A stretch of DNA of 64,000 nt from the NCBI GenBank assembly GCA_005116745.1, contig SWDS01000010.1:338432-402431 (forward strand), in the 5' to 3' direction. The translations under genes were made by a program, and so were the position numbers. Below the pieces are notes generated by a model. The model was not told the origin of the DNA, searched no databases, and saw only the letters and a program-made list of their open reading frames with translations. Origin of the DNA: Nitrospira sp. Lineage in GTDB: Bacteria; Nitrospirota; Nitrospiria; Nitrospirales; Nitrospiraceae. Shown piece by piece: positions 1 through 64,000 of the stretch. The first letter of the stretch is position 1, and each line of letters opens with the position of its first letter.

Positions 1-111
1 GATCCGGTCGGCAACAAGACCCAGCAGAGCTACGATGCGGTGAGTCGGCTCACGGTGTCCCGTCCGCGTGTCCGCGATGGGGGGACACTGCAAATGGGAA
101 GAGTTTTTTGA
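1..111 (+). pseudogene. RHS/YD-repeat protein, 3' fragment cut by window edge
   Basis: The frame is open from base 1 to a TGA at 109-111. It encodes GNKTQQSYDAVSRLTV, a recognisable YD repeat (YDAxxRLT), and then the repeat character is lost from about base 60. RHS proteins are large secreted or surface shells with dozens of such repeats, often ending in a variable toxin domain. Here the frame ends abruptly without a core or toxin domain, just before the transposase on the opposite strand. It is therefore most likely the broken 3' end of an RHS gene lying to the left of the window. Confidence 0.5.
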
Positions 112-295
112 TGAGTGGGCGAGCGGAATAGGTGTCATGACCAGATTTTTGAGAGCGGAGCGACAGCGCACGACCCCCTGTCTGAACATTTGTTCTGACA
201 TATCGGGGATTTTCCTTGTGGCGGACATGGTTCATCCCCGCAGCGACGGTTCGCCGCGCGGACGGCACTCTTTCAGTGCAGGAGACTCCCGGTCG

Positions 296-1210
296 TTACC
301 CTGGGCCATGAATACTCAGCTCAGTGAACTGTTCCCACTGCCGCTCCCACCGTCGCAGCCAGCGACGGCTCTGGCGCGTGGGCGCGAACACATCGACCCC
401 TGCCCAGACTTCGGCGGGCGTGCGCCCGTACAGATGCTGATGCGGCCGGAGGTGGTTATAGACCGTTCGAACCTGCTGCAAGGCTCGATCACACGACGCC
501 GCATCAGTGATCGCATAGTGAACCAACAACTGTTTCAGGGTTCCGATCAGGCGTTCGACACGGCCGTTCTGCCACGGGCAGCCCGGCTCGCTGTGTTGCA
601 GGCGAATACCCACACACGTCAGCGCCAGACGAAGAGCCCGCGACGTAAACACCGCCTCGTTATCCGTGCGCAGCACGCGCGGGCAGCCATACTGACGACA
701 GGCGGTGACGAGATGGTGCCAGATCGTCCACGACGACTTGTCCGTCAGGCGCTGGACACACAAGCCGGCGCGGCTGGCATGATCCACGATCGCCAACGCC
801 AGATGTTGTCGGCCATAGGTATCGGTTGTGGTCAGCAGGTCCATCCCCCAGATCAGATTGCGCGGCACGCGATGCTTCAGTGTTCGGCGCCGATGCAGGA
901 TAGTGTACTGCTGGCGTCGAATGGTGTCGGCGACGTAGGTTTTGCCGACGGTCATCTGCCGACGGACCGCGAAGCGCCGGTTGAAGGTGTGCATGATCGT
1001 GCGGCAGCCCGCATGGGGCATGAGGGCTTTGAGCCGAACGATCTCGTCTCGCACCCAACGCGGTTTGGGTGGCGCCTGCGGCCGGCGGCTTGGGCCGCTG
1101 GTGCGGGGACTGGACCAGGAGGTCCGTGGTCGAGGCTGTATCCATCGACGCAGCCAGTGCCACAGCCCACTACACCATCGAACGAACCAGCGCAGCCCCT
1201 GCAACAGCAT
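296..1210 (-). CDS. DDE transposase with integrase core domain (IS481/IS3-like)
   Basis: A 304-residue protein with a basic, arginine-rich N-terminal half and an rve-type integrase core. The acidic residues fit a DDE triad: Asp in WGMDLLTTTD, Asp in VLRTDNEAVF, and Glu in NGRVERLIGT, followed by the usual YNHLRPHQHL motif near the C terminus. It probably catalyses cut-and-paste or copy movement of its own element. The chosen ATG at 1210 is preceded by GGGAGG; an upstream GTG at 1273 would run into the RHS-like frame on the other strand. The C terminus ends in-frame after the normal domain, so the gene looks intact. I could not identify terminal inverted repeats or a target duplication, so the element limits are unknown. 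The overlapping 395-codon plus-strand frame is its shadow. Confidence 0.8.
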   Translation of the reverse strand: MLLQGLRWFVRWCSGLWHWLRRWIQPRPRTSWSSPRTSGPSRRPQAPPKPRWVRDEIVRLKALMPHAGCRTIMHTFNRRFAVRRQMTVGKTYVADTIRRQQYTILHRRRTLKHRVPRNLIWGMDLLTTTDTYGRQHLALAIVDHASRAGLCVQRLTDKSSWTIWHHLVTACRQYGCPRVLRTDNEAVFTSRALRLALTCVGIRLQHSEPGCPWQNGRVERLIGTLKQLLVHYAITDAASCDRALQQVRTVYNHLRPHQHLYGRTPAEVWAGVDVFAPTRQSRRWLRRWERQWEQFTELSIHGPG

Positions 1211-1254
1211 AGTCCTCCCATGATCTTTTGGATAACCGAATGGATGGCAACGTG

Positions 1255-1452
1255 ATGACGATGCTTCTCGCACAGTGGCTTCGGTGTTTCCTCATCATGG
1301 CGCTCGGCCTCACACTGCTGCAGCCAGTGCCGACGATCGCCGACCAGGCGCACTACATCTACGACGACCTGGGCCGCCTCTCGCAGGTGATCGACGGGCA
1401 GGGGAATGTCGCGACGTATACATATGATGCCGTTGGGGTTGATCCCGATTGA
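1255..1452 (+). pseudogene. RHS/YD-repeat protein, truncated 5' stub
   Basis: Encodes a clear signal peptide (hydrophobic LRCFLIMALGLTLL, then Ala before the mature start) followed by one and a half YD repeats (YIYDDLGRLSQVIDGQGN and YTYDAVG). It then reaches a TGA at 1450. Intact RHS proteins continue for hundreds to thousands of residues, so this is a stub cut after the second repeat. In-frame starts at 1228, 1240, 1255 and 1261 are all possible; 1255 was chosen because it keeps a compact signal peptide. It is on the same strand as the RHS fragment at the window start. Because this piece has its own N terminus, the two are not halves of one gene split by the transposase. Confidence 0.55.
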
Positions 1453-1504
1453 CCCTCCGGCGGCGGCATGCTAAAAACACACCAGTCGTGAAGCGTAACT
1501 GTGT

Positions 1505-1591
1505 GCCCGGATGGCGGAACTGGCAGACGCGCCGGACTCAAAATCCGGTTCTCGCAAGAGAGTGGGAGTTCGACCCTCCCTCTGGGCACCA
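1505..1591 (+). tRNA. tRNA-Leu (anticodon CAA)
   Basis: A class II tRNA with a long variable arm. The acceptor strand GCCCGGA (1505-1511) pairs with TCTGGGC (1581-1587), followed by discriminator A and an encoded CCA. The D-loop sequence is TGGCGGAACTGGCAGACGC. The anticodon stem CCGGA/TCCGG encloses CTCAAAA, giving CAA, which reads UUG leucine codons. The variable arm pairs across TTCTCGCAAGAG, and the T arm GGGAG TTCGACC CTCCC is standard. It lies about 50 bp after the RHS stub, a common insertion position for mobile DNA. Confidence 0.97.
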
Positions 1592-1805
1592 CACAATATG
1601 TCAGCTTTATGTGTGTGGCGATGTTCTCGATTTCTCCGAATAGATGGCAACGGGCTGTCGGTCTAGGTTGTTGTAATTCTTATAAGATTGTGATAGGGAC
1701 AACGATAAGATCCTCAGATCTCTGGACATGAAAAAAGGCACGTACTGAATTTGGCCGGATTCTTCACAATGGTGTATTCCTTCACTTCTATTAAGGAGGC
1801 AGCAC

Positions 1806-2564
1806 ATGCGTAACGTGTTGGCACTGGGAGCCGCGATCCTGTGCATCGGCTCTATGAATGTTGCAGTGGCCCAAGAACGTCTGCAGCAGTCTGGTGGCTC
1901 GGCCATGGGGGTCGGAGCTGGGGTCGGTGACGTGTCTGGAAATGCAAACCGTGTTCAGGCTTTCGATCGGAATGCTTTCCTTGATCGGCTTTCCCAGCCG
2001 GAGACCGTGATGGGGCGTATCTTCGCGCTTGATTTGCCGCAGCACCGACTCATGATTGAAACGGGTGGGGCTGGCCGTATGCAAGACGAAGGTCAGGAAG
2101 GCAAGGCAGGCTATGGTGCGCGGACGGTCATGACACTGCATCTGACTGATCGATCGAACATGCAAGCCATTCGCGAGCTCAACGTCGGAGACGAAGTGAC
2201 CGTGCAGGTCAGGGAAGAAACGACTGAACAGCAGCCGTTCGGAACTGGAAGAAAATTGGTGTTGGAGGCTTCCGTGACCAATGTCGTCGCTACGAGAAAG
2301 GGGTTCGGCGGACTGGGACAGCGGCCTGACCCGGCCAATGACCGCGCGATCGTGATGAATGGCGGTGGGGTGACCGGTGGTGTGCCAGGTGCAGTCCTTC
2401 CAGGAAAAATCACTGGGACCATTGATACGACCGTTGGTGAATTTACCGGTGCAGCGCCTTGCTGGAATTGTGAGCCGCAACCGGGATGGGGATATCAGAC
2501 GCAGAACAAGTCCGATTATGGGACTGACGCCTCAAAGCCAAATCTGGTTAAGGGGATGGAGTGA
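1806..2564 (+). CDS. Secreted protein of unknown function
   Basis: A 252-residue protein. Residues 1-22 form a signal peptide (MRNVLALGAAILCIG then AVAQE), so it is probably periplasmic. The centre contains MGRIFALDLPQHRLMIETGG and VMTLHLTDRSNMQAIREL followed by VGDEVTVQV. This looks like a small beta-strand fold of the kind seen in secreted OB-fold proteins (for example DUF5666-like), but that is a guess. The tail has two cysteines (CWNC) and an acidic, Asn/Ser-rich end. A strong ribosome site (AAGGAGG, 1794-1800) precedes the ATG, and a rho-independent terminator follows within 35 bp, so it is probably monocistronic. I do not recognise the family. Confidence 0.8.
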   Translation: MRNVLALGAAILCIGSMNVAVAQERLQQSGGSAMGVGAGVGDVSGNANRVQAFDRNAFLDRLSQPETVMGRIFALDLPQHRLMIETGGAGRMQDEGQEGKAGYGARTVMTLHLTDRSNMQAIRELNVGDEVTVQVREETTEQQPFGTGRKLVLEASVTNVVATRKGFGGLGQRPDPANDRAIVMNGGGVTGGVPGAVLPGKITGTIDTTVGEFTGAAPCWNCEPQPGWGYQTQNKSDYGTDASKPNLVKGME

Positions 2565-2595
2565 GTTGATTCGGCGAGCCGAACGTTGCTTGGTG

Positions 2596-2626
2596 AAAGG
2601 GGCAGCGATCGCTGCCCCTTTTTTTT
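2596..2626 (+). terminator. Rho-independent terminator
   Basis: AAAGGGGCAGCGA pairs with TCGCTGCCCCTTT in an almost loop-free hairpin followed by a run of eight or more T. It lies just after the secreted-protein gene ending at 2564 and before the TusA-like gene. Confidence 0.9.
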
Positions 2627-2704
2627 ATGTGGGCTGTGGCCTGATATGCAGTGTCTCATCATTCTTGGTAGGGTCATGACACAAACTTCTGTTGCGTTGG
2701 GCAA

Positions 2705-2974
2705 ATGGACACGATGAACGAGCATCAGAATGAGTCGGATACACCGGTGTCCGAACTTGATCTTCGCGGCGTGATTTGTCCCTATAACTTCGTGAAGACG
2801 AAACTCAAGCTGGAGACACTGGAGCAGGGGCAGGTGCTGTCGGTGCTTCTCGATGATGGAGATCCCATCCGCAATGTTCCTCGTAGCGTCCAGAATGAAG
2901 GCCATACGGTCTTGTCGCAGGAGCGAGTCGACCAGGCCTATCGGGTCTTGATCCGTCGAGAGGAGAGCGATTGA
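2705..2974 (+). CDS. TusA/SirA-family sulfur-carrier-like protein
   Basis: An 89-residue protein of the TusA fold. It has the opening strand ELDLRGVICP, then FVKTKLKLETL, and ends DQAYRVLIRREE. TusA proteins relay persulfide sulfur through the cysteine of a CPxP motif to tRNA thiolation and other pathways. Here the cysteine is kept but the motif is CPYN, so the second proline is missing; many family members of unsettled function vary at this site. A second ATG at 2714 is an alternative start. The 3' end overlaps the convergent rsmI-like gene by 37 bp. No sulfur-transfer partner is adjacent. Confidence 0.8.
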   Translation: MDTMNEHQNESDTPVSELDLRGVICPYNFVKTKLKLETLEQGQVLSVLLDDGDPIRNVPRSVQNEGHTVLSQERVDQAYRVLIRREESD

Positions 2975-3741
2975 GCACGGCGCATGTCTTGATCGTCTGA
3001 TTCTGTCCCATCTTTCCCTGCAAGAACGAGTGTCACGTCCCGTCCCCGAGTCGAGCCGAGTTTCTTACTGACCTCACCAGCCGTTCCACGAATGAAGTGC
3101 TCATTCGGCTTCGTTAAATCGTACGCCACAACTACAGTGCATTGAGGAGCGATATCACCAAGGGTCTTCAGTATGTGCGCGACCACTGTCTCAGTGCAGA
3201 AGGCCACGGTTGGACCATTTCTCTTCTGGGAGTCCAGAAGGCGTTGGGTGATACGTGAGGAGGCGCTCGGCAGATGTCCAAGAAAATAGAAGGAGTCGCA
3301 GGGAAGTCCTGCGGCAGTCAGGGCTGCGATAATCGCAGAAGGACCGGGGACTGGAACTACCGGGATGCCATGCGTATGGGCAGCGGCTACGAGAAGGTGG
3401 CCAGGGTCGGAGACGAGAGGGGAGCCACAATCCGATACGAGTGCAACATGACTGCCTTGCTGTAACCGTTGCAAAAGAACCGCTGCTTTTTCTTGGAGAT
3501 TTCTGGGCCCGTAGCTCGTCACGGTGGCCTGAATGCTATGATGCATCAGGAGTTGTTGCGTCACTTTTGGATCTTCGGACGCGATTAGGTCTACCGTGCT
3601 GAGGATCCGAAGGGCGCGCACGGTCACGTCGTCGGGATGCCCAATGGGGACTGCGACCACGTAAAGCGTTCCGCTCCGATGTGACCGGCTGACCGAAGTC
3701 ATTGCCGCGCCGGCGTTTTGTTGACTCTGTTTGGTCGGCAT
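2938..3741 (-). CDS. rsmI: RsmI-like tetrapyrrole-methylase-family methyltransferase (16S rRNA C1402 2'-O-methyltransferase, divergent)
   Basis: A 267-residue SAM-dependent methyltransferase of the tetrapyrrole methylase superfamily. The order of motifs matches RsmI, which 2'-O-methylates C1402 of 16S rRNA: LYVVAVPIG near residue 26, VDLIASED, SDCGSPLVSDPG, VPGPSAIIAAL and FYFLGHLP. Several usually strict residues differ: GNLxD is GHPDD, EDTR is EDPK, and SDAGTPL is SDCGSPL, so it is a divergent copy. The annotated ATG at 3741 gives a basic N-terminal extension; an internal ATG at 3702 would also leave the full domain. It is convergent with the TusA-like gene and divergent from hemX, with only 62 bp between. 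Function as the true RsmI is likely but not certain. Confidence 0.75.
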   Translation of the reverse strand: MPTKQSQQNAGAAMTSVSRSHRSGTLYVVAVPIGHPDDVTVRALRILSTVDLIASEDPKVTQQLLMHHSIQATVTSYGPRNLQEKAAVLLQRLQQGSHVALVSDCGSPLVSDPGHLLVAAAHTHGIPVVPVPGPSAIIAALTAAGLPCDSFYFLGHLPSASSRITQRLLDSQKRNGPTVAFCTETVVAHILKTLGDIAPQCTVVVAYDLTKPNEHFIRGTAGEVSKKLGSTRGRDVTLVLAGKDGTESDDQDMRRAQSLSSRRIKTR

Positions 3742-3803
3742 CGATATAATTCCATGCTTATCTTGTCGAGGCTCGGTCTCTAGTCACTGCAGGGGTATTC
3801 CCG

Positions 3804-4595
3804 ATGGCAGCCGTTTGTTTCATGGTCACCATGGTCCTGTACTTCGTGGCCACGATGTCGTTTCTCGCCTATTTACTCCGACGCTCCGAAGCCTTGTCAA
3901 ATGTGTCATTAGCGATTACGGCGGTCGGCTTCATCTCCCACACCGTTGGCCTCGTTATCAGAATGGTTGAGGTCTCATCGACAGTGCCGCCCAGCTTTTC
4001 GGACGCCCTTTCGTTTTTCTCCTGGATGATCATTCTTGTATTTGTGCTGGTCGAGTTTCGCCATCGGATTCATGTACTTGGGTCCTTCATGGTGCCCTTA
4101 GCCCTGGTCTCCTTGGTCTCGTCCGCAGCCCTTCCGGAAACGGTCCCCACGCTTCAGCCTGTGTTCAAGACCTTGTGGTTTCATGTCACGCTCAGCATGT
4201 TGGGAACAGTGGGGTTTACCGTCGCCTTCGTGGCAGGAGTGATGTACTTGATTCAGGATCGGCTCCTCAAGTCGAAACAGTTCAATGTTCTCTACAGCAA
4301 ATTGCCGGCGCTCGACTTTCTCGATCATCTCAATCAGCAATCCATTGTCTTGGGGTTCCCCTTGCTGACCTTGGGAATCGTCACGGGAGCCATCTCGGCC
4401 GAGTTTGCGCGTGGATCCTATGTGAGTTGGAACCCTGAGCAAATCTGGGCACTTGTCACCTGGGTCTTCTATTTCGTCGTGTTGCTTGGACGGCTGACCG
4501 TCGGGTGGAGGGCGAAGCGCGCAGCGTATCTGACGGTCATCGGGTTCGCGTGCGTCATTCTCACATTAGTCGGTGTGGTGCTGAAAGAAACCTAA
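3804..4595 (+). CDS. hemX: HemX/CcsA-type cytochrome c assembly membrane protein
   Basis: A 263-residue polytopic inner-membrane protein with about eight hydrophobic segments. It contains the CcsA/CcmC/HemX features: a histidine in FISHTVGLVIR, LWFHVTLSMLG, and the tryptophan-rich SWNPEQIWALVTWVFYF loop. CcsA-like proteins handle heme for cytochrome c maturation. The HemX subset, encoded just before hemA, influences glutamyl-tRNA reductase levels in Bacillus. Its position directly upstream of hemA (31 bp) supports the HemX label. The three conserved histidines expected for heme handling are present by eye. It is the first gene of the heme cluster and probably shares its promoter, located between 3742 and 3803 opposite rsmI. 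Confidence 0.85.
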   Translation: MAAVCFMVTMVLYFVATMSFLAYLLRRSEALSNVSLAITAVGFISHTVGLVIRMVEVSSTVPPSFSDALSFFSWMIILVFVLVEFRHRIHVLGSFMVPLALVSLVSSAALPETVPTLQPVFKTLWFHVTLSMLGTVGFTVAFVAGVMYLIQDRLLKSKQFNVLYSKLPALDFLDHLNQQSIVLGFPLLTLGIVTGAISAEFARGSYVSWNPEQIWALVTWVFYFVVLLGRLTVGWRAKRAAYLTVIGFACVILTLVGVVLKET

Positions 4596-4626
4596 GGCCT
4601 GGTCAATTTATGTGGTTGTTGGTCAC

Positions 4627-6018
4627 ATGCATCTGATCGTCGTAGGGTTGAGTCATAAGACGGCTCCGGTCGAGATTCGAGAGAGACTGGCGGTTCCCGA
4701 AAGCCGTCTTGGCGAGGCGCTCACTCGTCTCTGTTCGTACTCTGGGGTCAAGGAAGGCATCCTGCTCTCGACCTGTAATCGAGTGGAGGTCTACTCCGTT
4801 GTCGATGACGTCGAAACCGGCTATGGACGTATTCAGGAGTTTCTTGCCGACACCCATCTGTCGTTGTCTTCCGAGCAGTTGACCCCTCACCTCTATTGGC
4901 ATACCGGCGATCGAGCGATCGGTCACTTGTTCAGAGTCGCTGCCAGCCTCGATTCGATGATTATCGGGGAATCTCAAATCCTGGGACAACTCAAGGGTGC
5001 GTATGAAGTCGCGCTGGCCCATAAAACGACCGGTGTGATCATGAACAAGGTCGTGAAGAAGGCCATCTCGGTGGCCAAGCGGGTGCGGACCGAAACGAAA
5101 ATTGCAGAAATGGCGGTCTCGGTCAGCTATGCCGCTGTCGAGTTGGCGAAGAAGATCTTTTCGGATCTTCACGAGAAGACGGTGTTGTTGGTCGGTGCCG
5201 GTGAAATGGCGAAACTGGCCGCGCGCCATTTGATTGCTCACGGTGTGAAGCATGTGCGCATTACGACAAGGACTCCACAACATGCGGTCGATCTTGCCGC
5301 GAAATTCGGCGGGACGGCCGTTCCATTCGATCAGTTCAAGGATGACATGGCTTCGGCGGATATCGTGCTGGTCTCGACGGGTGCGGCCCATTATCTTGTC
5401 GGCGCGGAGGATGTGCATCGTGCGGTCGAAGAGCGCATGAACCGTCCGATGTTCTTGATCGATATTTCAGTTCCTCGGAATATTGACCCAGCCGTTCGCC
5501 ACGTCGACAATGCGTTTCTCTTCGATATTGATGATCTCACACAGCGGGTTGAACAAAACCGAGCCGGGCGCGTGCAGGAGGCCGAGAAGGCCGAGCGGAT
5601 GGTTGTGGAAGAAGTGACCACCATGCTGGATTGGATGAAATCCTTGGAGGTCACTCCGACGATCGTCGCGCTCAGGAGCCACGTCGACGACCTGAAGCGG
5701 GCGGAGGTCGACAAGGTGCTTGCGCGATTGCCGCATCTGTCTCCTCAAGACCGTGAACTGGTTGAAGGCCTCGCCTCCTCGATTGCCAATAAATTGATTC
5801 ATCGCACGATGGTCACCCTCAAGGCCGAAGTCAATTCTTCGAGTGGTCCGGCGTTCGTCGAAGCGGCCCGGCGATTTTTCTCTCTCGACCAACCGGCTGC
5901 GCCTGTTCAACAGATCGAGCCTTCTAGAGAGTCGCTGCGGTATCATCCTGAGAGCGCTGCAGAGTCGGGTGCCGAGGATCCGGTTTCAGAAACAGCAGTC
6001 CGTAAACGAGCCCGCTGA
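4627..6018 (+). CDS. hemA: Glutamyl-tRNA reductase
   Basis: A 463-residue cytoplasmic enzyme that reduces glutamyl-tRNA(Glu) to glutamate-1-semialdehyde with NADPH, the committed step of C5 tetrapyrrole synthesis. The N terminus GLSHKTAPVEIRERL and the active-site STCNRVEVY (nucleophile Cys50 from the chosen start) are canonical. They are followed by GESQILGQLK, the NADPH-binding VLLVGAGEMAKLAARHL around residue 186, and a C-terminal helical dimerisation domain. An upstream GTG at 4612 adds five residues; ATG 4627 was preferred because family members begin two to seven residues before the GxxHKTAP motif. The C terminus carries a short nonconserved tail. The next enzyme gene needed, hemL, is not in this window. 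Confidence 0.96.
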   Translation: MHLIVVGLSHKTAPVEIRERLAVPESRLGEALTRLCSYSGVKEGILLSTCNRVEVYSVVDDVETGYGRIQEFLADTHLSLSSEQLTPHLYWHTGDRAIGHLFRVAASLDSMIIGESQILGQLKGAYEVALAHKTTGVIMNKVVKKAISVAKRVRTETKIAEMAVSVSYAAVELAKKIFSDLHEKTVLLVGAGEMAKLAARHLIAHGVKHVRITTRTPQHAVDLAAKFGGTAVPFDQFKDDMASADIVLVSTGAAHYLVGAEDVHRAVEERMNRPMFLIDISVPRNIDPAVRHVDNAFLFDIDDLTQRVEQNRAGRVQEAEKAERMVVEEVTTMLDWMKSLEVTPTIVALRSHVDDLKRAEVDKVLARLPHLSPQDRELVEGLASSIANKLIHRTMVTLKAEVNSSSGPAFVEAARRFFSLDQPAAPVQQIEPSRESLRYHPESAAESGAEDPVSETAVRKRAR

Positions 6019-6045
6019 TCGACGGGTAACGAAAAGAGTGTCATC

Positions 6046-6993
6046 GTGTCGATACCGAACGGCCAACGCGCAACCTTGGTTCTGGGAACGAGAGGAAGCA
6101 AGTTGGCGCTGTGCCAAAGTGAATGGTTTCAGTCCAAGGTTCAGGACGTGGTGCCCGAGGTTCGGGTTGTGCTCAAGAAAATTCAGACGTCCGGCGACAA
6201 GATCGTCGACGTGCCATTGGCAAAAATCGGGGGGAAAGGTCTGTTCGTCAAGGAAATTGAGGACGCCTTGCTCGCTGGTGAGGTCGATTTTGCGGTTCAC
6301 AGTATGAAGGATGTTCCGGCGCAATTGCCCGAAGGTCTCGACATCCTCTGTGTGCCTCCACGTGAGGATGCACGTGATGCATTGATCAGCCGAGAAGGGC
6401 ATTCATTCAGCACGCTCCCCTTAGGGGCGACGGTCGGGACTGCGAGCCTTCGACGCCAGGCACAACTGTTACAAGCCAGGCCCGATCTAAAGATCGCGAT
6501 GCTGCGCGGGAATCTGGATACGCGATTAAAGAAACTCAAAGAGGGCCAGTTCGATGCCATCGTCTTGGCCGCTGCTGGTCTGCATCGGTTAGGGTGGTCT
6601 CAGGCCATCACGGAATATCTTTCTCCTATCCTCAGTCTGCCTGCAATCGGACAAGGAGCCCTTGGGATCGAAGGTCGGACGAGCGATGCCTTCGTGCGTT
6701 CCGTCTTATCTCGGCTCAATCATCAGGCCACCCATACGACTGTGACCGCAGAGCGAGCCTTCCTGTGTCGCCTAGAAGGAGGCTGTCAGGTGCCCATCGC
6801 AGCCCACGCAACCCTGTCCGGAGAGCAGTTGGTCTTGGATGGTCTTGTCGCCACGGTCGATGGGAAGACCGTTCTTCGCGACCAGATTGAGGGGACAGCT
6901 CAGCAGGCGCACGCTCTCGGTGTCCAATTGGCGGAACGATTACTGACTCGTGGAGGGGACAAGATTCTCCGGGAGATTTACGGATCAGCGTGA
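6046..6993 (+). CDS. hemC: Porphobilinogen deaminase (hydroxymethylbilane synthase)
   Basis: A 315-residue enzyme that polymerises four porphobilinogens into hydroxymethylbilane. The N-terminal LGTRGSKLALCQ, the KDVPAQLPEGL loop and REDARDAL are canonical. The dipyrromethane cofactor cysteine is Cys247 in EGGCQVPIAAHA. It begins with GTG at 6046, 27 bp after hemA, and its TGA overlaps the GTG of the next gene (GTGA), indicating translational coupling to the enzyme that uses its product. All conserved motifs are intact. Confidence 0.96.
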   Translation: MSIPNGQRATLVLGTRGSKLALCQSEWFQSKVQDVVPEVRVVLKKIQTSGDKIVDVPLAKIGGKGLFVKEIEDALLAGEVDFAVHSMKDVPAQLPEGLDILCVPPREDARDALISREGHSFSTLPLGATVGTASLRRQAQLLQARPDLKIAMLRGNLDTRLKKLKEGQFDAIVLAAAGLHRLGWSQAITEYLSPILSLPAIGQGALGIEGRTSDAFVRSVLSRLNHQATHTTVTAERAFLCRLEGGCQVPIAAHATLSGEQLVLDGLVATVDGKTVLRDQIEGTAQQAHALGVQLAERLLTRGGDKILREIYGSA

Positions 6994-8561
6994 ACATGGT
7001 ACGACGAAACAAGAAGGGCAAGGTCTATTTAGTCGGAGCTGGTCCGGGAGATCCTGGTCTGTTGACCCTTCGAGGAAAAGAGTGTCTTGAGCAGGCTGAC
7101 GTGGTCCTCTACGATTATCTGGCTAACCCCGCTCTCCTTGCCCATGCCCGAGAAGAAGCCGAGCGGGTGTATGTCGGACGGAGAGGCAAAGGGAAATACC
7201 CTGAGCAGGATGCGATCAATCGTCTGCTGATTGAACGAGCCAGCGCAGGCAGCGTGGTTGTGAGGTTGAAGGGAGGCGATCCGTTTGTCTTTGGGCGGGG
7301 AGGAGAGGAGGCGGAAGCGCTCGCGTCGGCCAAGATCGAATTCGAAATCGTTCCTGGGGTGACTGCTGCGGTTGCCGCCCCTGCCTATGCCGGTATTCCG
7401 GTGACTCATCGAACGTTGGCGTCTACGCTGACGATTGTGACCGGACATGAAGATCCAGAAAAGCCTTCGACGGCCCTGGATTGGTCGAGGCTGGCGACGA
7501 GCCAAGGGACGGTTGTCTTTCTCATGGGCATGAAAAATCTTTCGATGATCGCCGCGACCTTGTTAGCCGAAGGGCGAGCGGGGTCTACGCCCGTGGCGAT
7601 CATTCGGTGGGGAACGAGAGCCTCCCAGCAGACCGTTGTCGGAACATTGGCTGATATTGTGGAGAAGGCCGAAGCTGAAAAAATGGAGCCGCCAACCGTC
7701 ATTGTCGTAGGGGAGGTCGTTCGACTTCGGTCGAAGCTCAACTGGTTCGAGCAGCGCCCGCTCTTTGGCATACGTGTGCTCATGACGCGCGCGAAAGAAC
7801 AGGCTGGTGAGTTGGCTACCCGCTTGGCCAGCTATGGTGCTGAACCGGTCGAGGCTCCGACGATTACGATCGTTCCCCCTCCAGACTGGGCGCCTGTGGA
7901 CCACGCGATTTCCGAGATTAGGACGTACGATTGGATTATTTTTACCAGCGTCAATGGCGTGAGCCGTTTCATGACCAGGCTTTTCGCTCGTGGGCACGAC
8001 TCACGCTGCTTAGCCGGACGGCAGCTATGCTGTATTGGGCCACGCACGGCTCAGGAGTTGGAAAAGTTTGGAGTCAAAGCGGATGTGGTTCCTGCAGAAT
8101 ATCAGGCAGAAGGAGTGTTAGCCGCACTGAGTCGGCAGGATGTAAAAAACACCCGTATCCTAATCCCTCGGGCCGAAGTGGCCAGAGAGCTCTTGCCGGA
8201 CGAACTTCGTGCGGCCGGGGCACAGGTTGATGTCATACCCGTGTACCGAACGCTCACACCAGGCCAGGATTCCGTGGGGTGGCGGCAGGAGCTCATGGAT
8301 CATCGGATTCATGTCGTCACGTTTACGAGCTCTTCCACAGTCCGCAACTTTGTTACGATGCTCGGGGGTGCGGAAGCGGTGAAGCCGCTCGTGCAATCCG
8401 TCATGATCGCGTGCATCGGACCCATTACAGCCAAGACCGCAGAGGAATATGGTTTGACGGTCTCGATCATGCCCGATGAGAATACGATTCCTGCACTGGT
8501 GGATGCAATCGCCCACCATTATGAAAGCCGTGAGCAGGTTGCCACGGGAACGCTGCAGTAA
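6990..8561 (+). CDS. cobA-hemD: Fused uroporphyrinogen-III C-methyltransferase / uroporphyrinogen-III synthase
   Basis: A 523-residue two-domain enzyme. Residues about 10-250 are the SUMT (CobA) domain: VYLVGAGPGDPGLLTLRG, VVRLKGGDPFVFGRGGEE, EIVPGVTAAVAAPAYAGIP and a C-terminal PPTVIVVGEVVRL. It methylates uroporphyrinogen III to precorrin-2 for siroheme, cobalamin or heme d1. Residues about 258-510 are HemD (RVLMTRAKEQAGELATRL, WIIFTSVNGVSRF, VVTFTSSSTVRNF), which cyclises hydroxymethylbilane to uroporphyrinogen III. The fusion places closure and first methylation in one polypeptide and is known in several phyla. It starts with GTG overlapping the hemC stop by four bases. Both domains look complete. 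Confidence 0.94.
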   Translation: MNMVRRNKKGKVYLVGAGPGDPGLLTLRGKECLEQADVVLYDYLANPALLAHAREEAERVYVGRRGKGKYPEQDAINRLLIERASAGSVVVRLKGGDPFVFGRGGEEAEALASAKIEFEIVPGVTAAVAAPAYAGIPVTHRTLASTLTIVTGHEDPEKPSTALDWSRLATSQGTVVFLMGMKNLSMIAATLLAEGRAGSTPVAIIRWGTRASQQTVVGTLADIVEKAEAEKMEPPTVIVVGEVVRLRSKLNWFEQRPLFGIRVLMTRAKEQAGELATRLASYGAEPVEAPTITIVPPPDWAPVDHAISEIRTYDWIIFTSVNGVSRFMTRLFARGHDSRCLAGRQLCCIGPRTAQELEKFGVKADVVPAEYQAEGVLAALSRQDVKNTRILIPRAEVARELLPDELRAAGAQVDVIPVYRTLTPGQDSVGWRQELMDHRIHVVTFTSSSTVRNFVTMLGGAEAVKPLVQSVMIACIGPITAKTAEEYGLTVSIMPDENTIPALVDAIAHHYESREQVATGTLQ

Positions 8562-8610
8562 TGAGCGCACACACCATGTGCGATGGCCTTATACACGAAG
8601 GGAGAGCGAG

Positions 8611-9003
8611 ATGGTTCCTGTTAAGTCGTTCATGATTCCTCGAGAAAAGTTCGTGACGGTGCCTCGTGATACCGATACACAAACGGCTGCCCGCATCATG
8701 CGTGACCGTGGGATCGGCAGTCTGTTCGTGACCAACGACCGTGAGATCATCGGCATCATCACGGACACGGACATGATGCGCCGGGTGGTGGCGGCCGGGA
8801 CAGATGCCACGAAGACCACGGTCGAGCAAATTATGTCCGCGCCGATCATGACGATCGAGGAGAACAAGACAATCTTGGATGCCAATGATCTCATGGCGAA
8901 ATCCCATCTTCGTCATTTAGGGGTGACACGCGAGGGCGTGCTGGTCGGGCTCATCTCTGTTCGCGACCTGGTCGTATTCTTGACGAACCTTCCACGAAAG
9001 TAA
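8611..9003 (+). CDS. Two-CBS-domain protein
   Basis: A 130-residue protein made almost entirely of a tandem CBS (Bateman) pair: residues about 8-65 (MIPREKFVTVPRDT to GIITDTDMMRRVV) and 73-127 (IMSAPIMTIEENKT to VLVGLISVRDLVVFL). CBS pairs bind adenosine nucleotides such as AMP, ATP or SAM and usually regulate a partner. No catalytic domain is attached. The start ATG 8611 follows GGGAGAGCG; an upstream in-frame extension to 8476 overlaps cobA-hemD and has no domain character. It sits between cobA-hemD and hemB with an 8-bp gap to hemB, so it is likely co-transcribed with the tetrapyrrole genes. A role in sensing energy or SAM status there is only an inference. Confidence 0.88.
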   Translation: MVPVKSFMIPREKFVTVPRDTDTQTAARIMRDRGIGSLFVTNDREIIGIITDTDMMRRVVAAGTDATKTTVEQIMSAPIMTIEENKTILDANDLMAKSHLRHLGVTREGVLVGLISVRDLVVFLTNLPRK

Positions 9004-9011
9004 GGTAGATC

Positions 9012-9983
9012 ATGGGGTTTCCGATCCAGCGCCTCCGACGTCTGCGGCAACATGAATCGTTGCGTCGAATGGTACGTGAAACGACGCTGTCTCCGTCAGA
9101 TTTTATCTATCCGCTGTTTGTGGTCGAGGGACAGGGGCGCCGTGAAGAGATTGCATCGATGCCCGGCCAATTTCGGCTCTCCATCGATGTGTTGGTCAAA
9201 GAAGCGGGAGAGATTCTGGCCTTAGGGATTCCGGCCATCATTCTTTTCGGCATTCCAGCGCGCAAAGATGAGCGTGGTAGTTCCGGATGGGACCCAAACG
9301 GGATTGTGCAGCGGGCGATCAGAGCCGTCAAACAACAGGTGCCGGGATTGCTTGTGATCACAGATGTCTGTATCGACGAGTATACCGACCATGGACATTG
9401 CGGAATCGTCAAAGATGGAAAAGTTCTCAATGATGAGACGCTCGAATGCCTCACGGTGATGGCCCGCACCCATGCTGAGGCTGGAGCCGATATGGTTGCG
9501 CCGTCGGATATGATGGATGGTCGTGTTGCGGCGATCCGACGCGAACTAGATCGCTCCGGGTTCTCTGAGCTGCCGATTCTGGCCTATGCGGCCAAGTTTT
9601 CCTCTTGTTTCTATGCCCCGTTTCGCGACGCGGCGTTTTCCAGTCCTCAATTTGGTGACCGACAGTCCTATCAGATGGACCCGGCGAATGCGCGCGAAGC
9701 GCTTCGCGAGATCGATCTCGATGTCGAAGAAGGTGCCGATATCGTCATGGTCAAACCGGCGTTACCGTACCTGGACATCATTGCGCTGGCCCGCGCTCGT
9801 ACACTCCTCCCTCTCGCTGCGTATCAGGTGAGCGGTGAGTACAGTATGATTAAGGCGGCAGCAAGGGCGGGGTGGCTTGATGAGTCACGTGCCATGATGG
9901 AATCGCTGTTGGCAATCAAACGGGCAGGAGCCGATCTGATCTTGTCGTACTTTGCTAAAGACGCTGTCAAGCTGCTTCGTTGA
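9012..9983 (+). CDS. hemB: Delta-aminolevulinic acid dehydratase (porphobilinogen synthase)
   Basis: A 323-residue enzyme that condenses two 5-aminolevulinates into porphobilinogen. The catalytic lysines lie in [12 protein letters not shown] and [13 protein letters not shown]. The allosteric or substrate arginine-aspartate region [17 protein letters not shown] is intact. The metal-binding stretch reads [14 protein letters not shown], i.e. Cys-x-Asp ... Cys, rather than the three-cysteine zinc pattern of the E. coli enzyme or the all-aspartate magnesium type of Pseudomonas. Metal use may therefore be mixed. It lies 8 bp after the CBS gene and 6 bp before ribF. Confidence 0.96.
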
Positions 9984-9989
9984 CCGACG

Positions 9990-10937
9990 ATGAACGTGAC
10001 CCGCGGATATTCGGATGAGGTCGTGCGGCCGTATCCAGTGGGGACCATCGGGAATTTCGATGGGCATCATCTCGGGCATCATGCGCTCTTGAAACAAGTG
10101 GTCGAGACGGCTCGCGCTGCTCGGGGAACTGCCGTCGTCTTGACGTTCGATCCTCACCCGGTGAAAATTCTTGCGCCTCACGTTGATCTGCGGTTCCTGA
10201 CGAGTGCGGACGAAAAACGTGCTCGTTTCGAACAAGCGGGAATCGATGAAGTGGTCTCCCTGGAGTTCACGCAAGCCTTTGCTGCCTTCTCTCCGGAGAT
10301 ATTCGCCGAGCAGGTTCTTTCCAAGGGACTTGGGCTGAAAGAGGTGTTTGTTGGACAACATTTTGCCTTTGGCCACAAGCGAGTAGGGAAGATCGATGAT
10401 TTGATTGCGCTCGGCAAGCAATTCGGTTTTGTTGTCCATCCGACTCCTCCGGTGATGATCGATGGAGGAGTGGTCAGCTCGACGAGAATCAGGCAGCTGA
10501 TCAACGCCGGACAGGTTGATCAAGCGGCAGTGTTACTTGGCCGACACTATGCGCTGAGCGGAGTTGTCGCTCCGGGCGAGGGGAGAGGGCGAAGGCTTGG
10601 ATGTGCGACTGCGAACCTTCGACTGCCTCCAGGCCGTGTGGCTCCGGCTGACGGGATTTATGCTTCCGTCACGATCCTGAATCAGGAACGGTATGATTCC
10701 ATCGCCTATATCGGTACGAGACCCACCTTTGATGGTGGTGAGCGGGGATTGGAGGTTTCCATTCTGGATGGGACTCACGAGCTGTATGGACGCACGCTCT
10801 CGGTTGAGTTTATCAGTCGTATCCGAGGCGACGCACAGTTTAATAGTGGAGAAGCGTTGAGCCGACAGATCGCCTCCGACGTGGATTCTGCGAGGGGCAT
10901 CCTCCGTCGATATCATGAAACAATCGGAAAGCGATAA
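9990..10937 (+). CDS. ribF: Bifunctional riboflavin kinase / FAD synthetase
   Basis: A 315-residue enzyme making FMN and then FAD. The N-terminal nucleotidyltransferase domain has GTIGNFDGHHLGHHALL (normally GNFDGVHLGH) and VVSSTRIRQLI. The C-terminal riboflavin kinase domain has PGEGRGRRLGCATANL and RPTFDGGERGLEVSILD. It starts 6 bp after hemB, and its 3' end overlaps the annotated tilS start by 23 bp, so it appears to be part of the same transcript. Confidence 0.95.
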   Translation: MNVTRGYSDEVVRPYPVGTIGNFDGHHLGHHALLKQVVETARAARGTAVVLTFDPHPVKILAPHVDLRFLTSADEKRARFEQAGIDEVVSLEFTQAFAAFSPEIFAEQVLSKGLGLKEVFVGQHFAFGHKRVGKIDDLIALGKQFGFVVHPTPPVMIDGGVVSSTRIRQLINAGQVDQAAVLLGRHYALSGVVAPGEGRGRRLGCATANLRLPPGRVAPADGIYASVTILNQERYDSIAYIGTRPTFDGGERGLEVSILDGTHELYGRTLSVEFISRIRGDAQFNSGEALSRQIASDVDSARGILRRYHETIGKR

Positions 10938-12390
10938 ATCCCTGAACCTGGTCTTGAGCAGATCTATCAATACAATGGCCTGGCCTCCGCTCGTGCATCG
11001 GGTGGTTCGAACGATTCGGTCCAGAAGCCTTTTCCAACACGGGCAGCATATAGTGGTCGCTATCTCGGGTGGCCCGGACTCCGTCGCATTGTTATCGATC
11101 CTCTCTCATCTCCGGTCAAGTTGGGTGCTGACCTTGTCAGCCGTCCATTGTAACTATGGATTGCGAGGGGCTGAGTCTGAGGGGGACCAACAATTTGTAG
11201 AGGCGTTTTGCCAAGAGCTCGGAGTTTCTCTCCATGTTCGACGGGTTGGATTACAGACCGAAGGGCGCAGGGTATCCGTGCAGGCTATGGCCCGTGACAT
11301 CCGCTATCGGGTGATGCAGGAGGTTGCTGAGCAATGTGGTGCCGATCGCATTGCCGTGGGCCATACGGCAAACGACCAGGCGGAGACCGTTGTGCTCTGG
11401 ATGCTTCGTGGTGCGGGACTGACTGGGTTGTCCGGCATGCCAGCGTTCCGGGATGACAATGTGATTCGGCCTTTGTATGAGACGACGCGGCAGGAGATTC
11501 TGGCGTATCTTTGCAAGGCGGGCGTGTCGTTTCGTGAGGACTCCAGCAATGTCAAACCGCAGTACCTGCGGAACCGAGTGAGGAGGGAGGTCATTCCTGT
11601 TCTGACTCAGCTGGTCCCATCGAGCGTCAATGCGCTCTGTAGGCTCGCAGAGATCTGCAGGGAAGACGATCGCTATTTGGATCAACAGATTACCGCCCTC
11701 TCCTCGTCTGCTATGGAACGAGCATCCGACGGAGGCTGGACGATCGATCGGGTGTCTCTTCTTGAACTTCCAGTATCTCTTCAACGGCGTTGTGTCCGAA
11801 ACCTCTTTCGGCAGACTGATGACCAATTTCGCTCCCCCAGTCTTCGAATGGTTGATCGCATCATTCGCCTGGCCTCAAAGAGGGAAGCTGGTTCAAGTCT
11901 CGATGTGAAGGGGGGGCACGTTGTTGTCAGTGATCGCCATCTACGATTTGTTCCGCTTCAAGCACGAGCGATCTCCCATGTTGGACAACCGCACGGCAGC
12001 TGTCAGGAATTCTTATCTGTGCCTGGAGAGCTTCTATGGTCTGGAACGGGTCAACGACTTCAGGTACAGCAGCAGGCAGGTAGCCAGCTGTGTACTCCTC
12101 TCGGAAAAGATCGGATTCTGGTGGATGCCGATCAGGTGTCTTTGCCACTGATGGTACGGAATTGGTTGCCGGGAGATCGATTTCATCCCTCTGGCATGGG
12201 AGGACAGTCAAAGAAGCTCCAGGATTTTTTTATGGATCTGAAGATACCGATTGCAGTCCGATCGCGTATTCCTCTGGTGGTGGCTCCCGAGGGAATCCTG
12301 TGGGTCGTTGGCTATCGACAGGATGAACGCTGGGCGTCCACCACTACTACGAAACGCTGTCTGGTCTTCACGTGCGAAGATCTAGCATGA
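10915..12390 (+). CDS. tilS: tRNA(Ile)-lysidine synthase
   Basis: A 491-residue PP-loop ATPase that converts the wobble C34 of tRNA-Ile(CAU) to lysidine, an essential decoding modification. The N-terminal domain has the P-loop SGGPDS at residues about 45-50, NYGLRGAESEGD, and GHTANDQAETVVLWMLRGAG. A substrate-binding domain follows, and the C-terminal TilS domain has MVRNWLPGDRFHPSGM and KKLQDFFMDLKIP. The ATG at 10915 lies inside ribF; an alternative ATG at 10975 (MAWPPL) would remove the overlap and still keep the P-loop. Confidence 0.95.
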   Translation: MKQSESDKSLNLVLSRSINTMAWPPLVHRVVRTIRSRSLFQHGQHIVVAISGGPDSVALLSILSHLRSSWVLTLSAVHCNYGLRGAESEGDQQFVEAFCQELGVSLHVRRVGLQTEGRRVSVQAMARDIRYRVMQEVAEQCGADRIAVGHTANDQAETVVLWMLRGAGLTGLSGMPAFRDDNVIRPLYETTRQEILAYLCKAGVSFREDSSNVKPQYLRNRVRREVIPVLTQLVPSSVNALCRLAEICREDDRYLDQQITALSSSAMERASDGGWTIDRVSLLELPVSLQRRCVRNLFRQTDDQFRSPSLRMVDRIIRLASKREAGSSLDVKGGHVVVSDRHLRFVPLQARAISHVGQPHGSCQEFLSVPGELLWSGTGQRLQVQQQAGSQLCTPLGKDRILVDADQVSLPLMVRNWLPGDRFHPSGMGGQSKKLQDFFMDLKIPIAVRSRIPLVVAPEGILWVVGYRQDERWASTTTTKRCLVFTCEDLA

Positions 12391-12409
12391 ACGGAAGGAA
12401 CTGAGTCAG

Positions 12410-12952
12410 ATGGAACGTATGTTTGGACGTCCGATCGTGACCCAAGAGCAGATGCGAAGCCGCATCCGTGAGTTGGGCCGACAGATCAGTGCTGACTATG
12501 CTGGCAAGGATCTTGTGCTTGTCGGTGTGCTCAAGGGGGCTTATGCGTTTTTTGCTGATTTGGCACGCGCGATTCGAATTCCAGTGCGGGTCGATTTCAT
12601 CATCGTGACGAGCTACGGAACGCAAACGAAGACGTCCGGGAAGGTCAAGCTCGTGACCGAGCTGACCGAAAAGATCAAGAATAGAGATGTGCTACTCGTT
12701 GAGGATATCGTCGATTCAGGATTGACGATTCAATATCTTACCAAGGCCCTGGCCAAGCAGAAACCGAGAAGCATTAAGGTCTGCACCTTGCTGAGTAAGC
12801 CAGAACGCCGCGTTGTTGATGTCCCGTTGCAGTATATTGGGTTCAGAATTCCGGACCAGTACGTCGTGGGATATGGACTTGATTATCAGCAACAGTACCG
12901 GAACCTTCCATACCTCGCCGTTCTCGACCAGCGAAACCAGCAAGAGGAGTAG
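12410..12952 (+). CDS. hpt: Hypoxanthine phosphoribosyltransferase
   Basis: A 180-residue type I PRTase that salvages hypoxanthine (and often guanine) to the nucleotide with PRPP. The PRPP-binding loop LLVEDIVDSGLT is at residues about 100-111; other landmarks are LVLVGVLKGAYAFFADL, DFIIVTSYG and YVVGYGLDYQQQYRNLPYL. The tilS-hpt-ftsH order is a widely conserved neighbourhood in bacteria, which supports all three calls. Confidence 0.95.
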   Translation: MERMFGRPIVTQEQMRSRIRELGRQISADYAGKDLVLVGVLKGAYAFFADLARAIRIPVRVDFIIVTSYGTQTKTSGKVKLVTELTEKIKNRDVLLVEDIVDSGLTIQYLTKALAKQKPRSIKVCTLLSKPERRVVDVPLQYIGFRIPDQYVVGYGLDYQQQYRNLPYLAVLDQRNQQEE

Positions 12953-13051
12953 AGTTTTCTCACGAGCTGTTGGCAATTTGCATAAGGCTATGGTAACATC
13001 ACCACGGTTTCTACATACGTGGCCTCCAATGCTGTTGCGAAGGAGAACTGG

Positions 13052-14863
13052 ATGAATTCCCGGGTCAAGAACCTGCTTTTTTGGGTGGTGGTCGGCTTGT
13101 TCATGATTCTCCTGTTCAATCTGTTCAGTGTGCCGACTCACGCGCCTGAAGAAGAAGTGATATTCAGCGATTTTATGGCAAAGCTCGATAAGGGTGATTT
13201 TGAAAAAGTCATCATCAAGGGTAATCATATCAGCGGGGTCCTGAAGGACAAAACTCGCATCCGTACCTATTCCGCTGACTATCCTGAGTTTGTGAAGGTC
13301 CTTCGTGAGAAAGATGTTCAGATTGAGGTGAAACCACCGGAAGAGAGTCCGTGGTATATCACGTTCCTGGTTACGTGGGGACCATTTATCCTGTTCCTTG
13401 GTCTCTGGTTTTTCCTGATGCGTCAGATGCAAATTGGGGGGAACAAGGCTCTGTCATTCGGAAAGAGTCGCGCCCGAATGCTGACGGAAGAACGAAAGAA
13501 GATCACATTTTCAGACGTCGCTGGTGTTGATGAGGCAAAAGAGGAAGTTCTCGAAATCATTGAGTTCCTAAAAGATCCTCGTAAATTTCAGAAGCTTGGT
13601 GGGCGCATACCGAAGGGTGTGCTGGTCGTCGGCCCTCCAGGAACAGGAAAGACCTTACTTGCGAAGGCAATAGCAGGAGAAGCTGGAGTGCCATTCTTCA
13701 GCATTAGCGGATCTGATTTCGTAGAGATGTTTGTAGGTGTCGGAGCTTCGCGGGTCAGGGATTTGTTTGAACAAGGGAAGAAGCATGCCCCCTGCATCAT
13801 TTTTATAGACGAAATTGATGCGGTTGGTCGTTTACGGGGCGCAGGCCTCGGTGGTGGGCATGATGAACGGGAACAAACGCTCAATCAGTTGCTTGTGGAA
13901 ATGGATGGCTTCGATACAACCGAGGGAGTCATTTTGGTCGCCGCGACCAATCGTCCTGATGTACTCGATCCGGCCTTGCTGAGACCTGGACGCTTTGACC
14001 GGCAGGTGATGGTTAATCGCCCGGACCTCAAAGGCCGGTCAGAAATCTTGAAGGTCCATACGAAGAAAGTTCCTGTCGCTACGAATGTCGAATTAGAAAA
14101 AATTGCCAGAGGAACTCCTGGATTTTCAGGTGCTGATCTGGAAAACCTCGTGAATGAAGCGGCACTGTGGGCGGCTCGCCAGAACAAGAAGGAAGTCGAA
14201 AACATAGACTTCGAGATGGCGAAAGATAAGGTGATGATGGGGGCCGAACGGAAGAGTATGTTTCTTACCGAAGAGGAAAAGAGGATTACTGCCTACCATG
14301 AAGCCGGCCACGTATTGATGGCGAAGCTCTTACCAGGGACGGACCCGGTTCATAAGGTGACGATTATTCCAAGAGGTCGCGCTTTGGGCGTGACAATGCA
14401 ACTGCCGACAGATGATCGGCACAACTACTCGAAGGAATTTCTCTACAATAACTTGGCGATTCTTATGGGTGGACGTGTCGCTGAAGAGCTTGTCTTCAAA
14501 CATGTCACAACAGGAGCCGGCAATGATCTGGAACGTGCAACGGATCTTGCCCGTAAGATGGTATGCGAGTGGGGTATGAGCGAGAAGTTGGGTCCTTTGA
14601 CCTTTGGCCAAAAGGAAGATTCAGTGTTTCTTGGGCGAGACTTTGCTACGAAACGGGATGTCAGTGATCAAGTGGCGCTTGAAATCGATCTTGAGATCAA
14701 GCGCTTTGTCACGGAAAACTATGAACGTGCGAAACGTGTACTCACTGAACAGATGACGAGTCTGAAGGCTGTAGCGGAGGCACTACTTGAAAAAGAAGTG
14801 CTTGACGCACTAGAAATTGATCAGATTCTGTTGCAATCCTCCTCTCAAACAGTTCCAGCCTAA
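13052..14863 (+). CDS. ftsH: ATP-dependent zinc metalloprotease FtsH
   Basis: A 603-residue inner-membrane AAA+ protease. Two N-terminal membrane segments (about residues 8-27 and 105-127) flank a small periplasmic domain. The AAA module has Walker A GPPGTGKT, Walker [11 protein letters not shown] and the second region of homology ([10 protein letters not shown]). The peptidase domain has the zinc motif HEAGH in [12 protein letters not shown] and a third ligand region in [18 protein letters not shown]. It degrades misfolded membrane proteins and short-lived regulators. The start ATG 13052 was chosen because AAGGAG (13040-13045) precedes it by six bases; a GTG at 13019 lacks a site. A weak promoter-like pair (TTGGCA, 18 bp, TAACAT) lies in the gap after hpt. 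Confidence 0.97.
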
Positions 14864-14868
14864 GTATC

Positions 14869-14894
14869 GTGCCAACGCTTGTTTGCGTTGGCAC
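14869..14894 (+). terminator. Intergenic hairpin after ftsH
   Basis: GTGCCAACGC and GCGTTGGCAC form a perfect 10-bp stem with a six-base loop, starting six bases after the ftsH stop. No T run follows, so it may act as a 3'-stabilising or attenuating structure rather than a classical terminator. It separates ftsH from folP. Confidence 0.5.
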
Positions 14895-14994
14895 CGTTGC
14901 CCCCGTTGTGCTGTATATATGCTCTGCACTCTGTCTAGTTTCTCCAGAGGAACTGGAATGACGGTTTGCATGCTTCTTTCATTGGTGGAATAGA

Positions 14995-15894
14995 TTGGAT
15001 CGAGTCTTACCTAAGGCCCTTACGTGGCAACCGTGGTTCTCTGCTAAAGGGCGAGAAATTCATTACAAACGGCGTCCACTTATTATGGGCGTCGTGAATG
15101 TCACGACTGATTCTTTCTATGATGGTGGACGCTATGTCGAGTCTGAACGAGCCATTGCCCACGCACTGGAACTTGTCGAGCAGGGTGCGGACATCATCGA
15201 TCTCGGGGGAGAGTCCACTCGGCCAGGCGCCTGTCCTGTTAGTGAACAGGATGAACTGGCTCATGTTATCCCAGTTGTGAAGGGTCTAGTCCATCGGGTG
15301 TCGGTCCCAATCTCGATCGATACGAGCAAGTCGCGAGTCGCTGAAGTCGCCCTGGATTATGGAGCGTCGATCATCAACGACGTGAGCGCACTGCGGCAAG
15401 ATCCTGCCATGGCGTCGGTCATTGCCCGCTTCGATGCGGCAGTTGTTCTGATGCACATGCAAGGGACTCCGCAAACGATGCAACAATCACCACAGTATTC
15501 CGATGTGGTTGGCGAAGTCGTGCGCTTTCTTGAGGGACGTGTGCAAATGGCTCTCCGTGCAGGGATTGCCGGAACGAACATCCTGCTTGATCCAGGCTTT
15601 GGTTTTGGTAAGCTGGTGAATCATAACCTTGACCTTCTTGATGGGTTATCTGCTATCGCAGCATTGAACCGTCCCGTATTGGTCGGTCTGTCACGAAAGG
15701 CGTTTATTGGGAATGTTGTTGAACGGCCTGTTGAACATCGAGAATGGGGGACTGCAGCGGCGGTGGCACTGGCAGTTGATCGCGGTGCTCACATTCTGCG
15801 TGTTCATGATGTTGCCATGATGATTGACGTAGTCAAGATGGCTGCGGCGCTGAATCCACGCTGGTCATCTTACAGACAGGAGCATGATGCGTAA
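14995..15894 (+). CDS. folP: Dihydropteroate synthase
   Basis: A 299-residue TIM-barrel enzyme that joins p-aminobenzoate to dihydropterin pyrophosphate in folate synthesis. Motifs: [53 protein letters not shown] and [12 protein letters not shown]. No ATG occurs before the conserved start of the domain, so a TTG at 14995 preceded by GGTGG is the best start. The 3' end overlaps glmM by 11 bp. The ftsH-folP-glmM order is common in many bacteria. Confidence 0.94.
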
Positions 15895-17236
15895 ATTATT
15901 TGGAACCGATGGTGTCCGAGGGGTCGCCAATCTCGATCCCATGACTAGTGAAATGGCGATGCAGCTCGGACGGGCCGCTGCGCATATTTTCATGCGACGA
16001 GCGGGCCGCCATCAGATTGTCATCGGTAAAGACACCCGTATCTCAGGGTATATGCTCGAATCTGCATTGATGGCAGGAATCTGTTCGATGGGGGTGGATG
16101 TGCTGCTGGTTGGGCCGATGCCTACGCCGGCGATCGCATTCTTGACTAGAAGCCTACGGGCAGATGCAGGAGTGGTCATTTCGGCCTCGCACAATCCGTA
16201 TCAAGACAATGGTATTAAGTTTTTCTCAAAGGACGGATTTAAGCTCCCAGATGAAGTCGAAGCGCGTATTGAAGAGCTGATCGTATCAGATGAAATCAGC
16301 CATCTTCGTCCGACGGCAGACCTCATCGGGAAAGCCTACCGCATTGATGATGCAGCGGGGCGCTATATTGAATTTGCAAAGCGGTCCTTACCCAAGGACT
16401 TGGATTTTCAGGGGATCAAGCTCGTCGTCGATTGTGCAAATGGCGCGGCATACAATGTGGCTCCGATGGTGCTCAGAGAATTAGGCGCCACGATTGAGGT
16501 CATTGGCAATAAACCAGACGGGATGAATATCAATGCCAGGTGTGGCGCCGTTCATCCTGAGTTGCTTCAGGAGCAAGTGCTTCGCCACAAAGCCGATCTT
16601 GGAATCGCATTGGACGGCGATGCCGATCGAGCCGTCTTTGTCTGCGAGCAAGGAACGGTCATTGATGGCGATCATGTCATGGCGGCCTTAGGCCTGGATC
16701 TTCATCAAAGCGGGCTCCTTGTCAAGCAAACCTTGGTGGGAACCGTGATGAGCAACTTTGGGCTGGAGTTGTCGATGTCGAAAGCGGGCATCAAGCTGAT
16801 TCGGACGCCGGTTGGTGATCGATATCTGCTCGAACGAATGTTGGCGGAGGGCTATAGCTTCGGAGGAGAACAATCAGGACATTTCATCTTTCTCGACCAT
16901 AATACAACCGGAGACGGCCTCATTTCGGCCCTGCAGATCTTGTCCTTGGTGAAGCGAACCAAGAAGCCGTTATCCGAGTTAGCGAAGGCGATGACGGCCG
17001 TACCACAAGTGTTGGTGAATGTGCAGGTCACGAAGAAGCCGAGATTGGAATCGATTCCCGATATTGATTGCGCCATCCAAGCGAGCGAACGTCGCCTGAA
17101 CGGATGTGGGCGAGTTCTCATCAGATATTCAGGGACAGAGCCACTGTTGCGGATCATGGTGGAAGGAGAACAGTCTACCATGGTTAAGGAAGTGGCTGAT
17201 GAGCTAGCCAGGGTCGTACGAAAGCATATCGGCTGA
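15884..17236 (+). CDS. glmM: Phosphoglucosamine mutase
   Basis: A 450-residue enzyme of the alpha-D-phosphohexomutase family that converts glucosamine-6-phosphate to glucosamine-1-phosphate for peptidoglycan and LPS. Motifs: start [10 protein letters not shown], catalytic serine loop [14 protein letters not shown] (Ser in SASHNP), magnesium loop ALDGDADR, sugar-binding GGEQSGHF, and the phosphate-binding [15 protein letters not shown]. Two adjacent ATG codons (15884 and 15887) are possible starts, preceded by ACAGGAG. It overlaps folP, so it is probably translationally coupled. Confidence 0.96.
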
Positions 17237-17270
17237 GTCTTCCCTCCTCCCCAGTACATGAGGGAAATTC

Positions 17271-19796
17271 ATGCTCCCGTCCCTCGCGGCAGTGTTTGTC
17301 CTCGGTCTTTTGTACGGGTCACAGTTCTCCTTTTTCCCGCTCTCCATCATCGCCCTGCTGGCCGGCATCGCCGTTGGATTCAGCCTTCTTGAGCGAGGCG
17401 GCCATATCGACTCACGCTTCGCACTGCTCCTGTATTCTTCTCTCCTCTCGGGAGTCGTCTACTGGAGTCTTGCCACTCCGACGTCGGAACCTCGTCCGAT
17501 GTTACCGCCACTTCATGAGACGGTTCAGGCCTCGGTCAACGGTCGGGTTATCGCTCCAGTCCAACACGGTGTAAGGCGTCAGACGATCTTGGTTCAAACC
17601 GATGAGTCTGATTCTCCAGCCAAACGTATACGCCTTGTCTGGCGTGACCCGGGTATCACGCTTCATCACGGTGACCATATTACGTTTCGGGGAAAGCTTC
17701 ACCGTCCAAGAGGGTCCTTGAATCCTGGCGGATTCGATTATGCTGCCTATGTGGAACGTCAAGGTATCGACCGTATGACCACAGTGACCGGTGCTCAGGC
17801 GGTGACGTTGTTAGATACAGAGACCCCAATTGGGTTGTGGCGCGTATGGAGCCGGATCGATCATTGGAGGGCTTCGATACGTGCGGCAGCGCTCAGCACA
17901 TTGAGCCAACCCACGCGAGGGCTGTTTCTCGGCATGATCATCGGTGAACGAGGCTATCTTGACCCAGAGCTCCAAGATTGGTTCATGGTGACCGGAACAG
18001 TTCATTTGCTTTCGATCTCCGGTTCACATCTTGGGCTGGTGGCCATCGTGGCATTTTGGTTGGTGAGAAGACTTGTGCTTGGGCTTCCCGCTGCTCTCTT
18101 ATTGTCCCTTTCTCGAACCGTCACGCCATCGAAGATTGCCATCCTGTTCGCCTGGCCGACCGTTGCACTCTATGCCTTGCTGGCGGGAGCCGAGTTAGCG
18201 ACTATGCGGTCACTCGTGATGATTACGTTGGCAATGATCGCCATGTGGTTCGGGCATGAACGCCATCTGGGGCATGCGATGGCGGTGGCTCTGTTGGCGA
18301 TCCTCTTGCATGATCCCCGTGCCATCTTCGACATTTCCTTTCAACTGTCCTTTGTATCCGTACTCGCAATGGTCAGAATGATCATCATCACACCATCATC
18401 ATCAGCAAACGCTGATGTGGCAGGGGGCGACAGTCATCTGAGAGGCCGTCTCATGAGCCATGGGCTCCAAATGCTATTGATGAGCGGGGCTGTGACCGTG
18501 GCGACGTTGCCATTGGTTATGCTCTATTTCAATCAGGTTCCGTGGATGGGCATCATGACCAATCTGATTGCTGTCCCGTTCACCGGTATTATCTTGGTGC
18601 CCGTGGGCCTGTTTGTCGCTCTGTGGGCGATTATGACGGGGGCCGAGTCTTTGATCCTTGGCCCAGTGATGGAGCAGTTGTTCGGATTGCTGGTGCTTGG
18701 ATTACAGTGGTGTGCTCGCTTCCCAGGAGGGGAATGGCATGTGGCCGCACCGGCAATACCAGCGCTCGCTCTATTTTATGTCGGGTTACTCCTGACAAGC
18801 TTTCAGACAATACCGTGGCGCGTCCGAGTTGCAAGCGCTGGGCTGACGATGCTGTTGATCGGTTGGTGGCTGAGTCCATCTGCGTCGCAAGCGGACGGCG
18901 ATCGGTGGCGTGTCACATTTCTTGATGTTGGACAAGGAGATAGTGCTGTCGCTGAGTTGCCGGATGGTCAGACCGTTTTGATCGACGGCGGCGGGCGATA
19001 TGAACGATTTGACATGGGGAGGAATGTCGTCGCACCCTTTCTGTGGAGTCGTGGAATTCGTCATCTTGATCATGTCATCGGCACACATCAACAACTCGAT
19101 CATGTGGGTGGGTTGATTTGGGTGCTTCAGCATCTGTCAGTCGGACAATACTGGGGTGGAGGGATAGAACGTTCCGAACAATTTGTTGAAGATCTCACTG
19201 CAGCTCTTCGTGATCAGCGGATCGATCATCACATCGCTGTGCGAGGCCAAGACCTGTTACGGTCCGGTCAGTGCCGACTCAGCATTCTCAATCCGCCTGA
19301 AACATCAGTGGTCCGTGAGTCGACTCAGACCCCTACGGGGACACTCTTGAACAATCTGTCTATTGTCTCGCGACTGCAGTGTGGAACCTCCTCCATCCTT
19401 TTTGCCGCTGATATTGAAACAGCTGGTTTGAAGCGATTAAACGAGGGAGTATCCCAGCCGGTGACCGTCCTGAAAGTACCCCATCATGGGGCGCGTAGCT
19501 CGCTTGATGTAGACTGGATTCAGCAAATTCACCCGCGATATGCAGTGATCTCAGTTGGTGCGGCGAATCCGTATGGACACCCGGTCGAATCGGTACTGCA
19601 TGCGTATCAAGATCAACACAGTACGGTCTTTCGTACGGATTATGATGGAGCGATTTGGGTCACAGGTCGGCTCTCAACATCCGAGCTCACGGTGGCTCGT
19701 ATGCGCGACCTTCTCGTGCAACCAGTCGACTTTCCACGTTGCCGTTGGCGTTGTGAGTATCTGAATTGGCGCCGGCTTTTCCTCCAATTCTCATAA
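17271..19796 (+). CDS. comEC: ComEC/Rec2-family DNA uptake channel
   Basis: An 841-residue inner-membrane protein with all three ComEC parts: an N-terminal membrane anchor and DUF4131/OB-like region (residues 1-190), the multi-pass Competence domain (about 215-500, with HLLSISGSHLGLVA), and a C-terminal metallo-beta-lactamase-like domain (about 545-800, TFLDVGQGDSAVAEL and VLIDGGG). ComEC passes single-stranded DNA across the inner membrane during transformation. The beta-lactamase motif normally read as HPDxDH is HQQLDH here, so one metal-ligand aspartate is replaced by glutamine. Its presence with PilT/PilU and PilA elsewhere in the window is compatible with natural competence, though comEA and others are not seen. 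Confidence 0.92.
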   Translation: MLPSLAAVFVLGLLYGSQFSFFPLSIIALLAGIAVGFSLLERGGHIDSRFALLLYSSLLSGVVYWSLATPTSEPRPMLPPLHETVQASVNGRVIAPVQHGVRRQTILVQTDESDSPAKRIRLVWRDPGITLHHGDHITFRGKLHRPRGSLNPGGFDYAAYVERQGIDRMTTVTGAQAVTLLDTETPIGLWRVWSRIDHWRASIRAAALSTLSQPTRGLFLGMIIGERGYLDPELQDWFMVTGTVHLLSISGSHLGLVAIVAFWLVRRLVLGLPAALLLSLSRTVTPSKIAILFAWPTVALYALLAGAELATMRSLVMITLAMIAMWFGHERHLGHAMAVALLAILLHDPRAIFDISFQLSFVSVLAMVRMIIITPSSSANADVAGGDSHLRGRLMSHGLQMLLMSGAVTVATLPLVMLYFNQVPWMGIMTNLIAVPFTGIILVPVGLFVALWAIMTGAESLILGPVMEQLFGLLVLGLQWCARFPGGEWHVAAPAIPALALFYVGLLLTSFQTIPWRVRVASAGLTMLLIGWWLSPSASQADGDRWRVTFLDVGQGDSAVAELPDGQTVLIDGGGRYERFDMGRNVVAPFLWSRGIRHLDHVIGTHQQLDHVGGLIWVLQHLSVGQYWGGGIERSEQFVEDLTAALRDQRIDHHIAVRGQDLLRSGQCRLSILNPPETSVVRESTQTPTGTLLNNLSIVSRLQCGTSSILFAADIETAGLKRLNEGVSQPVTVLKVPHHGARSSLDVDWIQQIHPRYAVISVGAANPYGHPVESVLHAYQDQHSTVFRTDYDGAIWVTGRLSTSELTVARMRDLLVQPVDFPRCRWRCEYLNWRRLFLQFS

Positions 19797-20199
19797 CGAC
19801 ACACCGTTCTCTTTTATGGTTTCAGTCTTCCCTTCCTCCGAGAGGGCTTCCTTGCAGTACAAGACAGGAAATGAACGACAGCTGGTGGCTCTTTCTGTGG
19901 CTGGGATGCTGGGAGCGTCTGGTACAGGTTGTCAGCTGGAGCCATTCAGTTTGCGAAATTGATGTCGAATCTGCTTCTGTTTGGCCTGTGCCCCCATCAA
20001 GCTGTCGGAGAAGTGATACGCAGGCAACTTGAATCCACGTTGGACTACGTGGGCCAGAACCATCGCCATCACCGCCCTATGCGGACGGATGGTTCTTCTA
20101 GGCCGGCTTGCTTGCCGCAATGAGCACTGTATTGGAAATCAGCGGTCGTGGTCGATAGGGACTTGCACTCCTGCTCCATTCCCGTTACAAGATTCCTCC
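19797..20199 (+). other. Gap between comEC and mtnA, no clear gene
   Basis: About 400 bp without a convincing gene. Short frames exist, such as 19929-20123 (64 codons with a histidine-rich NHRHHRP stretch), but they lack a good ribosome site and recognisable domains. The longer reading of the mtnA frame back to 20029 adds 57 residues with no family character. A leader or promoter for mtnA must lie here, but I see no clear element. Confidence 0.4.
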
Positions 20200-21234
20200 A
20201 TGGTGCCAACCGTTGAATGGAAGGATGGAGCTGTTCGGCTGCTCGATCAAAGCCAACTTCCAGGAGTAGTGGAGTTTCTCGACTGTCGGGACTACAAGGC
20301 CGTCGCGGACGCGATTCGCACGTTGAAAGTTCGTGGAGCGCCGGCCATCGGCGTGACGGCAGCGATGGGTGTCGCCTTGGGTGCGCAGGCCATTCGTGCG
20401 ACTGACTACCCAACCTTTGCTCAGGCAGTCCTCACGATCTGTGACGCCTTGGCCGCGACCAGGCCAACGGCAGTCAATCTCTTCTGGGCTCTTGAGCGGA
20501 TGAGGCGGAAGCTAGAGTCGGCACAAGCTCAGCCGGTCTCGACGATTAAGCAAATCCTTACTTCTGAATCTCAAGCGATACTTGAAGAAGATATTACGCT
20601 CTGCAAGACCATGGGGCGCCATGGGGCAGAGCTGATCCGTGATGGACAGACGGTTTTGACGCACTGCAATGCCGGTTCACTCGCGACAGCAGGCTATGGA
20701 ACGGCACTTGGTGTCATTCGTGCTGCGCATGAACAGGGTAAGAATATCAATGTGATAGCTGATGAAACTCGTCCTGTACTTCAAGGTTCTCGCCTCACAG
20801 CATGGGAGCTGATGCAGGATCACATTCCTGTCACATTGATCACCGACAATATGGCTGGCTCACTCATGAGGCAGGGAAAGATTCATCTCTGCGTCGTCGG
20901 CGCTGATCGCATTGCAGCGAACGGAGATGTGGCCAATAAGATCGGCACCTATTCGGTAGCAGTCTTGGCGAAGGCGCACAATATTCCGTTCTACGTCGCA
21001 GCTCCCTATTCAACCATCGATCTTCAAACGAAGTCCGGTGATCAGATTCCAATTGAGCAGCGAAATCCATCAGAAGTGACGAGCATCCATGGCAGCCACC
21101 CCATCGCACCCAAAGGTGTGGCCGTCTATAATCCTGCCTTCGATGTCACACCGGCTGAACTGATCACGGGCATCATCACCGAGCGAGGTGTCTTCAAGCC
21201 TAGTGAACTCGCATCACAGTTTCAAACCAAGTAG
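20200..21234 (+). CDS. mtnA: Methylthioribose-1-phosphate isomerase
   Basis: A 344-residue enzyme of the eIF2B-like family that isomerises 5-methylthioribose-1-phosphate to the ribulose form in methionine salvage. Motifs: [46 protein letters not shown] (catalytic Cys) and [20 protein letters not shown] (catalytic Asp). The start ATG 20200 ([10 protein letters not shown]) gives the usual family length. No other salvage gene is adjacent. Confidence 0.94.
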
Positions 21235-21258
21235 GTTGCTTTTCCCCGTACGGTACCA

Positions 21259-21693
21259 TCAGTAGTACGACCCCTTCCTACACGCCGCCTCCCACACACC
21301 TTGATTCAGACTTGTTGGTTCAACAGCGATCCAGTGGCCTTCGCTGGTGTGTCCGCCACCACCAATCACCTCGCCTGTCCCCATGTGGCCGTAGAAATCG
21401 GTGTTTGCCAGATTCCGAACGCGTTTTTCGACACAATCGAATTGCTTGGTCGTCTTGGTGGAATAAAATCGAGTAGGGGACCTGTTGCCCTGCATCCACT
21501 TCCAGTCGATCAACGCGGAAATGGTCACCAGATTCCCTTTTCTGTGTCTGGTAGCAGCATCGACATACACCGTTTGCAATGGGTGTAACTGATACTGGGC
21601 ATCGAGAGCCACCCATTCAGCATAGAGAGGCGTCGAGCTGAGAATAGTTAGGAATATAGCCAGGAGCCAGACAAATCGACGAGACGTCAGCAT
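21259..21693 (-). CDS. Small secreted protein, surface-adhesin E-like
   Basis: A 144-residue exported protein with a signal peptide (RRFVWLLAIFLTILSSTPLYA, cut before EW). The body has VYVDAATRHRKGNLVTI, a lysine/tryptophan core (DWKWMQG), KQFDCVEKRVRNL and a C-terminal CRKGSYY. This pattern, a short beta protein with DC...C, resembles the surface-adhesin protein E family common in proteobacteria. The start 21693 has GGGAGG seven to eight bases upstream; an upstream ATG at 21783 adds an unlikely 30 residues. It is convergent with mtnA. Confidence 0.75.
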   Translation of the reverse strand: MLTSRRFVWLLAIFLTILSSTPLYAEWVALDAQYQLHPLQTVYVDAATRHRKGNLVTISALIDWKWMQGNRSPTRFYSTKTTKQFDCVEKRVRNLANTDFYGHMGTGEVIGGGGHTSEGHWIAVEPTSLNQGVWEAACRKGSYY

Positions 21694-21844
21694 CTCTGTG
21701 TCCTCCCGTTCCAACATCATTGTATCACCCGAGGTGTATGAAGAGAACGGGATCTCTCTTGATCTCCCGAGAGAAAGGATCATTTAGAGAAGAAGGTGGG
21801 GAGGGGAAAGTCGTATGGTTATGCAAATCGGGTGGAGAGTGGAG

Positions 21845-23299
21845 TTAGCCGACTTCATGCAGTTTGAGCAGATTGGTTCTTCCCGGTTGCGACGCAAGTG
21901 TACCGGAGACGATGACGAGCCTGTCGCCAGCTGTGACCAACCCCTCCGCCTTGAGCACGCGTTCGGCTTCCTTGATCCGCGCATCCGTCTGCTCAACTTG
22001 CGGCATGGTGAATGAACGGACGCCCCAATAGAGTGCCATCCGCTGTCTGACCGACTCATGAGGAGTCAGGGCCAGAATCGGTGCGGTCGGGCGTTGCTTT
22101 GATACCAGCCGAGCTGTGGCACCTCGCTCGCTGAACGCCACGATGGCACGTGCATCGATTCCCCTGGCTGCAGAAGAGGCCGCAGCGCAGATGGCCTCTG
22201 GTATGGACAGATTGTCCAGGTCGGCTTGCCGCTTGCGCAGGATGCCAGGTTCGGTACCCTCTTCTGCCGCACGAATGATGCGATCCATGACTGCAACGGT
22301 CTCGGTAGGATGCGCACCGATGGCTGTTTCGGCTGAGAGCATCAAGGCGTCGCTCCCGTCGAAGATCGCGTTCGCGACATCGGAAGCCTCCGCTCTTGTT
22401 GGGCGCAGGGCCTGTGTCATGGATTCGAGCATCTGCGTGGCAGTGATGACAATGCGCCGCCGCCGGTTGCCTTCTAGAATAATCCGCTTCTGCAGAACTG
22501 GCACCGCTTCAGGTCCCATCTCGACACCTAGGTCTCCACGGGCGATCATCACTCCGTCCGCTCGTTCCAAGATGTCGTCTAACGTCGTCACGGCTTCAGC
22601 CCGTTCGATTTTGGCGATGAGTGGGATCGTACTTCCATGCTCGGCCAAGACAGCCCGTGCCGCGTCAATGTCCTGTGGTCCTCGCACAAAGGAGAGGGCG
22701 ATATAGTCCACGCCATGCTTGACGCCAAAGCGAATGTCTTCCCGATCCTTCTCAGTCAAGGTCGGGGCGCTGACGGCTGTTCCTGGCAGGTTGATCCCTT
22801 TGTGTGAGGTGATCATGCCCCCGGTTAGGACGGAACAGTCGATCAGATTGTCTGTAATACGCGTGGCTTGTAGCTCGATGAGTCCATCATTGATGAGTAC
22901 GCGTGATCCGACCCGGAGATCGCGAGTGAGTGACGCATAGGTGACAGGGATCTCGGGAAGAGTGACGGGAACGGAGGTGTGGCTATCACGCAGTTCCGCC
23001 GATTGAGCCGATGTCCGCAACCGCACGACCTGGCCAGCGCGGACTTCAATGCCTTCTTTTGGCAGCAGGCCCACGCGAATTCTTGGGCCTTGCAGATCCT
23101 GGATAATCGCGACCGCTGCTCCGCGCCGTGCGGCTGCGTCTCGGATGGCGGTGATGGCGGTTGCATGAGATTCATGCGTGCCATGAGAGAAATTCAGACG
23201 AGCAGCATCCATGCCGGTTTCAATCAATCGGTTCAAGACGGCCGGCGAAATACTTGCCGGTCCGATGGTGCACACGATCTTCGCCTTCCGCATGGTCAT
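21845..23299 (-). CDS. pyk: Pyruvate kinase
   Basis: A 484-residue glycolytic enzyme converting phosphoenolpyruvate and ADP to pyruvate and ATP. Motifs: AKIVCTIGPAS at the start, ARLNFSHGTHESH, the B domain, DYIALSFVRGPQDI, PLIAKIERAEAV (catalytic Lys), GVMIARGDLGVEMG and MLSAETAIGAHPTE. The C-terminal regulatory domain is present (IVAFSERGATARLVSKQRP to VIVSGTL). It stands alone, divergent from the MinD-like ATPase gene. Confidence 0.96.
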   Translation of the reverse strand: MTMRKAKIVCTIGPASISPAVLNRLIETGMDAARLNFSHGTHESHATAITAIRDAAARRGAAVAIIQDLQGPRIRVGLLPKEGIEVRAGQVVRLRTSAQSAELRDSHTSVPVTLPEIPVTYASLTRDLRVGSRVLINDGLIELQATRITDNLIDCSVLTGGMITSHKGINLPGTAVSAPTLTEKDREDIRFGVKHGVDYIALSFVRGPQDIDAARAVLAEHGSTIPLIAKIERAEAVTTLDDILERADGVMIARGDLGVEMGPEAVPVLQKRIILEGNRRRRIVITATQMLESMTQALRPTRAEASDVANAIFDGSDALMLSAETAIGAHPTETVAVMDRIIRAAEEGTEPGILRKRQADLDNLSIPEAICAAASSAARGIDARAIVAFSERGATARLVSKQRPTAPILALTPHESVRQRMALYWGVRSFTMPQVEQTDARIKEAERVLKAEGLVTAGDRLVIVSGTLASQPGRTNLLKLHEVG

Positions 23300-23528
23300 C
23301 TGGCAGCCTCCTGAGCGTTATCTCATCAAAAGATAAGGAAGCAGAATAGCACAGATCCGTTTGTTGGATAGTGGATAGCGACTTTGTTGTCATGTAGTCC
23401 GGCTGTTCGAAATCCGCCATTTTGCTTTTCATTTTTTTGACAACCGATAGAATGACGTCATCACTGACAACCGTATCCCGACAGACCCTCGACGCGCACC
23501 TCTCATCGATAACGAAACGGCAGGTACC

Positions 23529-24602
23529 ATGGCAACGCTCATTTCAGTAGCATCCGGAAAAGGCGGCGTCGGCAAGAGTGTGGTGTCCGCTAACCTTGCG
23601 TTGGCGCTGGCGAAGCGCGGACGACAGGTCATCCTGGCCGATCTCGACGTGGGTGGGGCCGATGCCCATATCATGTTCGGAGAATTGAATCCGTCGGTGA
23701 CCTTGACGGATTTTCTGAACAAACGAGTCAACCGGCTGATCGACGTCGCCATTCCCATCACCATGCATCCGAACCTCCGTCTCATTGCCGGGACGGGCGA
23801 CACGTTGGCGACAGCCAACATGGCTTATGTCAGAAAGAAGCGGCTGATGAAACAGTTTCGTGAGCTTGAGTCCGACATTGTGGTGCTCGATATCGGGGCC
23901 GGCACCAACCTCCACGCGCTCGACTTCTTCCTGATGGCGGATCTCCATGTGGCTGTGGCGACTCCCGAGCCGACGTCCGTGCTAGACCTCTACCGATTCA
24001 TTAAGTTAGCCGCGATCCGCCGTGTATTGGCGTGCTTTCTTGCGAGAAGCCCTATGTCGGAGGTGCTCTCCAACCGAGACTTCACGAGTGTGGAGGAGGT
24101 CATGGACATTGCGGGTGCCACTGATACGGCGGGACGTGATGTGGCGGCTGCCGCATTGCAATCGTTTCGGCCTGGACTGATCGTCAACCGGGTGTCTGAC
24201 AGATCGCAGGTCAACGTCCTCTACCTCCGTAAGATTCTCCATCAATACGTTGGCGGTGATCTGACGCTGCTGGGTGAGATCCCCGACGACCCAGCTGTGA
24301 GCCAGGCAGTTCGGAAGTTCCTGCCGGTTATTGAAGCGGCTCCTGAGTCTCCGTCTGCCAAAGGTCTGCTCGCTATCTCGGATGTTGTCGAACAGCTCGT
24401 CGCCACGCGGATCAGAAACCACATAGAACAGACGAAACAAACAGAAGAGAAGCAAATCAGAGTCCTGCTATCCAATCCGACATCTTCAAAAGAACCTTTG
24501 ACCTCTATCGCTGAGCAATCTGATATTCCACCACCTTCACCTGAACCACGACAACCTACCTCCACCACGGTCATCAAAAACTCCAGCGGGCTTGTCGCCT
24601 AA
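23529..24602 (+). CDS. MinD/ParA-family P-loop ATPase, orphan
   Basis: A 357-residue ATPase with a deviant Walker A at residues about 8-17 (ASGKGGVGKS), switch I ADLDVGGADAH and switch II VVLDIGAGTN. The middle, RVLACFLARSP onward, follows the MinD/FlhG/Mrp-like layout seen in single ATPases of Nitrospirota and delta-proteobacteria. A 70-residue tail is rich in Glu, Pro and Ser and ends NSSGLVA. Such proteins position cellular structures or load cofactors; there is no adjacent minC, minE, flagellar or parB gene to indicate which. No obvious membrane-targeting amphipathic helix is seen at the C terminus. A near relic of its tail is found at 27739-27822. Confidence 0.85.
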   Translation: MATLISVASGKGGVGKSVVSANLALALAKRGRQVILADLDVGGADAHIMFGELNPSVTLTDFLNKRVNRLIDVAIPITMHPNLRLIAGTGDTLATANMAYVRKKRLMKQFRELESDIVVLDIGAGTNLHALDFFLMADLHVAVATPEPTSVLDLYRFIKLAAIRRVLACFLARSPMSEVLSNRDFTSVEEVMDIAGATDTAGRDVAAAALQSFRPGLIVNRVSDRSQVNVLYLRKILHQYVGGDLTLLGEIPDDPAVSQAVRKFLPVIEAAPESPSAKGLLAISDVVEQLVATRIRNHIEQTKQTEEKQIRVLLSNPTSSKEPLTSIAEQSDIPPPSPEPRQPTSTTVIKNSSGLVA

Positions 24603-24660
24603 AATGCGGCTGGACCTGTTGCTGCTTGTCACCAGCCAGACTCGTTCAATCAATAGTTGG

Positions 24661-24897
24661 AGTCAGATCTTGAATCGTGCATCGAGATGGCGCGTGGCTG
24701 CCCGGTTGAGGGGTTGACGAGAGCGGAACGTGGGCGGCTCAGTCCCACGCCCTTCTCATGGCATTCGGGGCAGTCGGCGGTCGCATCGCGGATGTGGTGG
24801 GGGGCTCGGGTTTAGCAACGCGCGTGTTCGGTGCGCACCCTAGCGGCGACGAACAGACGAAGCGGGACTGAACGCTATGCAAGAAACAAGATCTGAC
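24661..24897. mobile_element. Candidate degenerate inverted-repeat element
   Basis: GTCAGATCTTG (24662-24672) and CAAGATCTGAC (24887-24897) are a perfect 11-bp inverted pair enclosing about 214 bp. On the minus strand the interior reads a 50-odd codon fragment containing DCPECHEKG and PRSALVNPSTG, with a CxxC pair. It is closed by stops on both sides and looks like the C-terminal scrap of a larger protein. It has no start of its own. The structure suggests a decayed small transposable or REP-like element inserted after the MinD-like gene. The family is unknown. Confidence 0.35.
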
Positions 24898-24958
24898 CTC
24901 AATTCTTTTGTTTGTCGGATGGCGCAGAATAAGTCAATTCTCATGTCAGAACATCCCG

Positions 24959-25096
24959 CTAGAAATTGCAAGAGCATGTTTTAAGCGGGGGCCAGTTGTT
25001 AAATTCCGTGTCGACACTCCCAACTTCTTCAGCATGACTTGCAGAAACGATTATTGTGCAAAACAGTAACATGGTCACAAATAGGTTTGTCTTCAT
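24959..25096 (-). pseudogene. Truncated creA duplicate (5' end only)
   Basis: The first 33 codons (signal peptide [30 protein letters not shown]) are nearly identical to the intact creA at 25865-26332. Homology then stops at base 24999, and unrelated codons lead to a TAG at 24959. The ribosome site AAGGAG is preserved. The mature protein is missing, so this is a remnant from a duplication of the lipoprotein-creA unit. Confidence 0.85.
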
Positions 25097-25148
25097 GTAT
25101 TATTCTCCTTCCATCGGTTAGCGTGAACTCCATGTACGGTATAACTCA
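24999..25148. repeat. 150-bp direct repeat, copy A
   Basis: Aligns without gaps to 26235-26384 with about seven mismatches (about 95% identity). It spans the last nine codons of the lipoprotein gene, the intergenic space and the first codons of creA. The two copies frame the duplicated segment. Confidence 0.9.
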
Positions 25149-25567
25149 CCTCTGATCTCGGTGCGCATGGTGCCATTCAGTTTGGTGATATCCGCGATTC
25201 TGATGTCGGTTTTCGGGTCGGAATAGACGATCTCGCCAATAAAGACGGCGGACACGCCGTATTTCTTCCCGATCTTCGTCATGGTCTCGGCGTCGAAGGT
25301 CGTCCCGCCGACGGCCGCCAGCACAGCGTCTTTGCTCCCGAGTTCAAGAATGGGCGTTCCCGGGTTGGCTCCCTGCACATGTTCTTGAAACTGCTGTGTC
25401 GCGAACGCATTCATCGTGGAGTCGGAGTTCGTCGTGAATTGGATCAGTCCGATGGTGCCATACTGTTTGAGATCCATGCGCGGTGGGACAGGCACCAATA
25501 TCGTGTTAGAGCAGCCCCACAACAGTGTCAGAAGCCATAAGGCCATGAGTTTGCCATACGGTCGCAT
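25118..25567 (-). CDS. Lipoprotein of unknown function
   Basis: A 149-residue lipoprotein. The signal is MRPYGKLMALWLLTLLWGC with lipobox LLWGC, so Cys19 would be lipidated. The mature part begins SNTILVPVPP and includes YGTIGLIQFT, FQEHVQG, ILELGSKDAVLAAVG and KKYGVSAVFIGEIVY. This arrangement is reminiscent of outer-membrane assembly lipoproteins that share a curli-CsgG-like or GNA1162-like fold, but I cannot assign a family. A GGGAGG site precedes the ATG. Its last nine codons (ELYRTWSSR) recur upstream of the full creA at 26356-26384, which shows that the lipoprotein-creA pair was duplicated. Confidence 0.8.
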   Translation of the reverse strand: MRPYGKLMALWLLTLLWGCSNTILVPVPPRMDLKQYGTIGLIQFTTNSDSTMNAFATQQFQEHVQGANPGTPILELGSKDAVLAAVGGTTFDAETMTKIGKKYGVSAVFIGEIVYSDPKTDIRIADITKLNGTMRTEIRGELYRTWSSR

Positions 25568-25687
25568 GAGATGTTCCCTCCCATTTACAACAGACAGCGT
25601 CTCTCAAGTATAGCTGAGTGCTTTTGCAGGCCAATGGCGGGGAAACGAGGTTCGTGGCTGCCTTGAGGCGCGCAACGGAGAAGAAAG

Positions 25688-25831
25688 TGGTGTCAGGAAC
25701 TATTGTTTGAAGTACATTTTGTGCGCGGAGGTTCATGGAGAGGAAGACCGTTGCGTCCCACGTCAGCTGATGGAGTGTGGCACGTGCTCAGTCGTACGAA
25801 CGCGCGTGGTGAACAATGGTTCCTGACACCA
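25688..25831. mobile_element. 144-bp element with 20-bp inverted ends (MITE/REPIN-like)
   Basis: TGGTGTCAGGAAC followed by YATTGTT occurs at 25688-25707 and, inverted, at 25812-25831 with 19 of 20 matches. The element sits alone between the lipoprotein gene and creA and encodes nothing convincing. The GTGTCAGGAAC end resembles terminal palindromes that accompany REP-associated tyrosine transposases in other genomes (from memory, not checked). Confidence 0.5.
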
Positions 25832-25864
25832 TTGTCTTTCTCTGTTAGGCAAGTCTCCTGGCCC

Positions 25865-26332
25865 TTATTGACTTGACCAGGATTGGATCGGCACGGTGGA
25901 GATGGCATTCTGTGGCGAGCCCTCGATCACTCGGTCGCTATAGGCGAGATAAATGTACGTCTGCCGTTTCTTGTCGAAAAAACGGACAACTTGTAAGGTC
26001 TTGAAAATCAGGGAGCGACTCTCACTAAATACCTTTTCCCCGTCTTTCAACTCACCTGTAAGGCGAACAGGACCGACTTGGCGACAGGCTAGTGAAGCAT
26101 CTGAAGTTTCCTCGGCCAATCCGACCATGCCTTTCAAACCACCTTTTTTTGATCGACTCAGATAACATGTGATGCCTTCAATCTTTGGGTCGTCAAACGC
26201 TTCCACCACAATTTTGTGATCTGGCCCCAACCATTTAAATTCCGTGTCGACACTCCCAATTTCTTCAGCATGACTTGCAGAAACGATCATTGTGCAAAAC
26301 AGTAACGTGGTCACAAATAGGTTTGTCTTCAT
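25865..26332 (-). CDS. creA: CreA-family periplasmic protein
   Basis: A 155-residue exported protein with a signal peptide (to about residue 22, SHA|EE). The mature sequence follows E. coli CreA closely: [55 protein letters not shown] and a C-terminal [14 protein letters not shown]. Two cysteines (Cys in ITCYL and LACRQ) are conserved in the family. CreA's role is still unknown; in E. coli it lies beside the CreBC two-component system, which is absent here. ATG 26332 is preceded by AAGGAG. This is the intact one of two copies. Confidence 0.9.
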
Positions 26333-26384
26333 GTAGTATTCTCCTTCCACCGTTTAGCGTGAACTCCATGTACGGTATAACTCA
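26235..26384. repeat. 150-bp direct repeat, copy B
   Basis: Partner of 24999-25148. On the minus strand it begins with the severed codons of the lipoprotein C terminus (ELYRTWSSR and stop, 26356-26384) and continues into the first codons of the intact creA. The sequence to the right of 26384 is unrelated to the lipoprotein, which marks one duplication breakpoint. Confidence 0.9.
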
Positions 26385-26788
26385 GAGAGGCTCGAACGCA
26401 AGGACTGCTGGCTCGGGACGTCCTGGCGAAGTGAGCGAAATACCTGTCGAGTGCCTCCAGGTCACTCCCAAAGAGTCTCTGCTCAGAAGCGCATTGCAGA
26501 GCAGTGTAACCGTGGGTAGCTGTGGCCGTTCTTCGACGGGATTTTTCAACGAACTCAAGACAAGCAGGCAGAGGGAACGGGCTGGAGGGCGTGGCGTTGG
26601 CTGGGGCCCTTCGGCTGGCTTGCTTGAACAAGCTCCGCCGACCCCTTTTCTTGTCCGACTCTCTCGACTCTATTGCTTGCCGCCCTGACGCAATAGCACT
26701 CCACTCGCCCGGATAGAGATCCCGGGATTGCCTCACCTTTTATTATTCAAGTAGGATGCCCATCCCTTACTGATGTGGGAGATATAGC
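26385..26788. other. Unassigned interval between creA and the next gene
   Basis: About 400 bp of GC-rich sequence. A minus-strand frame (MRQSRDLYPGEW..., up to 26736) and its plus-strand shadow are open, but composition is arginine/serine-rich, there is no ribosome site, and no family is recognisable. The frame also runs through the repeat copy in a different phase from the real gene. I treat it as decayed or inserted DNA. The end holds the leader of the gene at 26789. Confidence 0.4.
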
Positions 26789-27559
26789 ATGCGTCAGACG
26801 GTTATCCTTTTGCTGGGTGGATGCGTTCTCTCAGTGCTTCTTATGTCTGCCCCTTCTCACAGGGCTTTGGCAGTAGACGAATGCTGCGCGACGGAGGCGA
26901 CAGCCAAGCCCGCTGCGGTGCTCGTCGACCGTCCTGAATATCTGGCCTGGAAGAACTTCAGACCTGGTGCGAAGGTTGTGTACGCCGCTCGGTACTGGAA
27001 TCTGGCCGGCTCGAACAACTTCCTGGCCGGTCCAATCACTTCTCTCAATGCCTATCAGTTGCGGGTCATCAACGCTGAGGGCGTCAGGCTGTGGTTCAGC
27101 CAAGCTCCCACTGATCGGTATGGGAGGCCCATGCCTCCGAATGAATGGGAAGAGACCATCGCCGCTCAGTATGATTCCAATGTCGGCCCATCGGTGAATC
27201 AATCCCGTTATGCCCAACTGCTGACTGTCTTCCAGCAAGCCGGCAATCTTGCGATGGGTGTTCAACCAAAGCCCCGACCGATTGAAACCGGTGAAGATAC
27301 GATCGAGCTCAACGGCGCGCGGATTGCGACGCAGTGGGAGTCTGCGACGTATGAGTATGACGCGTCGGTGTGGCCGACCTTCAAAAATTGCCGCCTGGTC
27401 ATCAAGCTCTGGACCAGCACCGCCGTTCCGACGGGGTTGGTTCGCAAGACCGAAGAGAGAACCTGCCCGCTGGGAGGAGATCAGTTGGCGCGAGTCATGG
27501 TTGAAACGTATCTCCAGTCATTCGAGGGGTTTACGCCGACGACGAGCACGTTGCGCTGA
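26789..27559 (+). CDS. Secreted protein of unknown function
   Basis: A 256-residue exported protein. The signal peptide spans about residues 1-28 (VILLLGGCVLSVLLMSA ... ALAVD). The mature domain has a CC pair, YLAWKNFRPGAKVVYAARYW, RLWFSQAPTDRYGRP, TIELNGARIATQWESATY, and LVIKLWTSTAVPTGLVRK. The last section reads like an outer-membrane lipoprotein or periplasmic beta-sandwich that tests a resistance to change in conductivity or charge, but no family is recognised. It has a GGGAGA-like site and stands alone at the edge of the scar region. Confidence 0.75.
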   Translation: MRQTVILLLGGCVLSVLLMSAPSHRALAVDECCATEATAKPAAVLVDRPEYLAWKNFRPGAKVVYAARYWNLAGSNNFLAGPITSLNAYQLRVINAEGVRLWFSQAPTDRYGRPMPPNEWEETIAAQYDSNVGPSVNQSRYAQLLTVFQQAGNLAMGVQPKPRPIETGEDTIELNGARIATQWESATYEYDASVWPTFKNCRLVIKLWTSTAVPTGLVRKTEERTCPLGGDQLARVMVETYLQSFEGFTPTTSTLR

Positions 27560-27738
27560 TGCTTCGCCTGGCAGGCCAGTAAGGGATAGCAAGCGATTCA
27601 GAAGTGTGAAACAGCCTTTCGGTGAGTGACCGGCTAGTCCTTTGGACTGCGCGCGTTCTTGTATTACCTTCCTAAGTAATGGGGACAGTTGACCCCAATT
27701 CTGACCCTCAAGATCCTCAGGCCCCTAGCCCTCTACAA
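27560..27738. other. Spacer with no gene
   Basis: No coding frame. It contains GGGGACAGTTGACCCC (27681-27696), a short imperfect palindrome of the kind found near small repetitive elements. It joins the preceding gene to the relic that starts at 27739. Confidence 0.4.
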
Positions 27739-27822
27739 TCAAACCTTCCGCCTCCTTCAATCGAACCGAGACAGTCTACCTGCACCAAGACCATAGAAAA
27801 CACCAGCGGGCTCGTTGCCTAG
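27739..27822 (+). pseudogene. Relic of MinD-like gene 3' end
   Basis: The frame 27739-27822 matches the last 27 codons of the MinD-like gene at 23529-24602 with 18 identities: PPPSxEPRQ, then a threonine-rich stretch, and the shared end SGLVA followed by a stop. No upstream part of the ATPase is present. It is a relic of a second copy or of a rearranged end, about 3.2 kb from the intact gene. Confidence 0.75.
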
Positions 27823-27977
27823 TGCAGTGAGGGTATGACCAGAGGTAAGCCCTTGAGGTTGTCTCTATTTGAATAGGTGGGGTAGCGGGAAATAGCGAAG
27901 AGTGGAACCACATAGGTGGAATCGGTTAAGGATGAGGCTGTCTAGAGCCAGAGAGCAAAATGAGGATCGAGTACGTG
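27823..27977. other. Short spacer after the relic
   Basis: No gene or distinctive structure is seen. The convergent gene of the next unit ends at 27978. Confidence 0.5.
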
Positions 27978-28955
27978 TCAGAATCCGAGCTCTTTTTCGA
28001 GGTCGGCTTTCTTCTTATCAAATTGCTTTTGGTCGGCTTCGCTCTTCTGGGTGAACGATTTTTTCAAGCTTTCCCCAGCCTTTTCCACGACTTGCTGAGA
28101 CTCCTCACTCTTTTTCTTGATTTGCGCAGCCAAACCCTTCGCCTTCGGCGAACCGGAAAACTCGTAATAGATCATGGCTTGACCCTGGGAGAAGGTTGGA
28201 TCCGGCCGCTTCATGATGGTATCGCCTCGCTGTTCAGCTCGATCTCTGGCTGGTTTGTCTCCGCCCGGCAGGAATTTCATCCACAGTGACGCGTTCCTGA
28301 GTTTCTCGATCGACTGCATGGTCGACTGACCCAACTCGCCGATATTGCCGGTGAGACCCTGGGCATTTTTCTCCTCTGATTTCATCAGTCGATCGGCATT
28401 GACCGATGCCACCTTGGTCAGTTCTTGCCGGAATGCCGGTGGAGAGTTGTACGGCTGTCTTGATCCGGTAGTGCCATCGACCGGGCCGTAGCGGCCATTA
28501 TCGATATTCCAGGCGGCCTCGAACAGGTGCAGGTCTTCAGGCTTGGCTTGAATGGCCTTGATCAGGACCCGGTTGGCGTCCTGGTGGTCGCCGATGGCCT
28601 CGTAGTACTGAAAGGCTGCTGTTTGCCCGTCGGCCCGTACCGGTTCGCCGGAATACAAAGCGCCTTTTGCTTCAGCTGCCTTGGCCAAATCCCTCCCCAG
28701 TTTGGGCAGGTTTGCCTTGGCCTTTCCCGCTGCGTTCTTGTCATAGCGGTCGATGCACTCGCTTGCTGCCACTCTCATGTACGCGACGAAGAGCGCGGCG
28801 GATTGTCCGGCTTGTTCGGCCTTCTGCAACGCAGCCGACAGGGCCAGGGCAGCTTTCTTTTCATCGTCGCCCAGGCAAGGATCATCCGCATGAACGGCGG
28901 GAACTGCGAGGGTCATGAGCATGAGCGAATATCCGACTACTTTCGACAGGCGCAT
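27978..28955 (-). CDS. Secreted coiled-coil protein of unknown function
   Basis: A 325-residue exported protein with a signal peptide (KVVGYSLMLMTLAVPAVHA, cut before DD). The mature N-terminal half contains CLGDDEKKAALALSAAL, an ECIDRYDK motif and FQYYEAIGDHQDANRVLIKAIQ, which resembles a TPR-like helical hairpin. The last 60 residues are strongly charged (KKKSEESQQVVEKAGESL and QKQFDKKKADLEKEL) and likely form a coiled coil. It lies 15 bp downstream of the DUF4412 gene (28971-29714) on the same strand, so the two probably form an operon. Confidence 0.75.
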   Translation of the reverse strand: MRLSKVVGYSLMLMTLAVPAVHADDPCLGDDEKKAALALSAALQKAEQAGQSAALFVAYMRVAASECIDRYDKNAAGKAKANLPKLGRDLAKAAEAKGALYSGEPVRADGQTAAFQYYEAIGDHQDANRVLIKAIQAKPEDLHLFEAAWNIDNGRYGPVDGTTGSRQPYNSPPAFRQELTKVASVNADRLMKSEEKNAQGLTGNIGELGQSTMQSIEKLRNASLWMKFLPGGDKPARDRAEQRGDTIMKRPDPTFSQGQAMIYYEFSGSPKAKGLAAQIKKKSEESQQVVEKAGESLKKSFTQKSEADQKQFDKKKADLEKELGF

Positions 28956-28970
28956 GGGCGGTGATCTCCG

Positions 28971-29714
28971 TTATTTACCAAAGAGTCCCTTCATCATCTT
29001 ATTGACATCGGGAATCTGCTCGCCCAAGCTCTCGCCAGCTTGGCCCTCACGAGGTTGTTTTCCACTGGACTGACGCTGGCGCGAGTTCTTTTTCATCTCC
29101 TCCATATTGGGCATGCCGCCCATCCCCATCATGGCACTCATGTCGTTCTTGGTATATCCAGCGGGGATTTCAAAGAGGGCGGGGTTTTGCTTTTCGATCT
29201 TCAGATTGGTCAGTTCGCTGGTCATGCGCAGTTTTTTGTCGCTTTCTTTCGACAGCATGTCCATCTTGACGGTGATCCCTTCTTTCGTGGTCCAGAAAAA
29301 ACCACCGAATTTTCCTGAGCCGTCTTTCTTGACCGCGACAATCTTGGACTTCGTGGCCTTGATGCCGTTGATCGTTTCCTGGCCCACTTCAGCCTGCTCG
29401 ACGATGTCAAATCCGTCCATGCCGGAGGTATTGGAGCTATCCATCGGCATTTCCATATACATATCGCCCATCAGTTGCCACACGACCTTCTTATCCTTCC
29501 GCGTGATCGACGTCATACCATCCGATCCACCCATCTCCATCCGGTCCTTGTTGACCGTATGATAGATGCGTGACTTCATCGTCATGCCGCCTTCGGTTTC
29601 CATCGTACTGTCGGCCGAGTAATCGACTTGTACCTCAGGCGGAGAGGTCGCACCAGTCGTGAGCGGGGCAAGGATCATACAGATCAGCAGAGCGACATGA
29701 CGCAACAGATTCAT
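28971..29714 (-). CDS. DUF4412-like secreted protein
   Basis: A 247-residue exported protein with a signal peptide (RHVALLICMILAPLTTGA). The mature part starts VQVDYSADSTMETEGGMTMK and has KDRMEMGGSDGMTSITRKD, VWQLMGDMYMEM, ETINGIKATKSKIV, GGFFWTTKEGITVKM and ALFEIPAGYTK, the beta-strand pattern of DUF4412/LolA-like periplasmic domains. It is unusually rich in methionine. The final 45 residues are basic and glutamine-rich and are probably disordered. First gene of a pair with 27978-28955. Confidence 0.8.
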   Translation of the reverse strand: MNLLRHVALLICMILAPLTTGATSPPEVQVDYSADSTMETEGGMTMKSRIYHTVNKDRMEMGGSDGMTSITRKDKKVVWQLMGDMYMEMPMDSSNTSGMDGFDIVEQAEVGQETINGIKATKSKIVAVKKDGSGKFGGFFWTTKEGITVKMDMLSKESDKKLRMTSELTNLKIEKQNPALFEIPAGYTKNDMSAMMGMGGMPNMEEMKKNSRQRQSSGKQPREGQAGESLGEQIPDVNKMMKGLFGK

Positions 29715-29809
29715 ACGCAGGTCCTCCTAGCGAAAAGGTGTACTGGAGCCACGCAGGGTATCGGGATTCGCCACAGGCCGTCAATACGCAGAAATTCGAA
29801 GGATGGGGG

Positions 29810-30544
29810 TCATGAAAGTTCAAGCCCAATGGGAAAGGTTGCCGTATAGCCACCGGTGGTTGGGGATGGCTGACATAGCAATTGATCACCACCATCACGG
29901 AAGATGAAATCCTGCTGATTGCGTACGCGACGCCGTCCTTGTGACGTGTAGGGAAGAGCGGTATGCACGTGGTCGGTCAGTTCATCGGGAAAGTACAATT
30001 GGGAGGTAAATTCATAGCGTTTCTCTGCCGAGGGTGCTGTGCGGATTTTGAAGTGAATATGTACTGTTCGTATAGGGTACCAGCCAGGATAGATGGTTAG
30101 GAACCGTGCGGTTCCTTGCGTATCGGTCATCTGATATCCGCGTAAAAACTTCCGTCCCACCGTGCTGAAGCCAGGATCTCGGACATCTGAATAGACCCCC
30201 ATGGCGTCACAATGCCAGACATCGACCTGGGCATTCGGTAGGGGATGGCATTCTCCGGCGCGAACACGAGAGATGTGAAACGTCAGGGCTAACTGTGTAC
30301 CTGGCGTGACTCTCCCGTCAGTCGGATCGGAGCGAATGTCCATCCGATGCAAACGTTCATCAACGAAATAGGGGCCTTCCGTTTGCTCAGGGCGGAGGAC
30401 ACACAGAGCCTGCGGTGGGCTGGCAACTGAAGAATTCGTGGTCAAACGGTCACCCAGCATCCAGCCGACTCCCGTGGCACCAAGGAGTATCAGCCCCTGG
30501 CGGCGGGAAAGGAGGGCCCCTCCCTGCGTGTCATGGTGTTTCAT
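29810..30544 (-). CDS. Intradiol ring-cleavage dioxygenase-like protein, Tat-exported
   Basis: A 244-residue protein of the protocatechuate/catechol dioxygenase family. The N terminus LSRRQGLILLGATGVGWMLG is a twin-arginine signal (SRRQGL). The core has TEGPYFVDERLHR, VDVWHCDAMGVYSD and YPGWYPIRTVHIHFKI, giving the Tyr, Tyr, His, His iron ligands expected. Intradiol enzymes open catechols between the hydroxyls using Fe(III). Export would be unusual for a central degradation enzyme, but exported members are known. The ATG at 30544 is used; TTG at 30589 would add 15 residues. No other aromatic-degradation genes are near, so its substrate is unknown. Confidence 0.85.
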   Translation of the reverse strand: MKHHDTQGGALLSRRQGLILLGATGVGWMLGDRLTTNSSVASPPQALCVLRPEQTEGPYFVDERLHRMDIRSDPTDGRVTPGTQLALTFHISRVRAGECHPLPNAQVDVWHCDAMGVYSDVRDPGFSTVGRKFLRGYQMTDTQGTARFLTIYPGWYPIRTVHIHFKIRTAPSAEKRYEFTSQLYFPDELTDHVHTALPYTSQGRRRVRNQQDFIFRDGGDQLLCQPSPTTGGYTATFPIGLELS

Positions 30545-30592
30545 CCAGTCCACACGCTCTCGTTTTGTGAAAACAGGAACAAGACTCAAACA

Positions 30593-31321
30593 CTACCGAC
30601 CCCTCATTCGTGGATGAACGCTTGCAGGTGGCGGAGGTGACGGCCCTGGTGAAAAACCTCCTCCAGGGGGGCCATAGAACCCACGCCCTCCATAAGAGCC
30701 GCCATACCCACCGTATCCGCCATATCCACCAAATGGTCCCCCCCAACCACCATACCCATAGCGAGAAAATCCGCTATATCCATAGGGTGGATAGTAGGCA
30801 CCATAGTATGGACTTCGGTCTCTTCCTCTCTGGGCTGCAAGACTCTTCCAATCAATAATGTGTTTCACCTCAAGGATAGGGTAGGTATAGTCGCTCTCAT
30901 CAAGTTGTCTTGTGGTCTCACCTTTTACGGTGCCGATTATAGTAATGGGCGTACCTTGCGGGAGGCTGGCAGGGTCGAGAAATTGTTCTCGAAGCGCCAG
31001 GAATCGGCCTTCTGATCGAAGACGCTCTTCAGTCAACGTCCCTTCTTTCTCAGTCGGCAGTTGCAAGATTTCCACTTCGGTTCCTGCTTCTGTCCGTTTA
31101 GCCTTAATCACGTTCCCGCCGATCATGACTGTTCGCCCGACATATTCACCCGGAGATCTCTTCAAGTCTGCAAAGCTGACGCTGGTATCGATCTCCTTTT
31201 CCAATCCGAAAGGAATGCCGAGCAGCTCCGTATCGCGTTGGACTTGATGGAGAGACTCTGCACAAGCAGACAACATTACGGCAGCACACAACAAGGGAGC
31301 GAGGACGGTCAGGCGAGACAT
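30593..31321 (-). CDS. Slp-family outer-membrane lipoprotein with Gly/Tyr-rich tail
   Basis: A 242-residue lipoprotein. Signal peptide with lipobox AVMLSAC. The domain SFADLKRSPGEYVGRTVMIGG, then KAKRTEAGTEVEIL, REQFLDPASLPQGTPITIIG and YTYPILEVKHIIDWK matches the Slp/YeaY starvation-lipoprotein family. After residue 165 the chain changes to a low-complexity tail of Gly, Tyr and Pro (GGWGGPFGGYGGYGGYGG and neighbours). The start at 31321 is favoured since GGAGAGGAG lies a proper distance upstream. Confidence 0.8.
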   Translation of the reverse strand: MSRLTVLAPLLCAAVMLSACAESLHQVQRDTELLGIPFGLEKEIDTSVSFADLKRSPGEYVGRTVMIGGNVIKAKRTEAGTEVEILQLPTEKEGTLTEERLRSEGRFLALREQFLDPASLPQGTPITIIGTVKGETTRQLDESDYTYPILEVKHIIDWKSLAAQRGRDRSPYYGAYYPPYGYSGFSRYGYGGWGGPFGGYGGYGGYGGSYGGRGFYGPPGGGFSPGPSPPPPASVHPRMRGR

Positions 31322-31336
31322 GGTCATTCTCCTCTC

Positions 31337-32008
31337 CTAAAAGTGATACGACAGCCCACCAAGGAGAAGCTGTGCTCTGTAATTACCGCTGAATCCACCT
31401 AAGTCACCGAAGGCTCCATCGAACTTCAGGGTCGCTCCGGTGTACTTATACTCGCCAAAGACGGCAATTTTTGGTGTGATGAATGTGCGCAGGCCGGCGA
31501 GGACATTCCACGCTGGGGCTATTGCAGAGTCACTTCGCACGGTAGCCGTATCACCGATGTGGGCGATGGCCGCTCCGATGCCGGCCCCCACATATGGCTG
31601 GAGTGTGCGGCCTGGATATCGGGCAATAAAATTGACTCCAACAGTGGTTACCCTCATATGGATCCCTGGGTCTTGTGCCCCTGGTCCGAGGTCCAGTTGC
31701 TTGATATGTGGGGTACTATGGAAGACTTCTCCCTCTATTCCATACCAACTATGTCCAGGGAAGTAACCGACCTTAGCTCCGTAGGTGATCGAGTTTTGCA
31801 GATCAAAGTCTGGATCAGGGGCAGGGTTGAGATTGGGAACTCCTGCGGAGGCACCCGTTCCTGCAATGCTGTTGATCCGATCCGCGAAGTTCACACCGGC
31901 CTGTCCTGCCACATACATCTCTGCGGACACGAGACTGGGAATACAGAGAGAGATGAATGAGCACCCTGCCATCAAACAACTTGTAACGAATGGAGCGTTC
32001 TTTTTCAT
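31337..32008 (-). CDS. Outer-membrane beta-barrel protein (OmpA/Ail-like fold)
   Basis: A 223-residue protein with a signal peptide (MKKNAPFVTSCLMAGCSFIS ... VSA). The mature chain alternates short beta strands: YVAGQAGVNFADRI, ITYGAKVGYFPGHSWYGIEGE, RTLQPYVGAGIGAAIA, AWNVLAGLRTFITPKIAVFGEYKYTG, ending with aromatic YRAQLLLGGLSYHF. The terminal Phe and the strand pattern fit an eight-stranded outer-membrane barrel. ATG 32008 is preceded by CAGGAGA; the frame extends upstream to 32245 but without protein character. It is immediately downstream of, and on the same strand as, nothing closer than 270 bp; the Slp-like gene follows 15 bp later. Confidence 0.82.
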   Translation of the reverse strand: MKKNAPFVTSCLMAGCSFISLCIPSLVSAEMYVAGQAGVNFADRINSIAGTGASAGVPNLNPAPDPDFDLQNSITYGAKVGYFPGHSWYGIEGEVFHSTPHIKQLDLGPGAQDPGIHMRVTTVGVNFIARYPGRTLQPYVGAGIGAAIAHIGDTATVRSDSAIAPAWNVLAGLRTFITPKIAVFGEYKYTGATLKFDGAFGDLGGFSGNYRAQLLLGGLSYHF

Positions 32009-32281
32009 CGTTGTTCTCCTGAACCATATCATCATAACAAATAAAAGTTGGTTGCATAGCCCCTCAAACTCGTGAAGTTTCCATTTATGAAGACCGTCAG
32101 CTCGAATCATCACGTATCCGTTGTATTCCAAAGTAATGATCATAACTGACCGGAGAAGTCCGTAAGTGTCCATTGGATTGTGGCTCATATCTGTGGTACA
32201 TCCTCCACTACAGATGACGCGGGCAAAGTGATCTTTTGCTGACATCTACTTATTTATTTACTGAAGGTAAGGAGCAAATCA

Positions 32282-32686
32282 ATGGGACTCATGGATCAAT
32301 TGGGGCAAGCGGTGGGTGGTATGTTGGGTGGACAGGGAGGGCAGAATCCTCTATTGCAAGCCGTGACCAGTCTCCTTGGAAAGGACAGCGGTATTGGAGG
32401 ACTTGCCGGGCTTGTTCAGGCGTTTCAGAAGAACGGGCTCGGTGAAATTGTGAATTCCTGGGTGAGCACGGGCCAGAATCTGCCGGTGACCCCAAACCAG
32501 ATTGAACAAGGCTTAGGCAGTGATTTGCTGAACCAACTGGCCGGTAAGGCAGGACTTTCCTCTGGAGCGGTGGGTTCACAGCTGGCTGGCCTTCTTCCTG
32601 ATCTGATCGACAAGCTGACGCCCAATGGCAAGATCGAAGCGGGTGGGCTCGAACAGCTTATGAAACTGGTCCAAGGGATGAAATAG
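32282..32686 (+). CDS. YidB-like DUF937 protein
   Basis: A 134-residue protein of the YidB/DUF937 family: MGLMDQLGQAVGGMLGG, glycine-rich first third, SLLGKDSGIGGLAGLVQAF, GEIVNSWVSTGQNLPVTPNQIEQGLG and a C-terminal LPDLIDKLTPNGKI. Family function is unknown; members are small soluble proteins with a helix-rich C-terminal half. ATG 32282 has TAAGGAG upstream. The length matches E. coli YidB. Confidence 0.88.
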   Translation: MGLMDQLGQAVGGMLGGQGGQNPLLQAVTSLLGKDSGIGGLAGLVQAFQKNGLGEIVNSWVSTGQNLPVTPNQIEQGLGSDLLNQLAGKAGLSSGAVGSQLAGLLPDLIDKLTPNGKIEAGGLEQLMKLVQGMK

Positions 32687-32753
32687 GCGTCGAACGAAGC
32701 GGCTGGCGATTAGATTTTAGGTGTTGGTTCCATCATCCAGCCAGAATATCGGC

Positions 32754-33239
32754 ATGCGCATCAGGGACCGGCTCGTAGTCTGGATTGCTATCGGTCTGGT
32801 CTTGCTGTCGGTTGTGTGGGCGCTTCGTGATCTCCGGGGCTCCAGCCCGGAACCAACTCAACCTAGGAATCTCGCACTCACGCCGGAAGCGATATCGCTG
32901 GTGACGGGCGATGAGCCTATCGTCGAGGTGTTGACCAGACCTGGCTGTCCGGTGTGCCACATCATTCCAGGAATTCCTGGGGCCACAGGCCAAGTCGGGC
33001 CGCCGTTGGTGCTTGGCACGACCGGTGAGCGACGGCTTAAAGATCCTGACTACCGTGGGGAAGCCAAGACGGTGCATGAGTACATCGTTGAATCGGTATT
33101 GGAGCCGCAGCGATTTGTGGTACGAGGGTATCCAGAGAAGACCATGCCAGCGTGGTATGGATCCAAACTGAGTGCGCTGGCTCTTGAGAAGATAGCGTCG
33201 TATCTTGAGCGCCAGACTGAAGGGAGTTCAGCTCCCTGA
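32754..33239 (+). CDS. Membrane-anchored monoheme c-type cytochrome
   Basis: A 161-residue protein. An N-terminal membrane anchor (VVWIAIGLVLLSVVWAL) is followed by a proline-rich linker. The single heme site is CPVCH in TRPGCPVCHIIPG, and the sixth ligand is probably the Met in EKTMPAWYG, giving the usual class I cytochrome c order. The final helix SALALEKIASYLERQ closes the fold. It is likely held in the inner membrane facing the periplasm. The start ATG 32754 (MRIRDRL) was selected over an upstream GTG at 32721. Confidence 0.88.
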   Translation: MRIRDRLVVWIAIGLVLLSVVWALRDLRGSSPEPTQPRNLALTPEAISLVTGDEPIVEVLTRPGCPVCHIIPGIPGATGQVGPPLVLGTTGERRLKDPDYRGEAKTVHEYIVESVLEPQRFVVRGYPEKTMPAWYGSKLSALALEKIASYLERQTEGSSAP

Positions 33240-33255
33240 GGGTGGGGCTGTGTGA

Positions 33256-34431
33256 CTAGCGCTTGCGGATCGGCGTGACGTTTCCTGAAGCGCCGCCCTG
33301 AATCTTAAAGGCATCGGCCCCCTGTCCCCCCATCTGTTTATCAAGCAGGGCGTTCACGGCATCATCGCCTTTCAGCCCTTCAAGCTTGATCTTGAGGCGT
33401 AAGTTATTCGCGCTATCGGCGTTGATGAGGGCCTGCTCCAGCGAGATCTTGTTCGTCTTGTAGAGCTGAAACAGGACATGATCGAAGGTCTGGCACCCTT
33501 CGTCGATGCCTTGCTCCATGGCTTCCTTGAGTGTGTCGACCTCAGCCTTCTTGATTAGATCCTTGACGCGCGGCGTGTCCAGCATGATTTCCAGGGCTGG
33601 GACGCGTTTGCCGTCGAGCGACGGGATCAATCGTTGGGAGATAATCGCGCGCAGATTGAGGGACAACTGTAAATAAATCTGAGCATGGCGCTCGACCGGA
33701 AAAAAATTCATGATGCGTTCGATCGCCTGATTGGCGTTGTTGGAGTGCAGCGTTCCGATGCAGAGGTGACCGGTCTCGGCAAAGGTAATTGCTGCTTCCA
33801 TAGTTTCGGTGTCGCGGACCTCACCAATAAGAATCACATCCGGAGCTTGACGGAGGGTATTCTTCAGCGCGTTTTGAAAGGTTAAGGTGTCGAATCCGAC
33901 TTCGCGTTGCGTGATGATGGACTTCTTGTGCTGATGAACGAACTCGATCGGATCTTCCACCGTAATGATATGGCCCTGGTGGACGGTATTGCGATGGTCG
34001 ATCATGGCGGCCAACGATGTCGACTTTCCCGACCCGGTTGCGCCCACTACCAGCACCAGACCGCGTTTGGTCATCGCGATATCTTTGATGATCGGAGGGA
34101 GTTCCAACTGCTCGACGGTCTGAATCTCCGCTTTGATGTGACGGAAGACCAATCCGACATTACCCCGCTGCCTGAAGATGTTGACGCGGAAACGACCCAA
34201 CTCTTTGTAATAGAGCGCCAGGTTCATCTCCATCTTTTCTTCGAATTCGCCGCGCTGTTGTCCACGCATCAAGGTTAATGCCAGTGCTTCGAGCTGTTCG
34301 TTGGTGAACAGGGGAGCGTCGGTTGGTTGAGTGGCGCCATGGATGCGGTAGATCGGCGAGGCGTCGACAGTCAAATACAAGTCCGACGCTTCGCGGTCCA
34401 CCATCACTTTTAGAAGACTTCGAACATCCAT
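33256..34431 (-). CDS. pilU: PilU-type twitching motility ATPase
   Basis: A 391-residue hexameric retraction-type ATPase of the PilT/PilU family. Walker A VVGATGSGKSTSLAAM, Asp-box ITVEDPIEFVHQ, Walker B DVILIGEVRDTETM and His-box TGHLCIGTLHSNNA. The usual PilT signature AIRNLIRE is replaced by RVKDLIKKAE, as in PilU. PilU assists PilT in pilus retraction. The gene lies 24 bp after pilT on the same strand, so the two are co-transcribed. Confidence 0.9.
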   Translation of the reverse strand: MDVRSLLKVMVDREASDLYLTVDASPIYRIHGATQPTDAPLFTNEQLEALALTLMRGQQRGEFEEKMEMNLALYYKELGRFRVNIFRQRGNVGLVFRHIKAEIQTVEQLELPPIIKDIAMTKRGLVLVVGATGSGKSTSLAAMIDHRNTVHQGHIITVEDPIEFVHQHKKSIITQREVGFDTLTFQNALKNTLRQAPDVILIGEVRDTETMEAAITFAETGHLCIGTLHSNNANQAIERIMNFFPVERHAQIYLQLSLNLRAIISQRLIPSLDGKRVPALEIMLDTPRVKDLIKKAEVDTLKEAMEQGIDEGCQTFDHVLFQLYKTNKISLEQALINADSANNLRLKIKLEGLKGDDAVNALLDKQMGGQGADAFKIQGGASGNVTPIRKR

Positions 34432-34455
34432 CGGCCGTACTCCGTCGCGTGTGTG

Positions 34456-35514
34456 TTAGGCGGCTCCGGTCATCGGTGAACCGAAGAGATTGGGGTTCAT
34501 ACTCCGGGACTGTGCTTCGGCCTTATGAACGATTCCCCGCGTCACGAGATCGACCAACGCCATGTCCATGGTTTGCATGCCGTCCTTTTGGCTTGCCTGC
34601 ATGATCCCCGGGATTTGGTGCAGTTTGGCCTCACGGATAAGATTACGTACGGCCGTTGTCGCCATCATGATTTCGAGTGCGGCGACGCGTCCGCCGGTTT
34701 TCTTCTTCAGTAGCGTTTGGGTCAGCACGGCTTCCAAGGCCTCCGAGAGCTGTGTTCTGATTTGTGCCTGCTGCGCCGGCGGGAAGGCGTCGATGATGCG
34801 GTCGATTGTTTTGGGCGCGCTCGAAGTGTGGAGGGTGCCGAAGACCAAGTGTCCGGTTTCTGCGGCGGTCAAGGCTAACTGAATCGTCTCCAAGTCCCGC
34901 ATTTCGCCCACCAGGACGATGTCCGGATCTTCGCGAAGCGCCGACTTCAGGGCATTGGCGAACGAGAGCGTATGGACGCCGAGTTCTCGTTGATTGACCA
35001 GGCATTTCTTGGATTTGTGAACAAATTCGATGGGATCCTCAATGGTGATGATGTGACCTTCGAATGTGTTGTTCAGATAATCCACCATCGCCGCGAGCGT
35101 GGTGGATTTTCCTGAGCCTGTCGGTCCGGTCACCAGGATCAATCCCTTTTCCTTGTCGCATAGTTGTCGAAGAATCGGCGGCATGCCGAGTTTTTCCAAC
35201 GGGACAATGGTGGTCGGAATGTTCCGAAAGACGGCGCCCAATCCCCGTTGTTGCACAAACACGTTGACGCGAAAACGGGCGATGTCTCCAAGCTCGAAAG
35301 AAAAGTCACATTCTCGCTTTTCCTCAAACGTCTTTCGTTGAGAGTCGCTCATCATGTCGTAGATGAGGGCGTGTGTTTCGTCAGGAGTCAGGGGAGGGTG
35401 GTCAAGTTTTTTGAGATCGCCATGAATGCGAATCATCGGAGGTTCGCCGGCACTGATGTGACAGTCGGAGGCACCCTCCTTGACAGAGAACGTCAGCAGC
35501 TTCGAAATATCCAT
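34456..35514 (-). CDS. pilT: Type IV pilus retraction ATPase PilT
   Basis: A 352-residue ATPase that depolymerises type IV pili for twitching and DNA uptake. N-terminal PAS-like region (ASDCHISAGEPPMIRIHG), Walker A VTGPTGSGKSTTLAAM, Asp box ITIEDPIEFVHKSKKCLVNQ, Walker B VLVGEMRDLETI, His box VFGTLHTSSAPKTIDRI and the C-terminal AVRNLIREAK that defines PilT. Start at 35514. It is upstream of pilU in a two-gene unit. Confidence 0.94.
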   Translation of the reverse strand: MDISKLLTFSVKEGASDCHISAGEPPMIRIHGDLKKLDHPPLTPDETHALIYDMMSDSQRKTFEEKRECDFSFELGDIARFRVNVFVQQRGLGAVFRNIPTTIVPLEKLGMPPILRQLCDKEKGLILVTGPTGSGKSTTLAAMVDYLNNTFEGHIITIEDPIEFVHKSKKCLVNQRELGVHTLSFANALKSALREDPDIVLVGEMRDLETIQLALTAAETGHLVFGTLHTSSAPKTIDRIIDAFPPAQQAQIRTQLSEALEAVLTQTLLKKKTGGRVAALEIMMATTAVRNLIREAKLHQIPGIMQASQKDGMQTMDMALVDLVTRGIVHKAEAQSRSMNPNLFGSPMTGAA

Positions 35515-35631
35515 CGCCCGTAATCCTCGTGTGATGGGTTGTTTGTGTGGTGAAAATCTTCCGTGATCATGCCATAGGACAACATGAAAGCAAGAAAATA
35601 GCCGGAAGGTGCGGGCTGATAAGGAGGTGGG

Positions 35632-36792
35632 CTAGAGGAGGCCGGTCTCACGACCGGCGAGGTCTAGTGCATGAAGTGCTTCGTCGATCTGCTCCGTCGT
35701 GTGTTCCGATGTCACCGTGAAACGTATCCGACTGGTTCCATCCGGAACAGTCGGTGGCCTGATTGCGGAAGCGTAGATTCTATGAGTGAGTAGCCGTTCG
35801 GCGAATGCTAATGCAGTGGCGGCATTGCCCACCAGGATTGGTAGAATTGGACTGACGGTCGGAGTCATCCGAAAACCAAGCGTCTGTATTCCATTGAACA
35901 GCCGTTGTCGATTTGACCAGAGCCGCGTCCGACGTTCGGGCTCACGTTGAATGACCGCGATCGCAGCCGAGGCTGCCGCTGCGATGGAGGGTGGAAGTGC
36001 TGTTGTGAAAATGAACGGACGGGTCACGTTGACCAAATACTGAATCAGGTCGTTGGGTCCAACCATGTAGGCGCCATGGCTTCCCAGTGCTTTACTGAGT
36101 GTCCCCATGTGAAACGGGATCCGCTGCTCCAAACCAAAGTGCTCGATCGTTCCCCGACCGGTCGGCCCCATGATGCCGGTCCCGTGGGCATCATCGACAT
36201 ACAACGTCGCCTCGTATCGCTCGGCCAGCGAGGCCAGATCAGACAACGGAGCGAGATCGCCGTCCATGCTGAAGAGTCCTTCTGTGATGATGAGCGTGGG
36301 ACGACTCGCGCTTCGTCGTCGAAGCAATGACTCCAGATGTGCACAGTCTCGATGGCGGAATACTCGAAGATCGGCACGGCTCAATCGACATCCATCGATG
36401 AGACTTGCATGACACAGTCGATCCGCTAGAATCAGGCCTCCTTGCCCGATGAGGTTCGGAATGACACCGATATTGGCTAGATAACCGGCTCCGAACAGCA
36501 GCGCGGCTTCCGTCCCCTTAAACGTCGCGAGGGAGGTTTCGAGATGCGTATGGGGAGGAAGGGTTCCACTGACTAAGCGAGAAGCTCCGGATCCCGCTCC
36601 ATACTGTTCAGTTGCATGGATGGCGGCACGGATGACTTCCGGATGGGTTGCCAGTCCCAGGTAATCGTTGGAGGACAGCAAGATGACCTCGCGCCCTGCA
36701 TGGTGGATCGTCGGTCCTGTGCCTGATTCCAATGGAGACAGTCGGCGCATGAGCGATCGGTCGGCGAGTTGTTGGAGTCTGCGTTGAAACAT
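35632..36792 (-). CDS. bioF: 8-Amino-7-oxononanoate synthase
   Basis: A 386-residue PLP enzyme of the alpha-oxoamine synthase family that condenses pimeloyl-ACP/CoA with alanine in biotin synthesis. Motifs: SSNDYLGLATHPEV, GAGSGASRLVSGTLPPHTHLE, LYVDDAHGTGIMGP and the Schiff-base lysine in MGTLSKALGSHGAY. The alternative, a 2-amino-3-ketobutyrate CoA ligase, is less likely given the sequence near HGTG. No other bio gene is next to it. Confidence 0.88.
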   Translation of the reverse strand: MFQRRLQQLADRSLMRRLSPLESGTGPTIHHAGREVILLSSNDYLGLATHPEVIRAAIHATEQYGAGSGASRLVSGTLPPHTHLETSLATFKGTEAALLFGAGYLANIGVIPNLIGQGGLILADRLCHASLIDGCRLSRADLRVFRHRDCAHLESLLRRRSASRPTLIITEGLFSMDGDLAPLSDLASLAERYEATLYVDDAHGTGIMGPTGRGTIEHFGLEQRIPFHMGTLSKALGSHGAYMVGPNDLIQYLVNVTRPFIFTTALPPSIAAAASAAIAVIQREPERRTRLWSNRQRLFNGIQTLGFRMTPTVSPILPILVGNAATALAFAERLLTHRIYASAIRPPTVPDGTSRIRFTVTSEHTTEQIDEALHALDLAGRETGLL

Positions 36793-36862
36793 GCTGGTTG
36801 AAAAACTCTTATCAGATCTTCGCTTGTGTCGTAACCCTGTGAATGAGTTCGTTCTGATTACA

Positions 36863-36892
36863 TTGACAACGGGAATTCATCCTTAGTATAAA
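36863..36892 (+). promoter_or_regulatory. Sigma-70-type promoter
   Basis: TTGACA (36863-36868), an 18-bp spacer and TATAAA (36887-36892), about 54 bp before the ATG of the TPR protein at 36946. A good match to the consensus and well placed between divergent genes. Confidence 0.7.
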
Positions 36893-36945
36893 GCATCGGT
36901 TCTGGGGCAGAAAGCTGGTTCTCAACCATTAGGTGATGATTTCTG

Positions 36946-37716
36946 ATGACATATCGAATTAAAGTTCCACCTCGGACGTTGCCAGTGGATGAAGCTCACC
37001 TCGTGAGCGGGCTTGAGCACTGGATGCTTAGACTGGCGACCTACCGCTGGTCGATTGTGGTTGGGTGTGTGCTTCTCCTTCTGATGGGGGGAGGAGTCTG
37101 GGGTGTCTTGTGGTTTGACGCACAAAATGCCGAGAAGGCGCAGGATCTTGAACGAGAAGCGACCGTCCATCTATTTGCCCGTGCGGCCAGTGATCCGCAG
37201 AAAGCGGCAGCCAATTTAAAAGAAGCGATTGCCCTGTATCAGCGGGTGGTCAATGAGTATCCGCGCACTCCGACGGCCCCGCTCGCGCAATTCAGCCTCG
37301 GCAATGCCTATCTTCAGTCGAACGATCTTGCGTCAGCGATCGAGGCGTATAACCGGTTTATTTCTACGTATGGGACTCATGTGTCGCTTCTCGGTCTCGT
37401 GTATCAAAAACTAGGTTATGCGTACCAGCTCAAGGGGGACCTTGAGCAAGCGGTCAAAGCCTACTTGGCGATCCTCGAGATTCCAGGCGCAATGAATCGG
37501 GATCATGCGCTCTTCGAGGCTGCCAGATTGGAAGAGAATCGTTCGAAGTCCGATGAAGCTTTGAAACATTATCAAGAGCTGATGAAGACCTATCCAAACT
37601 CTCCGCTGACGAGCGAATCCGCCATGCGTGTGAAGGTGATGGAGGCGAAGAAAAATCCTGAGCCAACACCGGTCGCTCCCGCTCTTTCAGCACCCATCAA
37701 GCCCGCTAAACCATAG
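36946..37716 (+). CDS. Membrane-anchored TPR protein (YfgM-like)
   Basis: A 256-residue protein. Residues about 38-58 form one membrane segment (WSIVVGCVLLLLMGGGVWG), preceded by a short cytoplasmic tail. The periplasmic part has TPR repeats: LKEAIALYQRVVNEYPRTPTA, FSLGNAYLQSNDLASAIEAYN, QKLGYAYQLKGDLEQAVKAYL and EALKHYQELMKTYPNSPLT, and a Pro/Ala-rich tail. The layout resembles YfgM/AncA, ancillary to the SecYEG translocon, but the match is only architectural. The last column of 10 residues is low in complexity. Confidence 0.82.
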   Translation: MTYRIKVPPRTLPVDEAHLVSGLEHWMLRLATYRWSIVVGCVLLLLMGGGVWGVLWFDAQNAEKAQDLEREATVHLFARAASDPQKAAANLKEAIALYQRVVNEYPRTPTAPLAQFSLGNAYLQSNDLASAIEAYNRFISTYGTHVSLLGLVYQKLGYAYQLKGDLEQAVKAYLAILEIPGAMNRDHALFEAARLEENRSKSDEALKHYQELMKTYPNSPLTSESAMRVKVMEAKKNPEPTPVAPALSAPIKPAKP

Positions 37717-37777
37717 GCTACTTACCCTCTCGGTTGGCGAGCAGCAGGTGCAGCAATCTTTGCGGGAAGGCTAGTTG

Positions 37778-39079
37778 CTACCGACCGATGTTCAGCAGTT
37801 CACCGGTTTTAAGAACAGGACCCGAAAGGTTATTGTGGGACTTGAGGGTCTTCATGGGAATCCTGAATCTTCGAGAAATCTTTTCAAGCGTATCGCCCCC
37901 TCGGACTCGATACCAGTGAGCAGAACCAGTCTTGGCCTGTCGAACCTGTCGATCCTGAATTACTGGCAGGGGAGGAAACTTGTATGTGGGAACTCGTTCA
38001 ATCAATTCCAACACTTTTGCACTCATTCCAAGAGGAATTTTGAGATGGTAAGCCGTATCGCCTGGAGGTGTCGCATCTCGCCGAAGCTCCGGATTCAGTA
38101 GCCGAAGCTCGTTATAAGGGATGCCGGTGACGTTTGAAATAGCCCGGAAATGCAATGGTCGGGTGACGACGACCTCTTCGAATTCATGCAAAGGAGCAGG
38201 ATCTTGCTTGAACCCGTATTGGTCGGGGTTCTTCGCAATGATCGTCGCAGCCATAATTCGGGGAACGTATTGCTTTGTCTCTAGTCGAATGAGCTTCGTT
38301 CGTGAGATCTCTGAGAAGGATTCGACCTGCGCTTTGTGAAGAGCCCGTAGCACCTTCCCTTCGCCCGCATTGTAGGCCGCCATGGCCAAAGGCCACGCGC
38401 CGAATATATCGTAGAGGTCTCGCAGGTACCGGGCTGCAGCTACGGTGGATTTGATCGGGTCGCGTCGTTCGTCAACGTAGTGATCGATCCGCAACCCATA
38501 GAGCAATCCGGTCCCTTTCATGAATTGCCATGGGCCCGTGGCTTTTGCCCGTGAATAGGCGTACGGGTTGAACCCGCTCTCAACAAGGGAGAGATTCACG
38601 AGGTCACTCGGAAGATTAAACTCGGCAAAAATGTTTTCGACCAGCGGGCGATAGCGGCTGAAGCGCAGGAGCCATTGTTCAAAGCGACTACGAATAGAGG
38701 TATTGAAAAAATGAATGTGGCTTTGCACGGACTGATCCATGACGACGGGAATGTTGTAGACGGTGCCCAGATTGTCCGTATTCGTGGTGCCTTGAGCGGT
38801 TGCGTCTCCGAGCTGTTCGGGCTTGTCCTCGGTGGAAGATAAATCAGGGGGCGAGAGCGTCAGCTCAGGCTCCAACGGGACGAGGTTTGGATCGACATCG
38901 TCCTCCTGCAAGGGCCCCACATCGGGAGTTGAAACAATGCTTGAAGGAAGACCTGGGGGAATGTCGTCTGCCCAACTTCCACATGGGTGCATCAACGCAC
39001 TTGTGCCGATGATCCAACATGCAACGACCATTGTTCTGGTGACTGATTGTGGGGATCGCGTAGACATTATGAGCAGCAT
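37778..39079 (-). CDS. mltD: Lytic murein transglycosylase MltD-like
   Basis: A 433-residue secreted or membrane-anchored peptidoglycan hydrolase. N-terminal hydrophobic segment (MVVACWIIGTSALM), an acidic linker, then the SLT catalytic domain at about residues 155-290 with LPSDLVNLSLVESGFNPYAYS (catalytic Glu in VESGFN), ATGPWQFM and AAYNAGEGKV. A first LysM-like segment lies around 310-350 (RPLHFRAISNVTGIPYNEL), and a clear C-terminal LysM at 390-433 (YRVRGGDTLEKISRRF). It cleaves the glycan strand by forming 1,6-anhydro-MurNAc. Start at 39079 is uncertain; ATG 39031 is close to the hydrophobic segment. Confidence 0.9.
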   Translation of the reverse strand: MLLIMSTRSPQSVTRTMVVACWIIGTSALMHPCGSWADDIPPGLPSSIVSTPDVGPLQEDDVDPNLVPLEPELTLSPPDLSSTEDKPEQLGDATAQGTTNTDNLGTVYNIPVVMDQSVQSHIHFFNTSIRSRFEQWLLRFSRYRPLVENIFAEFNLPSDLVNLSLVESGFNPYAYSRAKATGPWQFMKGTGLLYGLRIDHYVDERRDPIKSTVAAARYLRDLYDIFGAWPLAMAAYNAGEGKVLRALHKAQVESFSEISRTKLIRLETKQYVPRIMAATIIAKNPDQYGFKQDPAPLHEFEEVVVTRPLHFRAISNVTGIPYNELRLLNPELRRDATPPGDTAYHLKIPLGMSAKVLELIERVPTYKFPPLPVIQDRQVRQAKTGSAHWYRVRGGDTLEKISRRFRIPMKTLKSHNNLSGPVLKTGELLNIGR

Positions 39080-39350
39080 CTGTGTGAAGTGAGCCTATCC
39101 ATCCATCGCAGACTTGTCAAGAAAGGAGGAGGGAAGGCCTGGTCTTCTTGTGTCATATCGGGAAGTCGAAGGGCGATGACGGGTGAGCGACTGAAAGATG
39201 TTCCATCATGTCCCCGCGAGAGGAAAATTCCTGATGTGGGCTTCGTTTGCGTGGGTCGATTTCTTGACAGTCTCCCGGCGCAAATGATAGCGTACCGCCT
39301 CTCCTAGTGGTACCCCACCAGCAATTGCAATTGTGAAGGAGGATCGATCG

Positions 39351-40493
39351 ATGTTGAAGCGGTATCTCTTGGCTCCCGGCCCAACGCCCATCCCCCCAGA
39401 AGTGTTGCTGGCGATGGCTCGTCCAATGATCCATCACCGTGCACCAGAGTTTGATCCGATCTTCGCGGAGGTTCGGGAAGGACTAAAGTGGCTGTTTCAA
39501 ACGCGGAACGATGTCCTGATGTTGGCGGCGTCCGGTACGGGCGGTATGGAAGGGTCCGTATCGAACTTTTTGTCACCCGGCGACAAGGCGCTGTATGTCA
39601 ACGCAGGCAAGTTTGGGGAACGCTGGGGCAAAATCTGTAAGACCTTTGGAGTCCAAGCGACCGAGCTCAAAGTCGAGTGGGGACAGGCCGTTAATCCACA
39701 ACAGGTGGCCGATGCGTTGAAGAAAGACCCGTCAATCAAAGCAGTATATCTGCAGGCTAGCGAGACGTCGACTGGGGTCTCCCATGATGTCAAGGCGCTG
39801 GGTGAACTCATAAAAGGCTATGACAATACTATTTTGGTGGTTGATGCCATTACGGCGCTGGGCGTGTTTGATATCAAGACTGATGCCTGGGGCTTGGATG
39901 TCGTGATCACAGGCTCTCAGAAGGCTCTGATGCTCCCTCCCGGTATGGCGTTTGTCAGTGTCAGCGACAAGGCTTGGGCTCTGGCTGACAAGGCCAAGAA
40001 TGCCGCCTTCTACTTTAATTTCAAAAAAGAGCGTGAAACTCAAACCAAAAACCAGACTGCCTGGACCCCAACGGTCTCCCTCATCGTTGGACTTCAAGAG
40101 GTCTTCCGAATAATGAAGGCGGAGGGGCTGGAAAACATGTTTGCACGGCAGGGACGGCTGGCTCTGGCGATGCGAGAAGGGGTGAAGGCCGCCGGAATGT
40201 CGCTGTTCGCGAAAGAATCGCCGAGCGATGCCTTGACGGCGGTCTGTGCCCCTGATGGAATTGATGGACAGGCGATCTATAAGAATCTCCGTGTACAATA
40301 CGGCATGACGGCGGCCGGCGGCCAGGATCACCTGAAGGGGAAGATCTTTCGACTGTCTCACATGGGGTATGCGGATTCGTTTGACGTGATCGCCGCATTG
40401 GCCGCCACCGAAATGGTCCTGAAAGGACTCGGTCATTCTGTGAAGCTGGGAAGCGGTGTCGGAAAAGCGCAAGAAATCTTAATGGCAAAGTAA
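39351..40493 (+). CDS. Class V aminotransferase (AGXT-like; likely phosphoserine or serine-glyoxylate aminotransferase)
   Basis: A 380-residue PLP enzyme of the alanine-glyoxylate/serine-pyruvate type. Motifs: YLLAPGPTPIPPEV, MLAASGTGGMEG, LVVDAITALGVFDI and the Schiff-base lysine in VVITGSQKALMLPPG. Its location right before serA suggests that it carries out the phosphoserine aminotransferase step, replacing SerC, as described for AGXT-like enzymes in some thermophiles and archaea; that role is an inference. Start ATG 39351 has GAAGGAGG (39335-39342) upstream; the GTG at 39333 would overlap that site. Confidence 0.88.
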   Translation: MLKRYLLAPGPTPIPPEVLLAMARPMIHHRAPEFDPIFAEVREGLKWLFQTRNDVLMLAASGTGGMEGSVSNFLSPGDKALYVNAGKFGERWGKICKTFGVQATELKVEWGQAVNPQQVADALKKDPSIKAVYLQASETSTGVSHDVKALGELIKGYDNTILVVDAITALGVFDIKTDAWGLDVVITGSQKALMLPPGMAFVSVSDKAWALADKAKNAAFYFNFKKERETQTKNQTAWTPTVSLIVGLQEVFRIMKAEGLENMFARQGRLALAMREGVKAAGMSLFAKESPSDALTAVCAPDGIDGQAIYKNLRVQYGMTAAGGQDHLKGKIFRLSHMGYADSFDVIAALAATEMVLKGLGHSVKLGSGVGKAQEILMAK

Positions 40494-40510
40494 TCACGGC
40501 GAGGATGCAC

Positions 40511-42109
40511 ATGGCCGCAGCGGGAATGAAGATTCTGATCAGTGACAGCCTGTCGAAACAGGGTGTTGAGGCGCTTGAGAAAGCTGGATTCACCGTGGTG
40601 GTGAAATCCAAGATGTCGAAGGACGAGCTATTTAAAGAGATTAAGGATGCCGACGGGCTCATCGTGCGATCCGGCACCAAGGTGACCGCGGAACTGATCG
40701 CGGCAGCAGAGAAACTCAAGGTCGTCGGAAGGGCTGGGTCCGGCCTGGATAATGTCGACACGCCTGCCGCGACCCGTCGCGGCATCGTTGTCATGAACAC
40801 GCCGGGAGGCAACACTGTCACTACGGCTGAACATACGATGTCGATGATCTGTGCGATGAGTCGGCGCATTCCCCAAGCCACCGCGTCGGTGAAGGCCGGC
40901 AAATGGGAAAAAGACAAATTTATGGGCATCGAGCTCTACAATAAGGTGCTCGGCATCATCGGCGCAGGGCAGATTGGCAGTCATCTGACCAAGATGGCCC
41001 AGGGGATCGGCATGAGCGTCGTCGCGTTTGACCCGTACTTGGCGGCCGAGCGGGCCGAGCGAATGGGTGTGACGATGCTGGATCTCGAAGAACTATTCAA
41101 GCGGGCGGACGTTATTTCGGTCCATACGCCGCTGACCCCGGAGACACGTGGGATCATCAACGCGCAGGCCATCGCCAAGATGAAACCCGGCGTGCTCATC
41201 GCAAATTGCGCCCGAGGCGGTATTATCAATGAACAGGATTTATGCGAAGCCTTGAAAACCAAGCGCGTCGCCGCCGCTGCCTTTGACGTGTTTGAAGAGG
41301 AACCGGTCAAGCCTGACAATCCGCTCCTTGCCTTGGATAACTTCATCTGCACCCCACATATCGGAGCCCAAACGATTGAGGCTCAGGAAAACGTTGCGAT
41401 TGGCATTGCTGAGCAGCTGGTCGACTACTTTACGAAGGGAGTGGCGAAGGGGGCCGTCAATATTCCGTCGGTCGCTCCGGAGTTGTTGCCTCGGTTGCAA
41501 CCATTTCTGGCGCTGGCAGAAAAGCTCGGTGCGCTTCAAACTCAACTTGTTCAAGGGGGAATCGAACGAGTGACGGTGGAATACAGCGGGGAGGTCACCA
41601 CGCTTTCCATCGCACCGTTGACCATCGCCGTCTTAAAAGGCCTGCTCAGTCCGATCATGGAACATCCGGTGAACTATGTGAATGCCCCGATTGTGGCGAA
41701 AGAGCGAGGTATTGAAGTCAAAGAAATTAAGAGCTCCGATGCCGGGGATTTCACGAGCTTGATCCGGGTTCGGGTTGAGGCTGGCAAGGTTTCGCATCAA
41801 GTCGCGGGGACGCTGTATCATAAGAAAGATGCCCGCGTGACGGAGATCGAACAATTTAAGGTTGAAGTAGTGCCTGAAGGACATATGCTGTTGATTCATA
41901 ACGTTGACCGTCCAGGGGTTATCGGTATGGTTGGAAAGGTCCTAGGGGATCAGGGTATCAATATCTTACGGATGCAGTGTGCCTTGGAGAAGCGAGGAGG
42001 GGATGCGTTGCTGATCATTGGTTCCGATACGGAATTCCCATCTGCGGTCCTGGATCAGATTCGTTCCAGCTCGAATATTTTGTCCGTCAAGGTCGCCAAC
42101 CTTTTATAA
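40511..42109 (+). CDS. serA: D-3-phosphoglycerate dehydrogenase
   Basis: A 532-residue enzyme of the long SerA type, oxidising 3-phosphoglycerate to 3-phosphohydroxypyruvate for serine synthesis. N-terminal KILISDSLSKQG, substrate domain VVGRAGSGLDNVDTPAATRRG, NAD-binding LGIIGAGQIGSHLTKMAQG, catalytic region KPGVLIANCARGGIIN and FEEEPV, C-terminal ASB domain and the ACT domain (HNVDRPGVIGMVGKVLGDQG) for serine feedback. The starts ATG 40505 and 40511 are in frame; 40511 has GAGG at a spacing of six and is preferred. Serine feedback is likely but not certain. Confidence 0.95.
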   Translation: MAAAGMKILISDSLSKQGVEALEKAGFTVVVKSKMSKDELFKEIKDADGLIVRSGTKVTAELIAAAEKLKVVGRAGSGLDNVDTPAATRRGIVVMNTPGGNTVTTAEHTMSMICAMSRRIPQATASVKAGKWEKDKFMGIELYNKVLGIIGAGQIGSHLTKMAQGIGMSVVAFDPYLAAERAERMGVTMLDLEELFKRADVISVHTPLTPETRGIINAQAIAKMKPGVLIANCARGGIINEQDLCEALKTKRVAAAAFDVFEEEPVKPDNPLLALDNFICTPHIGAQTIEAQENVAIGIAEQLVDYFTKGVAKGAVNIPSVAPELLPRLQPFLALAEKLGALQTQLVQGGIERVTVEYSGEVTTLSIAPLTIAVLKGLLSPIMEHPVNYVNAPIVAKERGIEVKEIKSSDAGDFTSLIRVRVEAGKVSHQVAGTLYHKKDARVTEIEQFKVEVVPEGHMLLIHNVDRPGVIGMVGKVLGDQGINILRMQCALEKRGGDALLIIGSDTEFPSAVLDQIRSSSNILSVKVANLL

Positions 42110-42131
42110 CGGTTCTCGCGACCAGGTACTT

Positions 42132-43526
42132 ATGGCCTCTGCTCCTCCGGTGCGTAGGACTTCTTCGGGGCAGCCCCCTTCTTTGCGTGAGCATTCATTG
42201 GTTCCGGTTGGGATGGCCACCATCCTCCCGGAGGCTGCCTGCCAGGTTCGGCACCTGGAAGCTGAATTGCTGGCGTCCTGTCATCGTTTTGGGTACGACG
42301 AGATTATCCTTCCGACGTTCGAGTACCTCGATGTGTTGGCACCTGGCCTCGAACTGACGCTATTAGAGAATTCCTATAAGATCGTTGACCGGACGACCGG
42401 CCGTATTCTGTTGTTGCGGCCAGACGTCACGGCGCAGATTGCCCGTTCTGTGGCGATGGGCATGGTGGGCACGCACTTTCCGTTGCGCCTGTCGTACCGG
42501 GCAACCGTCTTTCGGTATGAACCGGAACATGCCGGCCGAGATCGTGAAATTTTTCAGGTTGGCGCTGAGTTGATCGGGGCTGATGATGCGTCCGCCGATA
42601 GTGAAATCATCATCCTGTTGATCGAGTGCCTGCGACAGGTTGGATTGCGTTCATTCAAGATTTCACTGGGGCATGTCGGGTTTTTCAAGGGGCTTCTCAT
42701 CCGTGCAGGACTGTCGCCGGAAGGGCAGAAGCGGGCCGAACACGCAGCGGCAAGAAGAGATCTACCGAGGCTGGGAGAGATCCTGTCGCAGGAGCGAGTG
42801 ACCAAACGATCAGCTCACAGAATTTTGGACGTGCTGGAGCTGTGTGGACAAGCTGAAGTTCTCTCGAAAGGACGCACATTAGCCAAGGGTGAACGGCCAC
42901 TGGTCCAAGCGTTGGACCGACTGGAGAACGTGTACCAGTTGCTCTGCGCAACGGGGTTTCAAGAGACCGTTTTGTTGGATCTTGGAGAATTCAGAGGGTT
43001 CGACTACTATGACGGGATCGTCTTTGACGTCTTTACCGAGGGTATTGGCGTGGAGTTAGGCGGTGGTGGACGCTATGACCAGCTCATCGGACGATTTGGT
43101 CGGAACCTTCCATCGACCGGATTTGCCCTCACTGTGGACCGACTCTTTCGCGGACTGAGCCTTCCAGATAGGACAAAGTCTGTGGGGCCAGAGGTCTTGG
43201 TCGTCGCGCCTCGTGGATTGTCGACGCGATTAGTTTCGGTCGCACAACAACTTCGCCAGGCGGGGATACGAACGGTTCAACAAGCGGTAGATCCATCGGG
43301 ACGGGACTTGGTTGATATTGCGGCCAAGGCTGGTCTTGAAGCGAATATCGGTACCATTATAGTCATCGGTGTGGACCGTTCCAAGCCTGAGCAGGTCGTG
43401 GTGCTCCATCCGGGGGACGGGCGAGGAAGCGTAGGATCGCCCGGTCGCGCTCATCTTCGCAAGAGAACGGTCTCGATCGCAGGCCTCATCGCAAGCCTGC
43501 GTGCCGACTTTGAAGGGGCCGTATGA
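42132..43526 (+). CDS. hisZ: ATP phosphoribosyltransferase regulatory subunit (HisZ-like)
   Basis: A 464-residue HisRS paralogue. The core DEIILPTFEYLDVL, RILLLRPDVTAQIARSVA (the HisZ form of the motif that is RPE-GTA in true HisRS), VFRYEPEHAGRDREIFQVGAE, and a DYYDGIVFDVF and GGGGRYDQLIGRFG catalytic-like region. HisZ activates the short HisG in histidine synthesis. It is about 70 residues longer than ordinary HisZ because of a C-terminal anticodon-binding-like domain (EVLVVAPRGLSTRLVSVAQQL). The ATG at 42132 starts 22 bp after serA. The last 4 bases overlap the next gene. Confidence 0.85.
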   Translation: MASAPPVRRTSSGQPPSLREHSLVPVGMATILPEAACQVRHLEAELLASCHRFGYDEIILPTFEYLDVLAPGLELTLLENSYKIVDRTTGRILLLRPDVTAQIARSVAMGMVGTHFPLRLSYRATVFRYEPEHAGRDREIFQVGAELIGADDASADSEIIILLIECLRQVGLRSFKISLGHVGFFKGLLIRAGLSPEGQKRAEHAAARRDLPRLGEILSQERVTKRSAHRILDVLELCGQAEVLSKGRTLAKGERPLVQALDRLENVYQLLCATGFQETVLLDLGEFRGFDYYDGIVFDVFTEGIGVELGGGGRYDQLIGRFGRNLPSTGFALTVDRLFRGLSLPDRTKSVGPEVLVVAPRGLSTRLVSVAQQLRQAGIRTVQQAVDPSGRDLVDIAAKAGLEANIGTIIVIGVDRSKPEQVVVLHPGDGRGSVGSPGRAHLRKRTVSIAGLIASLRADFEGAV

Positions 43527-44875
43527 AATCCACCGGGATGGTAGATCTCTCTCAACCAAAACTTCCTCCACAGAACTTGGAGGCAGAGCAGTCGGTGCTC
43601 GGTGCCATCCTCCTCGATAACGCCGCCATGCCGAAGGCGATGGAGCTGCTGGTAGAGGAAGATTTCTATCGGACAGCCCACAAGAAAGTCTTTCAAGCTA
43701 TGCTTGAGCTGTCCGACACCGGCGAAGTGATCGATCAGATTACGCTGACCGAGCGATTGAAATCTCGCGGTGAACTTGAAGCGATTGGAGGCGCTGCTTT
43801 CCTCGCTGAACTAGTCCAGATCGTTCCCAGCTCAGCCAATATCCGGTATCACTGTAAGATTGTTCGGGACAAAGCAGTGGCTCGTCAGTTGATTAGTACC
43901 TCTACCGAGGTGCTGACGAGAGGCTATGAAGGCACCGCCTCAATCGATGATCTGCTGGATTTTGCCGAGCGATCGGTCTTCAGCATTGCGCAAGGCAAAC
44001 TGGAACGGTCGTTCAGCCCGATCAGCCAGGTCATCAAGGAAAGTCTTGATGTCATCGATAAACTTTCCAAGCGAAAGGAACACGTCACGGGGGTTCCCAC
44101 GGGGTACTACGACCTCGACGATATTACCGCCGGGCTTCAGCCTTCGGACTTGGTGGTGGTGGCTGGGCGGCCAAGTATGGGCAAGACAAGTCTTGCGTTA
44201 GGGTTTGCCACTCATGCCGCCATTCATGCCAATACGGTGGTCGGCATCTTCAGCTTGGAAATGTCCAAGCCCCAGATCGTTCTGCGCATGCTCGCGTCGG
44301 AAGCGCGGGTGGATTCGCATGCGTTGAGGACGGGGAAGCTTCAAAAAGAAGACTGGTGGCGATTGGCAGAGGCAGCCGGCCGGTTGGAGCTTGCGCCGAT
44401 CTATATTGACGACACGGGCGGCATCACAGTCCAGCAAATGCGAGGCAAAGCCCGCCGGCTTAAAGCTGAGAAGGGGCTTGATCTCCTCATCGTGGATTAT
44501 CTCCAATTAATGCAAGGGCGAAGCGATTCGGAGTCTCGTCAACAAGAGATCTCAGATATTTCCCGCTCATTAAAGGCCTTGGCGAAAGAATTGAATGTGC
44601 CGGTGGTTGCCCTTTCCCAGTTGAGCCGAGCGGTGGAGGCCCGTAAGCCGCCGATCCCCATGCTGGCCGATCTGCGGGAGAGCGGAGCGATCGAACAAGA
44701 TGCCGATGTGGTCATGTTCATTTATCGGGAAGATGTGTATGACCAGAATTCAGAGCGCAAAGGGATTGCCGACATTATTGTCAGTAAACACCGTAATGGA
44801 CCCATTGGGAAAAAAGAGTTGTTTTTTCAGGACCGATTCGCCAAATTCGAAAGCCTCGATCTTCGCGAAGCCTAG
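43523..44875 (+). CDS. dnaB: Replicative DNA helicase
   Basis: A 450-residue hexameric helicase. N-terminal helical domain (PPQNLEAEQSVLGAILLDN), linker, and RecA-like motor domain: GVPTGYYDLDDITAGLQPSDLVVVAG, Walker A GRPSMGKTSLALGFA, FSLEMSK, LLIVDYLQLMQG (Walker B) and SQLSRAVEARKPPIPMLADLRESGAIEQDADVV. The ATG overlaps the hisZ stop (ATGA) so it is coupled. Confidence 0.96.
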   Translation: MKSTGMVDLSQPKLPPQNLEAEQSVLGAILLDNAAMPKAMELLVEEDFYRTAHKKVFQAMLELSDTGEVIDQITLTERLKSRGELEAIGGAAFLAELVQIVPSSANIRYHCKIVRDKAVARQLISTSTEVLTRGYEGTASIDDLLDFAERSVFSIAQGKLERSFSPISQVIKESLDVIDKLSKRKEHVTGVPTGYYDLDDITAGLQPSDLVVVAGRPSMGKTSLALGFATHAAIHANTVVGIFSLEMSKPQIVLRMLASEARVDSHALRTGKLQKEDWWRLAEAAGRLELAPIYIDDTGGITVQQMRGKARRLKAEKGLDLLIVDYLQLMQGRSDSESRQQEISDISRSLKALAKELNVPVVALSQLSRAVEARKPPIPMLADLRESGAIEQDADVVMFIYREDVYDQNSERKGIADIIVSKHRNGPIGKKELFFQDRFAKFESLDLREA

Positions 44876-44881
44876 AGTCGT

Positions 44882-44910
44882 TTGCGCATCGCCCGGACAC
44901 TCGGTATAAT
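44882..44910 (+). promoter_or_regulatory. Sigma-70-type promoter
   Basis: TTGCGC (44882-44887), 17-bp spacer, TATAAT (44905-44910). It is a perfect -10 box with a partial -35, 43 bp upstream of the TPR lipoprotein gene. Confidence 0.65.
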
Positions 44911-44952
44911 CGAATCATCGACTCACCTTTTACGTGTCCTAACCTAAAAGAG

Positions 44953-46800
44953 ATGCGGAACACACGAACGATCTTCGACAATCGGTTGCTCAGACTGTAT
45001 GGGAGGCCCTTGTTAGGGACGATACTGCTCTTTCTGTTCTTTTCCGGCATCATGGTCGCCTGCGCAGCCGCACCTCAGCCGCGGGCAACGCTTCCTCCAC
45101 CAGCCACAACGCCGCCACCTCCGCTACCGGCTCCGGAGTCCGATGCGACCTACCATTTCATGATGGGACATCAAGCGGAACTCGCGCAGGACCTCGACGG
45201 CGCGTTGAAGGAATATCATGCCGCTCTGAAGGTTGATCCAAAATCTCGCGAGGTCAAGTCTCGTTTGGCCGCACTGTATTTTGCGTTAGGTGATGTAACC
45301 CAAGCCGTGCAGTATGCGGATGAAGTCGGAGAAGGAACGGGGCAGGAACCTCAAATGTTGACCCACATGGCCGGCATCTTGGCCAGCGCGGGGAAGCCGG
45401 AGCGTGCCGTGGAGTTATTGGACAAGGCCATTGAGAGTAATCCGGAACGAGGCGAAACCTACTTCCCGAAGGGACTCATTCTTCTGAATCAGAAGCGCAT
45501 CGCCGAGGCGGAACAAGTCGTCAAAAAAGGATTGCAATATACCGCAGATTCGCCGATCGGCTATTACTATTTGGGCCGCATTTCGATCGAAGCGGGAAAC
45601 AGCGAACAGGCCGTGGCGAACTTCGAGCGAGCCATGACCATCAACCAGTCGTTCGAGCCCGCGTATTTAGCCCAAGCGTCGGTCTACGAATCACGCCAAG
45701 AGAAAGACAAAGCGATCGCCGTGCTCAAGAAGTATCTTTCACAAGTTAACCCTCGGAACCGGGATATTCGACAACACCTGGTCCAGTTGTATGTCGCGAC
45801 CAAAGATTACGCCGGAGGTCTTGCCGAACTGGAAAAGCTGCTGGAAGACAACCCTGGCGATCTCGATGCACAGTTGCGCATGGCGCTCATCTATGGAGAG
45901 AAGAAAGAGTTTACCAAGGCGATCAGCCAATTGACCGAGATCTTGAAGGCGAAACCAGCTGAGCTCAAAGTGAGAGATTATCTCGGGTACTTGTACGAAG
46001 AGACTAAGGACGTCTCCAAGGCAATGGAGACCTATCGCTATAATATTCATCTGGATCCGAAATTTGTCGACAGTCATATTCATCTGGGTGTGCTCCTCTA
46101 TCGACTCAAGCAATTTCCTGAGGCAGTGACGCATCTCCATGAAGCCGTCCGTCTCACGCCAAAACAGCCAGAACCGCATATTGTCCTCGGGTTGGCCCAT
46201 TTCCAGAGTGAGCAATTCGAAAAGGCATCTCAGGCGTTTGAGGAAGGGATTCGGCACAATCCCAAGAACGCCGATCTCCACTTCAACCTTGGCACGGCCT
46301 ACGACAAGTTGAATCGGTTTGACGAGCTGGAGCGTGCCATGGAAACGGTGCTCTCCCTCGACCCGCATCACGCCGATGCCTTGAACTATCTTGGGTATAG
46401 CTATGCGGAGCGCGGCATCAAGATTGATCAAGCCTTGTCCCTGACGAAACGTGCCGTCGCACTTAAGCCGGAGAACGGTTACTACGTCGATAGTCTAGGA
46501 TGGGCCTTGTATAAAACCGGTTTGCTGGCCGAGGCCCTTATGGAGATCAAGAAAGCTGTGACGCTAGTCGGTGATGACCCCGTCATCTACGAGCATCTGG
46601 GAGAAATTTATTTGAAGCAGCAGAAAGTGTCCGATGCGCGTGATGCCTGGCTCCACTCACTGGAAATTGATCCATCCAATGACAAGCTGCTCCAACGCTT
46701 CCGCGAACAGGGTCTGGCCAATTCAGCCAATGAAGACCGCATCCAGCAAGCCAAGCGCCGCATATCAGAGAAGGTGCCCAGTCCAATAGCTACTCCGTAA
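44953..46800 (+). CDS. TPR-repeat lipoprotein
   Basis: A 615-residue protein with an N-terminal signal and lipobox (SGIMVACAAAP; Cys about residue 37), a Pro/Thr-rich linker and then at least ten tetratricopeptide repeats from about residue 65 to 600. Examples: DLDGALKEYHAALKVDPKS, GKPERAVELLDKAIESNPE, QEKDKAIAVLKKYLS and FEKASQAFEEGIRHNPKN. Proteins with this layout include the PilW/PilF-type pilotins and the PEP-CTERM/PelB-like scaffolds. It may serve as an outer-membrane scaffold; the specific partner is unknown. It is preceded by its own promoter. Confidence 0.88.
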   Translation: MRNTRTIFDNRLLRLYGRPLLGTILLFLFFSGIMVACAAAPQPRATLPPPATTPPPPLPAPESDATYHFMMGHQAELAQDLDGALKEYHAALKVDPKSREVKSRLAALYFALGDVTQAVQYADEVGEGTGQEPQMLTHMAGILASAGKPERAVELLDKAIESNPERGETYFPKGLILLNQKRIAEAEQVVKKGLQYTADSPIGYYYLGRISIEAGNSEQAVANFERAMTINQSFEPAYLAQASVYESRQEKDKAIAVLKKYLSQVNPRNRDIRQHLVQLYVATKDYAGGLAELEKLLEDNPGDLDAQLRMALIYGEKKEFTKAISQLTEILKAKPAELKVRDYLGYLYEETKDVSKAMETYRYNIHLDPKFVDSHIHLGVLLYRLKQFPEAVTHLHEAVRLTPKQPEPHIVLGLAHFQSEQFEKASQAFEEGIRHNPKNADLHFNLGTAYDKLNRFDELERAMETVLSLDPHHADALNYLGYSYAERGIKIDQALSLTKRAVALKPENGYYVDSLGWALYKTGLLAEALMEIKKAVTLVGDDPVIYEHLGEIYLKQQKVSDARDAWLHSLEIDPSNDKLLQRFREQGLANSANEDRIQQAKRRISEKVPSPIATP

Positions 46801-47112
46801 GTCTATTCCTGACCTCCGTCACCAGTCTCTCCTTTCTTATCATCTCAGCGTACTGTTGGGGACAGGTCCCTTCGTCCTGGCGCCTGCCCCCCGTTCGAAA
46901 GGGACAGACACCACGCGCAGACCTACCCTCCGCCAGGCAGGCGGGCGAGCGAGGGGAAGGGTGTCAGTCCTCCAGGCAAAAAAGTGTCAATTCTTGGCTA
47001 TCGGGAGCAGATTACGGAAGGAACGTGGCCTTCTTTCTGATCGATCACGCGCTGATTTCTCCTAAGTTGTTGCATCATCAGGGATCGATGGTACGCTAGG
47101 CCTTGTCATTGA
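46801..47112. other. Long upstream region of pilA with a repeat element
   Basis: About 310 bp with no gene. It includes GGGACAGACACC (46901-46912) and its inverted partner GGTGTCAGTCC (46960-46970), and a GGGGACAGGTCCC sequence (46858-46870), so it contains repetitive palindromic sequence. The short frame 46856-47065 encodes only low-complexity arginine-rich sequence and is not a gene. Confidence 0.5.
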
Positions 47113-47130
47113 TCGGCACCAAACCTGCTA
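47113..47130 (+). promoter_or_regulatory. Candidate sigma-54 promoter of pilA
   Basis: CGGCAC followed by CTGCT places GG at 47115-47116 and GC at 47127-47128 with exactly ten bases between, as in the -24/-12 pattern TGGCAC-N5-TTGCW. It is about 90 bp before the pilA ATG. pilA is sigma-54-dependent in several bacteria. The -24 box is a good match, the -12 box partial. Confidence 0.5.
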
Positions 47131-47220
47131 GAGCAACCGGTAGGCGGCAACAGAAGCGCCGCAGGTTATGACAGGGTAGAAAACGGGCCGTCAGTGAACC
47201 ATCAACCAGGAGGCAGGACG

Positions 47221-47853
47221 ATGTTGAAGGCAATGCGGAAACAAGAGGGGTTTACCCTCATTGAGTTGATGATCGTCGTGGCGATCATCGGGATCTTGGC
47301 GGCCATCGCCATTCCCAACTTCATTCAGTACCAGATGCGGTCGCGCACCTCAGAAGCCAAGACTAACCTGAGCGCGATCAAGACAGCGAACTTCGCCTTC
47401 CAGGCAGAGCAGCGCTGCTTCTTGAGCGCTACTGCGGTTCCTGTCGGTGGTGCTCCCCCGGTAAACGGTTCGTTAGTGGCCTGGCCTGGAGGGGTTGGTG
47501 GTGCTGCGGCCCCAACGGTTGGTGGTGCCGTGTGGTGTTTCACCAATGCGGGAGCTGCATCGACTGCCACAGGAACTTATGGTGACATCGGTATGGTTCC
47601 GGCTGGTGCTGTTCGGTATCAATACCACTTGGCTGCCAGTGTTGGAGTAACGCCGCTCATTGCTGCCGTGCCGGTTCCTGTAAAGGGCGCTTGTGGTAGT
47701 GCGGCTCTTGCCGCTGGTCCTGCTACCTCCCCGACGCTGGGATTCGTCGCGCAAGCCCTTGGTGACCTGGACGGTGACGCTGTCCTCGGTGACTTCAAAG
47801 TGTCAGATTTGGGCAACGTGGTGAACTGTCTGACGAACGAAAGCATATTCTAA
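47221..47853 (+). CDS. pilA: Type IV pilin PilA
   Basis: A 210-residue prepilin. The short basic leader [10 protein letters not shown] is cut before Phe by prepilin peptidase ([21 protein letters not shown]), with the conserved Glu5 and the hydrophobic N-terminal helix. The globular part is rich in Ala, Gly, Val and Pro. It has cysteines near RCFLSA, VWCFTN, GACGSA and VVNCLTN; a C-terminal disulfide is likely. ATG 47221 has GGAGG (47211-47215) upstream, better than GTG 47194. It is followed by a strong terminator and by a transporter set resembling pilGHI. Confidence 0.95.
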
Positions 47854-47875
47854 GCGGTTCGTGAGACCGAAGTGT

Positions 47876-47916
47876 CCGGTCAGGGCTCACAGAGCCCTGA
47901 CCGGCTTGTTTATTTT
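47876..47916 (+). terminator. Rho-independent terminator after pilA
   Basis: CCGGTCAGGGCTC pairs perfectly with GAGCCCTGACCGG (13 bp) around a three-base loop, followed by CTTGTTTATTTTTC. It would end or attenuate transcription between pilA and the transporter genes. Confidence 0.92.
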
Positions 47917-47965
47917 TCAGCATTTTGTTTCTCAAAATCTCACCACTCGGTATGATCATCCTGTC

Positions 47966-48898
47966 ATGAGTTTCGAAGCGATTAGCGCAAGACGCCGATA
48001 CCTTCTTTCCTTTCTAGCTCTCGTCCTATTGCTTGGCGCTAGTCTGTCTACACAATATCTGCTGGAACAGCGCAGTCATGGTCGCGCCGCTAAGCTAGAG
48101 CAACTTCGACTCCTGCCGAAAGGGGAGATTTTACGGCCAGCTCTCTTGGGCTATCACCAGTTGGGAGCAGACTTGCTTTGGCTGCGGGTAGTACAGGTTT
48201 TGGGTGATCGGGTGGTCCGCGACAAAGATTATGACTGGCTCTATCACGCCCTCGATATCATTACCACTGTGGATCCCAAGTACGTCTATGCCTACGAAGC
48301 GGGAGGGGTTGTACTGGCTGAATTGGCGGGGCGGGTCGACTTGAGCAATAGGCTGTTGGAAAAGGGTCTCGCTCCCAACCCGGCTTCATGGCAGATTCCG
48401 TTTCGACTAGGGTTTAATCATTTTTTTCATCTCGGTGATCATTCCCGAGCTGCTGAGTACATGGTGCAGGCGGCTCGAATCCCTGGGCTGTTTCCCATCG
48501 GTCCCCCTCATTACACCGCGAGACTGGCCTCTCGACTCTATGTCCAGGGGAAGAACCCTGAGGTGGCGCTTGAGTTTCTGGAGGCGATGCTTGAGCAGAC
48601 AACCGATGAGTTGGTTCGTGAGAAGCTGCAGCGACGAATCAGGCGGGTGAGCCTAGAACGAGATCTTCAAATGCTGGAGCGGCAGATCCTCCAATATGCC
48701 GATTTGAAAGGAAAGAGACCAGCTTCGCTTATGGAGCTAGTCTCGGCCAGGTTGCTTCCCGGTATCCCGCTTGAACCATATGGTGGTGTCTATCTGTATG
48801 ATCCGAAGACTGGAAAGGTCATGAGCAGCACCCACGATGAGCGGATGGGAGTCTACGTGCCGGCTGATTCTCTTGCAACACGAGGCGATATCGAATAG
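47966..48898 (+). CDS. Membrane-anchored TPR-like protein, PilG-like position
   Basis: A 310-residue protein. N-terminal membrane segment (YLLSFLALVLLLGASLSTQYLL) and a helix-rich periplasmic part. Segments such as LLGYHQLGADLLWLRVVQVLGD, DWLYHALDIITTVDPKYVYAYEAGG, LGDHSRAAEYMVQAARIPG and VQGKNPEVALEFLEAMLEQ resemble degenerate TPRs. Its position between pilA and an ABC transporter pair matches PilG in the Myxococcus pilA-pilG-pilH-pilI order, a locus required for type IV pili. Homology to PilG is an inference from position. Confidence 0.6.
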   Translation: MSFEAISARRRYLLSFLALVLLLGASLSTQYLLEQRSHGRAAKLEQLRLLPKGEILRPALLGYHQLGADLLWLRVVQVLGDRVVRDKDYDWLYHALDIITTVDPKYVYAYEAGGVVLAELAGRVDLSNRLLEKGLAPNPASWQIPFRLGFNHFFHLGDHSRAAEYMVQAARIPGLFPIGPPHYTARLASRLYVQGKNPEVALEFLEAMLEQTTDELVREKLQRRIRRVSLERDLQMLERQILQYADLKGKRPASLMELVSARLLPGIPLEPYGGVYLYDPKTGKVMSSTHDERMGVYVPADSLATRGDIE

Positions 48899-48905
48899 GG
48901 GTTGT

Positions 48906-49868
48906 ATGGAACACTCGGACAGCATTCTCAAGACTGCAGGGCTCCGAAAAACGTTCAAGGTCGGATTCTGGGGCCGGTCGGTGACGGCACTGGAAGGTCT
49001 CGACCTTGAGGTCAGGCAGGGAGAAGTCTTTGGATTTCTCGGGCCTAATGGGGCCGGCAAGACGACAACGATCAAGATGCTGATGGGATTGATCTATCCC
49101 ACAAGCGGACAGGCCTGGCTCTTTGGTCGCCCCATCGGGGACCAGGAGTCAAAGGCTCGGCTTGGGTTTTTGCCGGAATCTCCGTACTTTTATGATTACC
49201 TCACCGGTCTTGAGTTCCTCCGATTCTATGGCCATCTCTTCGGCCTTCGCGGCGTGGCGTTAGGGAAACGTATTGATGAGCTGTTGGAGCTCGTCGGGAT
49301 GTCCCATGCCCGCGATCTTCAATTGCGAAAGTTTTCCAAAGGGATGCTGCAGCGGGTGGGGATTGCCCAGGCGCTCATCAACGATCCGGAATTAGTGGTG
49401 CTGGATGAGCCAATGTCAGGCCTGGACCCGGTTGGGCGCAAGGAAATCCGAGATCTGATTCTTCGCCTCAAGGAGTCGGGGAAAACCATTTTCTTCAGTT
49501 CGCATATCCTGCATGACGCAGAACTGCTGTGCGATCGGGTGGCGATTATTCTCAAGGGTAAATTAGTTGCCTGCGGGAGTGTTAGTGAACTGATTGATGA
49601 AGGTGCGACCCACTCAGTAGAAGTTGTGGTCGAAGGGCTTGGCCCTGAGGGACTGGCGCGTCTGCGCCAATCGGCTGATCGCGTTATCGTTCAAGGCACT
49701 CAGGTCTTGGCGGTGTTGCCGAGCAGCCAGCACGTGGGGCCGGTGCTGGAGATCATTCGAGGTGCCAGGGGGACACTCGTGTCGCTGACTCCTCAGAAGG
49801 GATCGCTGGAAGATCTCTTTATTCGAGAGGTCAAGAATAAACAGCCGGAGTTGAGGGAAGCCGTATGA
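48906..49868 (+). CDS. ABC transporter ATP-binding protein, PilH-like
   Basis: A 320-residue ATPase. Walker A FLGPNGAGKTTTIKMLMG, signature KFSKGMLQRVGIAQAL, Walker B LVVLDEPMSGLDP, H-loop FFSSHILHDAE. A C-terminal extension (residues about 230-310) with a beta-rich regulatory character follows the core. It is preceded by AGGGG and starts 8 bp after the TPR-like gene. Its stop overlaps the permease start (ATGA). The gene pair with the upstream pilA locus suggests PilH. Confidence 0.85.
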   Translation: MEHSDSILKTAGLRKTFKVGFWGRSVTALEGLDLEVRQGEVFGFLGPNGAGKTTTIKMLMGLIYPTSGQAWLFGRPIGDQESKARLGFLPESPYFYDYLTGLEFLRFYGHLFGLRGVALGKRIDELLELVGMSHARDLQLRKFSKGMLQRVGIAQALINDPELVVLDEPMSGLDPVGRKEIRDLILRLKESGKTIFFSSHILHDAELLCDRVAIILKGKLVACGSVSELIDEGATHSVEVVVEGLGPEGLARLRQSADRVIVQGTQVLAVLPSSQHVGPVLEIIRGARGTLVSLTPQKGSLEDLFIREVKNKQPELREAV

Positions 49869-50626
49869 GAATTCTCTCCATCGCCGTCAACACGTTTCGC
49901 GAAAACCTTCGCGAGAAGCTGCTGTACAATCTATTGTTTTTTGCCTTGCTCATGATCGGGAGTTCAATTCTTCTCTCCAGAATCACGTTGGGAGATTACC
50001 ATCGTTTGATTTTGGATCTTGGGCTTGCCAGCATCAATCTGTTTGGCGTGCTCATCGCGATTTTCGTAGGGATCGGGCTCGTCAGCAAGGAAGTCGATCG
50101 AAAGACAATCTATACGATCGTGTCGAAGCCTATTCCTCGATATGAGTTCCTGCTGGGCAAGTACTGTGGGTTGGTCATTACATTACTGGCGAATACCGTG
50201 GTGATGGTGGCGGGCTTATTGATCGTGCTGCAGGTCATGGACGTGCCAATCACCAGTTTAGTTTTTAAATCCCTGGCCCTCATTTTTTTGGAGCTGATGG
50301 TCATCACCGCCGTCGCCGTTCTCTTCTCCACGTTTACGAGTGCGACGTTGAGCGCCATTTTTACCCTTGCCGTGTACGTGATCGGGCACTTGTCCGGTGA
50401 CCTCAAGGAATTTGCGAAGAAACTAGACGAAGTTAGCCAGATGGCTGTCAATGCCATTTACTATACGCTTCCCAACCTCGAACGATTCAACCTCAAGGGG
50501 CATGTGATTCACCATCTCGACTTCGGCATGGCTGATATGGCTCTCACCTTGGCGTATGGGTTGACCTATGCGGCGTTTCTGCTCCTCTTGGCGAGTGTAA
50601 TCTTCCAACGACGGGATTTTCAGTAA
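49865..50626 (+). CDS. ABC-2 type permease, PilI-like
   Basis: A 253-residue integral membrane protein with about six hydrophobic segments: LLYNLLFFALLMIGSSILL, INLFGVLIAIFVGIGLV, LVITLLANTVVMVAGLLIVL, FLELMVITAVAVLFS, AIFTLAVYVIGHL and LTLAYGLTYAAFLLLLASV. VDRKTIYTIVSKPIPRYEFLLGKYCG is the usual cytoplasmic loop of ABC-2 permeases. Overlaps the ATPase gene by four bases, so the two form one transporter. The substrate is unknown; by position PilI-like. Confidence 0.82.
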   Translation: MRILSIAVNTFRENLREKLLYNLLFFALLMIGSSILLSRITLGDYHRLILDLGLASINLFGVLIAIFVGIGLVSKEVDRKTIYTIVSKPIPRYEFLLGKYCGLVITLLANTVVMVAGLLIVLQVMDVPITSLVFKSLALIFLELMVITAVAVLFSTFTSATLSAIFTLAVYVIGHLSGDLKEFAKKLDEVSQMAVNAIYYTLPNLERFNLKGHVIHHLDFGMADMALTLAYGLTYAAFLLLLASVIFQRRDFQ

Positions 50627-50637
50627 CAGATCAAGAG

Positions 50638-50680
50638 GCCCTTCCTCAGCGAGTACATGCTTGATGACGTGAGGAAGGGC
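50638..50680. terminator. Hairpin between convergent genes
   Basis: GCCCTTCCTCA (50638-50648) and TGAGGAAGGGC (50670-50680) form an 11-bp perfect stem with a 21-base loop, between the permease and ilvD. There is no T run on either side, so termination may depend on Rho or be weak. Confidence 0.45.
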
Positions 50681-50725
50681 GAAGACTATCTTCTGAAGGT
50701 TAGATGAAGATGGATTCGATCAAGC

Positions 50726-52417
50726 CTAGCTCGTAATGGCACCTTCCGAAGCAGACGAGACATGTCTGGCATATTTCCCCATCACGCCTGAGGTGTAGCG
50801 CGGTACCGGTGGTTTGACCTTCTTCAGCCGAGCGGCGATTTCTCTCTGCGAGAGGGCCACATCCAATCGACGTTTGGGAATATCGAAGGTAATCGTGTCG
50901 CCGTTCTTGACCGCCGCGATCGGCCCCCCTTTCACGGCTTCAGGGGCGACATGGCCTGCCATCAATCCATGAGTGGCTCCTGAGAAACGGCCATCAGTGA
51001 GCAGGGCCACAGAGTCGCCAAGGCCAGCGCCCACGATGGCAGCCGTCACGCCCAACATCTCGCGCATGCCTGGTCCTCCAGACGGACCTTCATACCGAAT
51101 AACGACGACATCACCAGGCTTGATCTGCCCCGCTTTGACTGCCACGAAGGCATCCTCCTCCCGCTCATAGACCTTCGCCCGTCCCTGGAACTTGGTCATT
51201 GAATGGCCGGCAACCTTCACGACACAACCTTCCGGCGCCAAATTACCCTTCAGAATGACCAGACCGCCTGTCGGTTTGATGGGGGAGGCGAGGGGACGCA
51301 AGACTTGTTGTCCTGGCGTTTCACGAGCGTTCGCTGCTTCTTCACCGATTGTTCGACCGGTGACGGTGGGCTGATTCCCATGAAGGAGCCCGGCCTCGAG
51401 TAATCGTTTGGCCACCAGAGTTGTACCACCTGCTGCGTAGAGATCGGCGGCAGCAAATCGGCCCCCTGGTTTGAGGTCGGCCAGCAGAGGGACCTTGCGA
51501 TTGACTCTGTCGAAGTCATCGATGCTCAGTTTGATTCCGGATTCACGGGCGATGGCAAGGAGATGCAGGACGGCATTCGTCGAACCTCCGGTCGTGGCGA
51601 CGGCGGCGATGGCGTTCTCCAAGGACTTTCTGGTGATAATCTGACGAGGGCGCAGATTCTGCTTCACGAGCTCCATCACCATCTTGCCGCACTCAAAAGC
51701 AACATCGTCTTTCCGACCGTCCATGGCGGGTACTCCATTGCGCCCCATCGGTGACATACCGAGGAATTCAAACGCAATGGCCATCGTATTAGCGGTGAAT
51801 TGACCTCCACAAGCTCCAGGCCCCGGGCACGCGTGATCTTCTAAATCTTTCAGCTCGGCGTCGGTCATCTTTCCTGACGCATGTTTACCGACTGCTTCAA
51901 AGACATCCTGAATGGTCACATCATGTCCTTGAAACTGTCCCGGCATGATCGAGCCGCCATAGAGCATGAGCGACGGCAGGTTCAACCGAGCGAGAGCCAT
52001 GACGGTGCCGGGAATTGTCTTGTCGCATCCGGACAGGGCAACGACGGCATCGAACAAATGTCCACGTGCAACGAGCTCGATCGAATCCGCGATGACTTCA
52101 CGGCTGATCAGGGACGCCTTCATTCCTTCGGTCCCCATTGAGATCCCATCGGATACTGCAATCGTGTTGTACTCGATTGGAGTCCCGCCGGCTGCTCGAA
52201 TTCCCGCTTTCACTCGCTCGGAAAGCCGTCGCAAGTGAAAATTGCAGGGCATGACCTCGATCCAGGTATTGGCCACGCCAACGAGGGGTTTCGACAGGTC
52301 ATCGTCCGTAAAACCAACGGCTTTTAACATGGCCCTGGCCGGCGCGCGGTCGGCTCCAACGAGGAGATCATGACTCTGGAGCTTCATTGCTTTTTTCATC
52401 GGTCTTTGTGACTCCAT
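50726..52417 (-). CDS. ilvD: Dihydroxy-acid dehydratase
   Basis: A 563-residue Fe-S dehydratase of branched-chain amino acid synthesis. Motifs: [55 protein letters not shown] (iron-sulfur cysteines), and the C-terminal [12 protein letters not shown] and GRFSGATHG. The ATG at 52417 shares one base with the stop of the Spy-like gene (TAATG), so they may be coupled; internal ATGs at 52399 and 52387 are alternatives. Confidence 0.96.
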
Positions 52418-53043
52418 TACTGTACAAACATGTTGCTTGGTGGTGCAGGGGCTGCCTCATGGGGGTTCTTGCCGTGGGGAGTGGCACCATGGGGATTCGT
52501 ACCGTAGGGCATCACGCCTCCATGTGGAGTGCCATGGCCCTTGGGCTGGCCCATCATCTTGGTGTGCTCTGACTGCTCCTTCGCTCGTTGTTCCGGAGTC
52601 AGCAAGCCCATCACCTCGAGACGTGTCTTAATGGATGTCATCCGCAGCCCGACTTGCAAATCTTCGCTTTGTCTCAGCTTGGTCTCGATCGCGGTGAGAT
52701 CGGACTGGTCATTGTCAGTCAGCGCCTTCAGTTCACGTTCCGCAATTTGGATGTCGGCTTCGGCCTTGATCCGTGCTTTGTCAAGATTGAGCTGTATGTC
52801 CTTCAGCTTGGCGACCTGATCTGCCGTGAGTCCAATATTCTTGTCGTGCTTCAAGAGATGTCGGATTAGATGGCCGGTCCCGCTATGCATCACTCCTTTG
52901 CCATAGCCGTGGGCCCCGCCGCCGTGTCCCCCTCCAGCATGACCATAACTCGGATCATTGGCCCACAGACTTGGTGTGTTCACCATGAACAGACATGCCG
53001 ACGCGACGACAACAGCTACCGTCGTCTTTGTGAGAGATATCAT
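52417..53043 (-). CDS. Spy/CpxP-like periplasmic protein
   Basis: A 208-residue exported protein. Signal peptide ([22 protein letters not shown]). A His/Gly-rich segment ([18 protein letters not shown]) precedes a helical region with two LTxxQ motifs, [10 protein letters not shown] and [10 protein letters not shown], the signature of Spy/CpxP/ZraP. The tail is again His/Gly/Pro-rich (HGTPHGGV and [14 protein letters not shown]) and could bind metal. Such proteins act as periplasmic chaperones or metal buffers. Start 53043 has AAGGAGG; the longer frame to 53106 is unlikely. Confidence 0.82.
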
Positions 53044-53147
53044 GAATTCCTCCTTGGTTGAGAGGCCCTGGAGTCGAAGATTGCCATAGCAGTCCGCGTA
53101 ACGCAAGCGAGGGGCTTGGCGTTGCCAAGATCGATCATGCTTCTGGT

Positions 53148-54206
53148 TTAACGCCGTTGGGCGCTATGGAGAAGTTCCATTCGCGGGTCTGGATGCCGTT
53201 GTGTGCTCAAACGTTCGTACAACATCCGTTCGTCTTCGCTGACGCTGGCTGGTATGACAATCTGCAACGTCAGGAACAGATCGCCATGCCCGCCTGTGGC
53301 CGAGGGAAGCCCCTTCCCTTTGAGTCGGAGTTTCCCGTCGGCTTTGCTGCCCGGTGGAACCTTGACCTTCACCGGTTCCGCTAAGGTTGGCGCAGTTACC
53401 TCTGCCCCGAGCATGGCTTCCCAAGGATAGACGGGCAGACTGACATGCAAGTCCGAACCGTGTCGGCGAAAGATGGGATCAGAGGGGATGACCACATGCA
53501 GATACAGGTCCCCGCGCTTTCCGCCATGCGTTCCAGGCTGGCCTTTTCCAGCAACCCGAACCCGTGTTCCGTCTTGCACGCCAGCGGGAATCCGCACTTC
53601 AATGGTCTTGGATTCGGTTGTCATCCCGGAACCCTGACAGGTAATGCACGATCGGCTACGCACGGTGCCGCTTCCTTGACAGGTCGAGCATGTTCGAGGC
53701 TCACGCAGATTGACGCGCCTCGTCACACCGGTGAGCACCTCGCGCAGCCCCAATTGGACGTCGGTCTCGAGGTCCTCTCCCGGCATTCCAGCTCCACTGC
53801 GTCCGGCTCCGCCGCGGTCGCGGTTTCCAAAGATGTTTTCAAAAAAATCGGAGAATTGCTCGCTCCCGGCTCCGCCGCTTCCTGGACGGTTGTAGCCTCC
53901 ATCGGAGCCCCATGGTCCGCCAAACCCTTGTCCTCCGGTCTGCTGACGAGCTTTCTCGAATGCTTGCGCTTGTTCCCAATCGGCTCCGTACTGGTCATAC
54001 TTCTTCCGCTTCTCCGGATCGGTCAGGACTTCCTGCGCCTCATTGAGCTCTTTAAATTTCTTTTCCATCTCCGCCTTCTTCGCCCCGGCATGGAGATCGG
54101 GATGGTACTGGCGGGCGAGTCGGCGGTAGGCTTTTTTGATGTCGTCGGGCGAAGCCGTGCGCGGGAGGCCGAGCACCTGATAGTAGTCGCGTGGGGTCGT
54201 TGCCAT
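53148..54206 (-). CDS. DnaJ-type co-chaperone with a reduced zinc domain
   Basis: A 352-residue protein. J domain at residues about 5-72 with the HPD motif in [10 protein letters not shown], then a Gly-rich G/F region, then a short zinc region with only two CxxCxGxG motifs (CSTCQGSG and CITCQGSG, residues about 175-195) where DnaJ has four, and the two substrate-binding beta domains ([19 protein letters not shown] and [15 protein letters not shown]). It stimulates DnaK through the HPD motif. The halved zinc domain could hold one zinc site. It is intermediate between DnaJ and CbpA. Confidence 0.9.
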
Positions 54207-54630
54207 ACGTGATTTAGGAGATGAGAAGCATCATCGTCTGGATCAGCTTACGGAGTGTAGACCTGGTTTGCAAGGGCCGAACGGATCAGCAAGAAGTCGA
54301 ATTTTTATCCCGTGGCATGAGCCTAGATTGAGGGCAGATCTCGCATGCGGCTAGCCAGGCACAGATGTCTTCAAGTGATGGGCCGAGATCAATAGTTAAA
54401 GTAATACTTTATTAGTATGGGCGCGCAAACAGCATCAGCGGACAGCGTGAGAGAATTGAAAGGTCATATGTGCTTAACGGGAGATTCTGCGGAGCTTCCA
54501 AAATCTCCTGCGCGATTGACCTCCGAACCACGATCCGCTATGAAGTAGGGATAACCGATGCGAGAGACTCGAGTGATGGACTGGCGATAAACGAAGAGTT
54601 GAAAGTTTACATAATATATCTTATCAGACT
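54207..54630. other. Intergenic region, no gene
   Basis: About 420 bp without a coding frame of quality. It contains a small inverted repeat, AAAGTA-A-TACTTT, near 54400, and an AT-rich TTTACATAATATATC just before the next gene, which probably holds its promoter. No clear ribosome site precedes ATG 54631. Confidence 0.5.
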
Positions 54631-55287
54631 ATGACATTTGAGCTGCTTGGCCGAGTACATAAAGAGCTTTCAATTACCGGACATGCGTTCTACGAAACGA
54701 TTCTTTCGATTTCCGAACTCGTGAATCGAAAGGTTCAGATTATTCGGCTCCATTGGCAGGCGTCTACGTTGCTTCAGCGCATTGACGATGTTACGGCTGA
54801 GGTCGGCCAACAAATCGTTGTGCAGGTCTCTGATCGACTTCAGGACCAGAGTCACCCCGATGCGGTTGTCGGCGTGATCGATCAGACTCTTGCCAATGCC
54901 ATTTCTCGTGTCCAAGAGTTGAAGCAAACGTTGATCGGGGTTGATGCCGAGATTCGCGAGCTCAAAATCGAGACGGTCCATCAGGATTTGCTCTCTCTTC
55001 AACAGGATTTGGCACTTCGTTCAGGAGGTATCGAGCGGCTGACCGTCGTTCGAGGGGCGGCCGCGGTGGGACAGCTGCTCAGTGCGCTTCCGCAGTATTC
55101 CTCCACTTCTGTGGCTGCCGTTTTGCGAGGGCCTTTTCTATTGGCTCCGACCCAGGATCTTCAGTTTCGACCAGGCGACATCGTGGTGTTGGTTGGTGCG
55201 CAAACGGAACTCGATCAACTTGTCTCCTGGTTTGCCGGCCAGCGTCCCCTCGCTGCGTCGTTCACGAGAGTCGGTGTAGAGGAGTAG
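54631..55287 (+). CDS. Protein with C-terminal RCK_C (TrkA-C) domain
   Basis: A 218-residue protein. The N-terminal 130 residues are helical, possibly coiled coil (LGRVHKELSITGHAFYETIL, HLQ-type repeats, RVQELKQTLIGVDAEIRELK). The C-terminal 75 residues carry a TrkA-C/RCK_C fold: LRGPFLLAPTQDLQFRPGDIVVLVGAQTELDQLVSWF. RCK_C domains bind ligands or divalent ions and gate potassium channels or transporters. No TrkA-N domain or membrane protein is nearby, so it may be a stand-alone sensor. It is 34 bp upstream of the HtrA gene and likely co-transcribed. Confidence 0.75.
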   Translation: MTFELLGRVHKELSITGHAFYETILSISELVNRKVQIIRLHWQASTLLQRIDDVTAEVGQQIVVQVSDRLQDQSHPDAVVGVIDQTLANAISRVQELKQTLIGVDAEIRELKIETVHQDLLSLQQDLALRSGGIERLTVVRGAAAVGQLLSALPQYSSTSVAAVLRGPFLLAPTQDLQFRPGDIVVLVGAQTELDQLVSWFAGQRPLAASFTRVGVEE

Positions 55288-55321
55288 GCACATCGACAGA
55301 GATCAGATACAATATCGCCCA

Positions 55322-56713
55322 ATGCTAGCTCGAGCATTACCAGCAGTATCTGTGCTGTTCTATTGTATCGCTCCCCTCCTTTTAGCTGTCATCGGATGTG
55401 GGGTAGCTGAGGCCGTATCGCCGGACTCACCCGGCATTCGCATGCTTGAAGAGATTCAAGCCGTCATTACCGAACTCGCTGAGCAGGCCAAACCTTCCGT
55501 CGTCAATCTGTTTCCCATCACCAGCACGAGTAGGCTTCACGAAGGGTCCGGTGAGCGTACGCCGAATGCGTCAGGCTCCGGTTCGGGCCTGATCGTCGAC
55601 AGTGACGGCCATATCGTGACAAACCATCATGTGATTGGTGACGCCACTGAGATCGAAGTGCGGTTTTCTGATAAGACGAAGCGTATCGCTCATGTAGTCG
55701 GCAAAGATCCGGACACCGATTTAGCAGTGCTCAAGGTGACCACCGATCGACCCCTGCCCAGCGCGCGATTTGGTGATTCTGCCGGCGTCAAGGTCGGTCA
55801 ATGGGTGTTGGCCGTCGGAAATCCATTCGGACTGGACCGGACGGTGACGCTTGGCGTGGTCAGCGGCATCGGTCGAGAAAATATGAACCTCTCACGGTAC
55901 GAAAACTTTATCCAGACCGATGCCTCGATCAACCCTGGAAATTCCGGGGGCCCGCTCTTTAACCTACGTGGTGAGGTGATCGGCATCAATACGGCGATCA
56001 TTAATTTCGCTCAAGGCATCGGATTCGCCATTCCCTCCAATATGGCCAAGCAGGTCATCGAACAGTTACTTGCAAAAGGCAAAGTCGTGCGGGGCTGGCT
56101 CGGCGTTGGGATTCAACCGTTGACGGCTGAGTTGGCGAAAAAATTTGGAGTCACCGAAGGCGAAGGGGTACTCGTGAACGAAGTCTTCGAGAAAGACCCC
56201 GCAGCCTTGGCTGGGATCAAGCCGGGCGATGTCATTGTCCGGATCGACGGCGCCGTTGTTGATTCACCAAATAAGCTGTCTCGTTTGATCGCGACGCTGA
56301 TTCCGGGCACGACCTCAACGATTGAAGTCGTCCGGGATCTGAAACGCTTGACGATGGACGTTCCTCTCACCGAGCGGCGTGATACAGCTGTCATTGCATC
56401 GCTTCCTCAACAAGAGGAGAAGTTGGAGGTGAAACTTGGCCTTGACCTCCAAGACCTGACGACCGCCCTGGCGGAGAGGTTCAAGCTTCGTGAATCGAAG
56501 GGTGTGCTCATCACAAAGGTTGAACCCAACAGCCGTGCTCAAGCGGAAGGCCTCCGTGAAGGTGACCTCCTTAAAGAGGTCAACCGTCTGGAAGTGTCTT
56601 CCGTCGCAGAATTTATATCAGCCATTGCACGGTCTAGGCGTGGCGATACCCTGTTGCTCCGTGTGCTTCGGGAAAGCCGCGCATTTTATGTCGTGCTCAA
56701 AGCCTACGACTGA
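55322..56713 (+). CDS. HtrA/DegP-family serine protease
   Basis: A 463-residue periplasmic protease. Signal or lipoprotein-like N terminus (VSVLFYCIAPLLLAVIGCGV with a Cys), then the trypsin-like domain with His in VTNHHVIGDA, Asp in PDTDLAVLKV, and Ser in NPGNSGGPLF. Two PDZ domains follow at about residues 265-355 (RGWLGVGIQPLT) and 365-463 (VLITKVEPNSRAQAEGLREGDLL). It degrades misfolded envelope proteins. The gene is co-directional with the RCK_C gene. Confidence 0.94.
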   Translation: MLARALPAVSVLFYCIAPLLLAVIGCGVAEAVSPDSPGIRMLEEIQAVITELAEQAKPSVVNLFPITSTSRLHEGSGERTPNASGSGSGLIVDSDGHIVTNHHVIGDATEIEVRFSDKTKRIAHVVGKDPDTDLAVLKVTTDRPLPSARFGDSAGVKVGQWVLAVGNPFGLDRTVTLGVVSGIGRENMNLSRYENFIQTDASINPGNSGGPLFNLRGEVIGINTAIINFAQGIGFAIPSNMAKQVIEQLLAKGKVVRGWLGVGIQPLTAELAKKFGVTEGEGVLVNEVFEKDPAALAGIKPGDVIVRIDGAVVDSPNKLSRLIATLIPGTTSTIEVVRDLKRLTMDVPLTERRDTAVIASLPQQEEKLEVKLGLDLQDLTTALAERFKLRESKGVLITKVEPNSRAQAEGLREGDLLKEVNRLEVSSVAEFISAIARSRRGDTLLLRVLRESRAFYVVLKAYD

Positions 56714-56718
56714 CGGTC

Positions 56719-58821
56719 TCAATGGGCCGTGAAGGCTTGTCCTTCTGCCTTCTGTCGCTCGATGACCTTTGTAGCCAACTCTCTTGGTACTTCATCATAC
56801 TGGGCGAAATCCATGACATAGCTGCCCCGCCCCCCCGTCATGGCGTTGAGGGCCGTCGCATAGCGAAGCAGCTCAGCTAGTGGAACCAACGCTTTGATTT
56901 GTTCGGCATGGTCTTGTGCGTTGACAGCCACAATACGACCTCGTCGGGCATTCAGGTCCCCCATGACGGCTCCGACCGCGTCGGTCGGTGTGTCGATTTG
57001 GACCGTCATGACCGGTTCAAGCAACACGGGATGCGCGGTCTCTATCGCTTTCTTAAATGCTATTGATCCTGCGACCTTGAACGACATCTCGGACGAATCC
57101 ACTGCATGATAGGATCCGTCATAGACGGCCACCTGCACATCGACGACCGGGAACCCGCTCAACGGTCCCTCATGCATGGCATCCAGAACTCCTTTTTCCA
57201 CAGCGGGAATGAAATTTCGAGGAATCGCTCCTCCAACCACGCGATTCTCAAACGCGTACCCATGGCCGCGCGGGAGCGGCGCCACTTCAAGCCAACAATC
57301 GCCGTATTGCCCATGCCCGCCGGTTTGCTTCTTGTACTTGCCCTGTGCCTGTGATTTCGTCTTGAGCGTTTCTCGGTACGGGACTTTCGGCGTGTGCAGT
57401 ATGACATCGACTCCAAACTTTCGATGGAGCTTTTCAAGGGCCAAATCGATGTGAAACTGCCCCATGCCGCTGAGCACCATCTCCTTGGTTTCGGCATTGC
57501 GCACGAATTCCAGCGTGGGGTCTTCTTCGATGAGTTTGTGAAGCCCAAGGCCTACCTTGTCGATGTCTGTCTTGGACTTGGCGTCAATCGCAAACGACAA
57601 GATCGGCTTTGGTAGGCTCAGTATGGGGTAACAGATGGGAGCCGTCTCTTGACACAGCGTGTCACCGGTATGCGTGTCTTTGAGCTTTCCGATCGCCACG
57701 ATCTCTCCCGCTTGTGCGGAGTCGACGGCCACATGACGTTTACCCAACACCGTGTAGAAATGGCCGAGCTTCTCCCGTACATGTTTGGAAGCATTCAGCA
57801 CCGTGGCATCGGCATGGATGGTCCCGGACAAGACACGGCAATAGGACAGTCGACCGACGAATGGGTCGATAATGGTCTTGAATACATAGGCGGAAAACGG
57901 TTCCTGCAGACTCCCCTTTCGCTCACAGTCTTCGTGAGTCTCTGGGTGAATGCCGCGCCATGGATGGGCCGCACCACGTTCGGAGGGTGACGGTAATAAG
58001 GCGACCATCGCATCCAGCAAGGACCAGACTCCGACATTATGCATGGCGGATCCGCCATAAATGGGAAGGAATTGTTTCGTCTGGATGTCGCGTCGGAGTC
58101 CTTGCAGAAGGTCTTCTTGGCTCAACTCTCCCTGGATCACGTAGGTCTCCAACAAGGTTTCCCCGCTTTCCGCGACCGCCTCCACGAGTTGCTGACGCGC
58201 TCTGTTGAGGATGCTCTCTAGGGGGGGTGAGACTAATAGGTGTTCGATCTTGGTGGAACTCGGCCCAGATCTCACCAGCTTCTCATGTCGTACATCAACT
58301 ACACCGTCTAAATTCACACCAGTGTTGATTGGTACTGCCATAGGGAGTGGAACACAATCTAGCTGTTTGCGACAGCTCTCAAGAGCGTTCTCAAATGACG
58401 CACCTTCTTTATCAAGTCCATTGACGAACACCAGACAAGGAAGGTCTAATTCTTTGATCCTTGTCCAGAGCCGTGCCAGCTCTGTTCTTACCCCCATGGT
58501 TCCGCTCAGAATCAGGATGACTGCATCGGCGGCCTGCAGGGCAGCGAGCGATTCACCAAGAAGATCGAGTGCACCGGGAGGGTCAATTAGGTTGATGTTG
58601 GTGTGATTCCACGTGAACTGAAGAAGGCTGGTACTTGTCGATGTGCGATGCCGAAGTTCTTCGGGCTCAAAATCGGAAACGGTAGTCCCGTGCATCACAG
58701 ACCCGAGCATGGGGATCGCACCACCAACATATAGCAAGGCCTCACTGAGAGAGGTCTTACCGGCACCGGCGCTGGATACGATGGCTACGTTTCTGACGGG
58801 CTCCAGATGGGTTGTGTCCAT
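56719..58821 (-). CDS. Elongation factor G-like GTPase (EF-G paralogue)
   Basis: A 700-residue translational-GTPase-like protein with the five-domain EF-G layout. The G1 motif is SSAGAGKTSL (usually AHIDAGKTT), G3 is DPPGALD (usually DTPGHVD), and G4 is NGLDKE (usually NKMD). Domain IV and V features are present (YGDCWLEV, EPVMTVQIDTP, GDLNARRGRI). The divergent G motifs mark it as a paralogue (FusA2-like family) rather than the housekeeping EF-G. Role unknown; some family members act in ribosome recycling or stress. AAGGAGG precedes the ATG. Confidence 0.88.
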   Translation of the reverse strand: MDTTHLEPVRNVAIVSSAGAGKTSLSEALLYVGGAIPMLGSVMHGTTVSDFEPEELRHRTSTSTSLLQFTWNHTNINLIDPPGALDLLGESLAALQAADAVILILSGTMGVRTELARLWTRIKELDLPCLVFVNGLDKEGASFENALESCRKQLDCVPLPMAVPINTGVNLDGVVDVRHEKLVRSGPSSTKIEHLLVSPPLESILNRARQQLVEAVAESGETLLETYVIQGELSQEDLLQGLRRDIQTKQFLPIYGGSAMHNVGVWSLLDAMVALLPSPSERGAAHPWRGIHPETHEDCERKGSLQEPFSAYVFKTIIDPFVGRLSYCRVLSGTIHADATVLNASKHVREKLGHFYTVLGKRHVAVDSAQAGEIVAIGKLKDTHTGDTLCQETAPICYPILSLPKPILSFAIDAKSKTDIDKVGLGLHKLIEEDPTLEFVRNAETKEMVLSGMGQFHIDLALEKLHRKFGVDVILHTPKVPYRETLKTKSQAQGKYKKQTGGHGQYGDCWLEVAPLPRGHGYAFENRVVGGAIPRNFIPAVEKGVLDAMHEGPLSGFPVVDVQVAVYDGSYHAVDSSEMSFKVAGSIAFKKAIETAHPVLLEPVMTVQIDTPTDAVGAVMGDLNARRGRIVAVNAQDHAEQIKALVPLAELLRYATALNAMTGGRGSYVMDFAQYDEVPRELATKVIERQKAEGQAFTAH

Positions 58822-58903
58822 AGTCTGCCCTCCTTGTTGAGTATGGGGTTAGGCCATTCGCGTCCTCACGTTTCTTGGGCTGGTGCTTTGGTCGGACATC
58901 ATC

Positions 58904-59629
58904 TCAGGGGTCCTTGTACTCGTTATGCTGTCCTGTCAGCCATCCCTCGTCGGCAAAACTCACATATCGACCATCTCCGATGATTACGTGGTCCAATACA
59001 CGGATCCCCAATAGGGTGCCAGCCGTTGTCAGTCGATCGGTCAATCGCCGATCCTCCGGGCTTGGTGTTGGATCTCCGCTGGGATGATTGTGAAGAAAAA
59101 TGACGGCGGCTGCCGATTCACGCACGGCGAGCGCAAAGACCTCACGTGGATGCACGATGCTGAGTGTGAGGCTTCCCTCTGAGACCGTAGCCTCTTTGAT
59201 CACGATATTTTTCGCGTCGAGCAGGATGACCTTGAAGAGTTCGTGTTTCACATCGCGGAGCGCAGGGTGAAAATGTTTGAACAGATCCGAGCTTGAGGAA
59301 ATGCGAGTGCCCGTGGACATTGGAACAGCCAGCGACCGTCTCCCTAAGGCCAATGCGGCTTTGAGTTGGGCGGCTTTGGCGGGACCGACGCCAGGGATGG
59401 TGCAGAGTTCTTCAATGCCACAGGTCGCCAATCCTCCCAGTCCACCGATTCGGTCGAGGAGTTCGATGGCCACTTGCACAGCGGATGAATCGCGGCGGCC
59501 AGTTCTCAGGAGGATGGCGAGAAGATGGGCATCGGATAACGCTTCGGGCCCCTTGGCAAGAAGACGTTCACGGGGACGTTCGGTCTTTGGCCAGTGCGCA
59601 ATGCCCTTTCTCGGTTCCTTGCGTGCCAC
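58904..59629 (-). CDS. radC: RadC-like JAB-domain protein
   Basis: A 241-residue protein. The N-terminal UPF0758 region includes a helix-hairpin-helix (CTIPGVGPAKAAQLKAALALG). The C-terminal JAB/MPN+ domain carries FLHNHPSGDPTPSPEDRRLT, with the zinc ligands His-x-His and Asp. The family is historically called RadC, but a DNA repair role is disputed; deubiquitinase-like chemistry is likely. GTG 59629 is preceded by CTGAGG at a good spacing; a TTG at 59647 is a weaker alternative. Confidence 0.9.
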   Translation of the reverse strand: MARKEPRKGIAHWPKTERPRERLLAKGPEALSDAHLLAILLRTGRRDSSAVQVAIELLDRIGGLGGLATCGIEELCTIPGVGPAKAAQLKAALALGRRSLAVPMSTGTRISSSSDLFKHFHPALRDVKHELFKVILLDAKNIVIKEATVSEGSLTLSIVHPREVFALAVRESAAAVIFLHNHPSGDPTPSPEDRRLTDRLTTAGTLLGIRVLDHVIIGDGRYVSFADEGWLTGQHNEYKDP

Positions 59630-59813
59630 AAAGACCTCAGGTGACAAAAAAATGACGACCCGGACTCTTTTGTACCGCCAAATAGGGAGAAATTACCCGT
59701 CTACTGGAAATACGTAACCAGTAACTAATTGAAATTATTAAATATAACAAATTGGTGCAGCTCTTGCTTAAGTTTGCCACCAGCTGTGAACGTCGCCACC
59801 TTGGGAGGGATCC

Positions 59814-59987
59814 ATGGAATGTCCAAAGTGCAAAGGGATGATGATGTTAGAACGGTTCTCCGATTTTTTTCTCGTGTTCTATGCATGGAAATGCATTAAT
59901 TGTGGAGCCATTATTGACCGCACCATCTCCAACAACCGTAGAAAAAGTTTGGCTGCCCGCGCCCCTCAGACCGTCGAGACTCGGTAA
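59814..59987 (+). CDS. 57-residue zinc-ribbon protein
   Basis: A small protein with two cysteine pairs: CPKC near residue 3 (MECPKCKGMMM) and CINC near residue 27 (AWKCINCGAIID), spaced as in a zinc ribbon, with a basic C-terminal tail (NRRKSLAARA). GGGAGGGA (59803-59810) precedes the ATG. The gene is easily missed because of its length. Homologous short proteins would be needed to assign a role. Two CxxC pairs support one zinc. Confidence 0.75.
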   Translation: MECPKCKGMMMLERFSDFFLVFYAWKCINCGAIIDRTISNNRRKSLAARAPQTVETR

Positions 59988-60182
59988 ATTATTGCGTTTC
60001 GTACTCGAGGTCTGGTCCGCATGGGGCCTATGTGGACTTCAGGACGGTGCTCTCGTCCTTGACGTACCAATAGGCTCAACGAGCGTATTATAGTCCTCTG
60101 AAAGAAGACGGTCAAAAGAGTATTAAGTGCTCCTCCACGACTCAGTTGTGACCCCAATGGTCTCCCTTTCATTCCGCATTTC

Positions 60183-60211
60183 TTGACCCCTGTAAAAACG
60201 CTATGTTAGAT
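60183..60211 (+). promoter_or_regulatory. Possible sigma-70 promoter of rsmD
   Basis: TTGACC (60183-60188), 17-bp spacer, TTAGAT (60206-60211), 29 bp before the rsmD ATG. A moderate match in the only gap ahead of the rsmD-coaD-aminotransferase run. Confidence 0.5.
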
Positions 60212-60240
60212 TCTCACATTTAGTAGACGATGTTTCTGGT

Positions 60241-60810
60241 ATGCGTGTAATCGCTGGTACCCACAGAGGTCGTCGACTCTACGGGCCGCGAACACGTGCT
60301 CTTCGCCCAACCTCTGACCGGGTTCGAGAGGCCCTGTTTTCAATTCTCGGTAATCGGCTGAAGAATGGCCGCTTTTTGGACCTCTACGCCGGGACTGGAG
60401 CCGTGGGGATCGAAGCTGTCAGCCGTGGCATAGAACACGTGACCTCGGTCGAGTCGAACCGTGATGCATTGAAATTACTACATCAAAACTTGGAGCTGTG
60501 TCACATCGGTGAGGAAATAGCGGTGCGGAGTCAGACTGTTCAACAGTTTCTCAGCTACCCCAATCAGTGGAATGGTCCCTATGATATTGTCTTTGCTGAC
60601 CCACCCTATGCGGAGGCGTCCGAGCTGCCAGCATTACTGGCTGAGTCTCGGACCGACGATCTGTTTGCCCTGGATTCCTGGTTGGTCATCGAACATGCTG
60701 CAAAAACCGATTTGCCCATGTCGTTGGGATGCACCCAGTTTCTGCGCCGGTATCGCTATGGGGATACGGCCTTATCCCTCTACATCCGTTCCTCTACTGT
60801 GACGGCATGA
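60241..60810 (+). CDS. rsmD: 16S rRNA (guanine(966)-N2)-methyltransferase
   Basis: A 189-residue SAM-dependent methyltransferase. MRVIAGTHRGRRLYGP, PTSDRVREALFSIL, LDLYAGTGAVGIEAVSRG (SAM site) and the catalytic DPPY in VFADPPYAE. It methylates G966 of 16S rRNA. Its stop overlaps the coaD ATG (ATGA). The rsmD-coaD order is a conserved pair in many bacteria. Confidence 0.95.
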   Translation: MRVIAGTHRGRRLYGPRTRALRPTSDRVREALFSILGNRLKNGRFLDLYAGTGAVGIEAVSRGIEHVTSVESNRDALKLLHQNLELCHIGEEIAVRSQTVQQFLSYPNQWNGPYDIVFADPPYAEASELPALLAESRTDDLFALDSWLVIEHAAKTDLPMSLGCTQFLRRYRYGDTALSLYIRSSTVTA

Positions 60811-61295
60811 AAATCGGCATTTATCCAGGCACGTTTGATCCCATTACACATGGCCACGCTGACATCATCACCCGAAGCCTCCGCGTATTCGACAAGGTGG
60901 TTGTGGCGGTTGCTCCAAATCCGTCGAAACATCCGCTCTTCAATTTGGCTGAACGCCTTGATATGGTGCAGCTGGTCATGAAGGATGTTGGACAGGTTGA
61001 GGTGACACCGTTCGATGGGTTGCTCGTCAGCTATGTTGAGCGGTCAGGCGCCCATGCAATCATCCGCGGCTTGCGCGCCATTTCAGACTTTGAGCATGAG
61101 TTTCAGATGGCGCTCATTAACCGAAAACTTGCGAAGACGGTGGAGACGGTGTTTTTGATGCCGAGCGAAGAATACTCCTACTTATCTTCGACAATCATCA
61201 AAGATGTGGCACAGCACGGGGGCAGTTTGAGCGATTTTGTTCATCCAGAAATCGCCCGACGCCTTCAAGCTCGTATCCGGAGTCTCAAATCATGA
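60807..61295 (+). CDS. coaD: Phosphopantetheine adenylyltransferase
   Basis: A 162-residue nucleotidyltransferase catalysing the penultimate step of coenzyme A synthesis. IGIYPGTFDPITHGHADII contains the HxGH-type site; others are GLLVSYVERSGAHAIIRGLR and PSEEYSYLSSTIIKD. Start and stop overlap the neighbours (ATGA on both sides), so rsmD, coaD and the aminotransferase are coupled. Confidence 0.96.
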   Translation: MKIGIYPGTFDPITHGHADIITRSLRVFDKVVVAVAPNPSKHPLFNLAERLDMVQLVMKDVGQVEVTPFDGLLVSYVERSGAHAIIRGLRAISDFEHEFQMALINRKLAKTVETVFLMPSEEYSYLSSTIIKDVAQHGGSLSDFVHPEIARRLQARIRSLKS

Positions 61296-62485
61296 AATTG
61301 GCAGCACGTGTCGGTCGTATCGCGCCCTCTCCGACGTTGGCTATGGCGGCAACCGCCAAGGCCATGGCCGCGCAAGGACTCGATGTCATCGACTTTTCAG
61401 CCGGAGAACCGGATTTCGACACGCCGGAGCCGGTAAAGGCCGCGGCAGAAGCAGCCATACGCGAGGGGTTTACGAAATATACGCCTTCGTCCGGGATCGA
61501 TGAGTTACGGGGAGCGATTGCCGACAAGCTCCAAGCTGAACTTGGGCTCCGATATGAGAAGTCCCAAATCCTTGTCTCCTGCGGGGCAAAGCACTCGCTC
61601 TATAATTTGGCGGAGGCCTTGCTCGAAGCGGGTGACGAGATCATCATTCCGATCCCCTACTGGGTTTCGTACGCAGATCAGGCGCTTCTCAACGATGCGA
61701 CGCCGGTTCTGTTACCGACCAAAGAAGAGGATGGATACGCCGTTCATGCTCCAGAGTTGGAACGACTCATTACGCCAAGAACCAAAGCCATCATTGTGAA
61801 CAGCCCATGCAACCCTACTGGGGCAACGTATGATCGGGCGACGCTGGAACAGATTGCCTCAGTAGCGGTCCGGCATGACCTTCTGGTGATATCGGATGAG
61901 ATTTATGAAAAGGTGCTCTATGATGGGGCAACGCACATCAGCATTGCTTCGTTGGGATCAGAGATCGCAGCACGCACCGTCATCATCAATGGCGTCTCAA
62001 AGTCTTATGCCATGACAGGGTGGCGAATTGGGTACGCGGCCGGCCCCAAGAATCTGTTGACCGCGATGGCCAATATTCAGAGCCAGAGCACGTCGAATCC
62101 TTGCTCCATCTCGCAGAAGGCCGCCGTCGCTGCATTGCACCTTGGGGAGCCTTTCACACGCATAATGGTGGAAGAGTTCTCCCGCCGTCGAACTGCCGTT
62201 GTGGAAGGGTTGAACAAGATTCCCGGTGTGTCATGCCGAATGCCGAGTGGGGCCTTCTACGCCTTCCCTAATGTGAAAGGCTTGTTGGGGAAACGTGGAC
62301 CTTCGGGAGTGCTGAAGACCCCGAATGACCTGGCGCAGTATCTCTTGCATGACGCGCGAATCGCGGTCGTTCCAGGTGAGCCTTTTGGAAGTCTGGAGCA
62401 TCTCCGGCTCTCCTATGCCACCAGTATGACAACTATCACCAGAGGACTTGAGCGAATGGGGCAGGCGTTCGCGAAGTTGGCGTAA
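61292..62485 (+). CDS. Class I/II aminotransferase (aspartate aminotransferase-like)
   Basis: A 397-residue PLP enzyme of the aspartate aminotransferase Ib subgroup. Motifs: VIDFSAGEPDFDTPEPV, YTPSSGIDELRGAI, VNSPCNPTGATYD, ISDEIYEKVLYDGA and the Schiff-base lysine in GVSKSYAMTGWRIGYA. It likely transfers amino groups between aspartate or glutamate and oxaloacetate; some members also accept aromatic or prephenate substrates. Overlaps coaD by four bases. Confidence 0.92.
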   Translation: MKLAARVGRIAPSPTLAMAATAKAMAAQGLDVIDFSAGEPDFDTPEPVKAAAEAAIREGFTKYTPSSGIDELRGAIADKLQAELGLRYEKSQILVSCGAKHSLYNLAEALLEAGDEIIIPIPYWVSYADQALLNDATPVLLPTKEEDGYAVHAPELERLITPRTKAIIVNSPCNPTGATYDRATLEQIASVAVRHDLLVISDEIYEKVLYDGATHISIASLGSEIAARTVIINGVSKSYAMTGWRIGYAAGPKNLLTAMANIQSQSTSNPCSISQKAAVAALHLGEPFTRIMVEEFSRRRTAVVEGLNKIPGVSCRMPSGAFYAFPNVKGLLGKRGPSGVLKTPNDLAQYLLHDARIAVVPGEPFGSLEHLRLSYATSMTTITRGLERMGQAFAKLA

Positions 62486-62525
62486 GAGAGTTGAGGTTGC
62501 TGCAACGATAAGAGGGAGGAAACCG

Positions 62526-62918
62526 GTGCCGATTTATGAATATCAGTGTGACGGTTGTTCGTATCGTTTTGAAGTGAAGCAGAGCATCAAAGACGATCCG
62601 CTCTCGACATGTGAACGGTGTGGGAAAGCGATCAGACGGCTGATTTCATCGCCTGGGATCATGTTTAAGGGGAGTGGCTGGTACGTCACTGACTACTCCG
62701 ACAAACTCAAACCTCCATCCAGCACGGGTAGCGAAACCGGTGGGACAAATTCAGGAGCAAAGAGTTCAGGAGAAAAGAATGCTGGAGAAAAGAAGGAGCC
62801 GGCTGCGGCTACTCCAGCAAGCTCTGCCCCTTCTTCTTCTACAGTGACGTCGACGACGGCGTCGAGTAGCTCAGCAACGTCCACACCGAGTACGACAACA
62901 CCCTCCCCTTCAAAATAG
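62526..62918 (+). CDS. FmdB-family zinc-ribbon protein
   Basis: A 130-residue protein. The N-terminal 50 residues are an FmdB-type zinc ribbon: MPIYEYQCDGCSYRFEV and CERCGKAIRRLISSPG, with two CxxC pairs. After residue 70 the chain becomes Ser/Thr/Ala/Gly-rich and is disordered (SGAKSSGEKNAGEKK, then Ser/Thr/Pro repeats). It begins with GTG 62526 after GGGAGGA. Family function is uncertain. Confidence 0.88.
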   Translation: MPIYEYQCDGCSYRFEVKQSIKDDPLSTCERCGKAIRRLISSPGIMFKGSGWYVTDYSDKLKPPSSTGSETGGTNSGAKSSGEKNAGEKKEPAAATPASSAPSSSTVTSTTASSSSATSTPSTTTPSPSK

Positions 62919-62931
62919 GCTCGTGAGCCGA

Positions 62932-63369
62932 TTATCGCACACCGATTGTCTTGGGAGCCTGGTGTTTGCCTGTCGGCGTCTTCGTGACACTTTTTGCGGG
63001 TAGTTTGGTCGCGGTCCTTCCGGATGGTTTTGCCTGATTTTTATGAGGCGGTGTCTTTGGAGCCATCGCCTTCAATGCCCTCGCGCGGGTCGCATCCAGT
63101 TGATTTTGGAGGCTGGTCATCATACCGGTTTTTTCCCGACTGATGCGGCTCACTTCATCAAGCTGCCCCTGCAGCTCTTGTTTACTCTGAGATAAGTCGG
63201 TGATCTGGGCCTGAAGCTGAGTCTTCTCCATGGTCAAGGTTTGGGCCTCCGACCGCAATTGTTCGATCTCAGCCTGCAAGGCTGGCGGCCAATAATCACA
63301 CCCCACAAGGCCAAGGGCGAAGCCGAAACCAATAACTGTACTAAGTACCCGCATCGGATGGCGTATCAT
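62932..63369 (-). CDS. Coiled-coil lipoprotein
   Basis: A 145-residue lipoprotein. Signal with lipobox ALGLVGC (Cys about residue 23). Mature part: PPALQAEIEQLRSEAQTLTM to LQGQLDEVSRISREK is a strong heptad coiled coil; the tail is basic and Pro/Ala/Lys-rich (KTPPHKNQAKPSGRTATK). It may link membrane and peptidoglycan in Lpp style, but that is not shown. Start 63369 has GGGGA upstream. Confidence 0.78.
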   Translation of the reverse strand: MIRHPMRVLSTVIGFGFALGLVGCDYWPPALQAEIEQLRSEAQTLTMEKTQLQAQITDLSQSKQELQGQLDEVSRISREKTGMMTSLQNQLDATRARALKAMAPKTPPHKNQAKPSGRTATKLPAKSVTKTPTGKHQAPKTIGVR

Positions 63370-63640
63370 GGCCATTCCCCTTTCATCAGAAATAATCTGT
63401 CTTTGCCAGGTGCTGGTGTAGACATGCTGTGTCCCTCGTATGTTGTACACTGACTATCGTGGGGGATATTGTAACAGATTGCAGGAATTGGCTGAGGAGA
63501 AGATCGGCCCCGAGTGTTCGGATCTACGGCAACTTTTTGAGGTAGATCCAGGTAGCTCTAACAAGCTGTGTGGATGAGGGCTCGTGGTGAGATTGATGTG
63601 TGCACTGAATAGGTTGTTCGAGGAGAGTGACTGTTCCGGT

Positions 63641-64000
63641 TTATGCCTTCAGAGCCCGGTGTGCGATATCCGTTCGGAAGTGACAACCCTCAAAAGAGAT
63701 CGTCTTCGCGACTCGATAGGCCTCGCCTTGTGCCTCCAATAACGTTCGTCCTCGACCGAGTACGCCGAGGACGCGGCCGCCTGCTGTCACGATTTCATGC
63801 CCCCTCTGTGCTGTTCCTGCATGAAAGACGACGGAGGAGGAGTCCGATAAGGTTGTCGCCATGGGGAGTCCAGAGAGCGGTATTCCTTGCTGATAGATAC
63901 CAGGGTAGCCTCCCGATGCCATGACCACGCAGACCGTTGCATCCGAGTGCCACTCAACAGGAAGTTGGTCAAGTCGATGTTCGATCACAGCTTCAAGAAC
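63641..64000 (-). CDS. purD: Phosphoribosylamine-glycine ligase, 3' part (cut by window edge)
   Basis: The last 119 residues of PurD (frame open through base 64000). They contain VCVVMASGGYPG, the ATP-grasp C-domain region FHAGTAQRGHEIVTAGGRVLGVLG and the terminal AYRVAKTISFEGCHFRTDIAHRAL. PurD joins glycine to phosphoribosylamine in purine synthesis. The 5' end lies beyond the window. Confidence 0.92.
   Translation of the reverse strand, partial: VLEAVIEHRLDQLPVEWHSDATVCVVMASGGYPGIYQQGIPLSGLPMATTLSDSSSVVFHAGTAQRGHEIVTAGGRVLGVLGRGRTLLEAQGEAYRVAKTISFEGCHFRTDIAHRALKA

Follow-up and report, generated by a model that had tools for sequence, protein, structure and literature searches.

Laterally exchanged gene ends have been described in Rhs genes, which acquire new C-termini from elsewhere while the old tips stay downstream as dissociated fragments (Jackson et al. 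2009, PMC2935791). In Vibrio cholerae T6SS clusters, older genes are retained after having been displaced, and something close to homology-facilitated illegitimate recombination has been suggested as the cause (Kirchberger et al. 2017, PMC5361080). We report here on a MinD-like gene of Nitrospira sp. and the DNA behind it, located in a stretch of 64,000 nucleotides that was analysed as a whole (the window; features in Table 1). As in the Rhs displacement described in PMC2935791, a conserved core is found with an apparently laterally gained C-terminus and the old one downstream; however, the window gene codes for a MinD/ParA-type P-loop ATPase by Pfam (CbiA PF01656, E 5e-19) and not for a member of the Rhs family, there is a single displaced tail rather than an array, and the displaced fragment lacks any core repeat, its homology being limited to the tail and starting at 27707-27709. 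The window case thus appears, by analogy, to work like C-terminal displacement without being an Rhs locus. The protein scores under the NCBIfam cut-offs for MinD. The likeness to the V. cholerae T6SS clusters, as presented in PMC5361080, lies in a proposed homology anchor with an illegitimate far end and in the old gene part shifted downstream, but whole immunity genes are kept there, whereas the window keeps only the end of a gene, with no body. Homology-facilitated illegitimate recombination likewise has one homologous end and one that is not (PMC3240628); it was shown experimentally in that work, whereas in the window it is read from the anatomy: the homologous junction is a breakpoint inside the MinD coding sequence (24374/24375), and the other, putatively non-homologous join has the end of a repeat and 18 nt between. 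The type of rearrangement is known, but the gene that most likely underwent it is unexpected; beyond Rhs loci and those of T6SS effectors, C-terminal displacement now extends to a MinD-like ATPase of an environmental nitrifier genus. No title naming this locus was among the matches listed for homology-facilitated illegitimate recombination, for the Nitrospira REP-associated tyrosine transposase, or for Nitrospira horizontal gene transfer, homologous recombination and comparative genomics.

Table 1. Features of the MinD-u325 locus, in window coordinates.
Feature	Position	Strand	Basis or remark
MinD-like P-loop ATPase gene	23529-24602	+	357 aa
Native part of the MinD-like gene, codons 1-282	23529-24374	+	95% nt to G067; body tree
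Very probably foreign in-frame 3' tail of the MinD-like gene, codons 283-357 and stop	24375-24602	+	maximum chi-square; tail tree
MITE-like repeat with 31-nt imperfect terminal inverted repeats (I1)	24652-24907		inverted-repeat search
Direct repeat, copy 1, 150 nt (truncated creA start and end of lipoprotein-like gene)	24999-25148		96% to 26235-26384
Small gene, 149 aa, lipoprotein-like by eye	25118-25567	-	ORF
Second inverted-repeat element, 27-nt arms (I2)	25681-25838		inverted-repeat search
Extra intact creA, xenologue	25865-26350	-	PF05981, E 6e-57
Direct repeat, copy 2 (creA/lipoprotein)	26235-26384		96% to 24999-25148
Travelling cassette holding the 256-aa gene	26662-27688		near-identical borders in three relatives
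256-aa gene of the cassette	26789-27559	+	ORF
Collapsed repeat: left end GGGGACAG and a stretch resembling by eye the right end	27681-27706		join of cassette and displaced tail
Displaced, very probably native-type MinD tail, about 37 codons and stop, without gene body (relic)	27707-27822	+	identity and tail tree
Likely ancestral spacer from MinD tail to next gene	27823-27977		matches before u325 in relatives
u325, usual downstream neighbour of MinD	27978-28955	-	neighbour order; 98% nt to G067

The initial annotation had noted that the final 27 codons of the 357-aa MinD-like gene recur, with 18 of 27 residues identical, in a frame that ends at 27822 in the same SGLVA-stop and lacks the gene body. 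This is borne out, and at the DNA level the match reaches beyond these codons, as an ungapped alignment of 112 nt (24490-24601 against 27710-27821; 80 identical, 71.4%; blastn E 4.9e-11 within the window) with a longest identical run of 10 nt, which a repeat finder also recovered as family D2. The similarity persists under statistical alignment, since the E value is accompanied by a local score of 64, the highest among 500 dinucleotide shuffles being 34, and a chance resemblance of the two tails is thereby ruled out. No further equally strong stretch was found in the window by blastn with the last 300 nt of the gene and the sequence behind it. An end of the SGLVA type is normal for many MinD orthologues of Nitrospira.

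We compared the window gene with the MinD genes of 32 related Nitrospira genomes. Over nt 1-780 of the coding sequence, G067 is the closest of the 32 relatives (95.3%) and G034 the least similar (75.9%), whereas past nt 840 the identity with G067 drops to 62.8% and the best matches are G034 (74.3%) and then G072 (71.0%). The maximum chi-square test, in which G067 and G034 represented the parents, placed the breakpoint between nt 846 and 847, with 180 native-like versus 12 foreign-like sites to its left and 27 versus 54 to its right; the statistic is 113, whereas none of 2000 permutations exceeded 24. Applied to other genomes, the test gave 7 for G088, 8 for G102 and, at another place in the gene, 35 for G061, so that a weaker breakpoint signal is not unique to the window gene. 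MinD tails generally evolve faster than bodies. In the 32 genome pairs whose bodies are at least 88% alike, the tail identities are 59-66% in the five pairs that involve the window's genome and higher in every one of the other 27 (83-97% in 12, 68-74% in 15). In the body tree (33 rows) the window gene is sister to G067 (support 98/93), while the tail tree, made of 21 of the 32 relatives plus the window tail and the relic, with 11 too divergent tails omitted, places its tail with G034 and G072 (100/100); forcing this tail into the G067/G088/G102 group was rejected (p-AU 0.00025). The core and the C-terminus of the gene thus differ in evolutionary origin and, judged from these alignments and trees, the gene is a chimera of a G067-like body and a tail from distant relatives. 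It is scarcely credible that an assembly artefact fused two strains here: the reading frame is intact across the left join, the window gene and G034 are only about 70-75% identical just before it, so that a long identical stretch at which a misjoin might arise is lacking, the region is internal to a contig of 809 kb in an assembly with 99.96% completeness, and a cassette next to MinD recurs in G067.

The relic shows the opposite kinship. In the tail tree it groups with G067, G088 and G102 (support 98/95), and a single clade of the relic and the window gene's own tail was rejected (p-AU 0.0017), the relic covering just 50% of the tail alignment. Its best stretches are 91% identical to G067 (67 nt), 89% to G102 (75 nt) and 88% to G088 (84 nt); over all 114 nt, the identical positions number 90 with G088, 88 with G102 and 85 with G067, compared with 85 for G012 and G061, 84 for G001, and 69 for both G034 and G072. 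Since the relic clusters with the tails of the G067 group and the window gene's tail with G034 and G072, the scrap is very probably native in type and the end of the intact gene foreign, to judge from sequence kinship. The initial annotation was therefore right in seeing a MinD tail in the scrap, but not in taking it for a relic of the intact gene's present tail, and its polarity would, in all likelihood, have to be reversed. Its reading supposed a local duplication of the gene or its tail, followed by loss of the body and drift of the relic. The two tails do lie 3.2 kb apart in the same orientation and are 71% alike, yet a tandem duplication of MinD is rejected by the tail tree (p 0.0017, under its model), the odd one among the relatives is the intact gene and not the relic, and the expected related genome with two full MinD copies in tandem was not among the matches listed; we consider a duplication very improbable. 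The scrap sits directly before u325, the usual downstream neighbour, and therefore gives the impression of an original that has kept its place. Of two such gene ends, it can be the short "relic" that is original and the intact one that is new, and history is misread where scraps of this kind are annotated as decayed duplicates.

The end of the relic has affinities of its own. In its final 30 nt, 25 positions match G001 and 24 match G010, compared with only 15-17 for G067, G088 and G102, and of the first 12 nt behind its stop codon 10 agree with G001 and G010 and 4-5 with the other three. We read this as the relic having retained the older end and spacer, the end of its sisters having been altered when a repeat inserted itself after their stop codon; alternatively, there was a second recombination. 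At present the relic is only debris. As a candidate for a selected small gene it was dismissed, its 38 codons differing from G088 by 3 synonymous and 14 nonsynonymous changes (3/16 for G067, 6/12 for G102) with no sign of protein constraint, although live MinD tails are likewise weakly constrained.

Pyruvate kinase (pyk) adjoins MinD in 17 of the 19 MinD-bearing loci fetched, and u325 follows MinD in full or nearly so in 11 of them, behind a spacer of roughly 20-790 bp; one of the others has a u325 fragment and seven show no u325 in the stretch fetched. In the window this spacer amounts to 3.4 kb (24603-27977), and 24606-27704 gave no blastn match (E up to 0.01) in 20 fetched loci (the 19 with MinD plus G031). 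Behind the relic, about 27900-27968 resembles the stretch preceding u325 in G019 and G029, and weakly in G064, while 27835-27890 is without detected relatives. The view of the initial annotation that 24603-27822 is a reshuffled segment is upheld, and the MinD-u325 interval is marked as an entry point for accessory DNA. Also, u325 alleles have been exchanged, as the window copy is 98% identical in nucleotides to G067, 94% to G068 and 79% to G088 and G102, unlike pyk, which is about 95% identical in all four.

Between the two tails lie about 3.1 kb of mosaic DNA. The duplicated creA unit that had been annotated there is a real repeat, probably what is left of a lipoprotein-creA unit after tandem duplication; its spacing is unlike that of the creA-lipoprotein neighbours in G068, G088 and G102. 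The creA of the insert is 92% identical in amino acids to that of G016 and G028, and the genome's other creA (contig C7) 88%. The lipoprotein-like gene has no Pfam or NCBIfam family and occurs in 8 of 79 Nitrospira genomes, its own included. The inner frame of the second inverted-repeat element resembles, by eye only, the start of a REP-type transposase but has no Pfam match, and no second copy of the element was found in its own genome. No Pfam integrase or transposase was detected in the lipoprotein-like, creA and 256-aa genes or in 22 other insert frames of at least 40 aa.

In an icd/e14-type integrative element, a new tail is followed by an insert and the displaced old tail. Such an element, targeting the MinD 3' end and bringing its own tail, with the old one as the far attachment site, would give a layout equal to that of the window. 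We rejected this candidate as most improbable: no Pfam integrase was found in the insert frames scanned, no identical core is present at both ends (80 of 112 positions identical, in runs of 10 nt at most), and the left breakpoint lies about 115 nt ahead of the homologous tail segment, at the edge of the conserved coding sequence.

The right-hand part of the insert is a cassette that is 95.8-98.4% identical to its counterparts in G067, G088 and G102, with left ends at 26662-26664 and right ends at 27688 (G067, G102) or 27658 (G088). Its 256-aa gene belongs to no known family (Pfam, NCBIfam) and was found in 11 of 79 Nitrospira genomes, its own included. In G067 the cassette lies between MinD and u325 on a single contig, and it is probably also beside MinD in G088 and G102, where the contigs break in between and the ends fit. 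At third codon positions the cassette is 96% identical to G088 and 95% to G102, above the MinD body (83 and 78%, respectively), pyk (88% for both) and u325 (55 and 56%); with G017 the values are 88% for the cassette and 55% for the MinD body. The cassette therefore moves from one species to another. Against G067 there is no such excess (90% over 136 aligned codons, compared with 89% for the MinD body and 96% for u325). The 256-aa gene of G067 (L134:7878-8593) has an internal deletion of about 310 nt.

The join of the cassette to the relic coincides with the end of a repeat. The window matches G067 up to 27688 (GGGGACAG), where G067 enters a full repeat of about 250 nt; in the window there follow 18 nt that resemble by eye the right end of the repeat, and then the displaced tail. 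A copy of this repeat is also present in the window at 24652-24907, and homologous repeats adjoin MinD and the cassette in G067, G088 and G102. The MITE-like repeat that follows the intact gene is present as a whole in one copy in its own genome, which elsewhere holds only a 29-nt match, and among the relatives G067 has two near copies, while G088 and G102 have pieces. With up to 2 mismatches allowed, 34 occurrences of the end motif of this repeat were counted in its own genome, versus 2 for the reversed control, and the end sequence is also found as GGGGTCAGATCTTG at L251 1579-1592 (contig C9), just upstream of a Y1_Tnp frame. Dispersed short motifs, one of them just upstream of a Y1 gene, are features shared with the REP sequences and their Y1 (TnpA_REP/RAYT) transposases as described in PMC6006769; the window element differs in its length of about 250 nt, its inverted ends and its lack of a transposase, and its mobility is putative. 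We infer that the repeat took part in the right-hand join rather than merely lying there.

The explanation that we consider best, and reasonably probable, is that the original 3' end of the MinD gene was left downstream after foreign DNA entered the gene. The relic would then be the original 3' end of the MinD-like gene of this lineage. Foreign Nitrospira DNA would have entered on the left by a homologous crossover in the conserved ATPase part (near window position 24374), bringing a G034/G072-like tail in frame together with the DNA behind it, and its right-hand side would have been joined without homology where the MITE-like repeat ends (27688-27707), cutting the native tail at about codon 321. 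About 114 nt of the native tail would have been lost, and its last 37 codons would remain beside the old neighbour u325. The observed anatomy, namely the chimeric gene, the native kinship of the relic, the neighbour order and the repeat end at the join, is consistent with a single entry event having made both ends, to which we give slightly less than an even chance. One event suffices if the donor had a G034-like tail, the creA pair and the cassette in a row; this complete arrangement was not seen among the loci compared, and several steps are therefore possible.

The main rival is such a stepwise history. In G067 the cassette follows an intact native tail and the repeat replaces the spacer; if this layout is ancestral, the relic and the spacer of the window were re-acquired. 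The cassette would have been inherited as in G067, DNA of a cassette-free relative would have restored a native-type tail and spacer at u325, and a further exchange would have brought in the creA pair and a different tail for the gene. The relic would then be native in type but not the same copy. The order cassette-repeat-u325 without a spacer in all of G067, G088 and G102, the exchanged u325 alleles (98% vs 79%) in this group, the G001/G010-like last 30 nt of the relic and following 12 nt, and the creA repeat, which indicates another rearrangement, all argue for it. It requires about three events instead of one, however, and the cassette spreads laterally (see its identity with G088 and G102), so that its presence in the sisters is not necessarily ancestral; we regard this history as possible but rather unlikely. 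Under both the stepwise history and the displacement of the original end, the scrap would be native in type and the gene's tail foreign.

A second case of conflict between body and tail is found in G004 (L048), where the MinD body is closest to G078 (87%, tails 43%) and the tail closest to G064 (75%, bodies 80%), which by its similarities appears to be another, independent chimeric MinD; weaker conflicts were seen in G020 and G072. We nevertheless think it unlikely that the end of the MinD-like gene is a recurrent site of tail exchange in Nitrospira. If it were, accessory cassettes would anchor in the conserved ATPase body and swap the poorly conserved C-terminus, REP-type repeats would supply the other join, and a housekeeping ATPase would undergo C-terminal displacement in the style of Rhs.

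Lone tails were also seen in other genomes. No MinD orthologue was found in G031 and G085 (best matches 63%), and both have a lone MinD tail of about 62 nt beside pyruvate kinase (L059:3932-3993 and L261:1501-1562, respectively), which is 86% identical to the G012 tail over 64 nt; the two loci are 90% alike, and MinD was therefore probably lost once. A further candidate in G066 was dismissed, because the record has a stretch of N directly next to the MinD tail. Finally, G019, G029, G064 and G004 share an alternative tail ending (VLVRMY...), the look of which suggests that a frameshift carries the reading frame past the usual stop.
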